54,810 nucleotides of DNA, taken from contig NZ_JAJLRA010000034.1 in the NCBI RefSeq assembly GCF_020991365.1, positions 1-54,810 on the forward strand, read 5' to 3'. Below the pieces are notes generated by a model. That model saw only the letters and a program-made list of their open reading frames with translations. It was not told where the DNA came from and searched no databases. How positions within the stretch are numbered: the first letter of the stretch is position 1; each line of letters begins with the position of its first letter. The translations under genes and the position numbers were made by a program. Positions 1 to 54,810 of this stretch are shown here, piece by piece. The DNA comes from Streptacidiphilus sp. ASG 303 (GTDB taxonomy: Bacteria; Actinomycetota; Actinomycetes; Streptomycetales; Streptomycetaceae).

Positions 1-101
1 TGCCGGTGATCCCGCCACGGACGACCCCGCCCGTCGGCACCCGGCAGCAGCGGCGCGATCCGCTCCCACGCCGCATCCGTCAACTCACCACGACCCACCA
101 C
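1..101 (-). CDS. IS5-family transposase, N-terminal fragment
   Basis: Reading leftwards from a GTG at 101 (or the next GTG at 98), the product begins VVGRGELTDAAWERIAPLLP. The motif LTDAAWERIxPLLP is the hallmark N-terminus (DUF4096-like domain) of IS5-family transposases in Streptomyces. It continues with G-RGRPWRDHR and leaves the window at base 1. The enzyme would catalyse cut-and-paste transposition, but the DDE catalytic core lies outside the window. Nothing here shows whether the full gene is intact. Confidence 0.75.
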   Translation of the reverse strand, partial: MVGRGELTDAAWERIAPLLPGADGRGRPWRDHR

Positions 102-126
102 AAGATCAATTATCAGACACGGCCTA
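1..126 (-). mobile_element. End of an IS5-family insertion sequence (cut by window edge)
   Basis: The left edge carries the 5' end of a transposase gene read leftwards, followed by an AT-richer end (tatcagacacggcctag, about 111-127) that stands out from the surrounding G+C-rich DNA. On the element's own strand this reads as the GGCCGTGTCTGATAA-type terminus I associate with IS5-group elements of Streptomyces. The outer boundary is approximate. Only this end is visible, so completeness, target duplication and subgroup cannot be judged. Confidence 0.75.
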
Positions 127-307
127 GTGCCCCCGCCGCGCGGCCGGGCGCGGTCAGCGTGCCCGCGCCGCGCCGCCCCCAGCCGCCGCCGACGGCGCGG
201 ACGCCCTCGCGCGGGGGCGGCGGCCGCGGCCGGACCCCGCCGGACCGCAGGAGCGCGCCGCGGCCGGCGGAGGGCTCCGGCCGCGGCGCCACCGGCCCGG
301 GGCCGCC

Positions 308-1300
308 TCAGGGCAGCAGGGCGAGTTTGCCGACGGTGGTCCTGGCCTCCAGTTCCGTCAGCGCCTCGCGGCCGCCTGCCAGTCCGTACACGGTGGGCCG
401 GACCGGGGCGAGCACGCCGGCCGCGACCAGCTCGGACAGCTCGCCCCTCAGCTCGCCGAAGAGCTGCGGCGCGGCCTGGGCCAGCACGCCGATGTTGAGA
501 CCGATGACGTGGACCTGGTGCCCGTACACCAGCTCCCGGTTGGTGACCGGGGCCTCGCCGCCCGCCACGCCGTAGGCGACGACGCGGCCGGTGACCCGCT
601 TGGCCGCGGCCAGGCCGGCGGCGAAGGCGGCGCCGCCGGCCGACTCCAGGACCACGTCGACGCCGGACCCGCCGGTCAGCTCCCTCACCTCGGCGGCGAG
701 GTCGCCGCCGAGGGAGTCCAGGACGTGGTCGGCCCCCAGCGCCAGCACGGTCCCGTGCTTGGCCGGCGAGGCGGTGGCGATGACCGTCGCGCCGTAGTGC
801 TTGGCGATCCTCACCGCGGCCTGGCCGGTCCCGCCCGCCGCGGCGGTGATCAGGACCGTCTGCCCGGAGGTGAGGCCGCCCAGGGTCCTGAGCGCGGCCA
901 GCGCGGTGGGCCAGTTCACGACCAGCCCCAGCGCCTGCTGCTCCGTCCAGCCCGCGGGCACGGGCACGGCCGCGGCGGCGGTCAGGACCATGTACTCGGC
1001 GAAGGCGCCGCTCCCGACGCCGACGACGCGGGCCCCCGGTCGCGGGCCGGCCACCCCCTCACCGACCGCGACGACCTCGCCCGCGGCCTCGAAACCCGCC
1101 AGGTACGGCGGCCGCGGGCCGTCCCCGAACGTGCCGTACGCCTTCGAGACGTCGGCGAAGTTGACCCCGGCGGCGGCGACGCGGATCAGGACCTCGCCAC
1201 GGCCGGGGCCCGGCACCGGCGCGTCGGTGACCAGGCGCATGTCCTGCGGGCCGTCGAGGGAGGTCTGCTGCAGCGCGCGCATGGTCGTGGGAATGCTCAT
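308..1300 (-). CDS. Zinc-independent quinone oxidoreductase-like (MDR) dehydrogenase
   Basis: A 330-residue medium-chain dehydrogenase/reductase of the quinone-oxidoreductase type, expected to use NADPH to reduce quinones or enones in the cytoplasm. The N-terminal GroES-like half has GRGEVLIRVAAAGVNFAD, typical of this family. The Rossmann half carries the nucleotide-binding loop AAAGGTGQAA near residues 152-161. The catalytic-zinc cysteine pattern of alcohol dehydrogenases is not seen. The start at 1300 gives MSIPTTMRALQ and is preceded by AAAGGGA on its strand; longer in-frame extensions are low-complexity and unlikely. It is divergent from the rhomboid gene. The substrate cannot be inferred. 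Confidence 0.88.
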   Translation of the reverse strand: MSIPTTMRALQQTSLDGPQDMRLVTDAPVPGPGRGEVLIRVAAAGVNFADVSKAYGTFGDGPRPPYLAGFEAAGEVVAVGEGVAGPRPGARVVGVGSGAFAEYMVLTAAAAVPVPAGWTEQQALGLVVNWPTALAALRTLGGLTSGQTVLITAAAGGTGQAAVRIAKHYGATVIATASPAKHGTVLALGADHVLDSLGGDLAAEVRELTGGSGVDVVLESAGGAAFAAGLAAAKRVTGRVVAYGVAGGEAPVTNRELVYGHQVHVIGLNIGVLAQAAPQLFGELRGELSELVAAGVLAPVRPTVYGLAGGREALTELEARTTVGKLALLP

Positions 1301-1646
1301 CGGCGGTCGTCCCTTTCGTCTCCGGTGTGCACGAGGGGGGCCGGCCCGCCCGTCGTGCGGGCCGTGCCTCCCGCCATGTAGATCCCGGCCGCCGCACAAA
1401 GGAATCGGCCGCTCCCGGACCGGACAGGGCCGGCTTCCGCCGGACGCGGGCCCGCCGTCCGGTGGGACCGCACCCGCCGGTGTCCTCGCCGGCCCGCGCC
1501 GGCCGGGCGGCCGCCGGGGGCGCCGCCCGCCACCCCTCGCCGAGCAGGTGCCCCCGGGGGCCGGGCCGGCGGCGGTTGCGCGCGGGCGGCTCCTGTCCGT
1601 AGAACAGCGCACGACACCACCACGGCAAGGACGGAGCCCCCTCCCG
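1301..1646. other. Divergent intergenic region, no gene seen
   Basis: These 346 bases separate two divergently transcribed genes and should hold both promoters. The stretch is G+C-rich. I see no convincing coding frame, tRNA or strong hairpin, and no promoter hexamers clear enough to annotate. Confidence 0.5.
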
Positions 1647-2564
1647 ATGGACACCGGACAGACCGGGACGACCACCTGCTACCGGCACCCGAAGCGGGAG
1701 TCGTACGTCCGGTGCACCCGCTGCGACCGCTTCATATGCCCCGACTGCATGCGGGAGGCCTCGGTCGGCCACCACTGCCCGGAGTGCGTGCGGGAGGGCA
1801 ACCGGGGCGTCCGCGAGGCCCGTACGGCGTTCGGCGGCCGCCTCACGGCCGTCCCGGCGGTGACGTCGGCGCTGATCGCGCTCAACCTCCTCGCCTACCT
1901 GGTGGAGCTGGCCCGACCCGGCGTCGTCGCGCGGCTGGACGCCCTGGGGACCGGCCTGGTGGGGCCGGACGGCGGGCAGTACGTCGGCACGGGGGCCCCC
2001 TACCCGGGGTTCGAGGCCGTGGGGATCGCCCACGGGGAGTGGTACCGGCTGGTCACCTCGGCGTTCCTGCACGCGCTGCCCACCGAGGGCCTGTTCGGGA
2101 TCACCCACATCCTCTTCAACATGTCCTGGCTGTGGCTCTTCGGCCGGGTGGCGGAGGAGCAGCTGGGCAGGGTGCGCTTCCTCGCCCTCTACCTGCTCTC
2201 CGCGGTCGGCGGCTCGGTCGCGGTCTACCTGATCTCCCCGGACCGGCCGACGATCGGCGCCTCGGGCGCCGTCTTCGGCCTCGCGGCGGGCTGGTTCGTC
2301 CTCACGCGCCGCCTGCGCCACGACCCGCTCGGGGGCGGCCGGATCCTCGTGTCCTTCCTGGTGTGGATGGCGATCTCGGCGCGGGTCACCTCGTGGCAGG
2401 GGCACCTGGGCGGCCTGCTCACCGGCGGCGCGGTGGCCCTGGTCCTCGCGTACGCGCCGAGGGCCCGGCGGGCCGCCGTGCAGGCGGCCGGGTGCGGGCT
2501 CGTCCTGCTGGTGCTGGTGGGCCTGGTCGTGCTGAAGACCCGTCAGCTGACCGGCGCGGCGTGA
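1647..2564 (+). CDS. Rhomboid-family intramembrane serine protease with N-terminal zinc-binding domain
   Basis: A 305-residue polytopic membrane protease. Residues 10-55 form a B-box-like cysteine/histidine cluster (C11, H14, then CTRC, CPDC, H-HCPEC), as in many actinobacterial rhomboids. About six membrane segments follow. The catalytic serine is in GASGAVFG (S206). The partner histidine is in SWQGHLGG (H253). The HILFNMSWLW segment matches the rhomboid HxxxN oxyanion motif in TM2. It would cleave transmembrane substrates within the bilayer; the substrate is unknown. The start ATG at 1647 is chosen because the zinc-binding domain begins directly after it. Confidence 0.92.
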   Translation: MDTGQTGTTTCYRHPKRESYVRCTRCDRFICPDCMREASVGHHCPECVREGNRGVREARTAFGGRLTAVPAVTSALIALNLLAYLVELARPGVVARLDALGTGLVGPDGGQYVGTGAPYPGFEAVGIAHGEWYRLVTSAFLHALPTEGLFGITHILFNMSWLWLFGRVAEEQLGRVRFLALYLLSAVGGSVAVYLISPDRPTIGASGAVFGLAAGWFVLTRRLRHDPLGGGRILVSFLVWMAISARVTSWQGHLGGLLTGGAVALVLAYAPRARRAAVQAAGCGLVLLVLVGLVVLKTRQLTGAA

Positions 2565-2569
2565 GACGG

Positions 2570-2608
2570 CGGCGGAACCCGGCGCCGGAACGGCGCCGGG
2601 GTCCGCCG
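2570..2608. terminator. Bidirectional terminator hairpin between rhomboid and whiB-like genes
   Basis: A perfect 10-bp stem (2578-2587 pairing with 2591-2600, loop GAA) is extended by a second 7-bp stem (CGGCGGA at 2570-2576 with TCCGCCG at 2602-2608) across one a/g mismatch. It sits between two convergent stop codons, so it probably ends both transcripts. Confidence 0.8.
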
Positions 2609-2622
2609 GTGCGGGGCCGGGG

Positions 2623-2874
2623 TCAGCGCACGCCGGTCGCGGCGCGGGCGCGGCGCCGGCGCAGGGCGGTCCGCTCCTCGGGCGTCGTGCCGCCCCAGAT
2701 CCCGGCGCGCTCGTCGACCTTCACGGCCCACTCCAGGCACGCCTCCTGCACGGGGCAGCCGCGGCAGACGGCCCTGGCCCGCTCCACCTGCACCAGCGCG
2801 GGTCCCGCACTGCCGACGGGGAAGAACAGTTCCGGGTCCGCCTCCCGGCACGCGGCGCGGTTCCTCCAGCTCAT
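2623..2874 (-). CDS. WhiB-family [4Fe-4S] transcriptional regulator
   Basis: An 83-residue Wbl protein. Four cluster-ligating cysteines are present as C9, C37, C40 and C46 (Cx27CxxCx5C), followed by the family's GIWGG turn at 58-62 and an Arg-rich C-terminal tail that contacts DNA. Wbl proteins bind a redox- and NO-sensitive cluster, usually partner the primary sigma factor, and control development, stress or antibiotic responses in actinobacteria. The start at 2874 gives MSWRNRAACREADP and has GAGAGGTG upstream. Which Wbl paralogue this is cannot be settled from sequence alone. It lies downstream of the NTF2-like gene on the same strand, separated by 214 bases that probably hold its own promoter. 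Confidence 0.93.
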   Translation of the reverse strand: MSWRNRAACREADPELFFPVGSAGPALVQVERARAVCRGCPVQEACLEWAVKVDERAGIWGGTTPEERTALRRRRARAATGVR

Positions 2875-3088
2875 GTGTCCCACCTCTCCGTCCGTGTCGG
2901 TACCGGTGCGCCGCGGGCGGCGGGCCCGCGGCGTCAGAACCCTGCACGGAACGCCTGACCCGGATCCCGCCGTGCACACCCCCGGGGTGCGGACGACTTC
3001 GGACCGCACGGTGACGCGGCGTCCGCACGGAACGGTACGCGCCGAGGAGCGGCACGGCCGGAAGCCGCGCATGCGGCAGCCGGGGGGT

Positions 3089-3544
3089 TCAGGAGGCGCC
3101 GTCGAGGGCTGCGGCCACGGCCTGCAGCCGGCCGAGGGCGTGCGCCGCCCCGAGCCCGTCCAGGTAGTCGCGGACGTGGACGAGCAGGCCGCCACGGACG
3201 CGGAGCACCAGCACGCCGGGGAAGGCGAAGGGGCGGCCGTCCGGCTCCAGGGTCCCGGCGACGACCTGCTCGACGACGAGCACCTCGGGGTCGGCGCCCT
3301 CGTGGACGACGACGTCCCGGATCTCGCGCGGCCGGGCCGGGCTCGCGTCCCAGGCGGCCCGGTAGCCCGCCCGGACCTCCTCGCGCCCCTGGTGGCGCGC
3401 GGGCATGCCGGGGAAGGGGAACGGGAACTCGTGGACGGCGTCGGCCGCGTACAGGTCGGCGAGGTCGTCCGCGGACCGGTCGAGGACGGCCCGGTGGTAG
3501 CGGGCCAGGACCTCGCGCGGGGCGGAGCGGTCGGACTGCGGCAT
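3089..3544 (-). CDS. NTF2-like / SnoaL-fold protein
   Basis: A 151-residue protein of the nuclear-transport-factor-2-like fold. It has the typical opening helix (LARYHRAVLDRSADDLADLY), the aromatic AVHEFPFPFPGMPARHQGREEV segment seen in SnoaL-like and ketosteroid-isomerase-like proteins, and the strand EVLVVEQVVAGT. Family members are small cytoplasmic isomerases, hydrolases or ligand-binding proteins. No substrate can be assigned. The start at 3544 follows GGAG at a suitable distance. Confidence 0.8.
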   Translation of the reverse strand: MPQSDRSAPREVLARYHRAVLDRSADDLADLYAADAVHEFPFPFPGMPARHQGREEVRAGYRAAWDASPARPREIRDVVVHEGADPEVLVVEQVVAGTLEPDGRPFAFPGVLVLRVRGGLLVHVRDYLDGLGAAHALGRLQAVAAALDGAS

Positions 3545-3907
3545 CGCGGGCTCTCCGTTTCGCGGGTCGCCCCGGGGTGCCCGGGGCGTGGACGGGCGCC
3601 CCGGCCGCCGGGCCGGCGGGGCGGGAACGCCCCCGCCCGCCGGCCCGGCGGCGGGGCGGCGCATCCGGCAGGACGACGGGGCGCCCGCGGCGGTTCCCGG
3701 TGCCCCCGCCACACTTCCGGCCCCGGCCCGCGGAGGACCGGCGCGTCAGTGGAGGCCGGCGCACCGGCATGCACAGACAGGCACCGGCGGGCACCGGCCG
3801 GGGGCGGGCCGGGCGCGGCGGAGGAGCGGAGGATCCGGCGGGCCCGGCCCCGGACGTCCCGGCCGGACCGTGGCCGGACGCACCGGGCGTCGCCTATGCT
3901 TCCCCGC
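3545..3907. other. Divergent intergenic region with a strong palindrome
   Basis: This 363-base gap lies between the NTF2-like gene and the leader peptide. It contains a perfect 14-bp inverted repeat (3607-3620 with 3636-3649) whose loop can itself pair, so a long hairpin is possible. No convincing coding frame is seen. TATGCT at 3895-3900 lies 7 bases before the leader-peptide ATG and could be a -10 element of a near-leaderless transcript, but no clear -35 is visible. Confidence 0.5.
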
Positions 3908-3982
3908 ATGGTCATGCTCGTCAGCCGCCGCCACGTGGACCTGCTCCGCGTCGCCAGCGCCTCCTGTCGCCGCGGCGCCTGA
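3908..3982 (+). CDS. Short leader peptide (RRHVDLLRVASA type)
   Basis: A 24-codon ORF with the core SRRHVDLLRVASASCRR. This matches the recurrent Streptomyces 'putative leader peptide' family (R-RH-DL-RVASA-C), which I know mainly from positions upstream of sulfur, cysteine or transport genes. Such uORFs probably act in cis through ribosome behaviour at the Cys/Arg-rich end (here codons for S-C-R-R-G-A before TGA). It has no clear Shine-Dalgarno; a TATGCT hexamer 7 bases upstream suggests a nearly leaderless mRNA. It precedes the oxygenase gene by 149 bases. Confidence 0.8.
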   Translation: MVMLVSRRHVDLLRVASASCRRGA

Positions 3983-4131
3983 CCCCTCGCCCCGCCCGCA
4001 CGGGCGTCGCGCCTTCCCCTCCCTCCTCTCCACAGGACCGGTTCTGCCCCCGCGGCACCACCCGCGGCGGCAGCGCGTACGGCCACCGCCGGACCCCGCC
4101 GCGTCCCCGGACGACACCCGCTGGATGACCC

Positions 4132-5274
4132 ATGCCCGAGCAGTCGCACCCGTCCGCCCCCGCCGGACCCCCGAAGACCGCCCTCTCCCCCGCCGCGAAC
4201 CGGCCCGCGGCCGGCCCGTCCGTCGCGGACCTGCCCGTCGTGGACCTGCCCGTCGCGGACCTGCCCGTCGCGGACCTGCCCGTCGTGGACCTCTCCGCGG
4301 CGGACCGGGGTCCGCGGGAGCGGGCCCGGTTCCACGACGAGCTGCAGCGCGCAGCCCACGAGGTCGGCTTCTTCCACCTCGTCGGCCACGGCGTCGGCGC
4401 CGCCGAGACCGCCGCGCTCACGGACGCGGTCCGGGCGTTCTTCGCCCTCCCCGAGGCCGACCGCCTCGCCGTCTCCAACCTCCGCTCCCCGCACTTCCGC
4501 GGCTACACCCGGATCGGCGACGAGCGCACCGGCGGCAGCCGCGACTGGCGCGACCAGCTGGACGTCGGCGCCGAGCGCCCCGCCCGCGTGCCGGGCCCGG
4601 GCGAGCCGCCGTACTGGTGGCTGGAGGGCCCCAACCAGTGGCCCGCGGCCCTGCCGGAGCTGCGCGCCGCGGCCCTGGGATGGATCGACCGGCTGAGCAC
4701 GGTCGCCTCCCGGCTGCTGCACGAGCTGCTGGCCGCGATCGGCGCGCCGCCCGACTTCTACGACCCGGTCTTCGCCGAGCGGCCGCACCTGCACCTGAAG
4801 CTGGTCCGCTACCCGGGCCGCGCGCCCGACGGCGCCGACCAGGGGGTGGGCGCCCACAAGGACTACGGCTTCCTCACCCTGCTGCTCCAGGACGAGGTGG
4901 GCGGGCTCCAGGTGCAGGGGCCGGACGGCGCCTTCCTGGACGTGCCGCCCCTGCCGGGTGCGTTCGTGGTCAACCTGGGCGAGCTGCTGGAGGTGGCCAC
5001 GGACGGCTGGCTGCGGGCGACCAACCACCGCGTGGTGAGCCCGCCCGGCGGCCGGGAGCGGTTCTCGGTGCCGTTCTTCTACAACCCGCGCCTGGACGCG
5101 CGGATCGAGCCGCTGCCCTTCCCGCACGCCGGCCGCACTCCCGGCGCCACCCGGGACCCGGCGAACCCGCTCTTCGCCGAGTACGGCCTCAACGAGCTCA
5201 AGGGCTGGCTCCGCGCCCACCCGCAGGTGGCCGAGCGGCACCACCCGGGCCTGGCGGCGTCCTCCCGGGGCTGA
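4132..5274 (+). CDS. Isopenicillin N synthase-family 2OG/Fe(II)-type oxygenase
   Basis: A 380-residue cytoplasmic non-haem iron oxygenase. The N-terminal DIOX_N region (roughly 50-160) contains HEVGFFHLVGHGV. The double-stranded beta-helix core has the iron facial triad H242, D244 (GAHKDYGFLTLL) and H299 (TNHRVVSP), and the R310-x-S312 cosubstrate motif in RFSVPFFYNP. The family oxidises amino acids, flavonoids, peptides or small acids; the substrate is unknown. No NRPS or other beta-lactam genes are nearby, so penicillin synthesis is not implied. Residues 31-55 are five copies of VxDLPV encoded by a 15-bp tandem repeat. The gene may be controlled by the upstream leader peptide. Confidence 0.88.
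   Translation: MPEQSHPSAPAGPPKTALSPAANRPAAGPSVADLPVVDLPVADLPVADLPVVDLSAADRGPRERARFHDELQRAAHEVGFFHLVGHGVGAAETAALTDAVRAFFALPEADRLAVSNLRSPHFRGYTRIGDERTGGSRDWRDQLDVGAERPARVPGPGEPPYWWLEGPNQWPAALPELRAAALGWIDRLSTVASRLLHELLAAIGAPPDFYDPVFAERPHLHLKLVRYPGRAPDGADQGVGAHKDYGFLTLLLQDEVGGLQVQGPDGAFLDVPPLPGAFVVNLGELLEVATDGWLRATNHRVVSPPGGRERFSVPFFYNPRLDARIEPLPFPHAGRTPGATRDPANPLFAEYGLNELKGWLRAHPQVAERHHPGLAASSRG
4222..4296 (+). repeat. 15-bp coding tandem repeat, five units
   Basis: Units of gtcg(c/t)ggacctgccc start at 4222, 4237, 4252, 4267 and 4282. They add V-x-D-L-P pentapeptides in frame just ahead of the oxygenase fold. Only one such strand is expected in this family, so copies 2-5 look like slippage expansion. 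Confidence 0.9.
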
Positions 5275-5308
5275 GGCCCCGTCACGGGACCCGGTCCGGA
5301 GCCCCGGC

Positions 5309-5336
5309 CCGGGGAGCCGTACGACCGGCTCCCCGG
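5309..5336 (+). terminator. Terminator hairpin after oxygenase gene
   Basis: A perfect 11-bp stem, ccggggagccg at 5309-5319 with cggctccccgg at 5326-5336 and a 6-base loop, lies 35 bases past the oxygenase stop. There is no U-tract, which is usual in Streptomyces. Confidence 0.75.
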
Positions 5337-5675
5337 AGCCTCCGGGCGCCGCGGCGACCGGTGCCGCCCGGAGGCCGCGACCGCAGGCGGGCGGGGGCCC
5401 GCGCCTGGGCGCTTCCGGCGGGGCGGGGCGTCGGCGGATGACCGTGCGCGCCGCACCGGCCGACAGGGAGGCCCGTCACCGGAACTCCATGGGGACGGAG
5501 CACATGACGCGTTCATGAAAGGTGGATTCCGGGACCATGTCTCCCCCGCGGAGGGCGGTCGCATGATGCCTGACAGCCCGTCGGACGGCCGGGCGGAGGT
5601 GTCAGGCCCCCGCCCGGGCAGAGCCCCCTCACCGGACGGCGGGCCCACCCACCCCGCCCCCACCCGGAGCCGTCC
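5337..5675 (+). other. Promoter-side intergenic region of the esterase gene
   Basis: About 340 bases between the terminator and the secreted esterase start. A slightly A/T-richer patch with catgacgcgttcatgaaagg (5503-5522) contains an imperfect TGA-CGCG-TTCA dyad. It could be an operator or promoter element. No coding frame with gene-like composition is seen. Confidence 0.35.
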
Positions 5676-7178
5676 ATGGCACGTCCCACCACGCCCCGCG
5701 CCCCCAGACGACACCCTCTCGGCCGGCACTCTCTCGGCCGGCACCTGCGCCGCTGGACGACCGCCGCCCTCGGCACGCTCGCCCTCGCCGCAGGCATGGT
5801 CACCGCCGCACCGCAGGCCTCCGCCGCCGGGCTCACCCAGGTGAGCAGCTTCGGCAGCAACCCCGGCAACCTGGCGATGTACGAGTACGCGCCCGCCAAC
5901 CTGCCCAGCGGCGCGCCGCTGGTCGTCGCCCTGCACGGCTGCACGCAGAGCGCGCAGGCCTACTACGCGAACTCGGGCTGGGCGCAGTCCGCCGACAAGC
6001 TGGGCTTCGCCGTCGTCTTCCCCCAGACCAGCTCCTCCAACAACGCCCTGTCGTGCTTCAGCTGGTTCGACTCCGCCAAGAGCACCCGCGGCAAGGGCGA
6101 GGCGGCCTCGGTGAAGTCGATGGTCGACCACGCGGCCCAGCAGTACGGCTCGGACCGCGGCCGCGTCTTCGTCACCGGACTCTCCGCGGGCGGCGGCATG
6201 GCGGCCGACCTGCTGGCCGACTACCCGGACGTCTTCGCGGGCGGCTCGATCGCCTCCGGCATCCCGGCCCAGTGCGCCACGACCCAGAGCGCCGCGTCGA
6301 GCTGCCAGAACCAGAGCCAGAACCTCACCCCCGCGCAGTGGGGCGACAAGGTCCGCGCCTCCTACCCCGGCTGGACCGGCCCCTGGCCGCGCGTCGCGAT
6401 CTGGCAGGGCACCTCCGACACCACCGTCTACCCGGTCAACGCCACCGAGCTGCGCGACCAGTGGACGAACGTGTGGGGCATCGGCCAGACCGCCTCCGGT
6501 ACCCAGAGCCTCACCGGCGGCACCACGCTGAGCACGTACAACGACGGCTCGGGCAAACCGGCCGTCGAGCTCTACTCCATCTCCGGGATGGGCCACGGCC
6601 TGGCGGTCGACCCGGGCACCGCCGCCGACCAGTGCGGCGCGACCGGCGCGTACTTCCTCGACACCATCTGCTCCACCTACTACACGGCGAGGTTCTGGGG
6701 CCTCGACGGCTCCGGCGGGGGCGGCACCTCCTCCCTGCCGGCCCCGACCGGCCTGTCGGTCACCGGCACCACCGACACGACGGCCTCCCTGGGCTGGAAC
6801 GCCGTCAGCGGCGCTGCCTCGTACGCCGTCTACCGCAACGGCGCCAAGGTCGGCTCGACGACCTCGACCTCGTACACCGACACCGGCCTGGCCACCGGGA
6901 CCTCCTACAGCTACACCGTGGCGGCCGTGGACCCCTCCGGCGCCGCCGGGACGGCGTCCGCCGCCGTGAGCGCGACCACGACCGGCTACACCCCCACCTG
7001 CTTCACGGCCAGCAACTACGCCCAGACCACGGCCGGCCGCGCCCACCAGAACGGCGGCTACACGTACGCCAACGGGTCCAACCAGGCCATGGGCCTGTGG
7101 AACACCTTCACCGTCCACACCCTGGAGCAGACCTCGCCCGGCTACTACGTGATCGCCGACAGCGGCTGCCCCGCGTAG
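5676..7178 (+). CDS. Secreted PHB-depolymerase-family esterase with fibronectin III module
   Basis: A 500-residue extracellular esterase. An Arg-rich n-region, a hydrophobic core (TTAALGTLALAAGMVTAA) and cleavage near QASA-AG form a signal peptide; the paired arginines make Tat export possible. The catalytic domain (about 55-345) has VVALHGCTQSAQAYY near the oxyanion strand, nucleophile S170 in GLSAGGGM, a probable acid in WQGTSDTTV and the histidine in GMGHGL. An FN3 module follows after a Gly linker (about 350-440). The C-terminus (about 445-500) is a small Cys-containing domain with NGSNQAMGLWN that may bind substrate. The family cleaves short-chain polyhydroxyalkanoates or acetyl/feruloyl esters. 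Which polymer is used here is open. Confidence 0.88.
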   Translation: MARPTTPRAPRRHPLGRHSLGRHLRRWTTAALGTLALAAGMVTAAPQASAAGLTQVSSFGSNPGNLAMYEYAPANLPSGAPLVVALHGCTQSAQAYYANSGWAQSADKLGFAVVFPQTSSSNNALSCFSWFDSAKSTRGKGEAASVKSMVDHAAQQYGSDRGRVFVTGLSAGGGMAADLLADYPDVFAGGSIASGIPAQCATTQSAASSCQNQSQNLTPAQWGDKVRASYPGWTGPWPRVAIWQGTSDTTVYPVNATELRDQWTNVWGIGQTASGTQSLTGGTTLSTYNDGSGKPAVELYSISGMGHGLAVDPGTAADQCGATGAYFLDTICSTYYTARFWGLDGSGGGGTSSLPAPTGLSVTGTTDTTASLGWNAVSGAASYAVYRNGAKVGSTTSTSYTDTGLATGTSYSYTVAAVDPSGAAGTASAAVSATTTGYTPTCFTASNYAQTTAGRAHQNGGYTYANGSNQAMGLWNTFTVHTLEQTSPGYYVIADSGCPA

Positions 7179-7193
7179 GGGGCGCACCCGTCC

Positions 7194-7226
7194 GGTGTCC
7201 CGCCGCACGCGGTGCGGCGGGACACC
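7194..7226 (+). terminator. Very strong terminator hairpin after esterase gene
   Basis: A perfect 15-bp stem, ggtgtcccgccgcac (7194-7208) with its exact complement at 7212-7226 around a GCG loop, lies 15 bases past the stop codon. Confidence 0.88.
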
Positions 7227-7533
7227 GCACGTCCGGGGCGCCGCAGGCCGGTCCGGGACGCGGCGCCGTTCCGGCGGGGGCCCGGCGAGCCGGACCACGG
7301 GCGCGCAGGCGCGCGGGCGGTCGGGTGGGGCTGCAACGGCCCGGCCGCCGGTGCGGCGGCCTCGGGTAGGGTCGGCGGCGGAGGCGGCGGGACGCCCGGC
7401 GGCACGGGGTTCCGACGGTGCGGGTACGACCCGCCGGGCCGCCGCAGATCCGGGTGCGGCCCCGGGTCCGACGGGCCCCGACCCGTGGGTAACATGTCCG
7501 CTCCCTGTCCTGCCGCACGCTTGTGGAGCAGCC
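7227..7533 (+). other. Intergenic region upstream of membrane protein gene
   Basis: Roughly 300 bases of G+C-rich DNA between the esterase terminator and the next start. It should contain the promoter of the membrane protein gene. I see no coding frame, repeat or clear operator. Confidence 0.4.
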
Positions 7534-8280
7534 ATGCCAGCAGACCGCACACCGGTGCCCGTGACGAGGACCGCGCTCAGGACGGCCCTGTGCCTCGCGG
7601 GGGCGGCCGGCATCGCCGGCACCGCGTCGCAGGACATCGGCGAGCCGGGCCCGGTCGAGTTCTGGGTGTACTTCACCGTGCAGAGCAACCTGCTGCTGAC
7701 GGGGTACTTCGCCGTGCTGCTGGTCCGCTCGCTGCGCCGCCCGGACGCCGACCCGGCGTTCCTCCCCGCCGTCAAGGGCGCGGTGACGCTGTACATCCTC
7801 ATCACCGGCACCGTCTTCAACCTGCTGCTGGCCAACCCGGCCAGCCCCTTCTACACGGTGCAGCGCGAGTCGCACTACACGTGGGACAGCGTGCTGATGC
7901 ACGTGGTGACGCCGCTCGCGGCCCTGCTGGACTGGCTGCTCTTCGGACCGCGGGGCGCGCTGCGGTGGCGGCACGCGCTGGTGTGGCTGGCGTACCCGCT
8001 GGCCTACCTGGCGTTCGCCCTGGTCCGCGGTGCGGTGGTCACGACGGGGATGCGCTACCCGTACCCGTTCGTGGACGTGGCGAAGGCCGGGTACGCGATG
8101 GTGTCCGTCAACTGCACGGTGCTGGCGGTCGCCTTCTACCTGCTGGGCACCGGCCTGGTCGCGGCCGACCGCGCGCTGACCCGGCGGGGGTCCGGCGCGG
8201 TGGCGGCGGCGTCCGTCCCCGGACCCGCCGGGGAGCCGGCGGAGCCGGAGACGGCCCCGGTCCCCGGGGCTCCGCTCTAG
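7534..8280 (+). CDS. Pr6Pr-family integral membrane protein
   Basis: A 248-residue protein with about six membrane helices. The segments EFWVYFTVQSNLLL, YILITGTVFNLLL, HYTWDSVLMHVVTPLAALLDW and YPYPFVDV match the Pr6Pr (FAR-17a/AIG1-like) membrane family found across actinobacteria. The conserved H-x-V-TPL and N/S residues within helices recall the threonine-histidine hydrolases AIG1/ADTRP, but bacterial members have no proven activity. The start ATG at 7534 follows TGGAGCA. The C-terminal 30 residues are Pro/Ala-rich and probably disordered. It stands alone between two other transcription units. Confidence 0.82.
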   Translation: MPADRTPVPVTRTALRTALCLAGAAGIAGTASQDIGEPGPVEFWVYFTVQSNLLLTGYFAVLLVRSLRRPDADPAFLPAVKGAVTLYILITGTVFNLLLANPASPFYTVQRESHYTWDSVLMHVVTPLAALLDWLLFGPRGALRWRHALVWLAYPLAYLAFALVRGAVVTTGMRYPYPFVDVAKAGYAMVSVNCTVLAVAFYLLGTGLVAADRALTRRGSGAVAAASVPGPAGEPAEPETAPVPGAPL

Positions 8281-9770
8281 GCCCGGGGCGGCGCGGACGG
8301 CCGGTCCGGTGACGGGCCGTCCGCCGCCCGCACGCCGGGCCGCACCCGGGACCCGGCCCCGGGGCGGCCGGGGGGCGCCGTCCGGGCGCGCCCGTCCGGC
8401 TCCCGGCCCGCGAGGACGGGCGGACCCCCCGGGGCGGGCACGGGGGCGTGGACAGGACCGGGGAGGAGCGGGGGCGGGCCGGGCGGCCGGAGCGCCCGGA
8501 GCCGTCGCGCACAGGCGCCCCGCTGCACGGCGGCGAGTCCCGCGACCACCGCCCCCAGGACGAGCCAGCCCCCGGGGCCGGCGGCCATCACCACGCCGGT
8601 CAGCAGGGGCGGTCCGGCGGACTTCTGGACGGACTGGGACATCCCGGCCACCCCCAGGTAGGCGGCCCGGGCGTCCCGGGGTGCGAGCAGGACCGCCAGC
8701 TCCCACGAGCTCACCGAGCGCATCAGCTCCGCCAGGGTGACCAGCAGGGCCGCGGCGAGCATGAGGGCGGCCGCCGTCCAGGTCCCGCCGTGGGCGGCGG
8801 CCGCCACGACCGTGCAGCACGCACACGTCAGCACCCCGTACAGCGCGACCGCCCGTACCGCGCGGTGCGGCCCCTCGGCCCTGGCCGAGACGCCCATCTG
8901 CAGCGCCACGACCATCACGGTGTTGACGACCAGGAAGACCGGCACGAGGGCGTGCGGCGCCGGGGTGCGGTCCACCAGCCACAGCGGGAGTCCGACGCCG
9001 AGGATGGAGTCGTCGATGGTCATCGGGACGTCCAGCAGCACGAACAGGAGGTAGCCGGGGTCGCGCCACGGGCCGGCACGGCGGGAGGGCGGGCGGTCCC
9101 CGGGCTCCCCGCCGCCGCACCGCACGGCCCCGGCGTCGCCGTCCCGCGGTTCCCGGGTGCGCCGCACCAGCGCCGCCGCGGCGGCGAACGACAGCGCGTC
9201 GCCCAGCAGCAGGGCACTGTAGGCGCCGCGGGTGCCCACGGCCAGGCCGGCGGCCGCGATCGCGGCACCGAGGGCGTAGCCCGCGTTGGCCGCGCTGCGT
9301 GACAGCGCCTGGTAGGACGCCCGCCGCTCGCCCGCCGTCCGGACGGCGAACAGCATCTCCGACGTCTTGGCCGCCCGGTCGCACAGGGAGGTGACGGCGA
9401 CGAGGGGGAGCAGCGCGCCGAAGCCGGTGCACGCCGGCAGCAGGCAGAGGGCCGACAGGCGGAGCAGGTGGCAGCCGATCAGCAGCGAACGTACGGGGAA
9501 GCGGCCGGCCAGCCGTCCGGCCAGGGGGGAGCCGGCGATGCCCGCCACCCCGGCCACGCCCAGCAGCAGGCCGACCTGCCGGGCGCTCAGGTGCACCACA
9601 AAGGTGAAGTAGAGGACGGAGGAGGAGGCCCACAGCCCGGTGCCGGTGCGGTCCAGGGCCAGGGCGAGCAGCATGGTCCGCGCGTCGCGGCCGCCCGGTG
9701 GACGGCGCAGCTGCGCCCACAGGCCTCGCCCGCGCCGCAGGGTCCTCCGCCCGTCTGCGCCCTGCCGCAT
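8277..9770 (-). CDS. MFS transporter
   Basis: A 497-residue major facilitator protein with about 12 membrane helices. Characteristic segments are the early GLWASSSVLYFTFVVHLS helix, the cytoplasmic loop AGRLAGRFPVRSLL after TM2, and the central loop around 230-250 before GYLLFVLLDVPMTIDDSILG. The cargo is not predictable. The start at 9770 (MRQGADGRR) is preferred over the longer frame from 9800 because it has GGGGGCAG upstream and because the longer start would fall inside an operator-like palindrome. The C-terminal 70 residues are a Pro/Gly/Arg-rich cytoplasmic tail. It ends 4 bases into the convergent Pr6Pr-type gene. Confidence 0.85.
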   Translation of the reverse strand: MRQGADGRRTLRRGRGLWAQLRRPPGGRDARTMLLALALDRTGTGLWASSSVLYFTFVVHLSARQVGLLLGVAGVAGIAGSPLAGRLAGRFPVRSLLIGCHLLRLSALCLLPACTGFGALLPLVAVTSLCDRAAKTSEMLFAVRTAGERRASYQALSRSAANAGYALGAAIAAAGLAVGTRGAYSALLLGDALSFAAAAALVRRTREPRDGDAGAVRCGGGEPGDRPPSRRAGPWRDPGYLLFVLLDVPMTIDDSILGVGLPLWLVDRTPAPHALVPVFLVVNTVMVVALQMGVSARAEGPHRAVRAVALYGVLTCACCTVVAAAAHGGTWTAAALMLAAALLVTLAELMRSVSSWELAVLLAPRDARAAYLGVAGMSQSVQKSAGPPLLTGVVMAAGPGGWLVLGAVVAGLAAVQRGACARRLRALRPPGPPPLLPGPVHAPVPAPGGPPVLAGREPDGRARTAPPGRPGAGSRVRPGVRAADGPSPDRPSAPPRA

Positions 9771-9786
9771 CGGCTGCCCCCGAATG

Positions 9787-9804
9787 TATCTCGACGTCAA
9801 GATA
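9787..9804 (-). promoter_or_regulatory. Operator-like palindrome next to MFS start
   Basis: TATCTCGACGTCAAGATA is an 18-bp near-perfect palindrome (two central-arm mismatches), 17 bases upstream of the preferred MFS start. Its position over the transcript start region suggests a repressor site. The dimension suits a MarR- or TetR-type dimer. No regulator gene is adjacent. Confidence 0.6.
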
Positions 9805-9827
9805 TCAGGGGAAGCCTGCCCGGATTT

Positions 9828-9858
9828 CGTCTCGATGTCAAGATACTTGACATCGACC
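9828..9858. promoter_or_regulatory. Second operator-like site plus an inverted third half
   Basis: CGTCTCGATGTCAAGATA (9828-9845) repeats the 9787 site at a distance of 41 bases (about four helical turns). It is followed directly by CTTGACATCGAC (9845-9856), the same core in inverse orientation. TTGACA motifs occur on both strands inside these sites and could serve as -35 elements. Confidence 0.6.
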
Positions 9859-10152
9859 TACCTGTCGCACCGCCGACCGGGACCCGCCGACGGGACCGCG
9901 CAGGCCGGGCCCCCACCCCTGCTCACGGACGGCACGGACGGCGCCCTGACGGACCGCCGCACGGCGGCGCGACGCGGAGGCACCGGACGGACAAGCCACA
10001 TGGAAACGCCGTGACCGGCCGCCACGGGGGCGGCCGGTCACGGCGGACGGACCTGCGGCACGGCGCTCACCGCGCCGGGGGCGCCGGGAGCACACGGAGG
10101 ACCGGGCGCGCCGGGCCGGGGTCCCGGCCCGGCGGCGCCGGGGTCGCGAGGG
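9859..10152. other. Intergenic stretch between MFS promoter and LAETG gene
   Basis: Apart from the hairpin at 10007-10045 this stretch holds nothing I can support. There is no codon-biased frame on either strand. Confidence 0.4.
10007..10045 (-). terminator. 17-bp terminator hairpin downstream of LAETG protein gene
   Basis: cgccgtgaccggccgcc (10007-10023) pairs perfectly with 10029-10045 across a 5-base loop. It lies about 110 bases beyond the stop of the leftward LAETG gene. Confidence 0.7.
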
Positions 10153-11127
10153 TCAGGAGCGGCGGCCGGAGCGGCGGCGGGTGAGGACCAGGGCGGCGCC
10201 GCCGACCAGGACGACGGCCGCACCGCCGGCCGCGAGGCCGAGGGTGTCGCCGGCGCCGGTCTCGGCCAAGCCGGGGCCGGTGCTGCTCGGGGAGGGGGCG
10301 GCGGAGGTGGGGGGCGCCGGGGAGACCGTGGGGTTGGTGGTCGGCAGGCCGCCGCCCTGGGAGGAGCTGGGCTGCGGGGACGACGGGGTCGCGGAGGGCG
10401 ACGGCGAGTCGGAGGCCGGCGGGGCGCTGGACTCCGGGGCGCTGGGCTGCGGGGACGACACGCTCGCGGAGGGCGACGGCGAGTCGGAGGCCGGCGGGGT
10501 GGACTCCGGGGCGGAGGAGTTCGGCGGCGGGGTGGTCTCGGTGCAGCCCTTGGTTCCGCCGTTCCACGCGGCGATGAGGTCGTAGGGGGTGACGACCCCG
10601 CCCGGCTGGTACGGCAGGGGGCCGTGGCCGGGGGCGGTGCCGCCGTCGTAGACGGTGTCGTTGCCGTAGAGGTCGATCTGGCCGTAGCAGGTGCTGTCGA
10701 AGGACGCCTGGACCGTCAGCTTGTCGCCGTCGCCGCTCCCGTCCTCGGCCGCCACGTCGTCGGCGGTCAGGTAGACGGTGTCCGAGCCGAGGTAGGCCTG
10801 GCGGCCGGAGTTGCCCCAGTTGGGGCCCTCGGTGCTGTAGAGGGAGAGGGAGACCGGGTACCGGCAGCCCTCGCCGATCTGCTGCCCGGCGGCGAGCCGC
10901 ACCTGGACGGCGGTGGGGGCGTCCTTCCAGCCGTGGAAGCCTCCCGCCGAGGTCCAGCCCTCGACGGGGCTCCCCTGGCCGTCGAGCGCGCGGTACTCGA
11001 CCTTGGCCGACCCGCACTCGGGGGTGGAGGCGGCGGCCGGGGCCGCCCCGGACGCCGCACCCGCGAAGGAGGCCAGGACGGTGAGGGCGGATGCGGCCGC
11101 GAAGCGGGCGTGCCGACGAGAGGACAA
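10153..11127 (-). CDS. Sortase-anchored wall protein with LAETG signal
   Basis: A 324-residue exported protein. A TTG start at 11127 with CGGGAG five bases upstream gives MSSRRHARFAAASALTVLAS, a normal signal peptide ending near AAAS-TPECG. The extracellular part (about 35-195) is a folded domain of unknown function with cysteines that could pair. A Pro/Ser/Glu-rich stalk follows (about 205-285) with two copies of PPASDSPSPSA. The C-terminus has the sorting signal LAETG (287-291), a hydrophobic helix and an RRRSGRRS tail. LAxTG is the class-E sortase motif of Streptomyces, the class that anchors long chaplins. Function beyond wall attachment is unknown. Confidence 0.87.
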   Translation of the reverse strand: MSSRRHARFAAASALTVLASFAGAASGAAPAAASTPECGSAKVEYRALDGQGSPVEGWTSAGGFHGWKDAPTAVQVRLAAGQQIGEGCRYPVSLSLYSTEGPNWGNSGRQAYLGSDTVYLTADDVAAEDGSGDGDKLTVQASFDSTCYGQIDLYGNDTVYDGGTAPGHGPLPYQPGGVVTPYDLIAAWNGGTKGCTETTPPPNSSAPESTPPASDSPSPSASVSSPQPSAPESSAPPASDSPSPSATPSSPQPSSSQGGGLPTTNPTVSPAPPTSAAPSPSSTGPGLAETGAGDTLGLAAGGAAVVLVGGAALVLTRRRSGRRS

Positions 11128-11250
11128 GGGGACTCCCGGACTGGGTCGTGACGGGTGGGGCCCTACCTCCAGACGTGCACACGACAGATAGACGTGGCCA
11201 TCCCGCCCCTGCGAAGGAGTGGAGGAGCATACGTGAAGGTGGGCGACCAG

Positions 11251-11280
11251 ATTCTTGCGATCTATGACCGCATCCGTCAA
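11251..11280 (-). promoter_or_regulatory. Possible promoter of the LAETG gene
   Basis: On the minus strand TTGACG (complement of 11275-11280) is followed after 17 bases by CAAGAAT (complement of 11251-11257), in the orientation of the LAETG gene. The -10 is poor, so this is tentative. Confidence 0.3.
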
Positions 11281-11415
11281 CCTTCGTCCGCACAAAGGCT
11301 TTTGGACCTCCGGCCGGAGTCCGGGACACGGAAGCCTCCGGAGAGAGGAACGCGGGCAGGGCGCGCATGGTTCACCCTGCCCGCCCGCCTTGCCCGCCCG
11401 CCCCGCACGCCCTGC

Positions 11416-11435
11416 CCGTCCGTCCGTCCGTCCGT
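11416..11435 (+). repeat. Tetranucleotide repeat (CCGT)5
   Basis: Five perfect CCGT units lie in noncoding DNA, flanked by further CCGC/TGCC-rich sequence. It is a simple-sequence tract with no visible function. Confidence 0.85.
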
Positions 11436-11542
11436 CCGCCCACGGCAGCACGGCACCGGACCGGCCGGGGCGGGCCGGTCCGCCGTGCACACCGCCCCTG
11501 CGCGGAGCCGGCGCCGGCGCACGGGGCCCCGCCCCCTCCCGT

Positions 11543-11568
11543 CGGCCCGCGGGTCAGCCCGCGGGCCG
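11543..11568 (-). terminator. Terminator hairpin after SDR gene
   Basis: cggcccgcggg (11543-11553) pairs with cccgcgggccg (11558-11568) around TCAG, 32 bases beyond the leftward SDR stop. Confidence 0.75.
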
Positions 11569-11599
11569 GTCCCGCCGGGGCGCCCGGGCCGGGGGCGGC

Positions 11600-12436
11600 T
11601 CAGGCGCCGCCGCGGAACTGCGCCTTCAGGTAGGTGTCGAAGACGCGCGCACCGAGGAGCCGCCGGGTGTGGACGAGCGCCTTGGCGGCGGGGGTGACGA
11701 CGTACCGGATCCGCGGGCGGGGGTGGGTGGCCGCGTGGTCGATGACCCGGGCGACCGCCTCGGGCGGCGCGGAGAGCGCGGTGGAGCGGTAGGACTCCGC
11801 CATCTGCCGGTCGACGGCGGCGGTGAGGGCGGCGTACGGGCCGTCCTTCGCGGAGGAGCCCGCCAGGGTGTGGGCGGCGGTGTCGCCGAAGGAGGTGCGG
11901 ATGAGACCGGGCTCGACCAGGCTGACCCGGATGCCGAAGGGGGCGACCTCGAAGCGCAGGGCGTCGGTGAGCGCCTCCACCGCGTACTTGCTGGCGTGGT
12001 AGTAGCCGCCGCCGGGGAAGACGATCCGGCCGCCCATGGAGCCCACGTTGACGATCCGCCCCGCCCCGGCGGCGCGCATGCCGGGCAGGACGAGCTGGGT
12101 CATGCGGGCGAGGCCGAAGACGTTCGTCTCGAACTGGCGGCGCACGCCGTCCAGCCCGGTCTCCTCGACGGTCCCGTACTCGCCGTAACCGGCGTTGTTG
12201 ACGAGGACCCCGACGGCGCCGTGCTCGGCCTCGACGGCGGCGACGGCGGCGCGCATCGACTCCTCGTCGGTGACGTCGAGGGCGAGGGTGCGGGCGCCGG
12301 CGTCGGCGAGGTCGGCGACGGCCTCGGTGCGGCGGGCCGTCGCGTAGACGGTGAGGTCGGGGCGGCGGGCGAGCCGGAGGGCGGCGGCCCGGCCGATGCC
12401 CGAGGACGTTCCGGTGATCAGTACGGCGGTGGTCAC
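11600..12436 (-). CDS. Short-chain dehydrogenase/reductase
   Basis: A 278-residue classical SDR. The cofactor loop TGTSSGIGRA is at residues 9-18, ALDVTDEES marks the adenine-binding strand, LVNNAGYGEYG the stabilising NNAG, and the active site is a serine in VNVGSMGG plus Y-x-x-x-K in YYHASKYAVEAL. The R of YATARR after beta-2 suggests NADP(H). Related proteins reduce ketones or act on fatty-acid-like substrates; the substrate is unknown. It lies downstream of the TetR gene on the same strand (126-base gap), so the two are probably a regulated pair. Confidence 0.92.
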   Translation of the reverse strand: MTTAVLITGTSSGIGRAAALRLARRPDLTVYATARRTEAVADLADAGARTLALDVTDEESMRAAVAAVEAEHGAVGVLVNNAGYGEYGTVEETGLDGVRRQFETNVFGLARMTQLVLPGMRAAGAGRIVNVGSMGGRIVFPGGGYYHASKYAVEALTDALRFEVAPFGIRVSLVEPGLIRTSFGDTAAHTLAGSSAKDGPYAALTAAVDRQMAESYRSTALSAPPEAVARVIDHAATHPRPRIRYVVTPAAKALVHTRRLLGARVFDTYLKAQFRGGA

Positions 12437-12562
12437 GGTCGCTCCAGGGTCGGGGTCGCGAGGTCGGGGTCCCGGGGTCGGGAAGGGCGGGAGGGGGCGG
12501 GTCCGGACAGGTCCGGGGCGGGCGGGGAGGCGCCGGGAGGTGCGGTGCGGCCGCAGGCAGGG

Positions 12563-13150
12563 TCAGGCCGGGCCGGGGCCGCCGACGGCCTCCGCGGGCA
12601 GGCCCAGGCCGGCGACGAGCAGGGCCACGCCGCGGCGCAGCAGCCGGACGGGGGCGCCGGGGTCGGAGAGGTCGCCCTCGACGCCGCGGGCGAAGGCCAG
12701 GAGGAGTCCGGCGAACTCCTCCGCCTCCCCCCTCGGCAGCGCGGTGCCCGCGGTGTCCGCGAGGAGGCCGCGCATGGCGGTGTCGTAGGAGGCGATCAGG
12801 TCGGCGGAGAGGCGGGAGTCGACGCCGAGCAGTTCGGCGGCGTGCGCGGGGCTGTCCTGCCACAGGCCCTGCACCAGGGCGAGCTTGGCCTCCAGGGCTG
12901 CGCCGAGGCGGTCGGCGAGGCCTCCGGGGGCCTGTGCGGCGGAGCGGGCGTCGGCCAGCGAGCGGTCCAGGAGCCGCGAGGCGAGCCGCCGGAAGGCGTC
13001 CTCCTTGTTGCGGACGTGCTGGTAGACGGCGGGACGGGACATGCCGGCCTGCCGGGCGATGTCGTCCATGGTGGTGCGCCGGACGCCGTGTCGGGTGAAG
13101 CAGGCGTAGGCGGCGTCCAGGACGAGTTCGGCCTTCTCACTGTCGGACAT
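12563..13150 (-). CDS. TetR-family transcriptional regulator
   Basis: A 195-residue repressor. The N-terminal DNA-binding domain contains YACFTRHGVRRTTMDDIARQ and the recognition-helix segment AGMSRPAVYQHVRNKEDAF. The remainder is a helical ligand-binding domain. The start at 13150 (MSDSEKAELVLDAAY) is preferred over 13180, because the longer start lies in a 10-bp inverted repeat that fits an autoregulatory operator. It probably controls itself and the downstream SDR gene. Confidence 0.88.
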   Translation of the reverse strand: MSDSEKAELVLDAAYACFTRHGVRRTTMDDIARQAGMSRPAVYQHVRNKEDAFRRLASRLLDRSLADARSAAQAPGGLADRLGAALEAKLALVQGLWQDSPAHAAELLGVDSRLSADLIASYDTAMRGLLADTAGTALPRGEAEEFAGLLLAFARGVEGDLSDPGAPVRLLRRGVALLVAGLGLPAEAVGGPGPA

Positions 13151-13181
13151 GCTGACAATCCTTGCATGAAATGTCAGCATG
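13148..13181 (-). promoter_or_regulatory. Inverted-repeat operator at tetR start
   Basis: CATGCTGACA (13148-13157) and TGTCAGCATG (13172-13181) are perfect 10-bp inverted arms separated by 14 bases. They overlap the start codon of the TetR gene, a classic autoregulation position. Confidence 0.7.
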
Positions 13182-13210
13182 TCAAGCGACGAGACGCGGG
13201 ACGCCCCGCC

Positions 13211-14143
13211 CTACGGGAGGCCGCCGGCGCCGCGCGCGGCGGCGTGGTGGAGCCTGCGGTAGGCGGCCGGCGGCATCCCGCACGCCTCGGTGAAGCACGA
13301 GTAGAAGCGGCTCTGCGAGCCGAACCCGGCTGCCTCCCCGACCTCGGCCACCGGCATGGCCGTGGTGACGAGGAGCCGCTGCGCCTCGGCGACCCGGCAC
13401 TGCGTCACGTACGCGGTGAGGGTGGTGCCCACGACCTCCCGGAAGAGCCCCATCGCGTAGTGCGGGTGCAGCGGGACCGCCGCGGCGATCCGCTCGGCCG
13501 TCAGGGGCTCGCGGAAGTGCAGGGCGACGAACCGGGCCATCCGGGCTGCGCGTTCGACCGCTCCGTCCGCCCCCATCCCCGTTCCTGCTCCCGCCCCTGC
13601 CCCGCCGGCGTCCTCCGGCCCGCCGCCGCGTCCGGCCCCGTCCTCCGCCCCTCCCCCGTCGCGGCGGCCGGCGGACGCCGCCGCGACGAGCCGGCGCAGC
13701 CGCGCCTCGATCTCCAGCAGGGTGATACGGCGCAGCTCCCCGTCCCCGTCGGCCAGGTCGGCGGACCACTGGCGGAACAGGGCGGCGTCCGCCTCCTGCC
13801 GGTCCGCGGCCCCCGCCACCAGCGGCTGCCCCCGCAGCAGGGCCTGCACGGCGTGGTCGGGCAGGCCCCAGCGCAGGAAGACGGCCAGCGGGACGGTCAG
13901 CCACCGCACCGGGGTGCCGGGGTCGGCGCCGACGAGCTGGTGCGGCACGGCGGCCCAGAACGCCGCCATCGCACCGCGCTCCAGGACCACCCGGCGGCCG
14001 CCGAAGAGGTAGACCAGCTCGCTCCCGGCGGCCAGGTTGACCTCGATGTCGTCGTGCCGGTGGGCGTGGTCCATGAGGGAGGCCGGCCCCTGCCAGCAGG
14101 CGAGGCCGAAGACGTCGTCACGGGGGTCCGCGGAGAGGCGCAT
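13211..14143 (-). CDS. AraC-family transcriptional regulator
   Basis: A 310-residue regulator. The N-terminal cupin-like sensor domain contains MDHAHRHDDIEVNLA and LVYLFGGRRVVLERG. A low-complexity Gly/Ala linker (about 183-207) follows. The C-terminal double helix-turn-helix (about 215-310) includes LTAERIAAAVPLHPHYAMGL and the family signature VGEAAGFGSQSRFYSCFTEA. It is divergently arranged with the phytanoyl-CoA dioxygenase homologue (117-base shared promoter region). This pairing usually means the regulator controls that oxygenase. Confidence 0.9.
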   Translation of the reverse strand: MRLSADPRDDVFGLACWQGPASLMDHAHRHDDIEVNLAAGSELVYLFGGRRVVLERGAMAAFWAAVPHQLVGADPGTPVRWLTVPLAVFLRWGLPDHAVQALLRGQPLVAGAADRQEADAALFRQWSADLADGDGELRRITLLEIEARLRRLVAAASAGRRDGGGAEDGAGRGGGPEDAGGAGAGAGTGMGADGAVERAARMARFVALHFREPLTAERIAAAVPLHPHYAMGLFREVVGTTLTAYVTQCRVAEAQRLLVTTAMPVAEVGEAAGFGSQSRFYSCFTEACGMPPAAYRRLHHAAARGAGGLP

Positions 14144-14260
14144 GTGAGGATCCGGGAAGGTCGCAGGAGGAAGGAGGAGGAAACCACAGGTCGGAGCGGG
14201 TTGAGTGGAGGACGCCAGAAGCTTTGCACCCGGATCCACCGATGTCGACCAGGAGAAGCC

Positions 14261-15223
14261 ATGACCGGCACCACCACCCCCGCCCCCGCCGGCGCGGCGG
14301 CCGCAACCCCGACCAGCCCCTTCCACCTCTCCGACGAGGAGGTCCGCTTCTTCGACGAGAACGGCTACCTCGTCCTGCGCGACCGCATCCCCCGCGACCT
14401 GGTGCAGCGCCTCGCGGAGGCCTCCGAGCGCTGGATGGCGGACGGCCGCCGGGCGGAGGCCGAGGGCCGGAACACCGGCGACCACCACTTCGCCGACCGC
14501 CCGAGCGGCCGCGTGCTGTTCCGGGTCGACTACCTGCACGGCAAGGGCGAGCCGGTCTCCCTGGAGCTGCTCGGCTGCCCGGAGGTCCTCGGGATCGCGG
14601 AGAGCCTGGCCGGTCCGAACCTCGTCCCCACCTACGAGTCCCTGGTGCTCAAGGACGAGGGCGACGGCGCGGCCGTCCCCTGGCACCAGGACGCCGTGCA
14701 CCCCCGCACGCACCGCATCTTCAACATCGACGTCTACCTCGACTCCTCGCTGGCGGGCGGCGGCGCGCTGCGCGTGGTGCCGGGCTCCCACCGCCGGCGG
14801 GCCGACGTGTGCGCACTCACCGACGAGCACGGCTGGGACGTCCCCGGCACGGTCGTGGTGGAGATGGAGCCGGGCGACGTCCTCGTCCACGACGTGATGG
14901 TGGTGCACGGCTCGGAGCCGGTCCTCGGCAACCGGCTGCGCCGCACCGTCTACTACGAGTTCCGGGCCGCCGAGCAGATCCTCGCCGAGGGCCCCTGGGA
15001 CCGGGAGTGGGTCGACGCCCGCCTGCGGCTGCTGCCCCTCGCCCTGGACCGGTGGGCGGCCGTCCACCCGGACGGCCCCCGCTTCCCCTGGGCCGTCGAC
15101 GACGCCCTGCGCCCGGAGCCGCGGGGCGACGCCGCGGCCGAGCTGCGGATCGTGCACGGCGTCCACACACCCGGCTCGTACTGCAGCGCCGGCGACGTCC
15201 CCGGCGGCGCAGCGGACGAGTGA
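14261..15223 (+). CDS. Phytanoyl-CoA dioxygenase-family protein
   Basis: A 320-residue Fe(II)/2-oxoglutarate oxygenase of the PhyH family. The iron triad is visible as H142 and D144 in PWHQDAVH and H216 in MVVHGSEP. A downstream arginine (RRTVYYEFR) is the likely 2-oxoglutarate anchor. The N-terminal FFDENGYLVLRDRI strand-helix is typical. Actinobacterial members hydroxylate amino acids, osmolytes or natural-product scaffolds; which applies is unknown. ATG 14261 follows AGGAG by five bases. The gene shares a promoter region with the divergent AraC regulator, which probably senses its substrate. Confidence 0.9.
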   Translation: MTGTTTPAPAGAAAATPTSPFHLSDEEVRFFDENGYLVLRDRIPRDLVQRLAEASERWMADGRRAEAEGRNTGDHHFADRPSGRVLFRVDYLHGKGEPVSLELLGCPEVLGIAESLAGPNLVPTYESLVLKDEGDGAAVPWHQDAVHPRTHRIFNIDVYLDSSLAGGGALRVVPGSHRRRADVCALTDEHGWDVPGTVVVEMEPGDVLVHDVMVVHGSEPVLGNRLRRTVYYEFRAAEQILAEGPWDREWVDARLRLLPLALDRWAAVHPDGPRFPWAVDDALRPEPRGDAAAELRIVHGVHTPGSYCSAGDVPGGAADE

Positions 15224-15247
15224 GCCCGCACCGCGCGGGCGCGCGGG

Positions 15248-15273
15248 CGTGCGGCGGCCCCGGCCGCCGCACG
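15248..15273 (+). terminator. Terminator hairpin after PhyH-like gene
   Basis: cgtgcggcggcc (15248-15259) and ggccgccgcacg (15262-15273) form an uninterrupted 12-bp palindrome with a CC centre, 25 bases past the stop. Confidence 0.7.
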
Positions 15274-15392
15274 TCCGGGCGGGAGCCGCGGGCACGGGGC
15301 CGGACGGGAGCCGCGGGCGGGGGCGGCCACGCCGCCCGCGCGCGCCGGGTACGGCGGACGTACGGTGGAAGGCGGAACCACCGGGAGGCGTC

Positions 15393-15608
15393 ATGACCGA
15401 CCTGCAGAACGCCGCGCACCGCACCCCGCCGGCCCTGATACCGCCGACCGAGACCCCCGAGTGCGAGAGCAGCACGACGGCCGGGATCTCGACACCGGAG
15501 TCGCCGGCCCTGCACAACGCGTGGAGCGGCCGCTGGCCGCTCGTCATCATCGGCCTCCTCGTGATCGTGGTGATCGGCTTCTTCGCGGCACGCATCGCCG
15601 CGTTCTGA
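15393..15608 (+). CDS. Small single-pass membrane protein (unknown)
   Basis: A 71-residue protein with a polar N-terminal 45 residues rich in Pro, Thr and Ser, then one hydrophobic helix (PLVIIGLLVIVVIGFFAARI) up to the C-terminus. GGGAGG lies five bases before ATG 15393, and a strong terminator follows directly. It is therefore a monocistronic unit. I do not recognise the family and assign no function. Confidence 0.65.
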   Translation: MTDLQNAAHRTPPALIPPTETPECESSTTAGISTPESPALHNAWSGRWPLVIIGLLVIVVIGFFAARIAAF

Positions 15609-15634
15609 CCCCGGCCGCACCCGGGCCCGGCCAC

Positions 15635-15678
15635 CGGCGCCGGACGGCACACCCGTGCGGGTGTGCCCTCCGGCGCCG
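15635..15678 (+). terminator. 20-bp terminator hairpin upstream of the gas-vesicle operon
   Basis: Bases 15635-15654 and 15659-15678 pair over 20 positions with one mismatch around a GTGC loop, 27 bases after the small membrane protein stop. It insulates the gvp operon from upstream transcription. Confidence 0.85.
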
Positions 15679-15928
15679 CCCTGCTGTCCGGCCGCGTTCC
15701 CGCAGGCAGCGTTCCCGCCGGCCGCGTCCCCGCCGGGCCGGGGGCCAGGCCGGGAGACCGGGCGGACGCTCGGGAGCCGACCCCGCCCGCCCCGACCCCG
15801 CCCGCCCCGGACCGCGGCGCCCCCTCCCGGGCGTCTCCGCCGCAGGTCCCCCGGACGGTCCACGGGACGACCGCCATCCGGCCCTGTCCGGGGTGCGGCG
15901 CGGCCGGAGCCCTGCCGAGACTGACCGC
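15679..15928 (+). other. Promoter-side region of the gvp operon
   Basis: About 250 bases with short Pro/Ala-like codon repeats (e.g. gttcccg and gccccgaccccgcc units) but no gene. The gvp promoter should be here; I see no clear hexamers. Confidence 0.4.
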
Positions 15929-16288
15929 ATGGCAGAGCAGAGCCGACCGCGCCCCCGTCCCGCGGCGAAGAGCACGGAGAAGACGGCGGACAGGGCCGCG
16001 GGCAGGACCGCTGCACGACCGGCCCGCCGTCCGGGCGTCGGCCCTGCGGAGGCGGCCCGCAACGCGTGCGACGCCCTGGAGGAGCTCATCCGCCACCGCG
16101 TCGAGGGCGTCTCCGGCGTCGAGCGCACCGAGTACGGCTGGTGCGTCTCCGTCGACATGCTGGAACTCCCCCGCATCCCGGACACGACCAGCCTGCTGGC
16201 GACCTACGAGGTGCAGCTGGACCGCGACGGGGAGCTCGTCGGGTACCGCAGGGTCCACCGGTACCGCAGGGGTGCAGCCGACTCGTGA
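15929..16288 (+). CDS. gvpO: Gas vesicle protein GvpO
   Basis: A 119-residue protein. A basic Arg/Lys/Ala-rich N-terminal 40 residues precedes the GvpO domain, with RNACDALEELIRHRVEGVSGVER, GWCVSVDMLELPRIPDT and the closing YEVQLDRDGELVGYRRVHRY. GvpO is required for gas-vesicle formation in haloarchaea and heads the Streptomyces cluster, with a role in assembly or gvp expression. It is the first gene of a rightward operon, 80 bases ahead of gvpA. Confidence 0.92.
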   Translation: MAEQSRPRPRPAAKSTEKTADRAAGRTAARPARRPGVGPAEAARNACDALEELIRHRVEGVSGVERTEYGWCVSVDMLELPRIPDTTSLLATYEVQLDRDGELVGYRRVHRYRRGAADS

Positions 16289-16368
16289 CCGCCTCCACGC
16301 CGCCGGGACCGCACCGGACCCGGTCCGGGCCCGCCCCCGCGTGAACGACCTGAGAGGACGCCCCACCC

Positions 16369-16830
16369 ATGAGCACCACCTACACCGACGAGGTCGTGTG
16401 CGTCCCCCGCACGGGCACGCTGTACGACACGCTGGAACTCATCCTCGACCGCGGCATGGTCATCGACGTGTTCGTGCGGGTGTCCCTCGTGGGCATCGAG
16501 ATCCTGAAGATAGACGTCCGCATCGTCGTGGCGAGCGTCGACACCTACCTGCGGTTCGCCGAGGCGTGCAACCGCCTCGACCTGGAGCACGACACCCGGA
16601 GCGCGACCGTCCCCGAGCTGTTCAGCGGACAGGCGGCCAAGAAGATCGGCAAGCGCAAGGTGAAGAAGGCCGTCTCGTCCGTGGGCGACACGGTGCGGAA
16701 GGCCTTCTCCGGCGGGGACGGGGACGAGGACGAGCTCGAACCCGAGCCGGACGACCGCCCGCGCCGCCGCACCTCCTCCTCGTCCTCCTCCGACCGTCCC
16801 CGCAAGCGCACCGCGGCGGCCGCCCGGTGA
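16369..16830 (+). CDS. gvpA: Gas vesicle structural protein GvpA (extended form)
   Basis: A 153-residue GvpA-family protein. The conserved shell fold (about 14-75) is clear: LYDTLELILDRGMVIDV, then the amphipathic strands VGIEILKIDVRIVVASVDTYL. GvpA polymerises into the ribs of the hollow gas-filled shell. The C-terminal half is unusual against the roughly 70-residue cyanobacterial GvpA. It is a Lys-rich segment (QAAKKIGKRKVKKAV), then acidic (DGDEDELEPEPDD), then Arg/Ser-rich. Streptomyces GvpA proteins are typically extended. AGAGGA precedes ATG 16369. Its stop overlaps the gvpF start. Confidence 0.92.
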   Translation: MSTTYTDEVVCVPRTGTLYDTLELILDRGMVIDVFVRVSLVGIEILKIDVRIVVASVDTYLRFAEACNRLDLEHDTRSATVPELFSGQAAKKIGKRKVKKAVSSVGDTVRKAFSGGDGDEDELEPEPDDRPRRRTSSSSSSDRPRKRTAAAAR

Positions 16831-17630
16831 GCGGCCACGGGGTCTACGTCTACGCGATCGTCCGGGCCGGCCGGGGCGGCCCGGGGCGGAGGTCGGCCGC
16901 GGAGGGCGGGCCGGGCGCGGGGAGGCGGTCCGGCGCGGCGGGGAGGTCCGGCGGCCGTCCGCTGCCGGACGGGGTCCGGATGCTGCGGGAGGGGCCTCTG
17001 GCGGCGGTCGTCGCCGACGCCCCCGAACGGGTCCGCCCCCGGCGCCGCGACCTGATGACGCATCAGGAGCTGCTGCTGGCGCTGGCGGAGGAGGGCGCCG
17101 TCCTGCCCATGCGCTTCGGCATGGTCGCGCGCGACGAGAACGTGGTGCGCGACCAGCTCGCCACCGGGCGCGAAGCCCACCTGGCGGCGCTGGACCGGCT
17201 GGACGGACGGGTCGAGATGAACCTCAAGGCGCTCCCCGCCTCCGACGCCCTCGCGGCGCTGGTCACCGAGGAGCCGAAGGTGCGCAGGCTCCGGGAGGAG
17301 GCGCGCCGCCGCCCGGGCTACGAGGCGAACCTCCGGCTGGGCGAGGCGGTGTCCGAGGCCCTGGCGCGCCGGGCGGCGGAGGCCGCGGACCGGGCGGTGC
17401 GCGAGCTGGCGGCGCTGGCCGAGGCGGCGGTCCCGGGGCCCGATGTCGCCGGGTGCGTCCGCAACGTCTCGTTCCTGGTGCGGCGGGAGGCGGCGGCCGG
17501 CTTCCTGTCGGCGGCGGACCGGCTGGCCGCGGCGTACCGCGACCGGGCCGAACTGAGGGCGGTCGGGCCGCTGCCCTGCTACAGCTTCGCGGCGCACGAG
17601 CCGTCGTCGGCAGCCGGGGCGGCGGTCTGA
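16827..17630 (+). CDS. gvpF: Gas vesicle protein GvpF/GvpL (first copy)
   Basis: A 267-residue GvpL/GvpF-family accessory protein. The GTG start overlaps the gvpA stop (GTGA), so the two are translationally coupled. Visible landmarks are GVYVYAIVRAGR at the N-terminus, PLAAVVADAP, LMTHQELLLALAEEGAVLPMRFG, LDRLDGRVEMNLKA, a helical middle, and the terminal strand AVGPLPCYSFA. A Gly/Arg-rich insert (about 13-40) interrupts the first domain. GvpF is a minor component that binds GvpA and helps nucleation of the shell. Confidence 0.92.
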   Translation: MSGHGVYVYAIVRAGRGGPGRRSAAEGGPGAGRRSGAAGRSGGRPLPDGVRMLREGPLAAVVADAPERVRPRRRDLMTHQELLLALAEEGAVLPMRFGMVARDENVVRDQLATGREAHLAALDRLDGRVEMNLKALPASDALAALVTEEPKVRRLREEARRRPGYEANLRLGEAVSEALARRAAEAADRAVRELAALAEAAVPGPDVAGCVRNVSFLVRREAAAGFLSAADRLAAAYRDRAELRAVGPLPCYSFAAHEPSSAAGAAV

Positions 17631-17765
17631 CGGCGGCCCCGGACCGGTGGTCCGGCCGCGGCCGTTTGGCAGGAACGGAGCGGCAGCGGCGGTCCGGCAG
17701 CGCCGGTCCGGCAGGGGTGCGGCGTGTGGAGGACGACAGGAGGAGGACCGCGTGAGGAGGACGGT

Positions 17766-18029
17766 GTGGGACTGCTGACCGGGATCCTCTGCCTGCCGCT
17801 CGCCCCCGTCCGCGGTGTGGTCTGGGTGGCCGACCGGGCCGTGGAGGCCGCCGCGTGCGAGGTCCGCGACCCGACGGTGCTGCGGGCTCGGCTCGCCGCG
17901 CTGAACCAGGCACTGGAGGACGGGGAGATCGGCATGGAGGAGTTCGAGAAGGAGGAGGACCGCCTCCTCGACCTGCTGGAGGGGCGGCAGCCCGGCATGG
18001 TCCGGCCGCCCGGGGCGGTGGGGCGGTGA
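17766..18029 (+). CDS. gvpG: Gas vesicle protein GvpG
   Basis: An 87-residue GvpG. It begins VGLLTGILCLPLAPVRGVVW, the family's hydrophobic N-terminal signature, followed by LNQALEDGEIGMEEFEKEEDRLLDLLE, a helical motif shared with SHOCT-type short domains. GTG 17766 is chosen because AGGAGG ends five bases before it. GvpG is an accessory factor for vesicle assembly. The 135-base gap after gvpF is the largest within the gvpF-to-gvpK part of the operon. Its stop overlaps the gvpJ start. Confidence 0.9.
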   Translation: MGLLTGILCLPLAPVRGVVWVADRAVEAAACEVRDPTVLRARLAALNQALEDGEIGMEEFEKEEDRLLDLLEGRQPGMVRPPGAVGR

Positions 18030-18442
18030 ACGGCGGCCGGGGCGGCCCGGGGGGCGGCGTCGAGGTGTGGTCGGAGCACTCCGTCCCCGGCCCGTCCGCC
18101 ACCAACCTCGCGGACCTCCTGGAACGCATCCTCGACAAGGGGATCGTCATCGCGGGCGACATCAAGGTCGACCTGCTCGACATCGAACTGCTCACCATCC
18201 GGCTGCGGCTGTTCATCGCCTCGGTGGACACCGCGAAGAAGGCCGGCATCGACTGGTGGGAGACCGACCCCGCGATGTCCTCCCGCGCCGCGCGCAGCGA
18301 GCTGCTGGAGGAGAACCGCAGGCTGCGGGAGCGCGTGGAGCTGCTGGAGGCGGTGGAGGACGGCTCCGACGACCCGGACGGCGAGGACGGGCTCCCGCCG
18401 CTCCGGCTGAGGACGAGGAAGAGGGAGTACCCCAGGCGATGA
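18026..18442 (+). CDS. gvpJ: GvpA-family minor protein GvpJ
   Basis: A 138-residue GvpA/GvpJ-family protein with the shell-type core NLADLLERILDKGIVIAGDIKVD followed by LLTIRLRLFIASVDTAKKAGIDWW. The C-terminus has a short coiled coil (ELLEENRRLRERVELLEAVE) and an acidic segment. By order in the cluster this is gvpJ, a minor shell-tip component. GTG 18026 overlaps the gvpG stop, and its own stop overlaps the next ATG, so translation is coupled. Confidence 0.88.
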   Translation: MNGGRGGPGGGVEVWSEHSVPGPSATNLADLLERILDKGIVIAGDIKVDLLDIELLTIRLRLFIASVDTAKKAGIDWWETDPAMSSRAARSELLEENRRLRERVELLEAVEDGSDDPDGEDGLPPLRLRTRKREYPRR

Positions 18443-19308
18443 CGGACACCGCACCGGCACCGGCCACCGCACACGACCGTCCGGCCGCCGCACAGGACGG
18501 CCCGGCCACCGCGCACGACCGTCCGGACCGCACCGTGGCGACCTGGGTCTTCGCCGTCGGCCGCGCCTACGGGGCGGAGGACCTCGCCGGGGCGGCGGGA
18601 CTGTCCGCCGCCCCGGTGCGCCCGCTCGCCTTCGCCGGACTCACCGCCGTCGTCCAGGACGTGCCCGCGGCCCTCTTCGGGCGCGAGGCGCTGACCGAGC
18701 GGCTCTCCGACCCCGGCGAGCTGGAGCGCTGCGCTCGCGCCCACCACGCGGTGGTCACCGCGGCCGCGGCCTGCGGACCGACGGTGCCCATGGCGCTGGC
18801 GACCCTCTACCTCGGGGACGAGCGGGCCAGGGCCGCCCTGACCGCCGACGCCGGACGCTTCCGGACCGCCCTGGAGCGCGTCGGGGGCCGCGTGGAGTGG
18901 GGCGTCAAGGTGTACGCACGGCCGGACGCCGCCGGGGCGCGGCCCGGCGTCCCGGCCGGCGGGGTCCCCGGACCGGACGCCCCCGGTGCCGGGCGCGCCT
19001 ACCTGGAGCGGATGCGCGGGGTCCAGCGGGCCCGGGAGGAGGGCCGGTCCTCCGCCCTGCGGACCGCCGAGGAGGTGCACGCCGCGCTCTCCGCACTGGC
19101 GGTCGCCGCCCGCAGGCTGCGGCCGCACGGCCCCGGCGCGTCCGGGGAGCGGCGCACCCAGGTCCTCAACGCCGCCTACCTGCTGCCCGAGTCCGGCGCG
19201 GACCGGATCGCGGCGGCCGTGGAGGAGCTGCGCGGACGGGCGGGGGCCGGGGTCGACATCGAGACGTCCGGGCCGTGGGTGCCGTACTCGTTCGCGGGGG
19301 AGGCGTAG
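18439..19308 (+). CDS. gvpL: Gas vesicle protein GvpL/GvpF (second copy)
   Basis: A 289-residue GvpL/GvpF-family protein. The first 30 residues carry Ala/Asp/Arg repeats (three AHDRP/AQDGP-like units). The family core follows: TWVFAVGRA, LTAVVQDVPAALF, ERCARAHHAVVTAAAACGPTVPMALATLY, LERVGGRVEWGVKVYA, then an NAAYLLP helix and the C-terminal VPYSFAGEA, which matches the GPWPPYSF ending of GvpL. It serves as an accessory protein of vesicle assembly, paralogous to gvpF. Its ATG overlaps the gvpJ stop. Confidence 0.9.
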   Translation: MTDTAPAPATAHDRPAAAQDGPATAHDRPDRTVATWVFAVGRAYGAEDLAGAAGLSAAPVRPLAFAGLTAVVQDVPAALFGREALTERLSDPGELERCARAHHAVVTAAAACGPTVPMALATLYLGDERARAALTADAGRFRTALERVGGRVEWGVKVYARPDAAGARPGVPAGGVPGPDAPGAGRAYLERMRGVQRAREEGRSSALRTAEEVHAALSALAVAARRLRPHGPGASGERRTQVLNAAYLLPESGADRIAAAVEELRGRAGAGVDIETSGPWVPYSFAGEA

Positions 19309-19311
19309 CCG

Positions 19312-19542
19312 ATGGGGGTCGCCGACCCGGTGCCCTGGGACGCGTCCGACCCCGGCCTCGCGCCGATCGGCGTACCGCTGGTGGACCTGCTGGACCGGGT
19401 GCTCGCCACCGGGGTCGTGATCAGCGGCGACGTCGTGATCGCCATCGCGGAGGTCCCCCTGGTCCGCCTGTCGCTGCACGCGCTGCTCTCCTCCGTGAGC
19501 AGGCGCGTGCCCGCGCCCTGGACGGACGGGGGGCCGCTGTGA
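19312..19542 (+). CDS. gvpS: Small GvpA-family protein (GvpS)
   Basis: A 76-residue protein with a compact GvpA-type core, VPLVDLLDRVLATGVVISGD then VPLVRLSLHALLSSVSRR. By size and by position between gvpL and gvpK it corresponds to gvpS of the Streptomyces cluster, a minor shell protein. It starts three bases after the gvpL stop and its own stop overlaps gvpK. Confidence 0.87.
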   Translation: MGVADPVPWDASDPGLAPIGVPLVDLLDRVLATGVVISGDVVIAIAEVPLVRLSLHALLSSVSRRVPAPWTDGGPL

Positions 19543-19817
19543 GCACGTCCCGGCTGGACGTCGACGAGGAGTCGGTCGGGCGCGACCTGGTCGCGCTGGT
19601 CCTCACCGTGGTCGAGCTGCTGCGGCAGCTGATGGAGCGTCAGGCCGTCCGGCGGGTCGACGAGGGGGACCTGACCGACGACCAGGTGGAGCGGATCGGC
19701 CTGACGCTGATGATGCTGGAGCGGCGGATGCGGGAGCTGTGCGACGCGCACGGCCTGCGGATGGAGGACCTGAACCTCGACCTGGGGCCGCTCGGGACCC
19801 TGCTCCCGAACAGCTGA
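19539..19817 (+). CDS. gvpK: Gas vesicle protein GvpK
   Basis: A 92-residue GvpK. The family signature is intact: VGRDLVALVLTVVELLRQLMERQAVRRVD, GDLTDDQVERIGLTLMMLE and the terminal LNLDLGPLGTLL. GvpK is an accessory protein needed for vesicle formation. The GTG start overlaps the gvpS stop. It is the last gene of the rightward operon and faces gvpZ across 73 bases. Confidence 0.93.
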   Translation: MSTSRLDVDEESVGRDLVALVLTVVELLRQLMERQAVRRVDEGDLTDDQVERIGLTLMMLERRMRELCDAHGLRMEDLNLDLGPLGTLLPNS

Positions 19818-19890
19818 GGCCGGACCGGCCGCCCGTCCCGCACACCGCCGACCCGGCCGGACCGCCCCGGGCGGCACCGCCGCCGGGCCC

Positions 19891-21153
19891 TCAGCGGCTC
19901 CTGGCGGCCGACCGCCGCCTCGGACGCCTCGCGGGCTCCTCCTCGGGCTCCTCTTCCTCCTCGGGCTCCTCCTCGTCGGCGGGCTCCTCTTCCTCCTCCT
20001 CGGGCTCCTCTTCCTCCTCCTCTTCCTCGGGCTCCTCGCCCTCCTCGTACTCGTCCTCGGGCTCCTCCTCGCCCTCCTCGGGCTCCTCTTCCTCCTCCTC
20101 TTCCTCGGGCTCCTCGGGCTCCTCTTCCTCCTCCCCCTCCTCGGGCTCCTCGCCCTCCTCGTACTCGTCCTCGGGCTCCTCCTCGCCCTCCTCCGGCTCC
20201 TCGCCCTCCGCGCCTTCCACGCCTTCCTCCGGCTCCTCGCCCTCCTCGGGCTCCTCGCCCTCCTCGTGCTCCTGCTTCTCCTCCTCGAGGGCGTCCTCGT
20301 GGGACTTGACGACCTCGCTGTCCCGGATCTCCCCGCGCCAGCCCTCGACCTCGTCGGGGTTGAGCAGGGTCTTCGTCATGACGTGCCGCCGGAAGTGCTT
20401 GAGCTCCAGGCGGGCCCGCCGGCCCTGGGCGCGCCAGATGTTGCCCGTGCGCTCGAAGAGGCCCTGGGGGTGGTACTCCAGGACCACCAGGATCCTCGTC
20501 AGGTTCGGGGTGACCTCGTGGAAGGTGACGGCGCCGTCCACGTGGCCCTTCGGGCCCTCGGACCGCCAGACGATCCGCTCGTCCGGGACCTGGTCGACGA
20601 TGGTCGCCTTCCAGGTGCGGTGGGACCAGAAGACCTGCGCCTTCCAGGTCGCCTTCTCGTCGGACTCGTGGTTGACGCCCTCCACCTTCTTCATGAACTC
20701 GGAGAACTGCCCGAACTCCGTCCACTGGTTGTAGGCGACACGCAGCGGGACGCCGACGTCGATGTCCTCGACGATGTTCGTCACCTTCACCTTCTTGCCG
20801 CCTCCGCCCTTCCCCCCGCCGCCGCCCCCGCCCCCGAAGGCCTGCTTGACCTTGTCCTTGATACCGCCCGCCCCGGCCCCCAGGGCGGCCCGCAGCGGCG
20901 ACTTGCCCTCGGCGATGCTCTTGCCGCCCCTGAGCGCGGCCTTCAGACCCGGGTTGTCGGCCTTCTCCGCGTAGTCGGTGAGGCGGTCGGTGATGCCACC
21001 CATCCTGTCGGTCGCCGCGGAGACCGCCCGCTCCCCGAGGGCGGACATGACGTTCTGGGCCTGCTCACGCAGGCGGTCGGTCGGCAGCTCCTCGGCGATC
21101 CGGCCCAGTCCGCCGGACGCGCCGCTCTTCTCGCCCTCCGCCACGGCCGTCAC
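19891..21153 (-). CDS. gvpZ: GvpZ-like SRPBCC-domain protein with long acidic tail
   Basis: A 420-residue protein corresponding to the SRPBCC/cyclase-like gvpZ of Streptomyces gas-vesicle clusters. Residues 1-115 are Ala/Gly-rich helices ending in a poly-Gly linker. Residues 118-270 form a START-like (SRPBCC) domain: IVEDIDVGVPLRVAYNQWTE, FMKKVEGVNHES, then RTWKATIVDQVPDERIVWRS and VTFHEVTPNLTRI. The tail (about 290-405) is almost entirely Glu with Pro/Gly (EEGEEPEE units) and ends in an Arg-rich patch. The start is GTG 21153, overlapping the gvpY stop. In the S. coelicolor arrangement I remember, gvpY/gvpZ lie inside the main operon, whereas here they run opposite to it. Confidence 0.82.
   Translation of the reverse strand: MTAVAEGEKSGASGGLGRIAEELPTDRLREQAQNVMSALGERAVSAATDRMGGITDRLTDYAEKADNPGLKAALRGGKSIAEGKSPLRAALGAGAGGIKDKVKQAFGGGGGGGGKGGGGKKVKVTNIVEDIDVGVPLRVAYNQWTEFGQFSEFMKKVEGVNHESDEKATWKAQVFWSHRTWKATIVDQVPDERIVWRSEGPKGHVDGAVTFHEVTPNLTRILVVLEYHPQGLFERTGNIWRAQGRRARLELKHFRRHVMTKTLLNPDEVEGWRGEIRDSEVVKSHEDALEEEKQEHEEGEEPEEGEEPEEGVEGAEGEEPEEGEEEPEDEYEEGEEPEEGEEEEEPEEPEEEEEEEEPEEGEEEPEDEYEEGEEPEEEEEEEEPEEEEEEPADEEEPEEEEEPEEEPARRPRRRSAARSR
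19921..20290 (-). repeat. Glu-rich coding repeat in gvpZ
   Basis: On the plus strand this is an array of ctc/ctcgggctc triplet and 9-mer units. On the coding strand it gives EEGEEPEE and EPEDEYEEGEEPEE repeats. The block containing gtactcgtcctcgggctc occurs twice (about 20047 and 20161), indicating a duplicated segment of about 114 bases. Confidence 0.85.
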
Positions 21154-21896
21154 CTCCCGCGCCGGGGCGCCGCGGACCGCGCGGCGGTCTTCTTGGCCGT
21201 ACGGCCGGCGGTCTTCTTCGCCGCCGCCTTGCGCGGCTCGGCCTTCTTGGCCGCAGCCTTCTTCGCTGCCGCCTTCTTGGCGACGGCCTTCTTGGCGGCG
21301 CCCTTCCTGACCGGACCGCCGGCGCCCTCCCCCTCGCCCTCACGCCCGGCCCCGCGCCTGCCGCGGCGTGCCTTGGGCGCCCGCTCGGGCTCCTCTTCCT
21401 CCTCCTCGGGCTCCTCCTCCTCGGGCTCCTCCTCGGCCTCGGCGCCCTCTTCCTCCTCCGACTCCTCTTCCTCCTCTTCCTCCTCGGGTTCCTCCTCCTC
21501 GGCCTCGGCGCCCTCTTCCTCCTCCGGCTCCTCTTCCTCCTCGTACTCCTCCGGCTCCTCCTCGTACTCCTCTTCCTCCTCGGCGGGCTTCTTCCCGGCC
21601 CGCAGGAGGTCGGCGCGCTCCTGGAGGCGGTCGCTGAGGCTCTCCACCTGGCGGGTGGCGGCGGCCATCGCGGCCTTCTTGCCCGCCTCGACGACCTGGC
21701 CGCGGACGACACCGACGAGCTGCTCGACCTGCGGCGAGGACTTCAGGAGGTCCCCCGCCAGCGCTCCGGGCCCGGCGGACTGCCCGAGCTTCCTGCCCGC
21801 GGCCATCCCGGCGAGTGCGAGGACCCAGCGGGTCTTGTGGAAGCGGCCGAGCACGTAGCCCGCCGCCAGGCCGGCGGCAAGTGTGGTGTTCTTCAT
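21150..21896 (-). CDS. gvpY: GvpY-like gas-vesicle accessory protein
   Basis: A 248-residue protein matching the Streptomyces gvpY type, often mis-named 'DNA primase' in databases. It begins MKNTTLAAGLAAGYVLGRFH followed by a hydrophobic WVLALAGMAAG segment and helices to about residue 100. Residues 105-178 are a Glu-rich acidic block and 195-245 a Lys/Ala block (AAKKAAAKKA) like a histone H1 tail. The acidic-then-basic layout suggests a disordered region that could bind nucleic acid or neutralise charge. It precedes gvpZ with an overlapping stop/start. Confidence 0.8.
   Translation of the reverse strand: MKNTTLAAGLAAGYVLGRFHKTRWVLALAGMAAGRKLGQSAGPGALAGDLLKSSPQVEQLVGVVRGQVVEAGKKAAMAAATRQVESLSDRLQERADLLRAGKKPAEEEEEYEEEPEEYEEEEEPEEEEGAEAEEEEPEEEEEEEESEEEEGAEAEEEPEEEEPEEEEEEPERAPKARRGRRGAGREGEGEGAGGPVRKGAAKKAVAKKAAAKKAAAKKAEPRKAAAKKTAGRTAKKTAARSAAPRRGR
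21385..21595 (-). repeat. Glu-rich coding repeat in gvpY
   Basis: Repeated cctcctc/cgggctc units encode the acidic block, with EEEGAEAEEE occurring twice. The base pattern is the same as in gvpZ, which suggests a shared origin or similar slippage. Confidence 0.8.
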
Positions 21897-22215
21897 GACG
21901 GTGTCCCATCTGGCGCCCGGCCGCCCGGGCCGGGTCCGCGTGAGGGTGGTTCCGTAGCGCGTGGAGGGGCCGCACGGGAGAGGTGCGGTCGTCCGCGGGA
22001 ACGGCGGAGCCGCTGCGGGGCGCGTGTACCGCGCCGGTCCGCCCGGTCCCAGCCGTGCACGGTCGGCGGCGCGTCGGGTCCGGAGACCGGTCCGCCGGGG
22101 CCGCACCGGGGGGTGGCGGCGTGTCAGAGTCCTCTCCTCCCATGCTCCACCCGGGGGACGGGGGCCGCACCTCGGGTGGCGGCGCGGGCGGGGCCCGGGC
22201 CCCGGGGAACGGGAC
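21897..22215. other. Intergenic region upstream of gvpY
   Basis: About 320 bases holding the promoter of the leftward gvpY-gvpZ pair. I see no gene and no distinct operator. The right end holds the terminator of the MFS gene that reads towards it. Confidence 0.4.
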
Positions 22216-22248
22216 GGCCCCGCGCCCCCGGATCGGGGACGCGGGGCC
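22216..22248 (-). terminator. Terminator hairpin after the DHA2 MFS gene
   Basis: ggccccgcg (22216-22224) pairs with cgcggggcc (22240-22248), and cccc/gggg pairs continue inside past one bulged A. It lies about 20 bases beyond the leftward stop codon. Confidence 0.75.
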
Positions 22249-22268
22249 GCAGGGGCACCCGGAGCGGG

Positions 22269-23786
22269 TCAGATGTGGACGACCGGGGCGTGCGCCTCCT
22301 CGGTCCGCTGCTGCGGCAGTGCGGCCGAGGGCCGCCGGTACAGGAGCCCGGTGACGACCAGGCCGAGGGTGAAGATGCCGGCGGACCACCAGAAGGCCGT
22401 CGTGTAGCTGTGCAGCTGCGCCTGCGCGAGGGTGGCGGGGCTGGGGACGCGGCTCGCGAGGTACGCGGTGGCGGCGCTGGTGGCGAGGGTGTTGAGCAGG
22501 GCGGTGCCGATGGAGCCGCCGACCTGCTGCATGGTGTTGACGGTGGCGGAGGCCGCGCCGGCGTCGGCGGGGGCGACGCGGGCGGTCGCCTGGCTCATGG
22601 CGGGCGGCATCACGTGGCCGAGTCCGAGGCCGAGGACGAGCAGCGGCGGCAGCACGTGGGTGGCGTACGAGGTGGTGAGGCCGATGCCGGTGAGCCAGAC
22701 CATGCCGGCGGCGGCGAGCGCCATGCCCGCGGGGACGGCGGCCTTGGCGCCCAGGCGGGGGACGGAGAGGTTGGTCGCGACCTGGGCGGAGACCATGAGT
22801 GCGGCGATCATGGGCAGGAAGGCGAGGCCGGTCTTCACGGGGGTGTAGTGCAGCGTGGCCTGGAGGTAGTACGTCAGGAAGAGGAAGACGCCGAACATGC
22901 CGGAGGCGGCGACCATGACGGCGGCGAAGGAGGCCCCGCGGTCGCGGTCCAGGACGATGCGCGGCGGCAGCAGCGGGTGCGGGGCGCGGGTCTGCCGGAA
23001 CGCGAAGGCGGCGACGAGCAGGGCGCCGCCGGCGAGGAAGCCCCACGTCATCGGCGAGGACCAGCCGTGCGACTCGGCGTTGGACAGGCCGTACACGACG
23101 CCGAAGAGGCCGGCGGAGACGAGCACGGTGCCGGGGATGTCCAGCGTGGCCTCGCGGTTGCGACGGCTGCGCTGGAGCAGCAGCACGCCGCCGGTGAGGG
23201 CGAGGGCGGCGAAGACGAGGTTGACGTACAGGGTCCAGCGCCAGCTGAGGTGCTCGGTGAGCAGGCCGCCGAGCAGGAGGCCGATGGCGCCGCCGGTGCC
23301 GGCGATGGCGCCGTAGACGCCGAACGCCTTGGCCCGCTCGCGGGCGTCGGTGAAGGTGGTGTTGAGCAGGGACAGCGCGGCCGGGGCGAGGAGCGCGCCG
23401 AAGAGGCCCTGCAGGGCGCGGCCGCTGACGAGGAGGGTGAAGCTGCCGGCGGCCCCGGCGAGCGCGGAGGCGGCGGCGAAGCCGACCACGCCGACGAGGA
23501 ACACCCGCTTGCGGCCGACCAGGTCGGCGAGGCGGCCGCCGAGCAGCAGCAGGCTGCCGAAGGCCAGGGAGTAGGCGGTGACGATCCACTGCCGGTCGGC
23601 GTCGGAGAAGCCGAGGTCGCGCTGGGCGGAGGGCAGCGCGATGTTCACGATCGTGGCGTCGAGGACGACCATCAGCTGGGCGAGGCCGACGACGGCGAGG
23701 ATCCACCAGCGGCGGCTGGGCGGCTGGTCGGCTTCCCTGAGCGCGGTGGCCCCGGCGGGCGTGCGCTGCGACATGTGGCTGGTCAT
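22269..23786 (-). CDS. DHA2-type multidrug efflux MFS transporter
   Basis: A 505-residue, about 14-helix drug:H+ antiporter. Family motifs are LDATIVNIALPSAQRDLGFS in TM1, WIVTAYSLAFGSLLLLGGRLADLVGRK (motif A), LQGLFGALLAPAALSLL, and motif C-like GAIAGTGGAIGLLLGG. The start at 23786 gives MTSHMSQRTP with GGAG upstream. It is divergent from a TetR gene with overlapping inverted repeats between them, the normal layout of a repressor-controlled exporter. It probably exports hydrophobic drugs or an endogenous metabolite. Confidence 0.92.
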   Translation of the reverse strand: MTSHMSQRTPAGATALREADQPPSRRWWILAVVGLAQLMVVLDATIVNIALPSAQRDLGFSDADRQWIVTAYSLAFGSLLLLGGRLADLVGRKRVFLVGVVGFAAASALAGAAGSFTLLVSGRALQGLFGALLAPAALSLLNTTFTDARERAKAFGVYGAIAGTGGAIGLLLGGLLTEHLSWRWTLYVNLVFAALALTGGVLLLQRSRRNREATLDIPGTVLVSAGLFGVVYGLSNAESHGWSSPMTWGFLAGGALLVAAFAFRQTRAPHPLLPPRIVLDRDRGASFAAVMVAASGMFGVFLFLTYYLQATLHYTPVKTGLAFLPMIAALMVSAQVATNLSVPRLGAKAAVPAGMALAAAGMVWLTGIGLTTSYATHVLPPLLVLGLGLGHVMPPAMSQATARVAPADAGAASATVNTMQQVGGSIGTALLNTLATSAATAYLASRVPSPATLAQAQLHSYTTAFWWSAGIFTLGLVVTGLLYRRPSAALPQQRTEEAHAPVVHI

Positions 23787-23961
23787 GGCGAGAATGCTCC
23801 AGGGAGGGGGGAGGTCGGCTGCGGGTCGGCTTCGGGTCGGCTGAAGGTTCCGCTGGGGGTTCCGCCGCACGGGGGCGGCGGGATGCGCCGAGGTGCACGC
23901 ACGGGCCGGTCGCCGCGGGAACGGCTCGGGACGCACCCGGTGCAGGGGAGCGACGTGTCCT

Positions 23962-24001
23962 AGAATCAATTCAACACGTGATGATTCTGCATCCGTTGAA
24001 T
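23962..24001. promoter_or_regulatory. Overlapping inverted repeats between MFS and tetR
   Basis: AGAATCA (23962-23968) pairs with TGATTCT (23982-23988), and ATTCAAC (23969-23975) pairs with GTTGAAT (23995-24001). Both dyads have similar spacing (13 and 19 bases) and lie in an A/T-rich island between divergent genes. They are good candidates for the TetR operator and both promoters. Confidence 0.65.
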
Positions 24002-24031
24002 TTCTGCTGTCAACCGCACGGAGGACGAGCC

Positions 24032-24631
24032 GTGACCACCCGCCCCCGCGCCGGGCGCCGCCCGGGGGGCAGCGGCACCCGCGAGGCGATCCTCGACGCC
24101 GCGCGCCGCCGCTTCGCGGAGCTCGGCTACGACCGCACCACCCTGCGCGGCATCGCCGCGGACGCCGGGGTCGACGTCGCCCTGGTGTCCCACTACTTCG
24201 GCCCCAAACAGCGGCTCTTCGCCCAGGCCGCCTCCCTGCCCTTCGATCCGGCCCTGGTGCTCCCCGGACTGCTGGACGGCCCGCGCGAGGACATCGGCCG
24301 CCGGCTGGCGCGGCACGTCCTGGAGACCCTGGACTCCCCCACGGGCCGCAGGCGGATGACCGGGCTGATCAGGGCGGCCGCCTCGGAGCGGCAGGCCGCC
24401 GACGAGATCCGCGAGCGCGTCAGCCGCGAACTGCTCGTCCCGCTCGCCGAAGGCCTGGGGGCGCCGGACGCGCCGCTGCGCGCCTCCCTCGCCGGCTCGC
24501 AGATCGTGGGGCTGGTGATGGCACGGCACGTGGTCGGGCTGGAACCGCTGACCGAGAGCGCCTCCGGGGTGCTCGTCGACGCGGTCGCGCCGGTCCTGCA
24601 GCACTACCTCACCGGCACCCTGGCACCCTGA
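24032..24631 (+). CDS. TetR-family repressor, partner of the DHA2 exporter
   Basis: A 199-residue regulator starting at GTG 24032, five bases after GGAGGA. The DNA-binding domain carries REAILDAARRRFAELGYDRT, TLRGIAADAGVDVALVSHYF and GPKQRLFAQA. The C-terminal helical domain (GLIRAAASERQAADEIRER...) matches the 'TetR C-33-like' type common beside exporters. It presumably binds the dyads at 23962-24001 and is released by the exporter's substrate. Confidence 0.9.
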   Translation: MTTRPRAGRRPGGSGTREAILDAARRRFAELGYDRTTLRGIAADAGVDVALVSHYFGPKQRLFAQAASLPFDPALVLPGLLDGPREDIGRRLARHVLETLDSPTGRRRMTGLIRAAASERQAADEIRERVSRELLVPLAEGLGAPDAPLRASLAGSQIVGLVMARHVVGLEPLTESASGVLVDAVAPVLQHYLTGTLAP

Positions 24632-24763
24632 CCGCGGCTCCGGGCCGACGCGGCACAGGCCCACGGGCGGCAGCGCGGGCGGACGGCAGCGCGGGCCCAC
24701 GGACGGCAGCGCCGGCGGACGGCGGAGGCAGGCGGACGGGGGCGGCACGGACGGGGGCGGACG

Positions 24764-24800
24764 TGCGGACGCCCCCGCCGGTCGGGCGGGGGCGTCCGCA
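24764..24800 (+). terminator. 16-bp terminator hairpin, tetR side
   Basis: tgcggacgcccccgcc (24764-24779) pairs perfectly with 24785-24800 across GGTCG. It abuts a second hairpin, so the convergent tetR and hydrolase genes each face a strong stem. Confidence 0.8.
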
Positions 24801-24842
24801 CCTGCCGCCGGGGTGCGGGTGTGCCCGCACCCCGGCGGCAGG
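24801..24842 (-). terminator. 19-bp terminator hairpin, hydrolase side
   Basis: Bases 24801-24819 pair perfectly with 24824-24842 around TGTG, two bases past the leftward hydrolase stop. It is one of the longest uninterrupted stems in the window. Confidence 0.88.
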
Positions 24843-24844
24843 GG

Positions 24845-25783
24845 TCAGGGCTTGGCCTGGAAGGCCACCGCCGGGTCGTTCTGGGCCGCGGAGCCCCAGA
24901 CCCGGTCGTACATGCCGGTGTCGCCGGTCAGCGTGTAGAGGAACCACGCCGTGGTGACACCGCGGGTGAGCTGGAGCTGGGCCGCGCGCGTGATGCCGCC
25001 GCTGTCGCAGCCGAACCCGGACGAGTCGGTGAACCCGCAGTGGAAGCCGCCGGTGATCGTGCGCAGCTGGGTGGCGGCGGGCTTGGCCGCGTACATCTTC
25101 TGCTGGTTGCCGGCGGGCGGCGCGATGGTGTCCTGGCTGCCCGCGACGTACTGGACCGGGGCCGCGATCGCCGCGGAGGCGGTGACGGCCGACGGGTTGG
25201 TCTCGGCCGCGGCGAGGGTGGAGACGCTGCGGACGGCCGGGTTGCGGGAGGCCGCGAGCAGGGCTGCGCCGCCCCCCATCGAGTGGCCGGACAGGCCGAG
25301 GCGGGCGGTGTCCACCCGGCCGTTGAAACGCGAGCCCGCCGCGGTGTTCTGGGCGGTGATCCAGGCCAGGGCCGCGTTGAGGTCGTCGGCGAAGGCGCTG
25401 TGACTCGGGAAGAGGCCGCCCTGCGACTTGGGGGCGACGGCGATGAACCCCCAGGAGGCGTACTGCTGCAGGGTGGTGGCGTACTTGGAGACGTCCTGGA
25501 AGAAGCCGTGGCCGAAGGCCAGGGCCGGGTGGCTGCCGTCGGCGACCGGGGTGCCGGCCCCGGCCGTGGTGGCGGGGTACCAGACACGGGCGGAGAACGA
25601 GCGGCCGGAGGCCGACACCGTCAGGTCGCTGTAGCCGACCGCGAAGGGGCCGGGGGCGGCGGGATCCGCCGCGGCGGGCGCGGCGGTCCGGGGCTCGGCG
25701 GACGCCGGCCCGGTCGCGGTGGACAGGGCTCCGGCGGCGAGGAGCAGGCCGGCGAGACCGGTGAGCACTCTTCGGAACAACAT
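24845..25783 (-). CDS. Secreted alpha/beta hydrolase (chlorophyllase/cutinase-like)
   Basis: A 312-residue exported hydrolase. The signal peptide (FRRVLTGLAGLLLAAGALS) cleaves near ASA-EP. The mature enzyme has the oxyanion-side HPALAFGHGFFQDVSKYA, the nucleophile elbow GHSMGGGAAL, a probable acid in VAGSQDTIAPP and the histidine in GGFHCGFTDS. Two cysteines (GFHCGF and GFGCDSG) could form a disulphide near the active site, as in polyester-hydrolysing relatives. It is likely a secreted esterase or lipase. The polymer or lipid substrate is not determined. GGAGG precedes ATG 25783. Confidence 0.85.
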   Translation of the reverse strand: MLFRRVLTGLAGLLLAAGALSTATGPASAEPRTAAPAAADPAAPGPFAVGYSDLTVSASGRSFSARVWYPATTAGAGTPVADGSHPALAFGHGFFQDVSKYATTLQQYASWGFIAVAPKSQGGLFPSHSAFADDLNAALAWITAQNTAAGSRFNGRVDTARLGLSGHSMGGGAALLAASRNPAVRSVSTLAAAETNPSAVTASAAIAAPVQYVAGSQDTIAPPAGNQQKMYAAKPAATQLRTITGGFHCGFTDSSGFGCDSGGITRAAQLQLTRGVTTAWFLYTLTGDTGMYDRVWGSAAQNDPAVAFQAKP

Positions 25784-26001
25784 GGGGCCTCCGTGTGAGG
25801 GAACGGTGGTCCACATTGGAGCGACTAGTTGCATACATGACAAGAAGTCGCGACAAGATTCTTCCGACGAGGGCAAGGGGTGGCGCCCGGGGGGCCCGGC
25901 GGGTAAAGTCCGGCCGCCGCACCGGGCGGAGCCCCGCGCCGCCCCGCGAGGCGACCGGGAGACGTCCGGGGCCGGCAGGGTCCGGCCGGGGACCGGGCGG
26001 A

Positions 26002-27824
<1,823 letters not shown>

Positions 27825-27850
27825 CGTCCGAGACCCCCTGGAGCACGACC

Positions 27851-28216
27851 ATGCCGATCTTCGCCCGCACCCCCGGCCCCGGACGGATCACCGTCACGGA
27901 CGCCCACGAACGCGCCCGGACGGGCGGGGCGGTGCTGCTCGACGTCCGCGAGGCCGACGAGTACGCCGCAGGCCACGCCCCCGGCGCCCTGTGGCAGTCC
28001 CTCGCCGCCGTCGCCGCGGGGGCCCCGCTGCCCGACGCGGCCGAGGGCCGCACCGTGCTGGCGGTCTGCCGCTCCGGCAACCGCTCCCGGCGCGCCGCCG
28101 AGATCCTCGCCGCCCGCGGCGTCGAGGCCCTGAACGTCACCGGCGGGATGCACGCCTGGGCCGCCGCCGGACTCCCCGTCCACGACGGCACCGGCAGCAA
28201 CGGACAGGTCATATGA
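27851..28216 (+). CDS. Single-domain rhodanese sulfurtransferase
   Basis: A 121-residue rhodanese. VLLDVREADEYAAGHAPGAL is the conserved CH2A motif and the active loop is C73-RSGNRS. It transfers sulfane sulfur between persulfides and thiols, and by context feeds or drains the dioxygenase upstream. It starts 26 bases after that gene and its stop overlaps the exporter start (ATGA), so it is co-transcribed with both. Confidence 0.92.
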   Translation: MPIFARTPGPGRITVTDAHERARTGGAVLLDVREADEYAAGHAPGALWQSLAAVAAGAPLPDAAEGRTVLAVCRSGNRSRRAAEILAARGVEALNVTGGMHAWAAAGLPVHDGTGSNGQVI

Positions 28217-28959
28217 CGGCCCTGGTCCTCGCCCTGGTCGCCGGTGCGGTCGTCGGCCTCGCCCTCGGCGGGCTCGGCGGCGGCGGCAGCATGCTCGCCG
28301 TCCCCGCCCTGATCTACCTGCTGGGCTTCGCGCCCGCGCAGGCCACCACCGCGGCCCTGCTCATCGTCGCCGTCACCTCGGCGACCGGCCTGGTCGCGCA
28401 CGCCCGCGCCGGGCGGGTCCGCTGGCGCACGGGGGCGCTGTTCGCCGCGGCGGGCCTGCCGGCCGCGGCCGCGGCAGGCGCCCTGTCCTCGGCGGTCCCC
28501 GGGGCCGTGCTCACCCTCGCGTTCGCGCTGCTGGCCGCCGTCGCGGCCTGGCGCATGCTCACCCCCCGGCGCCCGGCGGGCCCGCCCCGGGCGGCCGGTC
28601 CCGGCCGGTCGGCCGCCGCCGGCGCCGGCCTCGGCGCCGTCACCGGACTGCTCGGCGTGGGCGGCGGCTTCCTCGCCGTCCCCGCCCTGGTCTCCGTCCT
28701 GGCGCTGCCGATGGCCGAGGCCGTCGGGACCAGCCTGCTGGTGATCACCGCCAACAGCGCGGCCGCCCTCGTCCCCCGCCTGGGGAGCGCAGGTAGCCTC
28801 GACTGGGCCGTCGTGGCCCCGTTCACCGCCGCGGCGGTGCTCGGCGCCTGGGACGGCAAGCGCCTCGCCGACAGGCTCTCCGGACCCGCCCTCCAGCGGA
28901 TCTTCGCCTTCGCCCTGCTGGCCGTCGCGGCGCTCATGCTCCTCGACGCCCTCACCTGA
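28213..28959 (+). CDS. TauE/SafE-family sulfite/organosulfonate exporter
   Basis: A 248-residue membrane protein with about eight helices in two homologous halves, each with a Gly-rich signature: GLALGGLGGGGSMLAVPAL and GLLGVGGGFLAVPALV. These are the TauE/SafE (DUF81) motifs. In persulfide operons this protein is thought to export sulfite or thiosulfate made by the dioxygenase. The ATG overlaps the rhodanese stop. Confidence 0.92.
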   Translation: MTALVLALVAGAVVGLALGGLGGGGSMLAVPALIYLLGFAPAQATTAALLIVAVTSATGLVAHARAGRVRWRTGALFAAAGLPAAAAAGALSSAVPGAVLTLAFALLAAVAAWRMLTPRRPAGPPRAAGPGRSAAAGAGLGAVTGLLGVGGGFLAVPALVSVLALPMAEAVGTSLLVITANSAAALVPRLGSAGSLDWAVVAPFTAAAVLGAWDGKRLADRLSGPALQRIFAFALLAVAALMLLDALT

Positions 28960-29097
28960 CCCGGCCCGCCGCGGGGACGGCCCGGCCCCACGGGACCCCG
29001 CCCGCACCGCAGACCCCCGTCCCACAGCAGACCCCCCCGCCGCGGATCCCCATCGCGGATCCCCGGCAGCACCCGGACCCCGGAAGGAAACGGCAGC

Positions 29098-29670
29098 GTG
29101 TCCACCACCACCCCCCTGACCACCGACCAGCTCCACCCCCGCCTGGAGGAGCTCACCGTGATCGACGTGCGCTCCCCCGGCGAGTACGCGGGCGGCCACA
29201 TCCCCGGCGCCCACAACATCCCCCTCGACCAGCTCCAGCGCGCCCTCCCCGCCCTGCGCGCGGCCGCAGACCGCGGCGGGCTCGCCGTGGTCTGCGCCTC
29301 CGGCGCCCGCTCCGAGGCCGCCTGCCGGCAACTCGCCGCGGCCGGCGTCCCCGCCGCCACCCTCACCGGCGGCACCTCCGCCTGGGCCGCGGACGGCAAG
29401 CCCCTTGACCGGCCCGCGGGCGCCCGCGCCACCTGGGCCATGGACCGGCAGGTCCGCCTCGCGGCCGGCTCCCTCGTCCTGGCCGGACTGCTCGCCGACC
29501 TCGCCCGGCCCGGCGCCCGCTGGTTCTCCGCCGCCATCGGCGGCGGCCTGGTGTTCTCCGCCGTGAGCAACACCTGCGCCATGGGCAACCTGCTCGGCAG
29601 GCTCCCGTACAACCGCCCGCGCACCGCCGCCGCCGACCTGGACGAGACCCTGGCCGCCCTGCAGCGCTGA
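29098..29670 (+). CDS. Rhodanese with C-terminal DUF2892 membrane domain (YgaP-like)
   Basis: A 190-residue protein. The N-terminal rhodanese domain has VIDVRSPGEYAGGHIPGAHN and catalytic C66 in CASGARS. The C-terminal part (about 115-165) carries two hydrophobic segments of the DUF2892 type, with conserved NTCAMG. The architecture is that of E. coli YgaP, a membrane-tethered sulfurtransferase. GTG 29098 follows GGAAGGAAA. It sits 138 bases after the exporter, so it may be a later gene of the same operon or have its own promoter. Confidence 0.88.
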   Translation: MSTTTPLTTDQLHPRLEELTVIDVRSPGEYAGGHIPGAHNIPLDQLQRALPALRAAADRGGLAVVCASGARSEAACRQLAAAGVPAATLTGGTSAWAADGKPLDRPAGARATWAMDRQVRLAAGSLVLAGLLADLARPGARWFSAAIGGGLVFSAVSNTCAMGNLLGRLPYNRPRTAAADLDETLAALQR

Positions 29671-29689
29671 CCCGGCGGCCGGCCCGGCA

Positions 29690-29725
29690 CCCGGACGGCG
29701 GACGCATCGCGCGCCGCCGTCCGGG
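29690..29725 (+). terminator. Terminator hairpin after YgaP-like gene
   Basis: cccggacggcgg (29690-29701) pairs perfectly with 29714-29725 around a 12-base loop, 20 bases past the stop. Confidence 0.7.
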
Positions 29726-29835
29726 CAGGCAGCACCCCACGGCCCCTCCCGGCACGTGCCCCGGCCCTCCGCAGGGCCCGGCAGGGGGGCGCCGGCCCGG
29801 AGGGGACGCCTCCGGCGGACACACCAGGAGGACGC

Positions 29836-30243
29836 ATGGACGGGCGCACGGAGGCGGCCTACGGCCGCACGGTCGAGCTGGACCTGCCGTTCGAGGCGGC
29901 GGTGGCCAGGACCAGGGAGGCGCTGGCCGGGCAGGGCTTCGGCGTGCTCACCGAGATCGACGTGCAGGCCACGCTGCGGGAGAAGCTGGGCGCCGAGATG
30001 GAGCCCTACCTGATCCTGGGCGCCTGCAACCCGCCGCTGGCCCACCGGGCGCTGGAGGCCGACCGGTCGATCGGCCTGCTGCTGCCCTGCAACGTGGTGG
30101 TGCGCGGCACCGGGGAGGGCACCTCCGCCGTGCAGGCCCTGGACCCGCAGACGATGGTGGGGCTGAGCGGGAACGCAGCCCTGGGGCCGGTCGCCGACGA
30201 GGCGTCCCGGCGTCTGGACGCCGCCCTCGACGCGCTCGCCTGA
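29836..30243 (+). CDS. DUF302-family protein
   Basis: A 135-residue cytoplasmic protein. The segments FEAAVARTREALAGQGFGVLTEIDVQATL, YLILGACNPPLAHRALE and GLLLPCNVVV are diagnostic of DUF302, including the two conserved single cysteines (GACNPP and LPCNVV). The family is a small dimeric alpha/beta fold of unproven function, often near sulfur or redox genes as here. AGGAGG precedes ATG 29836 by five bases. The terminator upstream suggests a separate promoter. Confidence 0.9.
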   Translation: MDGRTEAAYGRTVELDLPFEAAVARTREALAGQGFGVLTEIDVQATLREKLGAEMEPYLILGACNPPLAHRALEADRSIGLLLPCNVVVRGTGEGTSAVQALDPQTMVGLSGNAALGPVADEASRRLDAALDALA

Positions 30244-30425
30244 CCGGCCGGAGCCCGGCCGCGCCCCCGCACCGGCGCACCTCCCCGCCTCCGCACCTCG
30301 GCACCGACGCGCCTCCGCAGCGCCGCACGGACGTACCGGCGCGCCTCCGCACCGGCGCACCGGCCCGGGGCCCTCCCCCGCGGTGCGCCGGCGTCGGCAC
30401 GCCTCCGCGCCGCCTCCCCGCCGAC

Positions 30426-30453
30426 ATACAGCGGTCACCGACTATCTCTGTAT
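30426..30453 (+). promoter_or_regulatory. Possible operator upstream of MFS gene
   Basis: ATACAG (30426-30431) and CTGTAT (30448-30453) form an inverted repeat with 16 bases between, in a locally A/T-richer patch about 65 bases before the MFS start. It is short, so only tentative. Confidence 0.35.
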
Positions 30454-30515
30454 CCGAGGTAACCTGTCGGCAGGAGCCCGCACCGGGCGGACGCGAGAGG
30501 GAGGCCGAGCACACC

Positions 30516-31958
30516 ATGGAGCCGTCACCGGTCCGCCGGCACCCCTGGCCGGCCCTGCTGGTGCAGGAGCGGCCGCGGCCCCGGCGCGTCCGGGAGCACC
30601 CGGGCGCCTGGCGCCTGGCGGTGGCGACGGTCTGCCTCGGCGCGTTCATGGGGCAGCTCGACGCGAGCATCGTCACCCTCGCCTACCCCTCCCTCGGCGC
30701 CGGCTTCGGCGCCTCCCCGGCCGCCGTCGAGTGGGTGTCGCTCGTCTACCTCCTCGTCCTGGCCGCCCTGCTGGTCCCGGTGGGACGGCTGGCCGACGCA
30801 CGCGGCCGCAAGCTCTGCTACCTGTACGGGTTCGCGGTGTTCACGGCGGGCTCGGCGGCCTGCGGGCTCGCCCCCTCGCTGCCCTCCCTGATCGCCTTCC
30901 GCGCGGTGCAGGCCGTGGGGGCGGCGATGCTCCAGGCGAACAGCGTCGCCCTGGTGACGACGAGCGCCCCGCGGGAGCGGATGCGGTCGGCCCTCGGCAT
31001 GCAGGCCGCCGCCCAGGCCCTCGGCCTGGCCCTGGGTCCGACGGTGGGCGGGGCCCTGGTGGGGACGGCCGGCTGGCGCTGGGTGTTCGGCATCAACGTG
31101 CCCGTCGGCGTCGCGGCCCTCGCCGCCGGCCACTACCTGCTGCCGCGGACCCGGAACCGGACCGGCGCCGCGGCCCCCGGACGGGGCCGTTCCGACCCGG
31201 CGGGCCTGCTGCTCATGGCGGCCGCGACCACCTGCGCCCTGCTGGGCCTGTCGGCCGCCTCCGGCCTCGGACTGCCCGGATGGGCGGTCGCCTCCCTCTT
31301 CGTGCTGGCCGCCGCGGCGGGGTGGGGCTTCGCCGCCCGCCAGCGCCGCGCCGCCGACCCGCTGGTCGACCCGGCCGTCCTGCGCGGCCGGGCCGTCCCG
31401 CTCGGCCTGGCCGGGGCGCTCTGCGGCTACCTGGTGCTGTTCGGACCGCTGGTGCTGGTGCCCGCGGTCCTGGACGGGCACGGGGAGACGGCGCTGACGG
31501 CGGGCCTGGTCCTCACCGCGCTGCCCGCCGGCTTCGCCCTGGCGGCGGTGGGCGCCGACCGGGTCCTGCCGCGCGGCCTCGGGGACCGGGGGCGCTGCCT
31601 GCTGGGGGCCGCCGCCGCCGCCGCGGCGCTGGCGGGGCTGCTCGCCGCCCCTCCGACCGCCGCCCGGCTCGCGCCGCTGCTCGCCCTGCTCGGCGTGGGC
31701 CTGGGCGTGTTCACCCCGGCCAACAACTCCGCGGTCATGCGGGCGGTGCCCGCCCGGGCCGCCGCGGCGGGGGGCGGCCTGGTCAGCATGGCCCGGGGCC
31801 TGGGGACGGCCCTGGGAGTGGCGGTGGTCACCCTCGCCCTGCACCTGGCGCCGGACGGCGCGGCGGGCTTCCGGTGGGCGGTGTCCGTCCTGCTCGCCGC
31901 GGCGGCGGGGGCGGCCGCGACCGCCGCGTACGGCGCGGGCCGCCGCCCGGCCGGCTGA
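30516..31958 (+). CDS. MFS transporter, DHA2-like
   Basis: A 480-residue transporter with about 14 helices. Motifs are FMGQLDASIVTLAYPSLGAGF in TM1, VPVGRLADARGRKLCYLYGF (motif A), AVQAVGAAMLQANSVALV, and QALGLALGPTVGGALVG (motif C-like). It resembles drug-export DHA2 proteins, but the cargo is unknown. It has no adjacent regulator gene. The first 30 residues are a Pro/Arg-rich cytoplasmic tail. Confidence 0.88.
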   Translation: MEPSPVRRHPWPALLVQERPRPRRVREHPGAWRLAVATVCLGAFMGQLDASIVTLAYPSLGAGFGASPAAVEWVSLVYLLVLAALLVPVGRLADARGRKLCYLYGFAVFTAGSAACGLAPSLPSLIAFRAVQAVGAAMLQANSVALVTTSAPRERMRSALGMQAAAQALGLALGPTVGGALVGTAGWRWVFGINVPVGVAALAAGHYLLPRTRNRTGAAAPGRGRSDPAGLLLMAAATTCALLGLSAASGLGLPGWAVASLFVLAAAAGWGFAARQRRAADPLVDPAVLRGRAVPLGLAGALCGYLVLFGPLVLVPAVLDGHGETALTAGLVLTALPAGFALAAVGADRVLPRGLGDRGRCLLGAAAAAAALAGLLAAPPTAARLAPLLALLGVGLGVFTPANNSAVMRAVPARAAAAGGGLVSMARGLGTALGVAVVTLALHLAPDGAAGFRWAVSVLLAAAAGAAATAAYGAGRRPAG

Positions 31959-32176
31959 CACCGGGCGGACGGTGCGGCCCCGGCAGGCCCGGCGGAGACG
32001 CATGCGGCGAGGTCCGCGCCGGCGGGTCCCCCTGCCGGACGGCCGGGGCCCGCGGCGCGGCGGACCGGTCGGCCGGGACGGGGGGACCAAAGCCCCTCAT
32101 CCTCCGGGCCGCCGCCCGCGACGCTGGGGGGAGAGGCCCGCCGACCGCCTTCCGGGCCTCGGGGACGGTGAGGGCG

Positions 32177-32473
32177 ATGATGTGGTACGACGGCGGCTGG
32201 GGCTGGGGCGGCTGGTTCGCGATGGCCGTGGCGATGGTCGTGTTCTGGGGCCTGGTCGTCGCCGGCGTCCTGGCGCTCGCCCACCTGCTGGGCCGCAACC
32301 GCACGGGCCCGCGGCCCGGCGCGGACACGCCGGTGTGGGGGCAGGCCGCCGGGAAGCCCGCGGGAGGGCCCGCGGCACCCGCGGAGGACGTCCTCGCGGA
32401 CCGGTTCGCGCGCGGGGAGATCGACGAGGAGGAGTACCGCCGGCGGCTCGCGGTGCTGCGGGAGCACCGGTGA
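32177..32473 (+). CDS. Small SHOCT-domain membrane protein
   Basis: A 98-residue protein. A Trp/Gly-rich start (MMWYDGGWGWGGW) leads into one membrane helix (MAVAMVVFWGLVVAGVLALA). After a polar linker it ends with a SHOCT motif, DVLADRFARGEIDEEEYRRRLAVL. SHOCT modules mediate oligomerisation or membrane targeting. Its stop overlaps the cupredoxin gene (GTGA), and such SHOCT proteins commonly accompany copper-related genes in actinobacteria. A direct link is inferred, not shown. Confidence 0.88.
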   Translation: MMWYDGGWGWGGWFAMAVAMVVFWGLVVAGVLALAHLLGRNRTGPRPGADTPVWGQAAGKPAGGPAAPAEDVLADRFARGEIDEEEYRRRLAVLREHR

Positions 32474-33129
32474 GCCCGGTGCCGGCCGTCGGCAGGCGGA
32501 CCGTCGCGGCCGGTGCGGCCGCCGCCGTGGTCCTGGGCCTCGCCACGACGGGCGTCCTGGCCGCCACCGGCGCGTTCCGCACCTCCCCCGCCCCGCACCC
32601 GGGCCGGTACGGGGGCCCGGCGGCCGCGGCACGGTGCGCCGTGCCCGCCCTGCCCGGGCGGACGGTGGACGTGGTCCTGACCGACATGGGGCCGGGCATG
32701 ATGCAGGGGCCGGGACCCGGCCCGGGACCGGGCGTGACGCCCGCGCCGGACGGCTCGGCGCCCTGGGGGCCGGGTCCGCACGGCGGCAGGATGCGGGTCC
32801 TCGCCGCACCGCAGGAGGTGCCGGCGGGCACGGTGTCGTTCCGGGTCGTCAACGCCGGGATGCGCCTCCACGAACTGGTCGTCCTGCCGCTGCCCGCGGG
32901 CGGGGACGCCGGGCGGCTGCCGGTCGGCGCCGGCGACCGGGTCGACGAGGCGGGAAGCCCCGGCGAGGCGTCGCGCAGCTGCGGGGCGGGGGCGGGCGGC
33001 GGCATCGTCCCCGGTGCGGCGGCCTGGACGACGCTGACGCTGCGGCCCGGCCGGTACGCGCTGGTCTGCAACCTCCCCGGCCACTACCGCGCCGGGATGC
33101 ACACGGAGCTCGACGTCACCGCCCGCTGA
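32470..33129 (+). CDS. Exported cupredoxin-domain protein
   Basis: A 219-residue protein with an N-terminal hydrophobic segment (VAAGAAAAVVLGLATTGVLAA) serving as signal peptide or anchor. A Gly/Pro-rich linker leads to a cupredoxin fold (about 115-219). A complete type-1 copper set is visible: H134 (LHELVV), C200, H205 and M210 (CNLPGHYRAGM). It could bind copper or shuttle electrons outside the membrane. A second pair of cysteines (C55 and C176) lies outside the site. The GTG start overlaps the SHOCT gene stop. Confidence 0.87.
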   Translation: MSPVPAVGRRTVAAGAAAAVVLGLATTGVLAATGAFRTSPAPHPGRYGGPAAAARCAVPALPGRTVDVVLTDMGPGMMQGPGPGPGPGVTPAPDGSAPWGPGPHGGRMRVLAAPQEVPAGTVSFRVVNAGMRLHELVVLPLPAGGDAGRLPVGAGDRVDEAGSPGEASRSCGAGAGGGIVPGAAAWTTLTLRPGRYALVCNLPGHYRAGMHTELDVTAR

Positions 33130-33234
33130 CCGGGTCCGCGCAGCGGTGCGGGCCGGCGGACGGCCCGCACCGGGGGCCGCACCGGGGGCCGTACCGGAGG
33201 CCGCTCCGGGCGGACGGCCGCTCCGGGCGGGCCG
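33130..33234. other. Convergent gap with short direct repeats
   Basis: This 105-base gap between convergent genes contains gcaccgggggcc (33169-33180) repeated once exactly and then in diverged form (gtaccggaggcc). It also holds ggccgctccgggcgg-type copies. No clean terminator stem is seen. Confidence 0.4.
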
Positions 33235-35526
33235 TCACGCCTCGCCCTCCGCGCTGAGGTGCGGGACGATGCGGTCCAGCCAGCCCGGCATCCACCAGGC
33301 GTGGCGGCCCAGCAGCGTCATCACGGCGGGGACCAGCAGCAGGCGCACCACGGTCGCGTCGATGAGGACGCTGACCGCTAGGCCCAACCCCATCATCTTG
33401 ACCACGATGTTGGTGCTGATCACGAACGCCGCGAAGACGCTCACCATGATGAGCGCGGCGCAGGTGATCACCCGCGCGGTGATCTCCAGGGCGTGGGCGA
33501 CGCTCCCGCGGCTGTCCCCGGTGCGCAGCCACCCCTCGTGGACGCGGGAGAGCAGGAAGACCTCGTAGTCCATGCTCAGGCCGAAGACGATGGCGAACAT
33601 CATCATCGGCACGTAGCTCTCGACGGGGACCGTGCCGGAGACGCCCAGCGCCGGGCCGCCCCAGCCCCACTGGAAGACCGCCACCAGGACCCCGTACGAG
33701 GCCGAGATGGAGAGCAGGTTGAGGACCGCCGCCTTGAGCGCGACGAGGGGGCCGCGGAAGACGCCGAGGATGATGAGGAAGGCGAGGCCGACGACGACCG
33801 CGATGACCAGCGGCAGCCGGGAGGCGATGAGGTCGCGGAAGTCGACCTGGGCGGCGGTGGTCCCGGTGGTGTACGCGCGGGCTGCGGTGCCGGAGACGGC
33901 CTGCGGCAGGACGCGGTCGTCCAGGCGGTTGACGAGGTCCGTGGTGGCCGCGGACTGCGGCGCGGCGGCCGGGACGACGGTGGACACCAGCACCTCGCCG
34001 TCGCCGACGGGCTGGACCGGGGTGGCCCCGGCGGCGCCGGGGACGCCGGTGAGGGACTTCTGCACCTGTCCGGTGAGGGCGGCCCGGTCCGCGGCGGGGA
34101 CGCCGCTGCGGTCCACGACGACGGTCAGCGGGCCGTTGACGCCGACGCCGAAGGCGGAGGTGACCAGGTCGTAGGCGCGGCGGTCGGTGAAGCCCGCCGG
34201 GTCGGCGCCGTCGTCGATGTGCCCGAGCCGGAGGGAGAACAGCGGCACGGTCAGGACGGCCAGCACCGCGACGCCGCCCGCCAGGAACCACCAGGGGCGG
34301 CGCTCCACCCGCTGCGCGTAGCGGCGCCAGCCCCCGCCCGCGCCCGCGCCGGTATCGGTGCCGGTGCCGGTGGCGTCCGGGGCGGCGGGGGTCTCGGCGA
34401 CGGGCGTGCGGACGCGGTACCGGTCGATCCGGCGCCCGATGAGGCCGAGCAGCGCCGGGACGAGGGTGAGCGCCCCCGCCACGGCGGTGATCACGGTGAT
34501 CGCCGCGGCGGCGCCCATCCGGCCGATGAAGCTGACGCCGGAGGCGTTCAGGCCGACGAGGGCGACGACGACCGTGCAGCCGGAGACCACGACGGCGTGG
34601 CCGCTGGTGGCGACCGCGCGGGCCGCGGCGGCCTCGGGACCGGCGCCGTCCATGAGCTGCTGCCGGTGCCGGGTGAGCAGGAAGAGGGCGTAGTCGATGC
34701 CGACGCCGAGCCCGATCATGGTGGCCAGGGTGGGCGAGACGCTGGCGAAGGTGAGCACCCTGGAGACCAGGCCGAGGACGCCGACCCCGACGACGACGCC
34801 GACCAGGGCCGTGAACAGGGGCACCCCGGCGGCCAGGACGCTGCCGAAGCCGATGAGCAGGACGACGACCGCGACGGCGAAGCCGACCGACTCGCTCAGG
34901 ACGTCGGCGGGCCTGGGCCGGGCGAGTTCGCCGAGCGGCCCGCCGTACTCGACCTGGACGCCGGCGGCGCGCAGCGGGGCGACGGCGGCGTCGACCTGCG
35001 GCAGGTAGCCGGGGCCCAGCGCCTCGGGGTTGGTGTCGAACCGGACGGTGGCGTAGGCGGTGCGGCCGTCGGCGGAGAGCGGGCCGAAGGACTGCGGCGG
35101 CGCGGACGCAGGGCTGCCCGGGGAGCCCTGGGCGGGGGGTGCGGAGGAGGGCAGGGGGTTCTGCACGGAGAGCACGTGCGGGAGCCGCGCCAGGGACCGG
35201 ACCGCCTGGTCGACCTGGCTGCGCACCGCCGTCAGCGGCGTCCCGGCGTCGTGCAGCACGACCGTGCCGGTCTGGCCGGCGACGGCGGGCGCGTGCCGGG
35301 TCAGGAGGTCGGCGCCCTCCTGGGCCGAGGTGCCGGGGAGGGAGAAGTTGTCGGAGTACGTCCCGCCGAAGGCGCGGTCGGCGGCCACGGAGGCGGCGAG
35401 GACGAGCAGCCAGGCGCCGAGGACCACCAGGTGGTGGCGGGCGGACCAGGAGCCGGTCCGGCGCAGCCGGCCGGCGGGTCGGGCGTCCGTCTCGGCGGCG
35501 GGGCTGGCGCCTCGGTCGTACGGCAT
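33235..35526 (-). CDS. MMPL-family (RND-type) transporter
   Basis: A 763-residue membrane protein of the MMPL family. TM1 (HHLVVLGAWLLVLAAS) precedes a large extracytoplasmic domain. A five-helix bundle begins near VGFAVAVVVLLIGFGSVLAAG and includes the proton-relay motif GIDYALFLLTRHRQQL. The second half repeats this plan and contains FGLSMDYEVFLLSRVHEGWL. Both D-Y motifs are intact, so it should be proton-driven. MMPL proteins export lipids, siderophores or drugs; the cargo is unknown here. ATG 35526 has GGGAG upstream. A long regulatory gap precedes it. Confidence 0.92.
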   Translation of the reverse strand: MPYDRGASPAAETDARPAGRLRRTGSWSARHHLVVLGAWLLVLAASVAADRAFGGTYSDNFSLPGTSAQEGADLLTRHAPAVAGQTGTVVLHDAGTPLTAVRSQVDQAVRSLARLPHVLSVQNPLPSSAPPAQGSPGSPASAPPQSFGPLSADGRTAYATVRFDTNPEALGPGYLPQVDAAVAPLRAAGVQVEYGGPLGELARPRPADVLSESVGFAVAVVVLLIGFGSVLAAGVPLFTALVGVVVGVGVLGLVSRVLTFASVSPTLATMIGLGVGIDYALFLLTRHRQQLMDGAGPEAAAARAVATSGHAVVVSGCTVVVALVGLNASGVSFIGRMGAAAAITVITAVAGALTLVPALLGLIGRRIDRYRVRTPVAETPAAPDATGTGTDTGAGAGGGWRRYAQRVERRPWWFLAGGVAVLAVLTVPLFSLRLGHIDDGADPAGFTDRRAYDLVTSAFGVGVNGPLTVVVDRSGVPAADRAALTGQVQKSLTGVPGAAGATPVQPVGDGEVLVSTVVPAAAPQSAATTDLVNRLDDRVLPQAVSGTAARAYTTGTTAAQVDFRDLIASRLPLVIAVVVGLAFLIILGVFRGPLVALKAAVLNLLSISASYGVLVAVFQWGWGGPALGVSGTVPVESYVPMMMFAIVFGLSMDYEVFLLSRVHEGWLRTGDSRGSVAHALEITARVITCAALIMVSVFAAFVISTNIVVKMMGLGLAVSVLIDATVVRLLLVPAVMTLLGRHAWWMPGWLDRIVPHLSAEGEA

Positions 35527-36118
35527 GGACGGCTCCCGGGAGGGTGGCTGACGGGGGACGGCTCGGGGCGGCGGACGGACGGGCGGCGGACAGGCGGGCG
35601 GCGGTAGGCGGTCGGCGGGGCGGCCGGGTCGCGGTGCGGGGGCGGTGCGGCGCCGTGACGGCGGGCGACGGTATGCACCCTAGATCCGCTTTTCAACGGT
35701 TCCGGGGATCCCGGACGGCGCGGCCGGACGCGCCGCCCGCCGGGAGGGGCGGACCGGCCGGACCGGCGCAGGAGGCGGCCGCTGCGGCGCGGTGCGTGCG
35801 CCTCACCGGCACCCGGGCCATCCGGCCGGGTATGCGGGTGGCCACCGCCCGGACGCGCCCCGCGGACGCGCCGCGCGGGGAGGACGGGCCGCGGGACATC
35901 ACCCGGGGAGCCCGGAGCGGGCAGCGGGGCCGGGACCGCCGTCCGCGCCCTCGGGCGGTGGACGGCCGCGGCGGGGGGCGGGTGGCCGTGGCGGGGGCGG
36001 GTGGCCGTGGCGGGGGCCGGCGGCCGTGGCGGGGGCCGGCGGCCGTGGCGGGCGGTGGTCGGCCCCGCCGCGGCCGCACCCCGTCGGGCGCGGCCGCGGC
36101 GGGTGCGGACCGGGCGGC
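35527..36118. other. 592-base intergenic region with tandem repeats
   Basis: This is the longest gene-free stretch. Near the MMPL start, an A/T-richer patch around 35680-35700 may be its promoter. A short near-palindrome, tccggggatcccgga, lies at 35701-35715. The right third is a 19-bp tandem array. No coding frame of normal codon use is found. Confidence 0.5.
35982..36057 (+). repeat. 19-bp tandem repeat, about four units
   Basis: Units of the form g(t/c)ggccgtggcgggggc(g/c)g begin at 35982, 36001, 36020 and 36039, the last being diverged. It is noncoding, 60 bases downstream of a leftward stop codon. Confidence 0.85.
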
Positions 36119-37273
36119 TCAGCGGCCGGGCGCCGCCCCGACGGAGCGCCAGGCGCCGAACGCCAGCCCGTCCTCGTCGTCCTTCCGGCGGCAGATCGAC
36201 AGGCCCCCCTCCGGTCCGATCGAGGCGAGCGTCAGCCGGCCGGAGCCGTCCGCGAGCATCCCCGGCGTCCCCGTGCCCGGACCGCCGGTCGGCGTCCACC
36301 AGACGTCGCTCTCCTCGGCCTCGGTGGGGTACGCCGCGACCTCCGCACGGCCGTCCGCGCCGCGCTGCACCAGGACCGTGCAGTCGTGCCCGTCGACCAG
36401 GGTCCGGGCGGCCGCCACCGGACCGGAGCCCGCCGTGCAGCCGACCGCTGCCGGCTCCGAGGGCCCGTCCCCGTCCGCCGGGGCGCGCCAGGCGTGCACG
36501 CCCCCGTCCTGCGTCCGCCAGAACCAGGTGGCGCGTCCGGGAGCGGTCTCCAGGGCGACGTAGCTGCGGACGTCCGCCTTCGCCTCGGGCTGCCCCAGCC
36601 GCTCGAAGGGCTTGCCGGCCGCCGGACGGCGCCAGTGCACCGCCCCCTTGCCGTACGGCGCGAGCAGTTCGGCACTGCCGTCGCTCCCCGCCCGGGCCGC
36701 GACCGGGGCGGAGATCCACTGGCCCTGCATCCCCTTCCACCAGTTCCAGCGGCCCTGGGTGTCGCGGATGCGCACCCACAGGCCCTTGCCCCGGTGCTGG
36801 AAGAAGAGCATCAGCTCGTTGTCCGGGCCCACCGCGAGGCGCGGCGCCCCCTGGCCGGGGGTCACCTGCTCGACGGCGTCGGGCAGGTTGAGGGGGTGCC
36901 ACTCGGACAGCGGGCGCCCGGACTGGAACTGCGTCGCCACCAGGATCTGGGACCGGACGCCCTCGGCTCCGCCCGGCCGCAGGGCGGCCAGGTGGACGTA
37001 GCCGAGGTCGGGGTCCTGCGCGAGCGTCACCTCGACCGCTCCGTCCGGCAGCGGCAGCGTGTCCGGACCGGTCCACACGTCGGAGCCCGGTGTCTGCTCG
37101 GTCCAGCGCACCAGCGCCGCCCCGGCCGTGGCATAGGCGCTGAGCCGCCCGTCGCGGCCGAGCGCCAGCCACTGCGGGGCCAGCGGCACCACGGGCACCG
37201 CGGACGCCGCCGCTCCGGGCGTCCGCTCCTGCGGGGTGCTCTCCGCTCCGGCGCGTCTCCGCATCGAGGCCAC
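36119..37273 (-). CDS. Propeller-like / tectonin-type protein of unknown role
   Basis: A 384-residue soluble-looking protein without signal peptide. It is built from recurring Trp- and Gly-rich blades: LALGRDGRLSAYAT, TEQTPGSDVWTGPDTLP, LFFQHRGKGLWVRIRDT, VRSYVALETAPGRATWFWRT. This pattern recalls tectonin/PLL-like beta-propellers that bind glycans or surfaces. I do not recognise a precise family. GTG 37273 (with GGGAG upstream) and ATG 37264 are alternative starts. It is transcribed alone, divergent from the acetyltransferase. Confidence 0.7.
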   Translation of the reverse strand: MASMRRRAGAESTPQERTPGAAASAVPVVPLAPQWLALGRDGRLSAYATAGAALVRWTEQTPGSDVWTGPDTLPLPDGAVEVTLAQDPDLGYVHLAALRPGGAEGVRSQILVATQFQSGRPLSEWHPLNLPDAVEQVTPGQGAPRLAVGPDNELMLFFQHRGKGLWVRIRDTQGRWNWWKGMQGQWISAPVAARAGSDGSAELLAPYGKGAVHWRRPAAGKPFERLGQPEAKADVRSYVALETAPGRATWFWRTQDGGVHAWRAPADGDGPSEPAAVGCTAGSGPVAAARTLVDGHDCTVLVQRGADGRAEVAAYPTEAEESDVWWTPTGGPGTGTPGMLADGSGRLTLASIGPEGGLSICRRKDDEDGLAFGAWRSVGAAPGR

Positions 37274-37649
37274 GTCCCTGCTCCCTGGTCGTCACGGGTC
37301 CGGCGGCCCCCGCACCCGTGCGCGGGGACACCTTCCCGCCTCGCAGGACCCGTCCCTATCCTCCCGGAAGGGCGGGCAGCACGGTACACCCGAGGGGGTC
37401 GGCGGCGCCGCGCCGTGTCGCCGGTGCCGCCACCCCGGAGGCGGCCGGGCGGCCGGACGGCCGTCAGGACGACCGGACGGGCCGCCGCCCGCCGGCGCCG
37501 TCGTGCGCGGGGGCCAGGGGCCGGCGTCCCACTGCGGGCGGCGGCCGCACCCCCGCCCCCGGGGCACGGGCGGGGGGACACCGCCCCGGGCCGGACGGTC
37601 CGTCCGGCGGTGCGAGGCGGTCCGGTGGGGTCCGGCATGATGACCGTTC
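37274..37649. other. Divergent intergenic region, no gene seen
   Basis: These 376 bases between the propeller-like gene and the GNAT gene should carry both promoters. Composition is G+C-rich with no clear hexamers, operators or coding frames. Confidence 0.4.
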
Positions 37650-38150
37650 ATGGAGCAGCAGCGGACGGACGGGGCGCGCAGGGCGACGGCGGCGGACGCC
37701 GAGGAGCTGGTGAGGCTCCGCGAGGTGATGCTGGCCGAGGTCGCGGGGACGGTGGGCGACGGGTGGCAGGAGGCCTCCGTCGAGATCCTCCGGGCCCGGC
37801 TGTCGGCGGCGGACCCGGCACTGGTCGCCTTCGTCGCGGACCGGCCGGACCGGCCGGGCGCGCTGGCCGCCTGCGTGGTCGGCACCGTCGAGTACCGGCT
37901 CGGCGGCCCGGGCAACCCCGGCGGGCGGACCGGGTACGTCTTCAACGTGGCGACCGATCCCGGCCAGCGGCGGCGGGGCCACTCCCGGCGCTGCATGACG
38001 GCGCTGCTCGGCTGGTACCGCGCCCAGGGGGTCAGGACGGTCGACCTGCGCGCCTCGCAGCAGGGCGAGCCGCTCTACCGCTCGCTGGGCTTCGTCCGCA
38101 CGCCCGACCCCGCGATGCGGCTGCGGCTGCCGGCGGCGCCGGACGCCTGA
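37650..38150 (+). CDS. GNAT-family N-acetyltransferase
   Basis: A 166-residue acetyltransferase. The N-terminal RRATAADAEELVRLREVMLAEV is the usual GNAT opening. The acetyl-CoA pyrophosphate loop is in FNVATDPGQRRRGHSRRCMTALL, a variant of Q-x-x-G-x-G/A. The ending GEPLYRSLGFVRT matches GNAT motif B. The acceptor is unknown. The Shine-Dalgarno is weak. Its last 119 bases overlap the end of the convergent membrane-protein frame. Confidence 0.88.
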   Translation: MEQQRTDGARRATAADAEELVRLREVMLAEVAGTVGDGWQEASVEILRARLSAADPALVAFVADRPDRPGALAACVVGTVEYRLGGPGNPGGRTGYVFNVATDPGQRRRGHSRRCMTALLGWYRAQGVRTVDLRASQQGEPLYRSLGFVRTPDPAMRLRLPAAPDA

Positions 38151-39837
38151 CCCGCCCGGGCCCCGTCCGGCCTGCGGCGCGGGGCGGCGGGCCGGCGCGG
38201 GTGCCGGACGCGGCGGCCCGGTCCGCAACAGCCCGGTCCCCGGCGGCCGGGAGGGCGCGGACCGGTCCGGGCGGGCGTCCCCGGAAGCCGGGCGGCAGGA
38301 GGACCCGGAGACCGTGCAGGTTGCGCAGGTCCGGCACCGGGACGGCCCGCCAGCCGCGGGCGTAGGAGGGCGGCACGCCGCCGGGGGCCGCGAGGAGGGC
38401 CACGGGGAGGCGGCGCACGGTGGCCAGGACGGCGGCGGGCGTGGCCGAGGCGTCGTGGCCGCCGGTCTGCCGGGAGGCGCATCCGGCGTAGTAGGCGGCC
38501 GGCGGGGCGTGGTCGCCCGTCAGGAGGCACGGCGGGCGGACGCCCAGGCGGTGCAGGGCCGCGGCCAGGCGGGCGTAGTCGCCGCTGGAGGTCCTGGCAC
38601 CCGCGACGACGCTGCGGAGGACCGCCTGCTGCACCGCCAGGTGGCCGGCCAGGGCCAGGACGAGCACCGCCGCCGCGGCAGGGCGCAGGGCCGGGCGCAC
38701 CCGGCCGGGCAGCCACAGCAGGCCCTGGGCGACGGGGAGTGCCAGCAGCGCGTAGGCGGGGAGCAGGAAGCGGGGCGCGGCGTAGTCGACGCCGAAGAGG
38801 TACGGCGCCGCCAGGCAGCCCGCCGCGGCCGTGGTCAGGACCGCCTCCGCGCGGCGGCCCGCGGCGCCCGCCGCCGCCAGGCCGCCGGCGGCGAGGAGCG
38901 GCAGGGCGAACCACCAGGCGCCGGTGGCCCGGTGCCGCCAGGGGCCGGTGCAGGGGCGGCAGAGCGTGCGTCCGGCCAGGGCGCGCAGCTGGTCGTCGAC
39001 GGCGAGGTGGGGGCCCAGGCCGCCCTCGATCGCGCCCGCGCGGTGCAGTCGGGCGAGGACGCCGCCGTACCGGAGCTCGGCCTCGGCCACCCAGGGCGCG
39101 GCGCCCGCCGCGAGGCCCGCGGCGAGCGCGGCGAGGACGGCCGGACGGCGCCAGCGGCGGACCAGCAGGACCGAGGCGGCGAGCGGCAGCGCGAGCCAGG
39201 CGGCGTCCGGCGGCCGCATCAGGGCGACGGCGGCCGTGGCGGCGGCCAGGCCGGGCAGCGCGGCGCGGTCGGCGGGACCGCGCACGGCGCGCAGGTGGAA
39301 GCCGACGGCGGCCAGGGCCGCGAGGGCGCTCCACAGGTTCGGCATGGCCGCCGGGCCGTAGAAGAGGGTGGTCCACAGTCCGGCGAGGAGCAGTCCGGCC
39401 AGGGCCAGGGTGCGGACCGGCAGCAGCCGCCGCCACACCGCGAGGGCCGCCGCCAGGGCGCAGCCGGAGAGGACGGCGAGGAAGACCCGCAGGACGGTGG
39501 TGGACGGGCTCAGCGCGACGGCGGGGGCGGCGAGCCAGCTGATGCCGCGGGCGCGCGGGGCGCTGAAGAAGGCGGCGGGCACGCGCGGGTCGACCTGGCT
39601 GACGTAGACCGTCTCGTCCCAGCCGAGGCCGGTGCCCGGGACGACGAGCAGCAGCTGGGCGGCGGTGAAGGCGGCGGCGACCGCGGCGAGCGGCAGCAGG
39701 GACCGGGCGCGGGCGGCCGGGGACGGCTGGGTCCGGTCCCGCTCTCCTCCCGGCGGCGGGGTCCGACGGCGGGTCCGGGGCGCCCGGGTGCGCGGCGCAG
39801 GGGTCTGCGGCGTCGGGCTCTGGGGCGTCGGCTGCAC
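38032..39837 (-). CDS. GT-C-like polytopic membrane protein (putative glycosyltransferase)
   Basis: A 601-residue protein with 10 or more helices. A Pro/Arg/Thr-rich cytoplasmic tail leads to TM1 (LLPLAAVAAAFTAAQLLLVV), followed by an acidic GWDETVYVSQVDPR loop. A D-E pair in the first outer loop is the hallmark of GT-C enzymes that use polyprenyl-phosphate sugars. The last 80 residues are Arg/Pro/Ala-rich and run 119 bases into the convergent GNAT gene, so part of this tail is suspicious. GTG 39837 has a GAGG upstream. Acceptor and donor are unknown. Confidence 0.72.
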   Translation of the reverse strand: MQPTPQSPTPQTPAPRTRAPRTRRRTPPPGGERDRTQPSPAARARSLLPLAAVAAAFTAAQLLLVVPGTGLGWDETVYVSQVDPRVPAAFFSAPRARGISWLAAPAVALSPSTTVLRVFLAVLSGCALAAALAVWRRLLPVRTLALAGLLLAGLWTTLFYGPAAMPNLWSALAALAAVGFHLRAVRGPADRAALPGLAAATAAVALMRPPDAAWLALPLAASVLLVRRWRRPAVLAALAAGLAAGAAPWVAEAELRYGGVLARLHRAGAIEGGLGPHLAVDDQLRALAGRTLCRPCTGPWRHRATGAWWFALPLLAAGGLAAAGAAGRRAEAVLTTAAAGCLAAPYLFGVDYAAPRFLLPAYALLALPVAQGLLWLPGRVRPALRPAAAAVLVLALAGHLAVQQAVLRSVVAGARTSSGDYARLAAALHRLGVRPPCLLTGDHAPPAAYYAGCASRQTGGHDASATPAAVLATVRRLPVALLAAPGGVPPSYARGWRAVPVPDLRNLHGLRVLLPPGFRGRPPGPVRALPAAGDRAVADRAAASGTRAGPPPRAAGRTGPGRVRRPAPPAAAAASRGRACGRSPASGRAARPAARRAGRPS

Positions 39838-39993
39838 GGCTGGACCTCGGGGGCGCGCGGGGGAAGGGGGCGGTGTCTTCCTAACACCCGCACCGGGGGC
39901 GGGCGACCGGGCGGAGCACGGCCTGTGGGCCGGTCGGAGCAGCGGCGGGCGGCCGCCGGAAGGCGCGGAGCGGCGGTCCGGTCCAGGCTCGGG

Positions 39994-40017
39994 GACGAGG
40001 ACGAGGACGAGGACGAG
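39994..40017 (+). repeat. Hexanucleotide repeat upstream of the hydrogenase operon
   Basis: Four perfect GACGAG units, 49 bases before the protease start. They are noncoding in the rightward frame. Variation in number would change promoter spacing. Confidence 0.85.
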
Positions 40018-40065
40018 GCCGGGGACGGGGGTCCCGGGCGGGGGCCATGCGGTGGAGGAGGCGGT

Positions 40066-40770
40066 GTGGAGCAGGTGGTGGAACCGATGGGCGGCCGGGC
40101 CGAGGTGGTGGTGATCGGCGTCGGCAGTGAGTTCCGCCGCGACGACGGCGTCGGGTGTGCGGTGGTGCGCAGGCTGGACGGCCGGCTGGGCGAGGGGGCG
40201 GCGCTGGAGCTGTCCGACGGGGATCCGGGCCGGTTGATCGCGCTCTGGGAGGGCGCGGGCCTGGCGGTGGTGGTGGACGCGGCCCACGCGCATCCGGGAC
40301 GTCCGGGGCGGGTGCACCGGCTGGAGACGGCGGGCGGGGCTGACGGGAGCGGGAGCGCGGGCCGGGGTCAGGGCGCGGGCGCGGGGGCGGGTGCGGGCAG
40401 GGATGTCCGCGCGGACCTGCGGGACCGGCCCGGGACGGCCGGCGGGGCGGGTGCGGACGAGCCAGGGGCCGGGGGGGCGGGGATCGGCGGGGCGGGTGCG
40501 GACGGGACGGGGGCCGGCGGGACGGGCGCCGCCGCCCCGGCGGGCCGGTCCGGGCAGGCGAGCTCGCACGGCCTGGGGCTGGGCGAGGCGGTCGAGCTGG
40601 CCCGCGCCCTGGACCGGTTGCCGGAGCGGCTGGTCGTGTACGCCGTGGAGGGCCGGGACACCTCGTGCGGCACCGGGCTGTCCGAGCCGGTGGCGGAGGC
40701 GGTGGGTCCGCTGGCGGACCGGATCGCGGCGGAGGTGGCCGGGTACCTCGCCCGGACCGGCGGCGGGTGA
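40066..40770 (+). CDS. [NiFe]-hydrogenase maturation protease (HycI/HyaD type)
   Basis: A 234-residue protease that removes the C-terminal tail of the large subunit after nickel insertion. The family's GxGxxxRxDDG signature is present as GVGSEFRRDDGVG, the second Asp in VVVDAAHAHPGRPGR, and the His in SSHGLGLGEAVELARAL. The family is usually about 150-170 residues; the excess is a Gly/Ala-rich low-complexity insert (about 92-165) between the second and third motifs, on the substrate-facing side. GTG 40066 follows GGAGGAG. It opens the rightward hydrogenase locus, 190 bases ahead of the Fe-S subunit gene. Confidence 0.9.
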   Translation: MEQVVEPMGGRAEVVVIGVGSEFRRDDGVGCAVVRRLDGRLGEGAALELSDGDPGRLIALWEGAGLAVVVDAAHAHPGRPGRVHRLETAGGADGSGSAGRGQGAGAGAGAGRDVRADLRDRPGTAGGAGADEPGAGGAGIGGAGADGTGAGGTGAAAPAGRSGQASSHGLGLGEAVELARALDRLPERLVVYAVEGRDTSCGTGLSEPVAEAVGPLADRIAAEVAGYLARTGGG

Positions 40771-40960
40771 GGGCCCGGCGGCCGGACGGGGACGGGGCGC
40801 GGACGGCACCGGGCGGGGACGCGGCGGGCGGGGTACCCGCGGGGCGGGCACGCGGCGCGGAACCGCCTTTCGGCCCTTCCCGGGGGCCCGGTCGGCGGCC
40901 GGGGCGGATGATGGAGGGGAGCACACCGGTACAGAACCGGATGAACCGGAAGGGGCGGCG
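40771..40960 (+). other. Gap upstream of hydrogenase beta-subunit gene
   Basis: This 190-base gap may carry an internal promoter. A TTCGGCCC half-site at about 40868-40875 resembles half of the DosR-like boxes further right, but the other half is not convincing. Confidence 0.35.
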
Positions 40961-42208
40961 ATGGCGGCCACCGACGGCGCCGACGGCGCGGTCATCGGCA
41001 CCGGGGGCCTGGCGGCGCTGGTCCGGCTGCTGCGGGAGCGCGGCCGGACCGTCGTCGGCCCCACGGTGCGCGACGGCGCCGTGGTCCTCGCCGAGCTGGA
41101 GTCCGCCGACGAGCTGCCGTACGGGTGGGGGGTGGAGCTGGAGGCCGGGCGGTACCGGCTGCGGCGGCGCGCGGACGGCGCGGCGTTCGCGCACAGCGCC
41201 GGGCCGCAGTCGTGGAAGACCTTCCTGTACCCGCAGCGGGTGCGGCGCTGGAGCGCCGACCGCGGCCCGGACGGCGCCCTGGCGGTGGCCGCGGAGCCGG
41301 AGCCCGCGGTGTCGTACGCCTTCCTCGGCGTGCGGCCCTGCGACCTGCGGGCGATCGCCGTGCAGGACCGGGTGCTGACCGGCGGCCGGTACGCCGACCC
41401 GGACTACCGGGGCCGCCGCGCGGGCGCCTTCCTGGTGGCGGTGGAGTGCACCGAGCCGGGGGCGACCTGCTTCTGCGCCTCGATGGGCTCGGGGCCGGGC
41501 GCCGGACCCGGGTACGACCTGGCGCTGACCGAGGTGGTCGACGCGGACGGCCACCGCTTCCTGGCGCGGCCGGGCACGGACGAGGGCGCGGAGATCCTGG
41601 CCGCGCTCCCCCGCCTCCCGGCCGACGGCGGCGCCACCGCGCAGGCGGCCCGCACGGCGGTCGCCGGGGCGGCGGACCGGATGGGCCGGTCGATGCCGCC
41701 GGTGGACCTGCGGGCGCTGCTGCGCGGTACCCTGGAGGCCGACCGCTGGGACGACGTGGCGGCGCGCTGCCTGACCTGCGGCAACTGCACCATGGTCTGC
41801 CCGACCTGCTTCTGCACCGCACCCGAGGACGTCACCGACCTGACGGGGGACCACGCCGAGCGGTGGCGGGTCTGGGACTCCTGCTTCGACCTGGAGTTCT
41901 CGCACCTGGCGGGCGGCCCGGTGCGCTCCTCGGGGCGCAGCCGGTACCGGCAGTGGCTCACGCACAAACTGGGCACCTGGCACGACCAGTTCGGCAGCTC
42001 GGGGTGCGTGGGGTGCGGCCGCTGCATCGTGTGGTGCCCGGTCGGGATCGACATCACCGAGGAGGTCCACGCCCTGCACGCCGAGGCACGGGGCGGGTGC
42101 GGCGCCGGCGGGTGCGGGTGCGGCGCGGCAGAGGACGGCGCGGCAGAGGTCGGTGCGGGCGGGGTCGGCGCGGGCGGACCGGGCGCGGCGCCGGGGACCG
42201 GGCCGTGA
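40961..42208 (+). CDS. hydB: Group 3b [NiFe]-hydrogenase iron-sulfur (beta) subunit
   Basis: A 415-residue subunit resembling sulfhydrogenase beta (HydB). The N-terminal half has the family's SWKTFLYPQRVRRWS and FLGVRPCDLRAIAVQDRVL, and further on CTEPGATCFCASMGSGP. Two [4Fe-4S] motifs follow: C270-x2-C273-x2-C276-x3-C280 and C349-x2-C352-x2-C355-x3-C359. It relays electrons between the NiFe small subunit and the flavin subunit. The last 35 residues are a Cys/Gly then Ala/Gly tail (GGCGAGGCGCG) of unknown use. Its stop overlaps the next gene. Confidence 0.92.
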   Translation: MAATDGADGAVIGTGGLAALVRLLRERGRTVVGPTVRDGAVVLAELESADELPYGWGVELEAGRYRLRRRADGAAFAHSAGPQSWKTFLYPQRVRRWSADRGPDGALAVAAEPEPAVSYAFLGVRPCDLRAIAVQDRVLTGGRYADPDYRGRRAGAFLVAVECTEPGATCFCASMGSGPGAGPGYDLALTEVVDADGHRFLARPGTDEGAEILAALPRLPADGGATAQAARTAVAGAADRMGRSMPPVDLRALLRGTLEADRWDDVAARCLTCGNCTMVCPTCFCTAPEDVTDLTGDHAERWRVWDSCFDLEFSHLAGGPVRSSGRSRYRQWLTHKLGTWHDQFGSSGCVGCGRCIVWCPVGIDITEEVHALHAEARGGCGAGGCGCGAAEDGAAEVGAGGVGAGGPGAAPGTGP

Positions 42209-42666
42209 GCACGCCCGCGGGCGGCGCCCTGGCCGCGCTGACGGCGGGTCAGCGGGAGCGGCTGGCCGCACTGGCCCGGGAGGCGGCGTTCCCGGCCGGG
42301 GCCCGGATCTTCGAGGAGGGGGAGCCCGCCGACCGGTTCTGGGTCGTCCTGGAGGGCCGGGCCGCGCTCGACGTCTCCGTTCCGGGCGGGCCGCGGCCGG
42401 TGGTGGAGACGCTGGGGCCGGGCGACCTGCTGGGCTGGTCCTGGTTCTTCCCGCCGTACGTGTGGCACCTGGGCGCGGTGGCCGACGGGCCGCTGCGGGT
42501 CCGGGAGTTCGACGCGGCGGCGGTGCGGGTGGTGTGCGACGAGGACCCGGTGCTCGGCTACGCCCTGGCCCGCGCCGTGGGCGGCGTGGTGGCGCACCGG
42601 CTCAAGGCCACCCGGATGCGGCTGTTGGACCTGTACGGGCCGCGGCCCGGCGGGGGCGCGCCGTGA
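42205..42666 (+). CDS. Cyclic-nucleotide-binding-domain protein within hydrogenase operon
   Basis: A 153-residue single cNMP-binding (cupin-like) domain: [35 protein letters not shown], then [20 protein letters not shown]. No helix-turn-helix or kinase domain is attached. The phosphate-binding cassette position reads [10 protein letters not shown] rather than the canonical GE-AL-RAA, so nucleotide binding is doubtful. It starts and stops inside GTGA overlaps with its neighbours, so it is made with the hydrogenase subunits and may regulate or scaffold the complex. Confidence 0.87.
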
Positions 42667-43529
42667 CGGCGCCCGCCGCGGCCGTCCGCGGCTCCGCCGC
42701 CGTCCCGCTCCCCTACCGGGTGGTGCGCCGCGACGAGGAGACGGCGGACACGGTGACGCTGGCCCTGGAGCCGGCCGGGGAGGGCCTGGAGCCGTTCCGG
42801 CCGGGGCAGTTCGCGATGGTGTACGCCTTCGGCCGCGGCGAGGTCCCGGTGTCGGTGAGCGGCGTGGAGCGCGGGGGGAGCGGCGGACGGCGCGGCGAGC
42901 GGCTGCTGCACACGGTGCGGGCGGTCGGCGCGGTGTCGGCGGGCCTGCACGGTCTGCGGCCCGGCGACGGGGTCGGCGTGCGGGGCCCGTACGGGACGGG
43001 CTGGGAGCCGGCGGCGGCGGAGGGCGGCGACGTGCTGGTGGTGGCGGGCGGCCTCGGGCTGGCGCCGCTGCGCCCGCTGGTGCGGGAGCTGCTGGCCCGG
43101 CCGGAGCGGTACGGGCGGCGCAGCGTCCTGCTCGGCGCCCGCACGCCCGCCGACCTGCTGTACCGGGAGCAGGTCCGGGCGTGGTCGGCCGCCGAGGGCC
43201 TGCTGGTGGGCGCCGCCGTGGACCGGCCGGGGCCGGGCTGGGACGGCGACGTCGGCACGGTGGTGGCGCTGCTGGGGCGCGCCCGGTTCCACCCGCCGGA
43301 CACGGCGGCGTTCGTCTGCGGGCCGGAGGTGATGATGCGGGCGACCGCGCGGGAGCTGGTCCACCGGGGGGTGCCCGCGCACCGCATCCGGGTCTCCCTG
43401 GAGCGCACCATGCACTGCGGCACGGGCCACTGCGGGCACTGCCAGCTGGGTCCGGTGCTGCTCTGCCGGGACGGACCGGTCCTCGGCTGGGACCGCGCCG
43501 GGCCGCTGCTCGGCGTGCGGGAGCTCTGA
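42663..43529 (+). CDS. hydG: Hydrogenase flavin/NAD(P) gamma subunit
   Basis: A 288-residue ferredoxin-NADP reductase-like subunit (sulfhydrogenase gamma). The FAD-binding barrel is seen in [23 protein letters not shown]. The nucleotide domain begins [21 protein letters not shown] and includes [19 protein letters not shown]-terminal [2Fe-2S] site is C252, C257, C260 and C268 ([18 protein letters not shown]). It should exchange electrons between NAD(P)H and the Fe-S beta subunit. The GTG start overlaps the upstream stop. Confidence 0.93.
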
Positions 43530-43534
43530 GCGCC

Positions 43535-44464
43535 GTGGAGGGACGGGAGCAGGAGCACCGGCCGCGGCTCGCGGTGTGGAAGCTCGCCTCGTGCGACGGG
43601 TGCCAGCTCACCCTGCTCGACTGCGAGGACGAGCTGCTGGCGCTGGCCGGTCGGGTGGAGATCGCGCACTTCCTGGAGGCGTCCAGCGCACCCGGGCCGG
43701 GCCCGTACGACCTGTCGCTGGTCGAGGGGTCGGTGACGACGGCGGAGGACGCGGAGCGGGTCCGGCACATCCGGGCGGTCTCCCGGCGCCTGGTCACGAT
43801 CGGCGCCTGCGCCACGGCGGGCGGCATCCAGGCGCTGCGCAACTTCGCGGACGTGGAGGAGTTCCGCGCCGCCGTGTACGCCCGGCCGGAGTACGTGGCG
43901 ACCCTGGCGACCTCCACGCCGGTCTCGGCGCACGTGCCGGTCGACTTCGAGCTGCAGGGCTGCCCGATCGACCGCGGGCAGCTGCTGGAGGTCCTCACGG
44001 CGCACCTGGCGGGCCGGAAGCCGGGCATCCCGGCCCACAGCGTCTGCTTCGAGTGCAAGCGGCGGGGCACGACCTGCGTCACCGTCGCCCACGGCACGCC
44101 CTGCCTGGGGCCGGTCACCCATGCGGGCTGCGGGGCGCTGTGCCCCGCGTACGGGCGCGGCTGCTACGGCTGCTTCGGCCCGTCGGACTCGCCGAACCTG
44201 CGGGCGCTGGTGCCGCTGCTGCGCAGCGACGGGGCGGACCGGCGGGACGTGGTGCGGCTGCTGCGGACCTTCAACGCGGCCGCGCCGGCCTTCGCCGAGG
44301 CGTCGGCGGAGGTCGAGGCGTCGGCGGAGGCCGAGGCGTCGGCGGAGGCCGGGGCGTCGGCCGGCGGTCCGGCGGAGGCGGGGGCGCCCGCCGGGAACGG
44401 CGACGAGAACGGTACGGAGGGCCCCGGCGAGGACGGGCCCCGCGACGGACGGAGCACCCCGTGA
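43535..44464 (+). CDS. hydD: [NiFe]-hydrogenase small subunit (group 3b)
   Basis: A 309-residue small subunit. The proximal-cluster ligands begin at C20-x2-C23 ([12 protein letters not shown]) and continue with IGACATAGG and [10 protein letters not shown]. Medial and distal cluster cysteines follow in [29 protein letters not shown] and [10 protein letters not shown]. No twin-arginine signal is present, so the enzyme is cytoplasmic, as expected for group 3. GTG 43535 starts five bases after the gamma-subunit stop. The final 60 residues are an Ala/Glu/Ser tail built from an 18-bp repeat, absent from typical homologues. The stop overlaps the large-subunit start. Confidence 0.92.
44300..44353 (+). 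repeat. 18-bp coding repeat in small-subunit tail
   Basis: Three near-identical gcgtcggcggaggtcgag-type units encode (A-S-A-E-x-E/G)n in the C-terminal tail. It probably arose by slippage. Confidence 0.85.
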
Positions 44465-45834
44465 CCCACCGCGGCTCCCGCGTCCTGCACGTCGGCTCCC
44501 TGGCCCGGGTCGAGGGCGAGGGCGCCCTGCACCTGGCGGTGGACGGCGGCGCCGTCACCGCCGCCCGGCTGCGGATCTACGAGCCGCCGCGGTTCTTCGA
44601 GGCGTTCCTGCGCGGCCGCGGCCACACCGAGCCGCCCGACATCACCGCCCGCGTCTGCGGCATCTGCCCGGTGGCGTACCAGCTGAGCGCGTGCGCCGCC
44701 GTCGAGGACGCCTGCGGGGTCACCGTCGACGGCTCCCTGGCGGAGCTGCGGCGGCTGCTCTACTGCGGGGAGTGGATCGAGAGCCAGACGCTCCACGTCC
44801 ACCTGCTGCACGCCCCCGACTTCCTCGGCCGGGCGGGCGCCGTCGAACTGGCCCGCACCCACCGGGCCGAGGTCGAGCGGGGCCTGCGGCTCAAGCAGGC
44901 CGGGAACGCCCTGGTGGAGGTGCTGGGCGGCCGGGCGATCCACCCCGTCAACGTGCGGCTGGGCGGCTTCCACCGCACGCCGCACCCCCGTGAGCTGGCG
45001 CCCGTCCGCGAGCGGCTGCGGCGGGCCCTGGACGATGCGTGGGGGGCGCTGCGGTGGGTGGCGGGGTTCGACTTCCCCGACGCGCACGCCGACGAGGACC
45101 TCCTCGCCCTGGCCGAGCCCGGCCGGTACGCGATCGCGGGCGGCGTGCCCACGGTGGTGCCCGGGACGGGGGCCGGCGGGGGCGGGGCCGGGGGCGGCCG
45201 GGCGGACGTGCGGACGTTCCCGGTGCGGGAGTTCGCAGCGCACGTGGCGGAGGAGCAGGTGCCGTACTCGACCGCGCTGCAGTCGCGGCTCGACGGGCGG
45301 CGGCACCTCACCGGGTCGCTGGCCCGGTACGCCGTCAGCGGGGCGCTGCTGTCGCCGCTGGCGCTGGAGGCCGCGCGGGAGGCGGGGCTCGGCGACCCGC
45401 GCGAGGGGGCCGTGTGCCGCAACCCCTTCCGCAGCATCCTGGTGCGGTCCGTGGAGGTGCTGTACGCGGTGGAGGAGGCGCTGCGGATCATCGACGCGTA
45501 CGAGCCGCCGCCGCGCCCGTACGTCGAGGTGCCGCCGCGGGCCGGGACCGGCCACGGCGCGACCGAGGCGCCGCGCGGCCTGCTCTACCACCGCTACACC
45601 CTGGACGCGGACGGGACCGTCGCCGAGGCGTCGCTGGTGCCGCCCACCGCCCAGAACCAGGGCGCCATCGAGGAGCACCTGCGCCGGGTGGCGCAGTCCC
45701 GGCTGGACGCCGCCGGGCCGGAGGGGGCGGACGACGCCGAGCTGACGGCGTGGTGCGAGCGGGCCGTGCGCAACCACGACCCGTGCATCTCCTGCTCCGC
45801 CCACTTCCTGGACCTGGCCGTGGACCGCCGCTGA
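44461..45834 (+). CDS. hydA: [NiFe]-hydrogenase large subunit (group 3b)
   Basis: A 457-residue catalytic subunit. All four nickel-iron ligands are present: C66 and C69 (ARVCGICPV) and C442 and C445 ([11 protein letters not shown]). The predicted maturation cut after H448 would release a 9-residue peptide, FLDLAVDRR, matching the protease gene at the head of the locus. The enzyme would interconvert H2 with NAD(P)H in the cytoplasm, and may reduce sulfur compounds as in sulfhydrogenases. A short Gly-rich insert (about 236-246) is unusual. GTG 44461 overlaps the small-subunit stop. No hyp assembly genes are in the window. Confidence 0.94.
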
Positions 45835-45851
45835 GCGGCGGGCCGCACGTG

Positions 45852-45890
45852 CCGCGGCCGCCCGGTCGGGTGGGACCAGGGCGGCCGCGG
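45852..45890. terminator. Bidirectional terminator after the hydrogenase operon
   Basis: ccgcggccgccc (45852-45863) pairs perfectly with gggcggccgcgg (45879-45890) around a 15-base loop. It lies between the convergent hydrogenase and ferritin-like genes. A run of nine G follows at 45900-45908. Confidence 0.8.
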
Positions 45891-45909
45891 TGCGCGTGCG
45901 GGGGGGGGC

Positions 45910-46866
45910 TCAGCGCAGGTTCTTCAGCGCCTTCTGGAAGGCGGCGGCGTGGCGCGCCTCGTCCTTCGCGGTGTCGGCGAAGAACCGGGCGACGGCGAGG
46001 TCGCCGGCGGCGCGGGCCCGCTTCGCGAAGCGCGGGTACATCGTGTCCGCCTCGTAGCGCTCGTTCACGACGGTCCGCCCCAGGTTGACGCGGGTGCTGC
46101 GGACGAGCCCGGCCAGGACGGCCTCACCGGCGAAGTGCTCGCGCAGCTCGACGGCGGCCGAGCCGGAGAAGAGCCGCGCCAGGGCCGGGTTGCCGCTGCG
46201 CAGGGCGCGGGCGGCGTACTGCAGGTAGAGGGCGTTGGCGCGGGCCTCGCCGTGCATGGCGGTGTCCAGGTCGGCCTTCGTGCGGGCGGCGCGGACCTTG
46301 GGCATGCCGGCGGGCACCGCCACGGGGTCGAGCTTCGGCGGGGCGGGGATGCGGCCCTTGCCGGTGAGGACGACGGCGAGCGCGGCCTTGAACCGCTTGC
46401 AGTGGGCGGCCTCGTCGCGGGCGATCTCCGTGAAGAGCTCGGCGGCCTTCAGGTCGCCCGCGCGGCGGGCGGCGCGGGCGAAGCCCGGGTACATGACGGT
46501 CGACTCGTAGGTCTCGCCCTTGATCGCGGCGCGCAGGTTCGCGGCGTTGCTCCCGACCAGGCCGGCGAGCGCCGCCCCCTCGCGGAAGTGCTCGCCGAGC
46601 TCGACGGCGGCGGTGCTGCGGTACAGGCGGCCGACCGAGGCGAGGCGCTGCCGGTCGGCCTGGGCGGCGAAGAAGGTGTAGGAGGCGTTGGCGAACGCCT
46701 CGCCGCGCAGGGAGGCCGTCAGGTCGACGCGGGTGCCCGGGTGGAGGGCGGCGGCGGCCCGGGGGCGGCTCGCGCTCGGCGGGGCGGCGGAGGCTGCGGT
46801 GCAGACGGACGCGCCGGCGGCCAGCGTACAGGCGGCGGCGAGCAGGGCCTGTATCCGGTGGTTCAT
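45910..46866 (-). CDS. Exported tandem ferritin-like (rubrerythrin-type) protein
   Basis: A 318-residue protein with a signal peptide (IQALLAAACTLAAGASVCTA, cut near ASA-AP). It contains two homologous ferritin-like four-helix units. Unit one (about 50-170) has GEAFANASYTFFAA, ELGEHFRE, GETYESTVMYP and IARDEAAHCKRF. Unit two (about 200-318) repeats GEARANALYLQYAA, ELREHFAGE, NERYEADTMYP and TAKDEARHAAAF. Each unit keeps the E...ExxH diiron ligands, so two iron sites are likely. No rubredoxin domain is present. Cytoplasmic rubrerythrins reduce peroxide; an exported double version suggests extracytoplasmic peroxide or iron handling. Confidence 0.87.
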   Translation of the reverse strand: MNHRIQALLAAACTLAAGASVCTAASAAPPSASRPRAAAALHPGTRVDLTASLRGEAFANASYTFFAAQADRQRLASVGRLYRSTAAVELGEHFREGAALAGLVGSNAANLRAAIKGETYESTVMYPGFARAARRAGDLKAAELFTEIARDEAAHCKRFKAALAVVLTGKGRIPAPPKLDPVAVPAGMPKVRAARTKADLDTAMHGEARANALYLQYAARALRSGNPALARLFSGSAAVELREHFAGEAVLAGLVRSTRVNLGRTVVNERYEADTMYPRFAKRARAAGDLAVARFFADTAKDEARHAAAFQKALKNLR

Positions 46867-47081
46867 GACGTGGCTCCTTTGCCTGGCGCCGTCGGACGGC
46901 GCCCGCAGCCCATCAGAGCAGGGGCGGCCGGGCGGAGCGCCCGGAAGTGCGCCGTCTGGGTGAGCGGAGCGTGTTCTTCCACGTACGGAAAGTCACCGCA
47001 CGGCCCGGTCCCGGTGGTGGGGGCGGGAGGCCGCGGCCATGCTGGGCGGTGTCGGTTCAGCATGCGGCGGAGGAGGCACCC
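46867..47081. other. Divergent promoter region of ferritin-like and Usp genes
   Basis: This 215-base region between two stress-type genes is less G+C-rich around 46965-47000 (tgttcttccacgtacggaaag), where a promoter is likely. On the minus strand GGGACCGGGCC (complement of about 47003-47013) resembles only one half of the DosR-like boxes. Confidence 0.35.
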
Positions 47082-47972
47082 GTGGCCCAGGAGGACCTGC
47101 GGAACCCCGTGGTGGTCGGGGTCGACGGGACGGACGAGAGCGGGCACGCCGTGTCATGGGCGCTGGAGGAGGCCGCCCGGCACGGGCTGCCGGTGCGCCT
47201 GGTCCACGCCTTCGAGTACCCGCCGCCCCTGCTGCCCTTCTACGACGCGGCCACCGGCCTGGGCGAGGACCACCTGCGGGAGGTCGCCCGCGGCGCGATG
47301 GCCCGCGAGCTGTCCTGCGCGGTCGGCCGGGCCCGGACGCTGCCGGTCACGGGCGAGGTCGTCGACGGGCCGCCCGTCGACGCTCTGCTGGCGGAGGGCC
47401 GCCGCGCCGCGCTGCTCGTCGTCGGTACCCGCGGCTTCGGGGCGTTCGGGGAGCTGCTGGTGGGATCCACCGGTACGGCGCTCGCGGCGCAGGCCGTCTG
47501 CCCGGTCGTGGTGGTGCCCGCGCCCCGGCCCGAGAACGTCCCCGGCGGGCCGGTGGTGGTCGGCGTGGACGGCTCGGCCTGCTCGCAGGCCGCCGTGGCG
47601 CTCGCCTTCGGGGAGGCGTCGCTGCGGGGCGTGCCGCTGGCGGCCGTGCACGCGTGGCGGGAGTCGCTGCGCGGGCTCGCGGAGGGGGCGGCGGACCGGG
47701 AGCGGGGTGCGCAGGGGGAGGAGGCGGAGCACGGGATGCTGCTGTCGGAGGCGCTGGCGGGCAACCGGGGCCGGTACCCGGACGTGGAGGTCGACGGCGG
47801 CGCGGTGCGCGGCCACCCGGTGCGGGCCCTGCTGGAGGCGTCGCGGGGCGCGTCGCTGCTGGTGGTCGGCGCGCGCGGCGCCGGGGGCTACGAGGGCATG
47901 CCGCTGGGGTCGGTCGCGCAGGGCGTGCTGCACCACGCGAACTGCCCGGTCTGCGTGGTGCCGCCGGCCTGA
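47082..47972 (+). CDS. Universal stress protein, tandem Usp domains
   Basis: A 296-residue protein of two UspA domains. Each begins VVVGVDG (residues 10-16 and about 155-161) and ends with an ATP-binding loop: GTRGFGAFGELLVGSTG and GARGAGGYEGMPLGSVAQ, matching G-2x-G-9x-G-S/T. Tandem ATP-binding Usps of this type include mycobacterial Rv2623 and Rv1996, members of the dormancy regulon. The GTG start at 47082 follows AGGAGG by five bases. Role: stress or growth-arrest signalling in the cytoplasm. Confidence 0.93.
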   Translation: MAQEDLRNPVVVGVDGTDESGHAVSWALEEAARHGLPVRLVHAFEYPPPLLPFYDAATGLGEDHLREVARGAMARELSCAVGRARTLPVTGEVVDGPPVDALLAEGRRAALLVVGTRGFGAFGELLVGSTGTALAAQAVCPVVVVPAPRPENVPGGPVVVGVDGSACSQAAVALAFGEASLRGVPLAAVHAWRESLRGLAEGAADRERGAQGEEAEHGMLLSEALAGNRGRYPDVEVDGGAVRGHPVRALLEASRGASLLVVGARGAGGYEGMPLGSVAQGVLHHANCPVCVVPPA

Positions 47973-48019
47973 CCGGCCGGGTCCGGCGGGTGCGGCCCGG
48001 CCGGTGGGCGCGGAGGGAC

Positions 48020-48053
48020 GGACGGGCGGGCCGCGGGCGCGGGCCGCCCGTCC
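48020..48053. terminator. Terminator hairpin between Usp and Rv2629-like genes
   Basis: ggacgggcg (48020-48028) pairs with cgcccgtcc (48045-48053), with a gcc/ggc extension inside after one bulge. It separates convergent genes. Confidence 0.7.
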
Positions 48054-48060
48054 CGTGCCG

Positions 48061-49173
48061 TCAGTCGACGGGGTGCGGGTAGCGGAGCAGGACGCCGAGC
48101 CCGTCGTCCAGCGGCAGCTCCTCGCGGTCGACGACGACCAGTTCGGCGCCCGTGCCGACCACGGCGCGGATCAGGGCGGCCCCGGCCGGCTCCTCCCAGC
48201 AGGACTGGACACCGGCCTCGTGCAGCTCCCCGGCGGTGAGGGCGACCTGCCGGGGCGCCATGCCGACCCAGAGCGTCCCGGGGAGGTCCGGCGGGTCGTT
48301 GACCAGCAGGGACTCCGCACGACCGGCCCGCAGCGCGCCGACGGTGGCGGCGAGCCCCTCCTCGGCGCCGCGGCCGCGGGCCCGCTGGGACAGGAACCGG
48401 TCCACGCGGTCCCTGTCCCGCCCGGGCATGCGGCCCCGGAAGACGTAGCCGAGCTCCTCCTCCAGGAGGGCGCGGCCGGGGCCGGACCCCGCCCCCGCGT
48501 CCTGGAGGCCCACGACGCGGTCCCGCAGCCGCCGGGGCAGCTCGCGGACGAGGACGCCGCGCACCCACGGGTCGGCGGCGACGACCAGGGCCTCGGCGTC
48601 GCCGCGGTCCGCGAGGCCGGTCAGCTCCTCGGCGAGCCGGGCCGCGGCCTGGCGCCACTCCCCCGCCGGGATGCGGCGCCGGACGCGTCCGCCGCCCGCG
48701 GCCCGGGTGGCGGGCCACCGTCCGACCTGCACCTCGACGTCCAGGTCGTGCGGGGACTCCCGGGACGACGGCCCGGTGTCCGCCTCCCGTTCCGCGCGGC
48801 GCACGGCGACCGCCGCGTAGGGGATGTCGGGGGCGTGCTGGAGGGCCAGCGGCAGGGCGTCGGGCAGCATCGTGTACCGGGCGGTGTCGCGGGCCGGGGG
48901 CTCGGGCAGCTCCTCGGTGAGGGCCAGCCGGCCGTGCGCGGCGAAGACGGCCTGGCCGTGCCGGCCGGACACGTCGCGGTCGGTGCCGACGACGTGGGCC
49001 AGCGCGCCCGTGGTGGCCATGTCGGCGCCCTGCGCGGCGAGGTCGTCCCGCAGGTGGCGCCACCGCAGGCCGATGGCCCGCTCGGGGTCCTCGATGTCCC
49101 GGGAGGTGTCCAGGTACGCGCACGCGAAGGGGCCCTGACGGGCGTACAGCGGGCTGAGGAACGTCAGTTTCAC
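48061..49173 (-). CDS. Vms1/Rv2629-like (eRF1-fold) protein
   Basis: A 370-residue protein of the actinobacterial eRF1/Vms1-related family (baeRF type). Landmarks are FACAYLDTSRDIEDPERAIGLRWRHLRDDL at the N-terminus, the middle domain ALVVAADPWVRGVLVRELP, and the C-terminal L7Ae-like RAVVGTGAELVVVDREEL. The M. tuberculosis counterpart Rv2629 belongs to the DosR regulon. A role in ribosome rescue or peptidyl-tRNA release during dormancy is inferred from fold relatives. It is divergent from the APH-AAA gene with a DosR-like box 130 bases upstream. Confidence 0.85.
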   Translation of the reverse strand: MKLTFLSPLYARQGPFACAYLDTSRDIEDPERAIGLRWRHLRDDLAAQGADMATTGALAHVVGTDRDVSGRHGQAVFAAHGRLALTEELPEPPARDTARYTMLPDALPLALQHAPDIPYAAVAVRRAEREADTGPSSRESPHDLDVEVQVGRWPATRAAGGGRVRRRIPAGEWRQAAARLAEELTGLADRGDAEALVVAADPWVRGVLVRELPRRLRDRVVGLQDAGAGSGPGRALLEEELGYVFRGRMPGRDRDRVDRFLSQRARGRGAEEGLAATVGALRAGRAESLLVNDPPDLPGTLWVGMAPRQVALTAGELHEAGVQSCWEEPAGAALIRAVVGTGAELVVVDREELPLDDGLGVLLRYPHPVD

Positions 49174-49302
49174 GGGTCGCCTCCTCGTCGGACCACCGGG
49201 ACGGCCGCCCTCCCCGGGCGGGCGCCCCGTGCTCCGGCCGGGCGCGCCCGTCCGCTCCGCAGACCTCCTGACACGCTACCCGCGGCGGGGCCCTGCTCCA
49301 CC

Positions 49303-49316
49303 GGGCCGAACGGCCC
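49303..49316. promoter_or_regulatory. DosR/DevR-like palindrome 1
   Basis: GGGCCGAACGGCCC, a 14-bp palindrome with one off-centre mismatch, lies 130 bases upstream of the Rv2629-like gene. The GGG-C-n4-G-CCC form resembles DosR boxes. Confidence 0.6.
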
Positions 49317-49436
49317 CGTCGCCCGGCCGGTGGGCCTGCGGGCCTGCGGGCCTGCGGGCTCCCGACGACGGGCGCCCGGCACCGCGGGCGGACCCCTGCG
49401 GACGGACCACTGCGGGCGGTCGGGCCCGGGTGCGGC

Positions 49437-49450
49437 GGGCCGATCGGCCC
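49437..49450. promoter_or_regulatory. DosR/DevR-like palindrome 2
   Basis: GGGCCGATCGGCCC is a perfect 14-bp palindrome differing by one base from box 1. It lies 75 bases upstream of the APH-AAA start, at a normal activator distance. Confidence 0.65.
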
Positions 49451-49525
49451 TATGGGCGTGCGCCGCGGCCGTCGAGCCTGGAGGTACGGGCCGTGGGGAC
49501 GGCCCGCGGGCGAGAGGAGGCGGTC

Positions 49526-51166
49526 GTGCCGGTGACACCCGGGCAGCCGGTTCCTCCCGGACGGGCCGCCCCCGCCGCGCGGGCGGTCCCGGAGCGGCAC
49601 GCGGGTCGGGACACGCGTGCGGACCGGGACCCGCAGGCACCCGCGGACGGCGGGCGGCCGGCCCCGGGCGGCGGCCTGTGGCGGGCCGCCGCCCACGAGA
49701 CGCACACGGCGGTGGTCTTCTTCGCCGCGGACCGCGCCTACAAGGTCAAGAAGCCGGTCGACCTGGGATTCCTGGACTTCACCACCCCCGCCGCGCGCCG
49801 CGCCGCCTGCGAGCGGGAGGTCGCCCTCAACCGCCGCTTCGCCCCCGACGTGTACCTGGGCCTCGGCGAGCTGTCGCCGCCCGGCGGCGGCCCCCCGGAA
49901 CCCCTGGTGGTCATGCGGCGGATGCCCGAGGACCGGCGGCTGGCGCACCTGGTGCGGACGGGGGCGCCCGTCGACGACCACCTGCGCCGGGTCGCCCGGC
50001 TGCTGGCGCGCTGCCACGCGGACGCCCCGCGCGGACCGGACGTCGACCGGGAGGGCACGGCCGGGGCGCTGCTGGGGCGCTGGGAGGCGAACCTCGCCCA
50101 GCTGGACGACCTGGGCCCGGAGCCGAGCCTGAAGGACACGGCCGCGGAGGCCGGACGCCTGGTGCGGCGCTACCTGTCCGGGCGCGGCGCCCTGTTCGAG
50201 CGGCGGATCCGGGAGGGCCGGGTCGTCGACGGGCACGGCGACCTGCTGGCGCAGGACGTCTTCTGCCTCGACGACGGGCCGCGCGTCCTGGACTGCCTGG
50301 AGTTCGACGACCGGCTGCGGTACGTCGACGGCCTCGACGACGCCGCGTTCCTCGCCATGGACCTGGAGCGGCTGGGCGCCCCGGCCGCCGCGGCGTTCCT
50401 CCTGGAGCGGTACGGCGAGTACTCCGGCGACCCGGCGCCGCCGTCGCTGTGGCACCACTACGTGGCGTACCGGGCGTTCGTCCGGTGCAAGGTGGCGCTG
50501 GTGCGGGCCGGGCAGGGCGACCCCGGGGGCGCCGCCGAGGCGTACGGGCTGGCCGGGGCCGGGCTGCGCCACCTGCGCACGTCGGCGGTCTCCCTGGTGC
50601 TGGTGGGGGGCCTGCCGGGCAGCGGCAAGTCCACCCTCTCGGGCGCGCTGGCCGACCGGCTGGGGCTGACCCTGCTGAGCAGCGACCGGCTGCGCAAGGA
50701 GCTGGCCGGCCTGCCGCCGGACCGGCCCGCGCCGGCGGCCTGGGGCGAGGGCCTGTACACCCCGGAGCGGACCCGGCTCACCTACGACGCCCTGCTGGAG
50801 CGGGCCGCCGCGCTGCTGGCGCAGGGAGAGTCGGTGGTGCTCGACGCCACCTGGACGACCCGCGAGCGGCGGGAGGCGGCCGCGGAGACCGCCCGGCGGG
50901 CCTGCGCGGACCTGGCGGAGCTGCGCTGCGAGGTGCCGCGGGAGCTGGCGGAGGCGCGCCTGGGCGGGCGGCCGGCGGGGGCGTCGGACGCCGACGCGGC
51001 GGTGGCGGGGGAGCTGGCGGCGCGGGCCGACCCGTGGCCGCGGGCCTCGGCGGTGGACACCGGCGGGTCCCTGGACGCGGCGGTCTCCCGGGCCGTGGCG
51101 GTGGTGCGCCCGTACGGCACCGGGCAGGCCCCGCCGTTCCGGCGCCCCTTCATGGAGCCGGACTGA
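49526..51166 (+). CDS. APH-like kinase fused to AAA/P-loop kinase domain (Rv2004c-like)
   Basis: A 546-residue two-domain protein. After a Pro/Arg-rich lead, an aminoglycoside-phosphotransferase-like domain (about 50-340) has VVFFAADRAYKVKKPVDLGF, the catalytic GHGDLLAQDVF and the metal-binding LEFDDRLRYVDGLDD. The C-terminal P-loop domain (about 355-540) has Walker A GLPGSGKSTLSGAL and SSDRLRKELAG, like gluconate-kinase-type enzymes. This fusion matches mycobacterial Rv2004c, a DosR-regulon gene. The substrate is unknown. GTG 49526 follows AGGAGG by five bases and a DosR-like box. Confidence 0.88.
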   Translation: MPVTPGQPVPPGRAAPAARAVPERHAGRDTRADRDPQAPADGGRPAPGGGLWRAAAHETHTAVVFFAADRAYKVKKPVDLGFLDFTTPAARRAACEREVALNRRFAPDVYLGLGELSPPGGGPPEPLVVMRRMPEDRRLAHLVRTGAPVDDHLRRVARLLARCHADAPRGPDVDREGTAGALLGRWEANLAQLDDLGPEPSLKDTAAEAGRLVRRYLSGRGALFERRIREGRVVDGHGDLLAQDVFCLDDGPRVLDCLEFDDRLRYVDGLDDAAFLAMDLERLGAPAAAAFLLERYGEYSGDPAPPSLWHHYVAYRAFVRCKVALVRAGQGDPGGAAEAYGLAGAGLRHLRTSAVSLVLVGGLPGSGKSTLSGALADRLGLTLLSSDRLRKELAGLPPDRPAPAAWGEGLYTPERTRLTYDALLERAAALLAQGESVVLDATWTTRERREAAAETARRACADLAELRCEVPRELAEARLGGRPAGASDADAAVAGELAARADPWPRASAVDTGGSLDAAVSRAVAVVRPYGTGQAPPFRRPFMEPD

Positions 51167-51219
51167 CGCGGGGGCGGCACGCACGGGGCCGGGGTCCCGC
51201 GACCGGGGGAGGACGTGAC

Positions 51220-51230
51220 GGGGGGGGGGG
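51220..51230 (+). repeat. Run of eleven G upstream of DUF1918 gene
   Basis: An uninterrupted G tract, 73 bases ahead of the DUF1918 start, within a G-rich segment with several further G runs. It is noncoding and prone to slippage. Confidence 0.8.
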
Positions 51231-51303
51231 CGACACGGCGGGGGGACGACGTGACGGGGACAGGCACGGGAGCGGCGACGCGCCCGGTCGGAGAGGAGCG
51301 GTC

Positions 51304-51534
51304 ATGAAGGCGAGCATCGGGGACCGGCTGATCGTCGAGAGCGCCACGACGGGCGTCGCCCGCCGCGACGGCGAGATCGTCGGCGTGCACCACGCCGACG
51401 GCACCCCGCCGTACGACGTGCGGTGGTCCGACACCGGGCACGTGTCGATGGTCTTCCCCGGACCCGACGCGCACGTCCACCACTACGCCGGGCACGGTGC
51501 CGGGCAGGAGGAGCGGACCGGGACGCCCGCCTGA
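51304..51534 (+). CDS. DUF1918 protein (Rv0569-like)
   Basis: A 76-residue protein of the DUF1918 family: KASIGDRLIVESATTGVARRDGEIVGVHH, then GTPPYDVRWSDTGHVSMVFPGPDAHVHH. It forms a small SH3-like beta-barrel. Rv0569 and Rv2302 are the M. tuberculosis members, and Rv0569 is in the DosR regulon. Molecular function is unproven. GAGAGGAG ends four bases before ATG 51304. Confidence 0.92.
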   Translation: MKASIGDRLIVESATTGVARRDGEIVGVHHADGTPPYDVRWSDTGHVSMVFPGPDAHVHHYAGHGAGQEERTGTPA

Positions 51535-51540
51535 CAGGCC

Positions 51541-51570
51541 CGTGCGGCGCCCCCGGCGGGCCGCCGCACG
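51541..51570 (+). terminator. Terminator hairpin after DUF1918 gene
   Basis: cgtgcggcg (51541-51549) pairs with cgccgcacg (51562-51570), six bases past the stop. Confidence 0.75.
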
Positions 51571-51578
51571 TGCGTGCG

Positions 51579-51620
51579 CAGGACGGGCATGTCCAGGACG
51601 GGCATGTGCAGGACGGCGGG
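51579..51620 (+). repeat. 15-bp direct repeats in convergent gap
   Basis: caggacgggcatgtc is followed directly by caggacgggcatgtg and a diverged third copy, caggacggcgggttc. It is noncoding, between the DUF1918 and HTH-PPOX genes. Confidence 0.8.
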
Positions 51621-51669
51621 TTCCCGGCGGCGCAGGCGGGTGCCGGCGGCCCGGGGCGCGGGCCGGCCC

Positions 51670-52392
51670 TCAGCCGGCGGCGGACCCGCCGGCCCGGGCG
51701 CGGATGCGCCGCCCGCTGAGGCGCTCCATGCCGATCCGGATCCACAGCGGCCGGTCCCCGCCCGCCCAGGGCGGTGAGGCGGCGAGCGCCGCGAGGCGGC
51801 GCTGCCCCGCCTGGTCGGTGACCTGCACGGCGTGCCCGGTGACGAGCACGCTCCAGCCCTCGCTGAGGGTCTCGTCGATGTGGTCGACCTCGAAGGAGAC
51901 CGCCGCGCCGGCGCCCGCGGCCCGCGCCGTCTCCGTACCGGGTGCGGTGCGGAAGACGACGGCGTCCTCGTCGACCGCGTAGTTGACGGGGATCGCGGCG
52001 GGCCCCTGCTCCGTGGTGAGCACCACCCTGCCGACGCCGCGGGCGGCGAGGTGGGCGCGGCACTCCGCCGGCTCCAGGACCAGCAGTTCGGTGCCGGGCG
52101 CCGCCCAGCCCGCTCCGGGCGGTACCGCGGCCTGCTCGCCGCGGAGTTCGGCGGCGGTGGTGTCCAGGGCCCCGGCCAGCCGGAACATGCCCTCCCGGTT
52201 GGGCCCGACGGGCCGCTCCTCCAGGTACTCCAGGTAGCCGGGCGACATCCCGGCCCGGTGGGCGACCTCCTGGCGGCTGAGGCCGAGCTGCTCGCGGCGG
52301 CGGCGCAGCCGCCGGCCGAGCTCGGTGCTGTCGGACCGGCCGCCGGCGCCCGCTCCGGCGGGCGTGCTGTGCTCCGGCACGGATGCTCCCAT
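51670..52392 (-). CDS. HTH (XRE) plus pyridoxamine-5'-phosphate-oxidase-like protein
   Basis: A 240-residue fusion. Residues about 24-80 are an XRE helix-turn-helix: RRLRRRREQLGLSRQEVAHRAGMSPGYLEYLEE. Residues about 105-232 are a PPOX split barrel: ECRAHLAARGVGRVVLTTEQGPAAIPVNYAVDEDAVVFRT and AVSFEVDHIDETLSEGWSVLVTGHA. PPOX domains bind FMN, F420 or haem. Here the pair could make a flavin- or redox-responsive DNA binder. The PPOX part is of the kind found in dormancy-regulon proteins such as Rv0080. It is the second gene leftward after the DUF1876 gene (5-base gap), so the two are co-transcribed. Confidence 0.9.
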   Translation of the reverse strand: MGASVPEHSTPAGAGAGGRSDSTELGRRLRRRREQLGLSRQEVAHRAGMSPGYLEYLEERPVGPNREGMFRLAGALDTTAAELRGEQAAVPPGAGWAAPGTELLVLEPAECRAHLAARGVGRVVLTTEQGPAAIPVNYAVDEDAVVFRTAPGTETARAAGAGAAVSFEVDHIDETLSEGWSVLVTGHAVQVTDQAGQRRLAALAASPPWAGGDRPLWIRIGMERLSGRRIRARAGGSAAG

Positions 52393-52397
52393 GGACG

Positions 52398-52667
52398 TCA
52401 GGCCTCGTGGAGGTGGTGGACCGGGCGGGGCGCCGTGCTGTCGACGGTGCCGGCCTGGATGAGCCGGTGGCCCAGGTCGACCAGGGCGCGTCCGACGGCG
52501 AACTCGTCGCCGATCTCGGGCACCTGCGGGTCGCGCGGGCTGCGGCGGGCCTCGCCGTGGCCCTCCAGGACGTTGTCGCCGGTGTCGAGCACGACCCGTG
52601 CGGCGGTGGCGTCGCCCTCCTCGAAGAGGTAGAGGCGCACCTGCCAGGACTTGGTGTGTGCGGCCAT
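52398..52667 (-). CDS. DUF1876 protein (Rv1738-like)
   Basis: An 89-residue dsRBD-like protein: [21 protein letters not shown], then [35 protein letters not shown]1876 includes Rv1738, one of the strongest DosR-induced proteins, whose structure recalls ribosome-hibernation factors. A role in translational shutdown is therefore inferred. AAGGAG precedes ATG 52667. It is divergent from the acetate-CoA ligase gene, with a DosR-like box between them. Confidence 0.9.
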
Positions 52668-52838
52668 GGCCTCGCTCCTTGCGGCTCCTCGCGGCTCACC
52701 GCGTCCGGGGCCGGCTGCCCGGACCCGCCCCGCGGCTCCTGGTCCTTCCCTCCCCTGCGGCTCCTCCCCCGGTGGTGCGGCCCCACTCCCCCGCACCGGG
52801 CCCACTCCCACTGTGCGGCGGGGGCCCGGGGCCTGCCA

Positions 52839-52852
52839 GGGACCTTCGGCCC
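52839..52852. promoter_or_regulatory. DosR/DevR-like box 3
   Basis: GGGACCTTCGGCCC lies 67 bases before the acetate-CoA ligase ATG and 172 bases upstream of the DUF1876 gene. It is close to the GGGACTTTCGGCCC form typical of mycobacterial DosR boxes. Confidence 0.65.
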
Positions 52853-52918
52853 ATCCGGGTGCACCGTGCACGGGGTGATGCTCGAAGGTGCGGAGCGCCC
52901 CCGGTGGAGGGAGCTGTG

Positions 52919-54810
52919 ATGCCGGCACTGCGCGTGCGACCGAACGTCACGGACTACGGGCAGGCGTGCCGCGACTTCTCCTGGCAGCGGGCGCGGTCCC
53001 TGCTGAGCGGCCTGCCGCACGGACGCGGCCTGAACATCGCCCACGAGGCGGTGGACCGGCACGTCCTGGCCGGGCACGGCGACCGGACGGCGCTGCGCTG
53101 CGTGGCGGCCGACGGCTCCGCGGAGCCGGTGTCGTACGCGGAGCTGGCCGCGCGCACCGGCCGCTTCGCGAACGTGCTGCGCGGCCTGGGCGTGGGGCGC
53201 GGCGACCGGGTGGCGTCGCTGCTGGGGCGGTGCCCGGAGCTGTACGCGGCGGTGCTGGGGACGCTGAAGAACACGTCGGTGTTCTGCCCCCTCTTCCCCG
53301 CGTTCGGCCCTGCGCCGGTCGCGGAGCGGCTGCGCCTGGGCGGCGCCCGGGTGCTGGTGACCACCGAGGAGCTGTACCGGCGGAAGGTCGCCGGGGTGCG
53401 GGAGGGGCTGCCGGAGCTGGAGCACGTCCTGGTGGTGGGGCCGTACCGGGACCCGGTGCCGGGCGGGCGCTCCCTGGAGGAGCTGCTGGCCGCGGCGGAG
53501 GAGCACTTCACCGTGCCGCCCACCGACCCGGGGGAGACGGCGCTGCTGCACTTCACCAGCGGCACCACGGGCACGCCCAAGGGTGCGCTGCACGTGCACG
53601 AGGCGGTGGTCGCCCACCACGCGACGGCGGCGACGGCGCTGGACCTGCACCCGCACGACGTGTTCTGGTGCACGGCCGACCCCGGCTGGGTCACCGGCAT
53701 CTCGTACGGGGTGGTGGCACCGCTCACCCACGGGGTGACGGTGGTCGTCGACGCGGGCGAGTACGACGCCCGCCGCTGGTACGGGATCCTCGCCGGGGAG
53801 CGGGTCACCGTCTGGTACACGGCGCCGACGGCGGTGCGGATGCTGATGCGGGCAAGCCCGCGCGGCGGGCCCGCGGAACTGCCGCGCTCGTTCGACCTGT
53901 CGGCGCTGCGGCTGGTCGCGAGCGTCGGCGAGCCGCTCAACCCGGAGGCGGTGCGGTGGGGGCAGGAGGTGCTGGGCCTGCCGGTGCGGGACAACTGGTG
54001 GCAGACCGAGACCGGCTGCATCATGATCGCCAACCTGGCCTCGGACGAGGTGCGGCCCGGGTCGATGGGCCGGCCGCTGCCGGGGGTGGAGGCGGGGCTG
54101 CTGGCGCGCGGTCCCGACGGGCGCGCCCTGGTGGAGGACGGCCGGGTGCGGCCGGTGGCGGGGCCGGACGAGGTGGGCGAGCTGGCGCTGCGCCCGGGGT
54201 GGCCGTCGATGTTCCGCGGCTACCTCCACGACGAGGAGCGGTACCGGGCGTGCTTCGCGGACGGCTGGTACCTCACCGGGGACCTGGCGCGGCGGGACCG
54301 CGACGGCTGGTACTGGTTCGTGGGCCGGGCCGACGACGTGATCAAGTCGGCGGGGCACCTGGTGGGGCCGTTCGAGGTGGAGAGCGTCCTGATGGAGCAC
54401 CCGGCGGTGGCCGAGGCCGGGGTGGTCGGGCGGCCGGACCCGGTGGCGGGCGAGGTGGTCAAGGCGTTCGTCTCGCTGCGGCCCGGGCACGAGCCGGACG
54501 AGGCGACGGCCCGCTCGATCACGGCCTTCGCGCGGCGGCGGCTCGGCCCGGCGATCGCGCCCCGGGAGGTCGCCTTCGCGGCGGACCTGCCCCACACCCG
54601 CAGCGGCAAGGTGATGCGGCGGCTGCTGCGCGCCCGCGAGCTGGGGCTGCCGGAGGGGGACGTCTCGGCGCTGGAGACGCCGGCGGCGCCGGAGGCGCGG
54701 GGGGCGCCGGAGGCGCGGGGGGCGCCGGAGGCGCGGGGGGCGCCGGAGGCGCGGGGGGCGCCGGAGGCGCGGGGGGCGCCGGAGGCGCGGGGGGCGCCGG
54801 AGGCGCGGGG
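52919..54810 (+). CDS. acsA: Acetate-CoA ligase / AMP-dependent synthetase (3' end beyond window)
   Basis: At least 630 codons, open at the right edge. It is an adenylate-forming enzyme with the ATP loop [10 protein letters not shown] (213-222), [30 protein letters not shown], the core motif [21 protein letters not shown], and the catalytic lysine K564 in [12 protein letters not shown]. The sequence is closest to AcsA-type acetyl-CoA synthetases, which convert acetate, ATP and CoA to acetyl-CoA. After about residue 588 the normal family end is followed by a repeat-encoded (A-P-E-A-R-G)n tail with no stop in view. A DosR-like box lies in its promoter. Confidence 0.9.
54685..54810 (+). repeat. 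18-bp tandem repeat, seven units to the window edge
   Basis: Exact ggcgccggaggcgcgggg units follow one another with no variation up to the last base, in frame with the ligase gene (A-P-E-A-R-G). The array continues beyond the window, so its full length is unknown. Confidence 0.92.

Follow-up and report, generated by a model that had tools for sequence, protein, structure and literature searches.

Attenuation at the tnaC leader of Escherichia coli is Rho-dependent, and the ribosome halts there at the leader's own stop codon with free tryptophan. The title of a 2014 study by Lyubetsky et al. reportedly infers sulfur roles from gene regulation, and the leader families Ms4527A (NF042936) and Ms5788A (NF042933) are presumably the mycobacterial families of Canestrari et al. 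2020. Mycobacterial leaders with a run of Cys codons have been described as cysteine-responsive attenuators that act via ribosome stalling (Canestrari 2020, as cited in the accessible parts of PMC13236596 and PMC9031893). Cysteine leader peptides ahead of actinobacterial cys and cbs genes were predicted in 2005; in the relevant sections of that study they are terminator-less and Rho is proposed (Seliverstov et al. 2005, PMC1262725). Given these cysteine-responsive mycobacterial relatives and the early actinobacterial predictions, it was too pessimistic to call the leader family 'mechanistically obscure', as a first-pass annotation of the DNA studied here had done. The eight leader peptides listed in the accessible part of an RNA-seq reannotation of S. 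lividans include none with the motif found here (PMC8079986). Within the literature searched, by queries that did not include the oxygenase family by name and touched the codon indirectly, no mention was found of the leader-oxygenase pair or of the UGU rule that are described below.

The locus lies within a stretch of 54,810 nucleotides from Streptacidiphilus sp. ASG 303, and this whole stretch is referred to as the window. The leader ORF MVMLVSRRHVDLLRVASASCRRGA on the forward strand (3908-3982; start ATG 3908, stop TGA 3980-3982) consists of 24 codons. It scored 37.7 bits against the NCBIfam model NF042934 (cis_reg_atten, 'putative leader peptide'; cut-off 27 bits, E 1.1e-9) and a six-frame search of the complete genome with the family model recovered it at E 1.0e-7. 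The cut-offs of the two mycobacterial models, both 45 bits, were missed by the window leader (29 bits for NF042936 and 18.3 bits for NF042933). The peptide holds one Cys and is without a run of Cys codons near its C-terminal end. We numbered positions relative to the codon of Asp11 (D11; 3938-3940, forward strand), which is accompanied by conserved Arg residues at D-4 and D+3. In this numbering the codon of Cys20, a UGU (3965-3967, forward strand), occupies D+9, and on the basis of the codon counts in relatives it is the proposed stall codon. The label 'RVASA-type', which the leader had been given earlier, describes the window (RVASASC) and suits the group less well, as most orthologous leaders read RVTSMSC, RVTSMGC or RVTTMSC; RVASASC is a minority form common to the window, L027 and L108, and L028 reads RVASAIC. 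Elsewhere in the window, positions 20001-22000 showed an AT skew of -0.436 and the lowest GC content among the 2-kb bins (0.722).

The association between leader and oxygenase was evaluated in 110 oxygenase loci (L026-L135), made up of the best 80 of 238 and the 30 best loci, window included, from the same family, at least six of the sequences being duplicates. A leader of the same kind was found upstream of the oxygenase in 99 of these loci (window included), with 93 distinct leader sequences; ten loci were without one. The remaining locus (L107) has a leader that contains two Cys residues, with UGU at D+9. The presence of a 24-residue leader ahead of the oxygenase was thereby confirmed, and the pair proved to be kept in relatives. 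The predicted start of the transcript appears to be conserved as well. A -10-like hexamer, TATGCT (3895-3900, forward strand), precedes the leader ATG by 7 nt, and by eye no good -35 was seen upstream of the leader; a promoter and terminator scan of 3500-5700 yielded no matches and an Rfam scan of the window yielded 0 at gathering thresholds. A TANNNT element is located 6 or 7 nt upstream of the in-frame ATG or GTG in 92 of 92 leaders, versus 0 of 92 in a control shifted to 40 nt upstream. Considering this placement of the promoter, a leaderless transcript is a conserved prediction, and the leaderless start noted before is thus backed by the sequence alone. GC-rich DNA yields many spurious ORFs, and on that ground the leader could be a chance ORF or an annotation artefact; the probability of this is negligible, as it is contradicted by the two E-values, the conservation of the pair and the invariable promoter placement.

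The oxygenase (4132-5274, forward strand; 380 amino acids) starts 149 nt after the leader stop. Its start codon (ATG 4132) is preceded by a weak GCTGGAT element (together 4120-4134, forward strand), and a GGAGG-type Shine-Dalgarno sequence is absent. Both Pfam domains scored over cut-off (DIOX_N, 103.5 versus 27.3 bits; 2OG-FeII_Oxy, 86.5 versus 23 bits), and alignment to a solved relative showed that the HxD...H metal ligands (H242, D244 and H299) and the RxS element (R310-x-S312) are present, as expected for a 2OG-Fe(II)-type oxygenase. Among solved chains, the nearest are 9ovh, annotated as an ethylene-forming enzyme, and 6jyv, a probable iron/ascorbate oxidoreductase of the same oxygenase family (E 9.1e-53) whose catalytic residues align with those of the window oxygenase. 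Judging from the matching name, we take 6jyv to be PA4191 of Pseudomonas aeruginosa, an organism of another phylum than Streptacidiphilus, and we know of no tested function for it. No chain named isopenicillin N synthase occurred among the 51 distinct solved sequences at E <= 1e-10, and the designation 'IPNS-like' from the first-pass annotation therefore fits at the domain level only. Relatives of the oxygenase at E <= 1e-60 were present in 190 of the 394 sampled genomes of the bacterial family. Around five copies of a 15-nt unit at 4220-4292 encode VADLP/VVDLP repeats in the N-terminus of the oxygenase.

To specify the company that the leader family keeps, NF042934 was searched in a wider set of genomes. 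It scored over cut-off in 25 of 25 Streptomycetaceae genomes, in 78 of 118 class-level genomes (8 of them belonging to that family) and in none of the 14 controls, with weak matches at E <= 10 in 10 of the latter. The Streptomycetaceae sample comprised 136 loci, 132 of them parsed, and represents the best part of a longer match list, so that weak members are under-represented; the class-level sample comprised 69 loci, four of them unparsed. The genes downstream of the 132 leaders, chosen by a script that seems to have misassigned at least one of them (L186), fell into 29 clusters, each labelled after one representative. Cysteine synthase is found most often (24), followed by a rhodanese/3-mercaptopyruvate sulfurtransferase-like protein (22, label below cut-off), NIR_SIR (20; reductases of nitrite or sulfite, for which nitrite reductase was the top NCBIfam name, below cut-off) and a cysteine dioxygenase-like protein (8). 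SfnG, SsuE and an NtaA/DmoA-like monooxygenase (just below cut-off) account for 6 each, MetY, arylsulfotransferase and an SfnB/DszC-like protein (far below cut-off) for 3 each, the window-type oxygenase for 2 and SBP56 for 1. Transport proteins make up 15 and unlabelled or other genes 13. Thus, 102 of the 132 downstream genes are of a sulfur type, or 76 when the ambiguous NIR_SIR (20) and NtaA/DmoA (6) genes are set aside; for some members, such as a GntR regulator, GNAT enzymes and an FAD oxidoreductase, a fit is not obvious. With these numbers, and with 15 more genes related to transport, the clearly wider role that had been offered as an alternative for the leader family is so far unsupported.

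The genome of the window itself contains ten leaders, seven recovered at E <= 1e-4 in the six-frame search and three weak ones accepted by eye, and these precede members of the CysM, rhodanese, NIR_SIR, SfnG, SsuE and MetY clusters, among others. Five of them lie within around 11 kb, between 11 and 23 kb of one contig (L222, C120:8000-27000), in front of members of the MetY, SfnG and SsuE clusters, a GNAT and a GST-like gene; this stretch is perhaps a sulfur-scavenging island. In two other genomes, leaders close to the oxygenase type (RVTSMAC; L213 and L214) are located ahead of MetY. Divergent pairs of leader matches around 500 bp apart were observed at G020:C2:180773-181354, G004:C104:70387-70916, G018:C35:112310-112916 and G021:C103:68795-69407.

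The oxygenase loci that lack a leader provide a separate view of the gene's context, as nine of the ten have sulfur-gene company in whole or in part (L105 is the exception). In three of them (L086, L087 and L089) the oxygenase is found, by eye, downstream of a solute-binding protein, a permease, an ATPase and a homocysteine S-methyltransferase on the same strand, with a divergent IclR-like gene adjoining. The labels for this gene set rest on the extended version of the first locus (L363), which gave SBP_bac_3, BPD_transp_1, ABC_tran and S-methyl_trans, and a score for NF007020 of 353.8 bits versus a cut-off of 215. Four further loci (L092, L093, L096 and L104) have two or more of these clusters in common, L094 has the solute-binding cluster only, and in L106 the oxygenase is flanked by MetX/MetY and a second MetY-like gene. 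A strict motif search of L363, L364 and L365 recovered no correctly oriented leader heading the ABC-transporter genes of the three loci. The ten genomes with a leaderless oxygenase contain 11-15 NF042934 matches each at E <= 0.01. Beside the leader-bearing oxygenases no sulfur genes were evident by eye among the most frequent neighbor clusters of the best-80 loci, which is the set that this survey covered; the exceptions are the clusters that come from the leaderless loci. Considering that the pair is conserved, that the leader family is mostly found on sulfur-type genes and that nine of the ten leaderless orthologs keep sulfur-gene company at least in part, a function of the oxygenase in the metabolism of sulfur or of sulfur amino acids is probable. 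The original suggestion of a role in sulfur or amino-acid metabolism is upheld as probable, and the interpretation as a whole was borne out in part. In this way a previously uncharacterized oxygenase can provisionally be assigned to sulfur metabolism with a list of substrates to try; likely candidates would be sulfonium compounds, S-methylmethionine and derivatives of methionine or cysteine.

An unexpected feature of the leaders concerns the codon at D+9. Here, Cys is encoded by UGU in 92 of 92 oxygenase leaders (L103, with a broken oxygenase match, was left out of the codon counts), in 127 of 129 Streptomycetaceae leaders (two of which, including that of the window, are also among the 92) and in all 62 leaders that come from 26 other families, some of these being near duplicates. 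Three leaders with a stop at D+9 were excluded from the 129; they belong to the cysteine-synthase cluster (L153, L184 and L216, with TAG, TGA and TAG, respectively), and all other parsed leaders have a Cys at this position. The two exceptions to the rule (L007 and L238) both have UGU at another Cys. As a background, UGU accounts for 12 of 217 Cys codons in the genes behind the leaders and for 35 of 372 in neighboring ORFs that are conserved. Upstream of D+9 the Cys codons are mostly UGC, as seen for D+2 (UGC 47 and UGU 5 in the Streptomycetaceae, 31 and 3 in the 26 other families) and D+7 (16 and 0, and 23 and 5, respectively). Downstream they are mixed, both at D+10 (UGU 7 and UGC 7; UGU 3 and UGC 4) and at D+11 (UGU 1 and UGC 6; UGU 4 and UGC 5). 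Where both D+2 and D+9 are Cys, UGC is followed by UGU in 44 of 49 and 31 of 34 leaders, the remainder using UGU twice. Retrieval bias for the codon was dismissed, as the leaders were found by a protein model that is blind to codons, and an extended nucleotide motif that includes the UGU is not favored, as the flanking bases vary. Other codons deviate as well: all 92 oxygenase leaders use GTG for the Val before the Asp (3935-3937 in the window), whereas in the oxygenase itself no single codon exceeds 71% in any conserved Val column, and the leaders use ACG for Thr at D+5 in 77 of 87 cases and CGA directly after the Cys in 37 of 92, contrary to the usage of the oxygenase genes.

Arg was found at both D-4 and D+3 in 197 of 197 parsed leaders, a conservation of the Arg/Asp/Arg pattern that is inflated by the fact that NF042934 favors such peptides, that parsing was conditional on the Asp and admitted only seven to nine letters at D+3, and that eight loci were unparsed. 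Because the Arg codons vary, these two residues are, to go by the alignments, under constraint at the level of the peptide. This leads to an alternative in which the nascent chain, with its Arg, Asp and Arg, arrests the ribosome with the UGU of D+9 in the A site, so that ribosome and peptide together would be the sensor and the ligand perhaps something other than Cys-tRNA. It would account for the fact that a Cys at D+2, found as second Cys in 52 of the 132 leaders, does not spoil the switch, which is a difficulty for the attenuator model proposed below: if a simple shortage of Cys-tRNA sufficed, these leaders should halt at D+2 first. Also in line with such an arrest, the constraint at D+9 acts on the codon, and past the Cys the peptides differ in length and composition. 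Set against it is the inflated conservation of the three residues. We regard arrest by the nascent chain as somewhat unlikely, and as the main alternative to cysteine-responsive stalling at UGU. A combination of the two is conceivable, and we put it forward tentatively: throughout the class, a fixed Arg/Asp/Arg nascent peptide and one wobble-read UGU Cys codon at D+9, with earlier Cys codons kept as UGC, might form a shared stall site, i.e. a peptide-assisted, codon-specific sensor of the cysteine supply, whose presence would mark an unknown downstream gene, as in the case of the present oxygenase, as belonging to sulfur metabolism. For leaders with a single Cys, the UGU rule offers a one-base test of the mechanism, since a change in regulation upon replacing UGU by UGC would make the codon itself part of the sensor.

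The same data bear on the possibility that the 24-residue peptide itself serves as a product, either modified by the oxygenase or acting in trans as a small peptide like peTrpL. A conserved, Cys-containing small peptide does adjoin an oxygenase here, and trans-acting leader peptides exist, as described in the consulted part of PMC7298713. Nevertheless, the same type of peptide precedes genes of 29 different clusters, the Cys is constrained as a codon and the C-terminal length varies, which makes a peptide product highly improbable.

The RNA that follows the leader stop is C-rich and G-poor (3983-4032 in the window, forward strand), and its composition in the 92-locus set and the window makes it a candidate Rho-loading (rut-like) region. 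Over the 92 loci, the 50 nt 3' of the leader stop contain a mean of 0.53 C and 0.21 G, and the C-over-G skew exceeds 0.2 in 98.9% of the cases, versus 20.7% after the oxygenase stop; in the wider sample of 132 leaders the figure is 62%. Such a stretch would suit Rho, and no intrinsic terminator was found between 3500 and 5700.

Translational attenuation would be another way to couple leader and oxygenase, and it has been proposed for the mycobacterial polycysteine leaders (as cited in the accessible parts of PMC13236596 and PMC9031893). Here, RNA of the leader or 5' region would sequester the ribosome-binding site of the oxygenase, which a ribosome stalled at UGU would free. RNAalifold analysis of the leader-to-oxygenase region pointed to structured RNA in three groups (z -5.3, -5.9 and -4.6), but gave 0.13 for a fourth group and -1.3 for all 92 sequences together. 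Two helices, P1 and P3, showed covariation that was matched by 0 of 500 shuffles on four of five measures and by 21 of 500 on the fifth. They had, however, been picked by eye on the very alignment on which they were tested, which holds 41 of the 92 sequences and left out 30 of the 33 of the signal-less group, together with 12 of the 18 and 9 of the 24 sequences in two further groups; automatic folding of this alignment gave 3 pairs only. Of the two, P3 is seen in the window as the hairpin CGGC-CACC-GCCG (4080-4091, forward strand), and P1 is not formed there. By-eye complementarity between GUCCGC of the leader and a GYGGAC element before the oxygenase ATG prompted a folding test and is itself not claimed. 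In this test, a simulated ribosome footprint at the UGU altered the energy needed to open the oxygenase start by 0.24 kcal/mol on average in native pairs versus 0.16 in swapped pairs; the corresponding values were 0.99 versus 0.42 kcal/mol for a footprint at the leader stop and -0.95 versus -0.27 for an early footprint. For stalling at UGU, native pairs thus had no advantage over swapped ones in freeing the start, whereas a ribosome at the leader stop released it somewhat more in native pairs; pairing between leader and ribosome-binding site was set aside as support for a release by stalling at UGU. Together with the uneven z-scores, the origin of P1 and P3 and the absence of P1 from the window, this renders translational attenuation doubtful, and in our judgement less probable than arrest by the nascent chain.

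We favor cysteine-responsive stalling at UGU coupled to Rho-type termination. As far as can be judged from comparative sequence data, it is on the whole probable that a cis-acting, cysteine-responsive leader-peptide attenuator controls an oxygenase of sulfur metabolism, or more specifically of sulfur scavenging, most likely through Rho-type termination. Transcription would start at the ATG of the leader, as suggested by the conserved -10 element, and ribosomes would translate the 24 residues. When Cys-tRNA is plentiful, the UGU would be passed and the leader finished, leaving the C-rich RNA after the stop exposed; the transcript would then end early, most likely by the action of Rho, or else the oxygenase start would stay folded away. 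When Cys-tRNA is scarce, the ribosome would halt with the UGU of position 20, which precedes the stop codon by 12 nt, in its A site. A ribosome footprint extends around 12 nt past the codon under translation, according to the consulted part of PMC4833913, and a ribosome halted at the UGU should consequently reach to about the leader stop and thereby only the edge of the C-rich stretch. In the proposed scheme this would allow the oxygenase to be made, which would then probably oxidize or cleave an organosulfur compound or a sulfur amino acid. Besides the leaders with a Cys at D+2, several observations weigh against the attenuator. A ribosome touching only the edge of the C-rich stretch poses a difficulty for the exclusion of Rho, the oxygenase start was not released in the folding analysis when the leader was blocked at UGU, no intrinsic terminator was found and the C-rich bias is weaker family-wide. 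The frequent neighbors of the leader-bearing oxygenases, which by eye are not evident sulfur genes, and the S. lividans list of leader peptides count on the same side.

The comparison with described leaders makes clear which elements are shared. Within NF042934 the window leader has the common Arg/Asp/Arg/Cys pattern, whereas the oxygenase-linked subgroup stands out by ending in RVTSMxC, RVTTMxC or RVASAxC and mostly contains a single Cys. The mycobacterial polycysteine leaders share the predicted leaderless start and the Cys near the end, and the poly-Cys leaders in our sample (L264, L266 and L267) have UGU at D+9 like the window leader; the mycobacterial ones differ by their Cys run, whereas the window leader has one Cys, falls below the cut-offs of their models and finds no support from folding for a release by stalling. 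The actinobacterial cys and cbs leaders, as far as the relevant sections of PMC1262725 go, resemble the present ones in the missing terminator, the pyrimidine-rich stretch and the idea of a tna-like role for Rho, but they contain Cys codons in runs, and that study describes their polyY motifs as not conserved, in contrast to the skew seen here in nearly all of the 92 loci. Finally, E. coli tnaC, which is named in the same sections, likewise combines a leader peptide with a subsequent candidate rut region; there the ribosome halts at the stop codon, whereas the halt proposed here would occur at an internal Cys codon.
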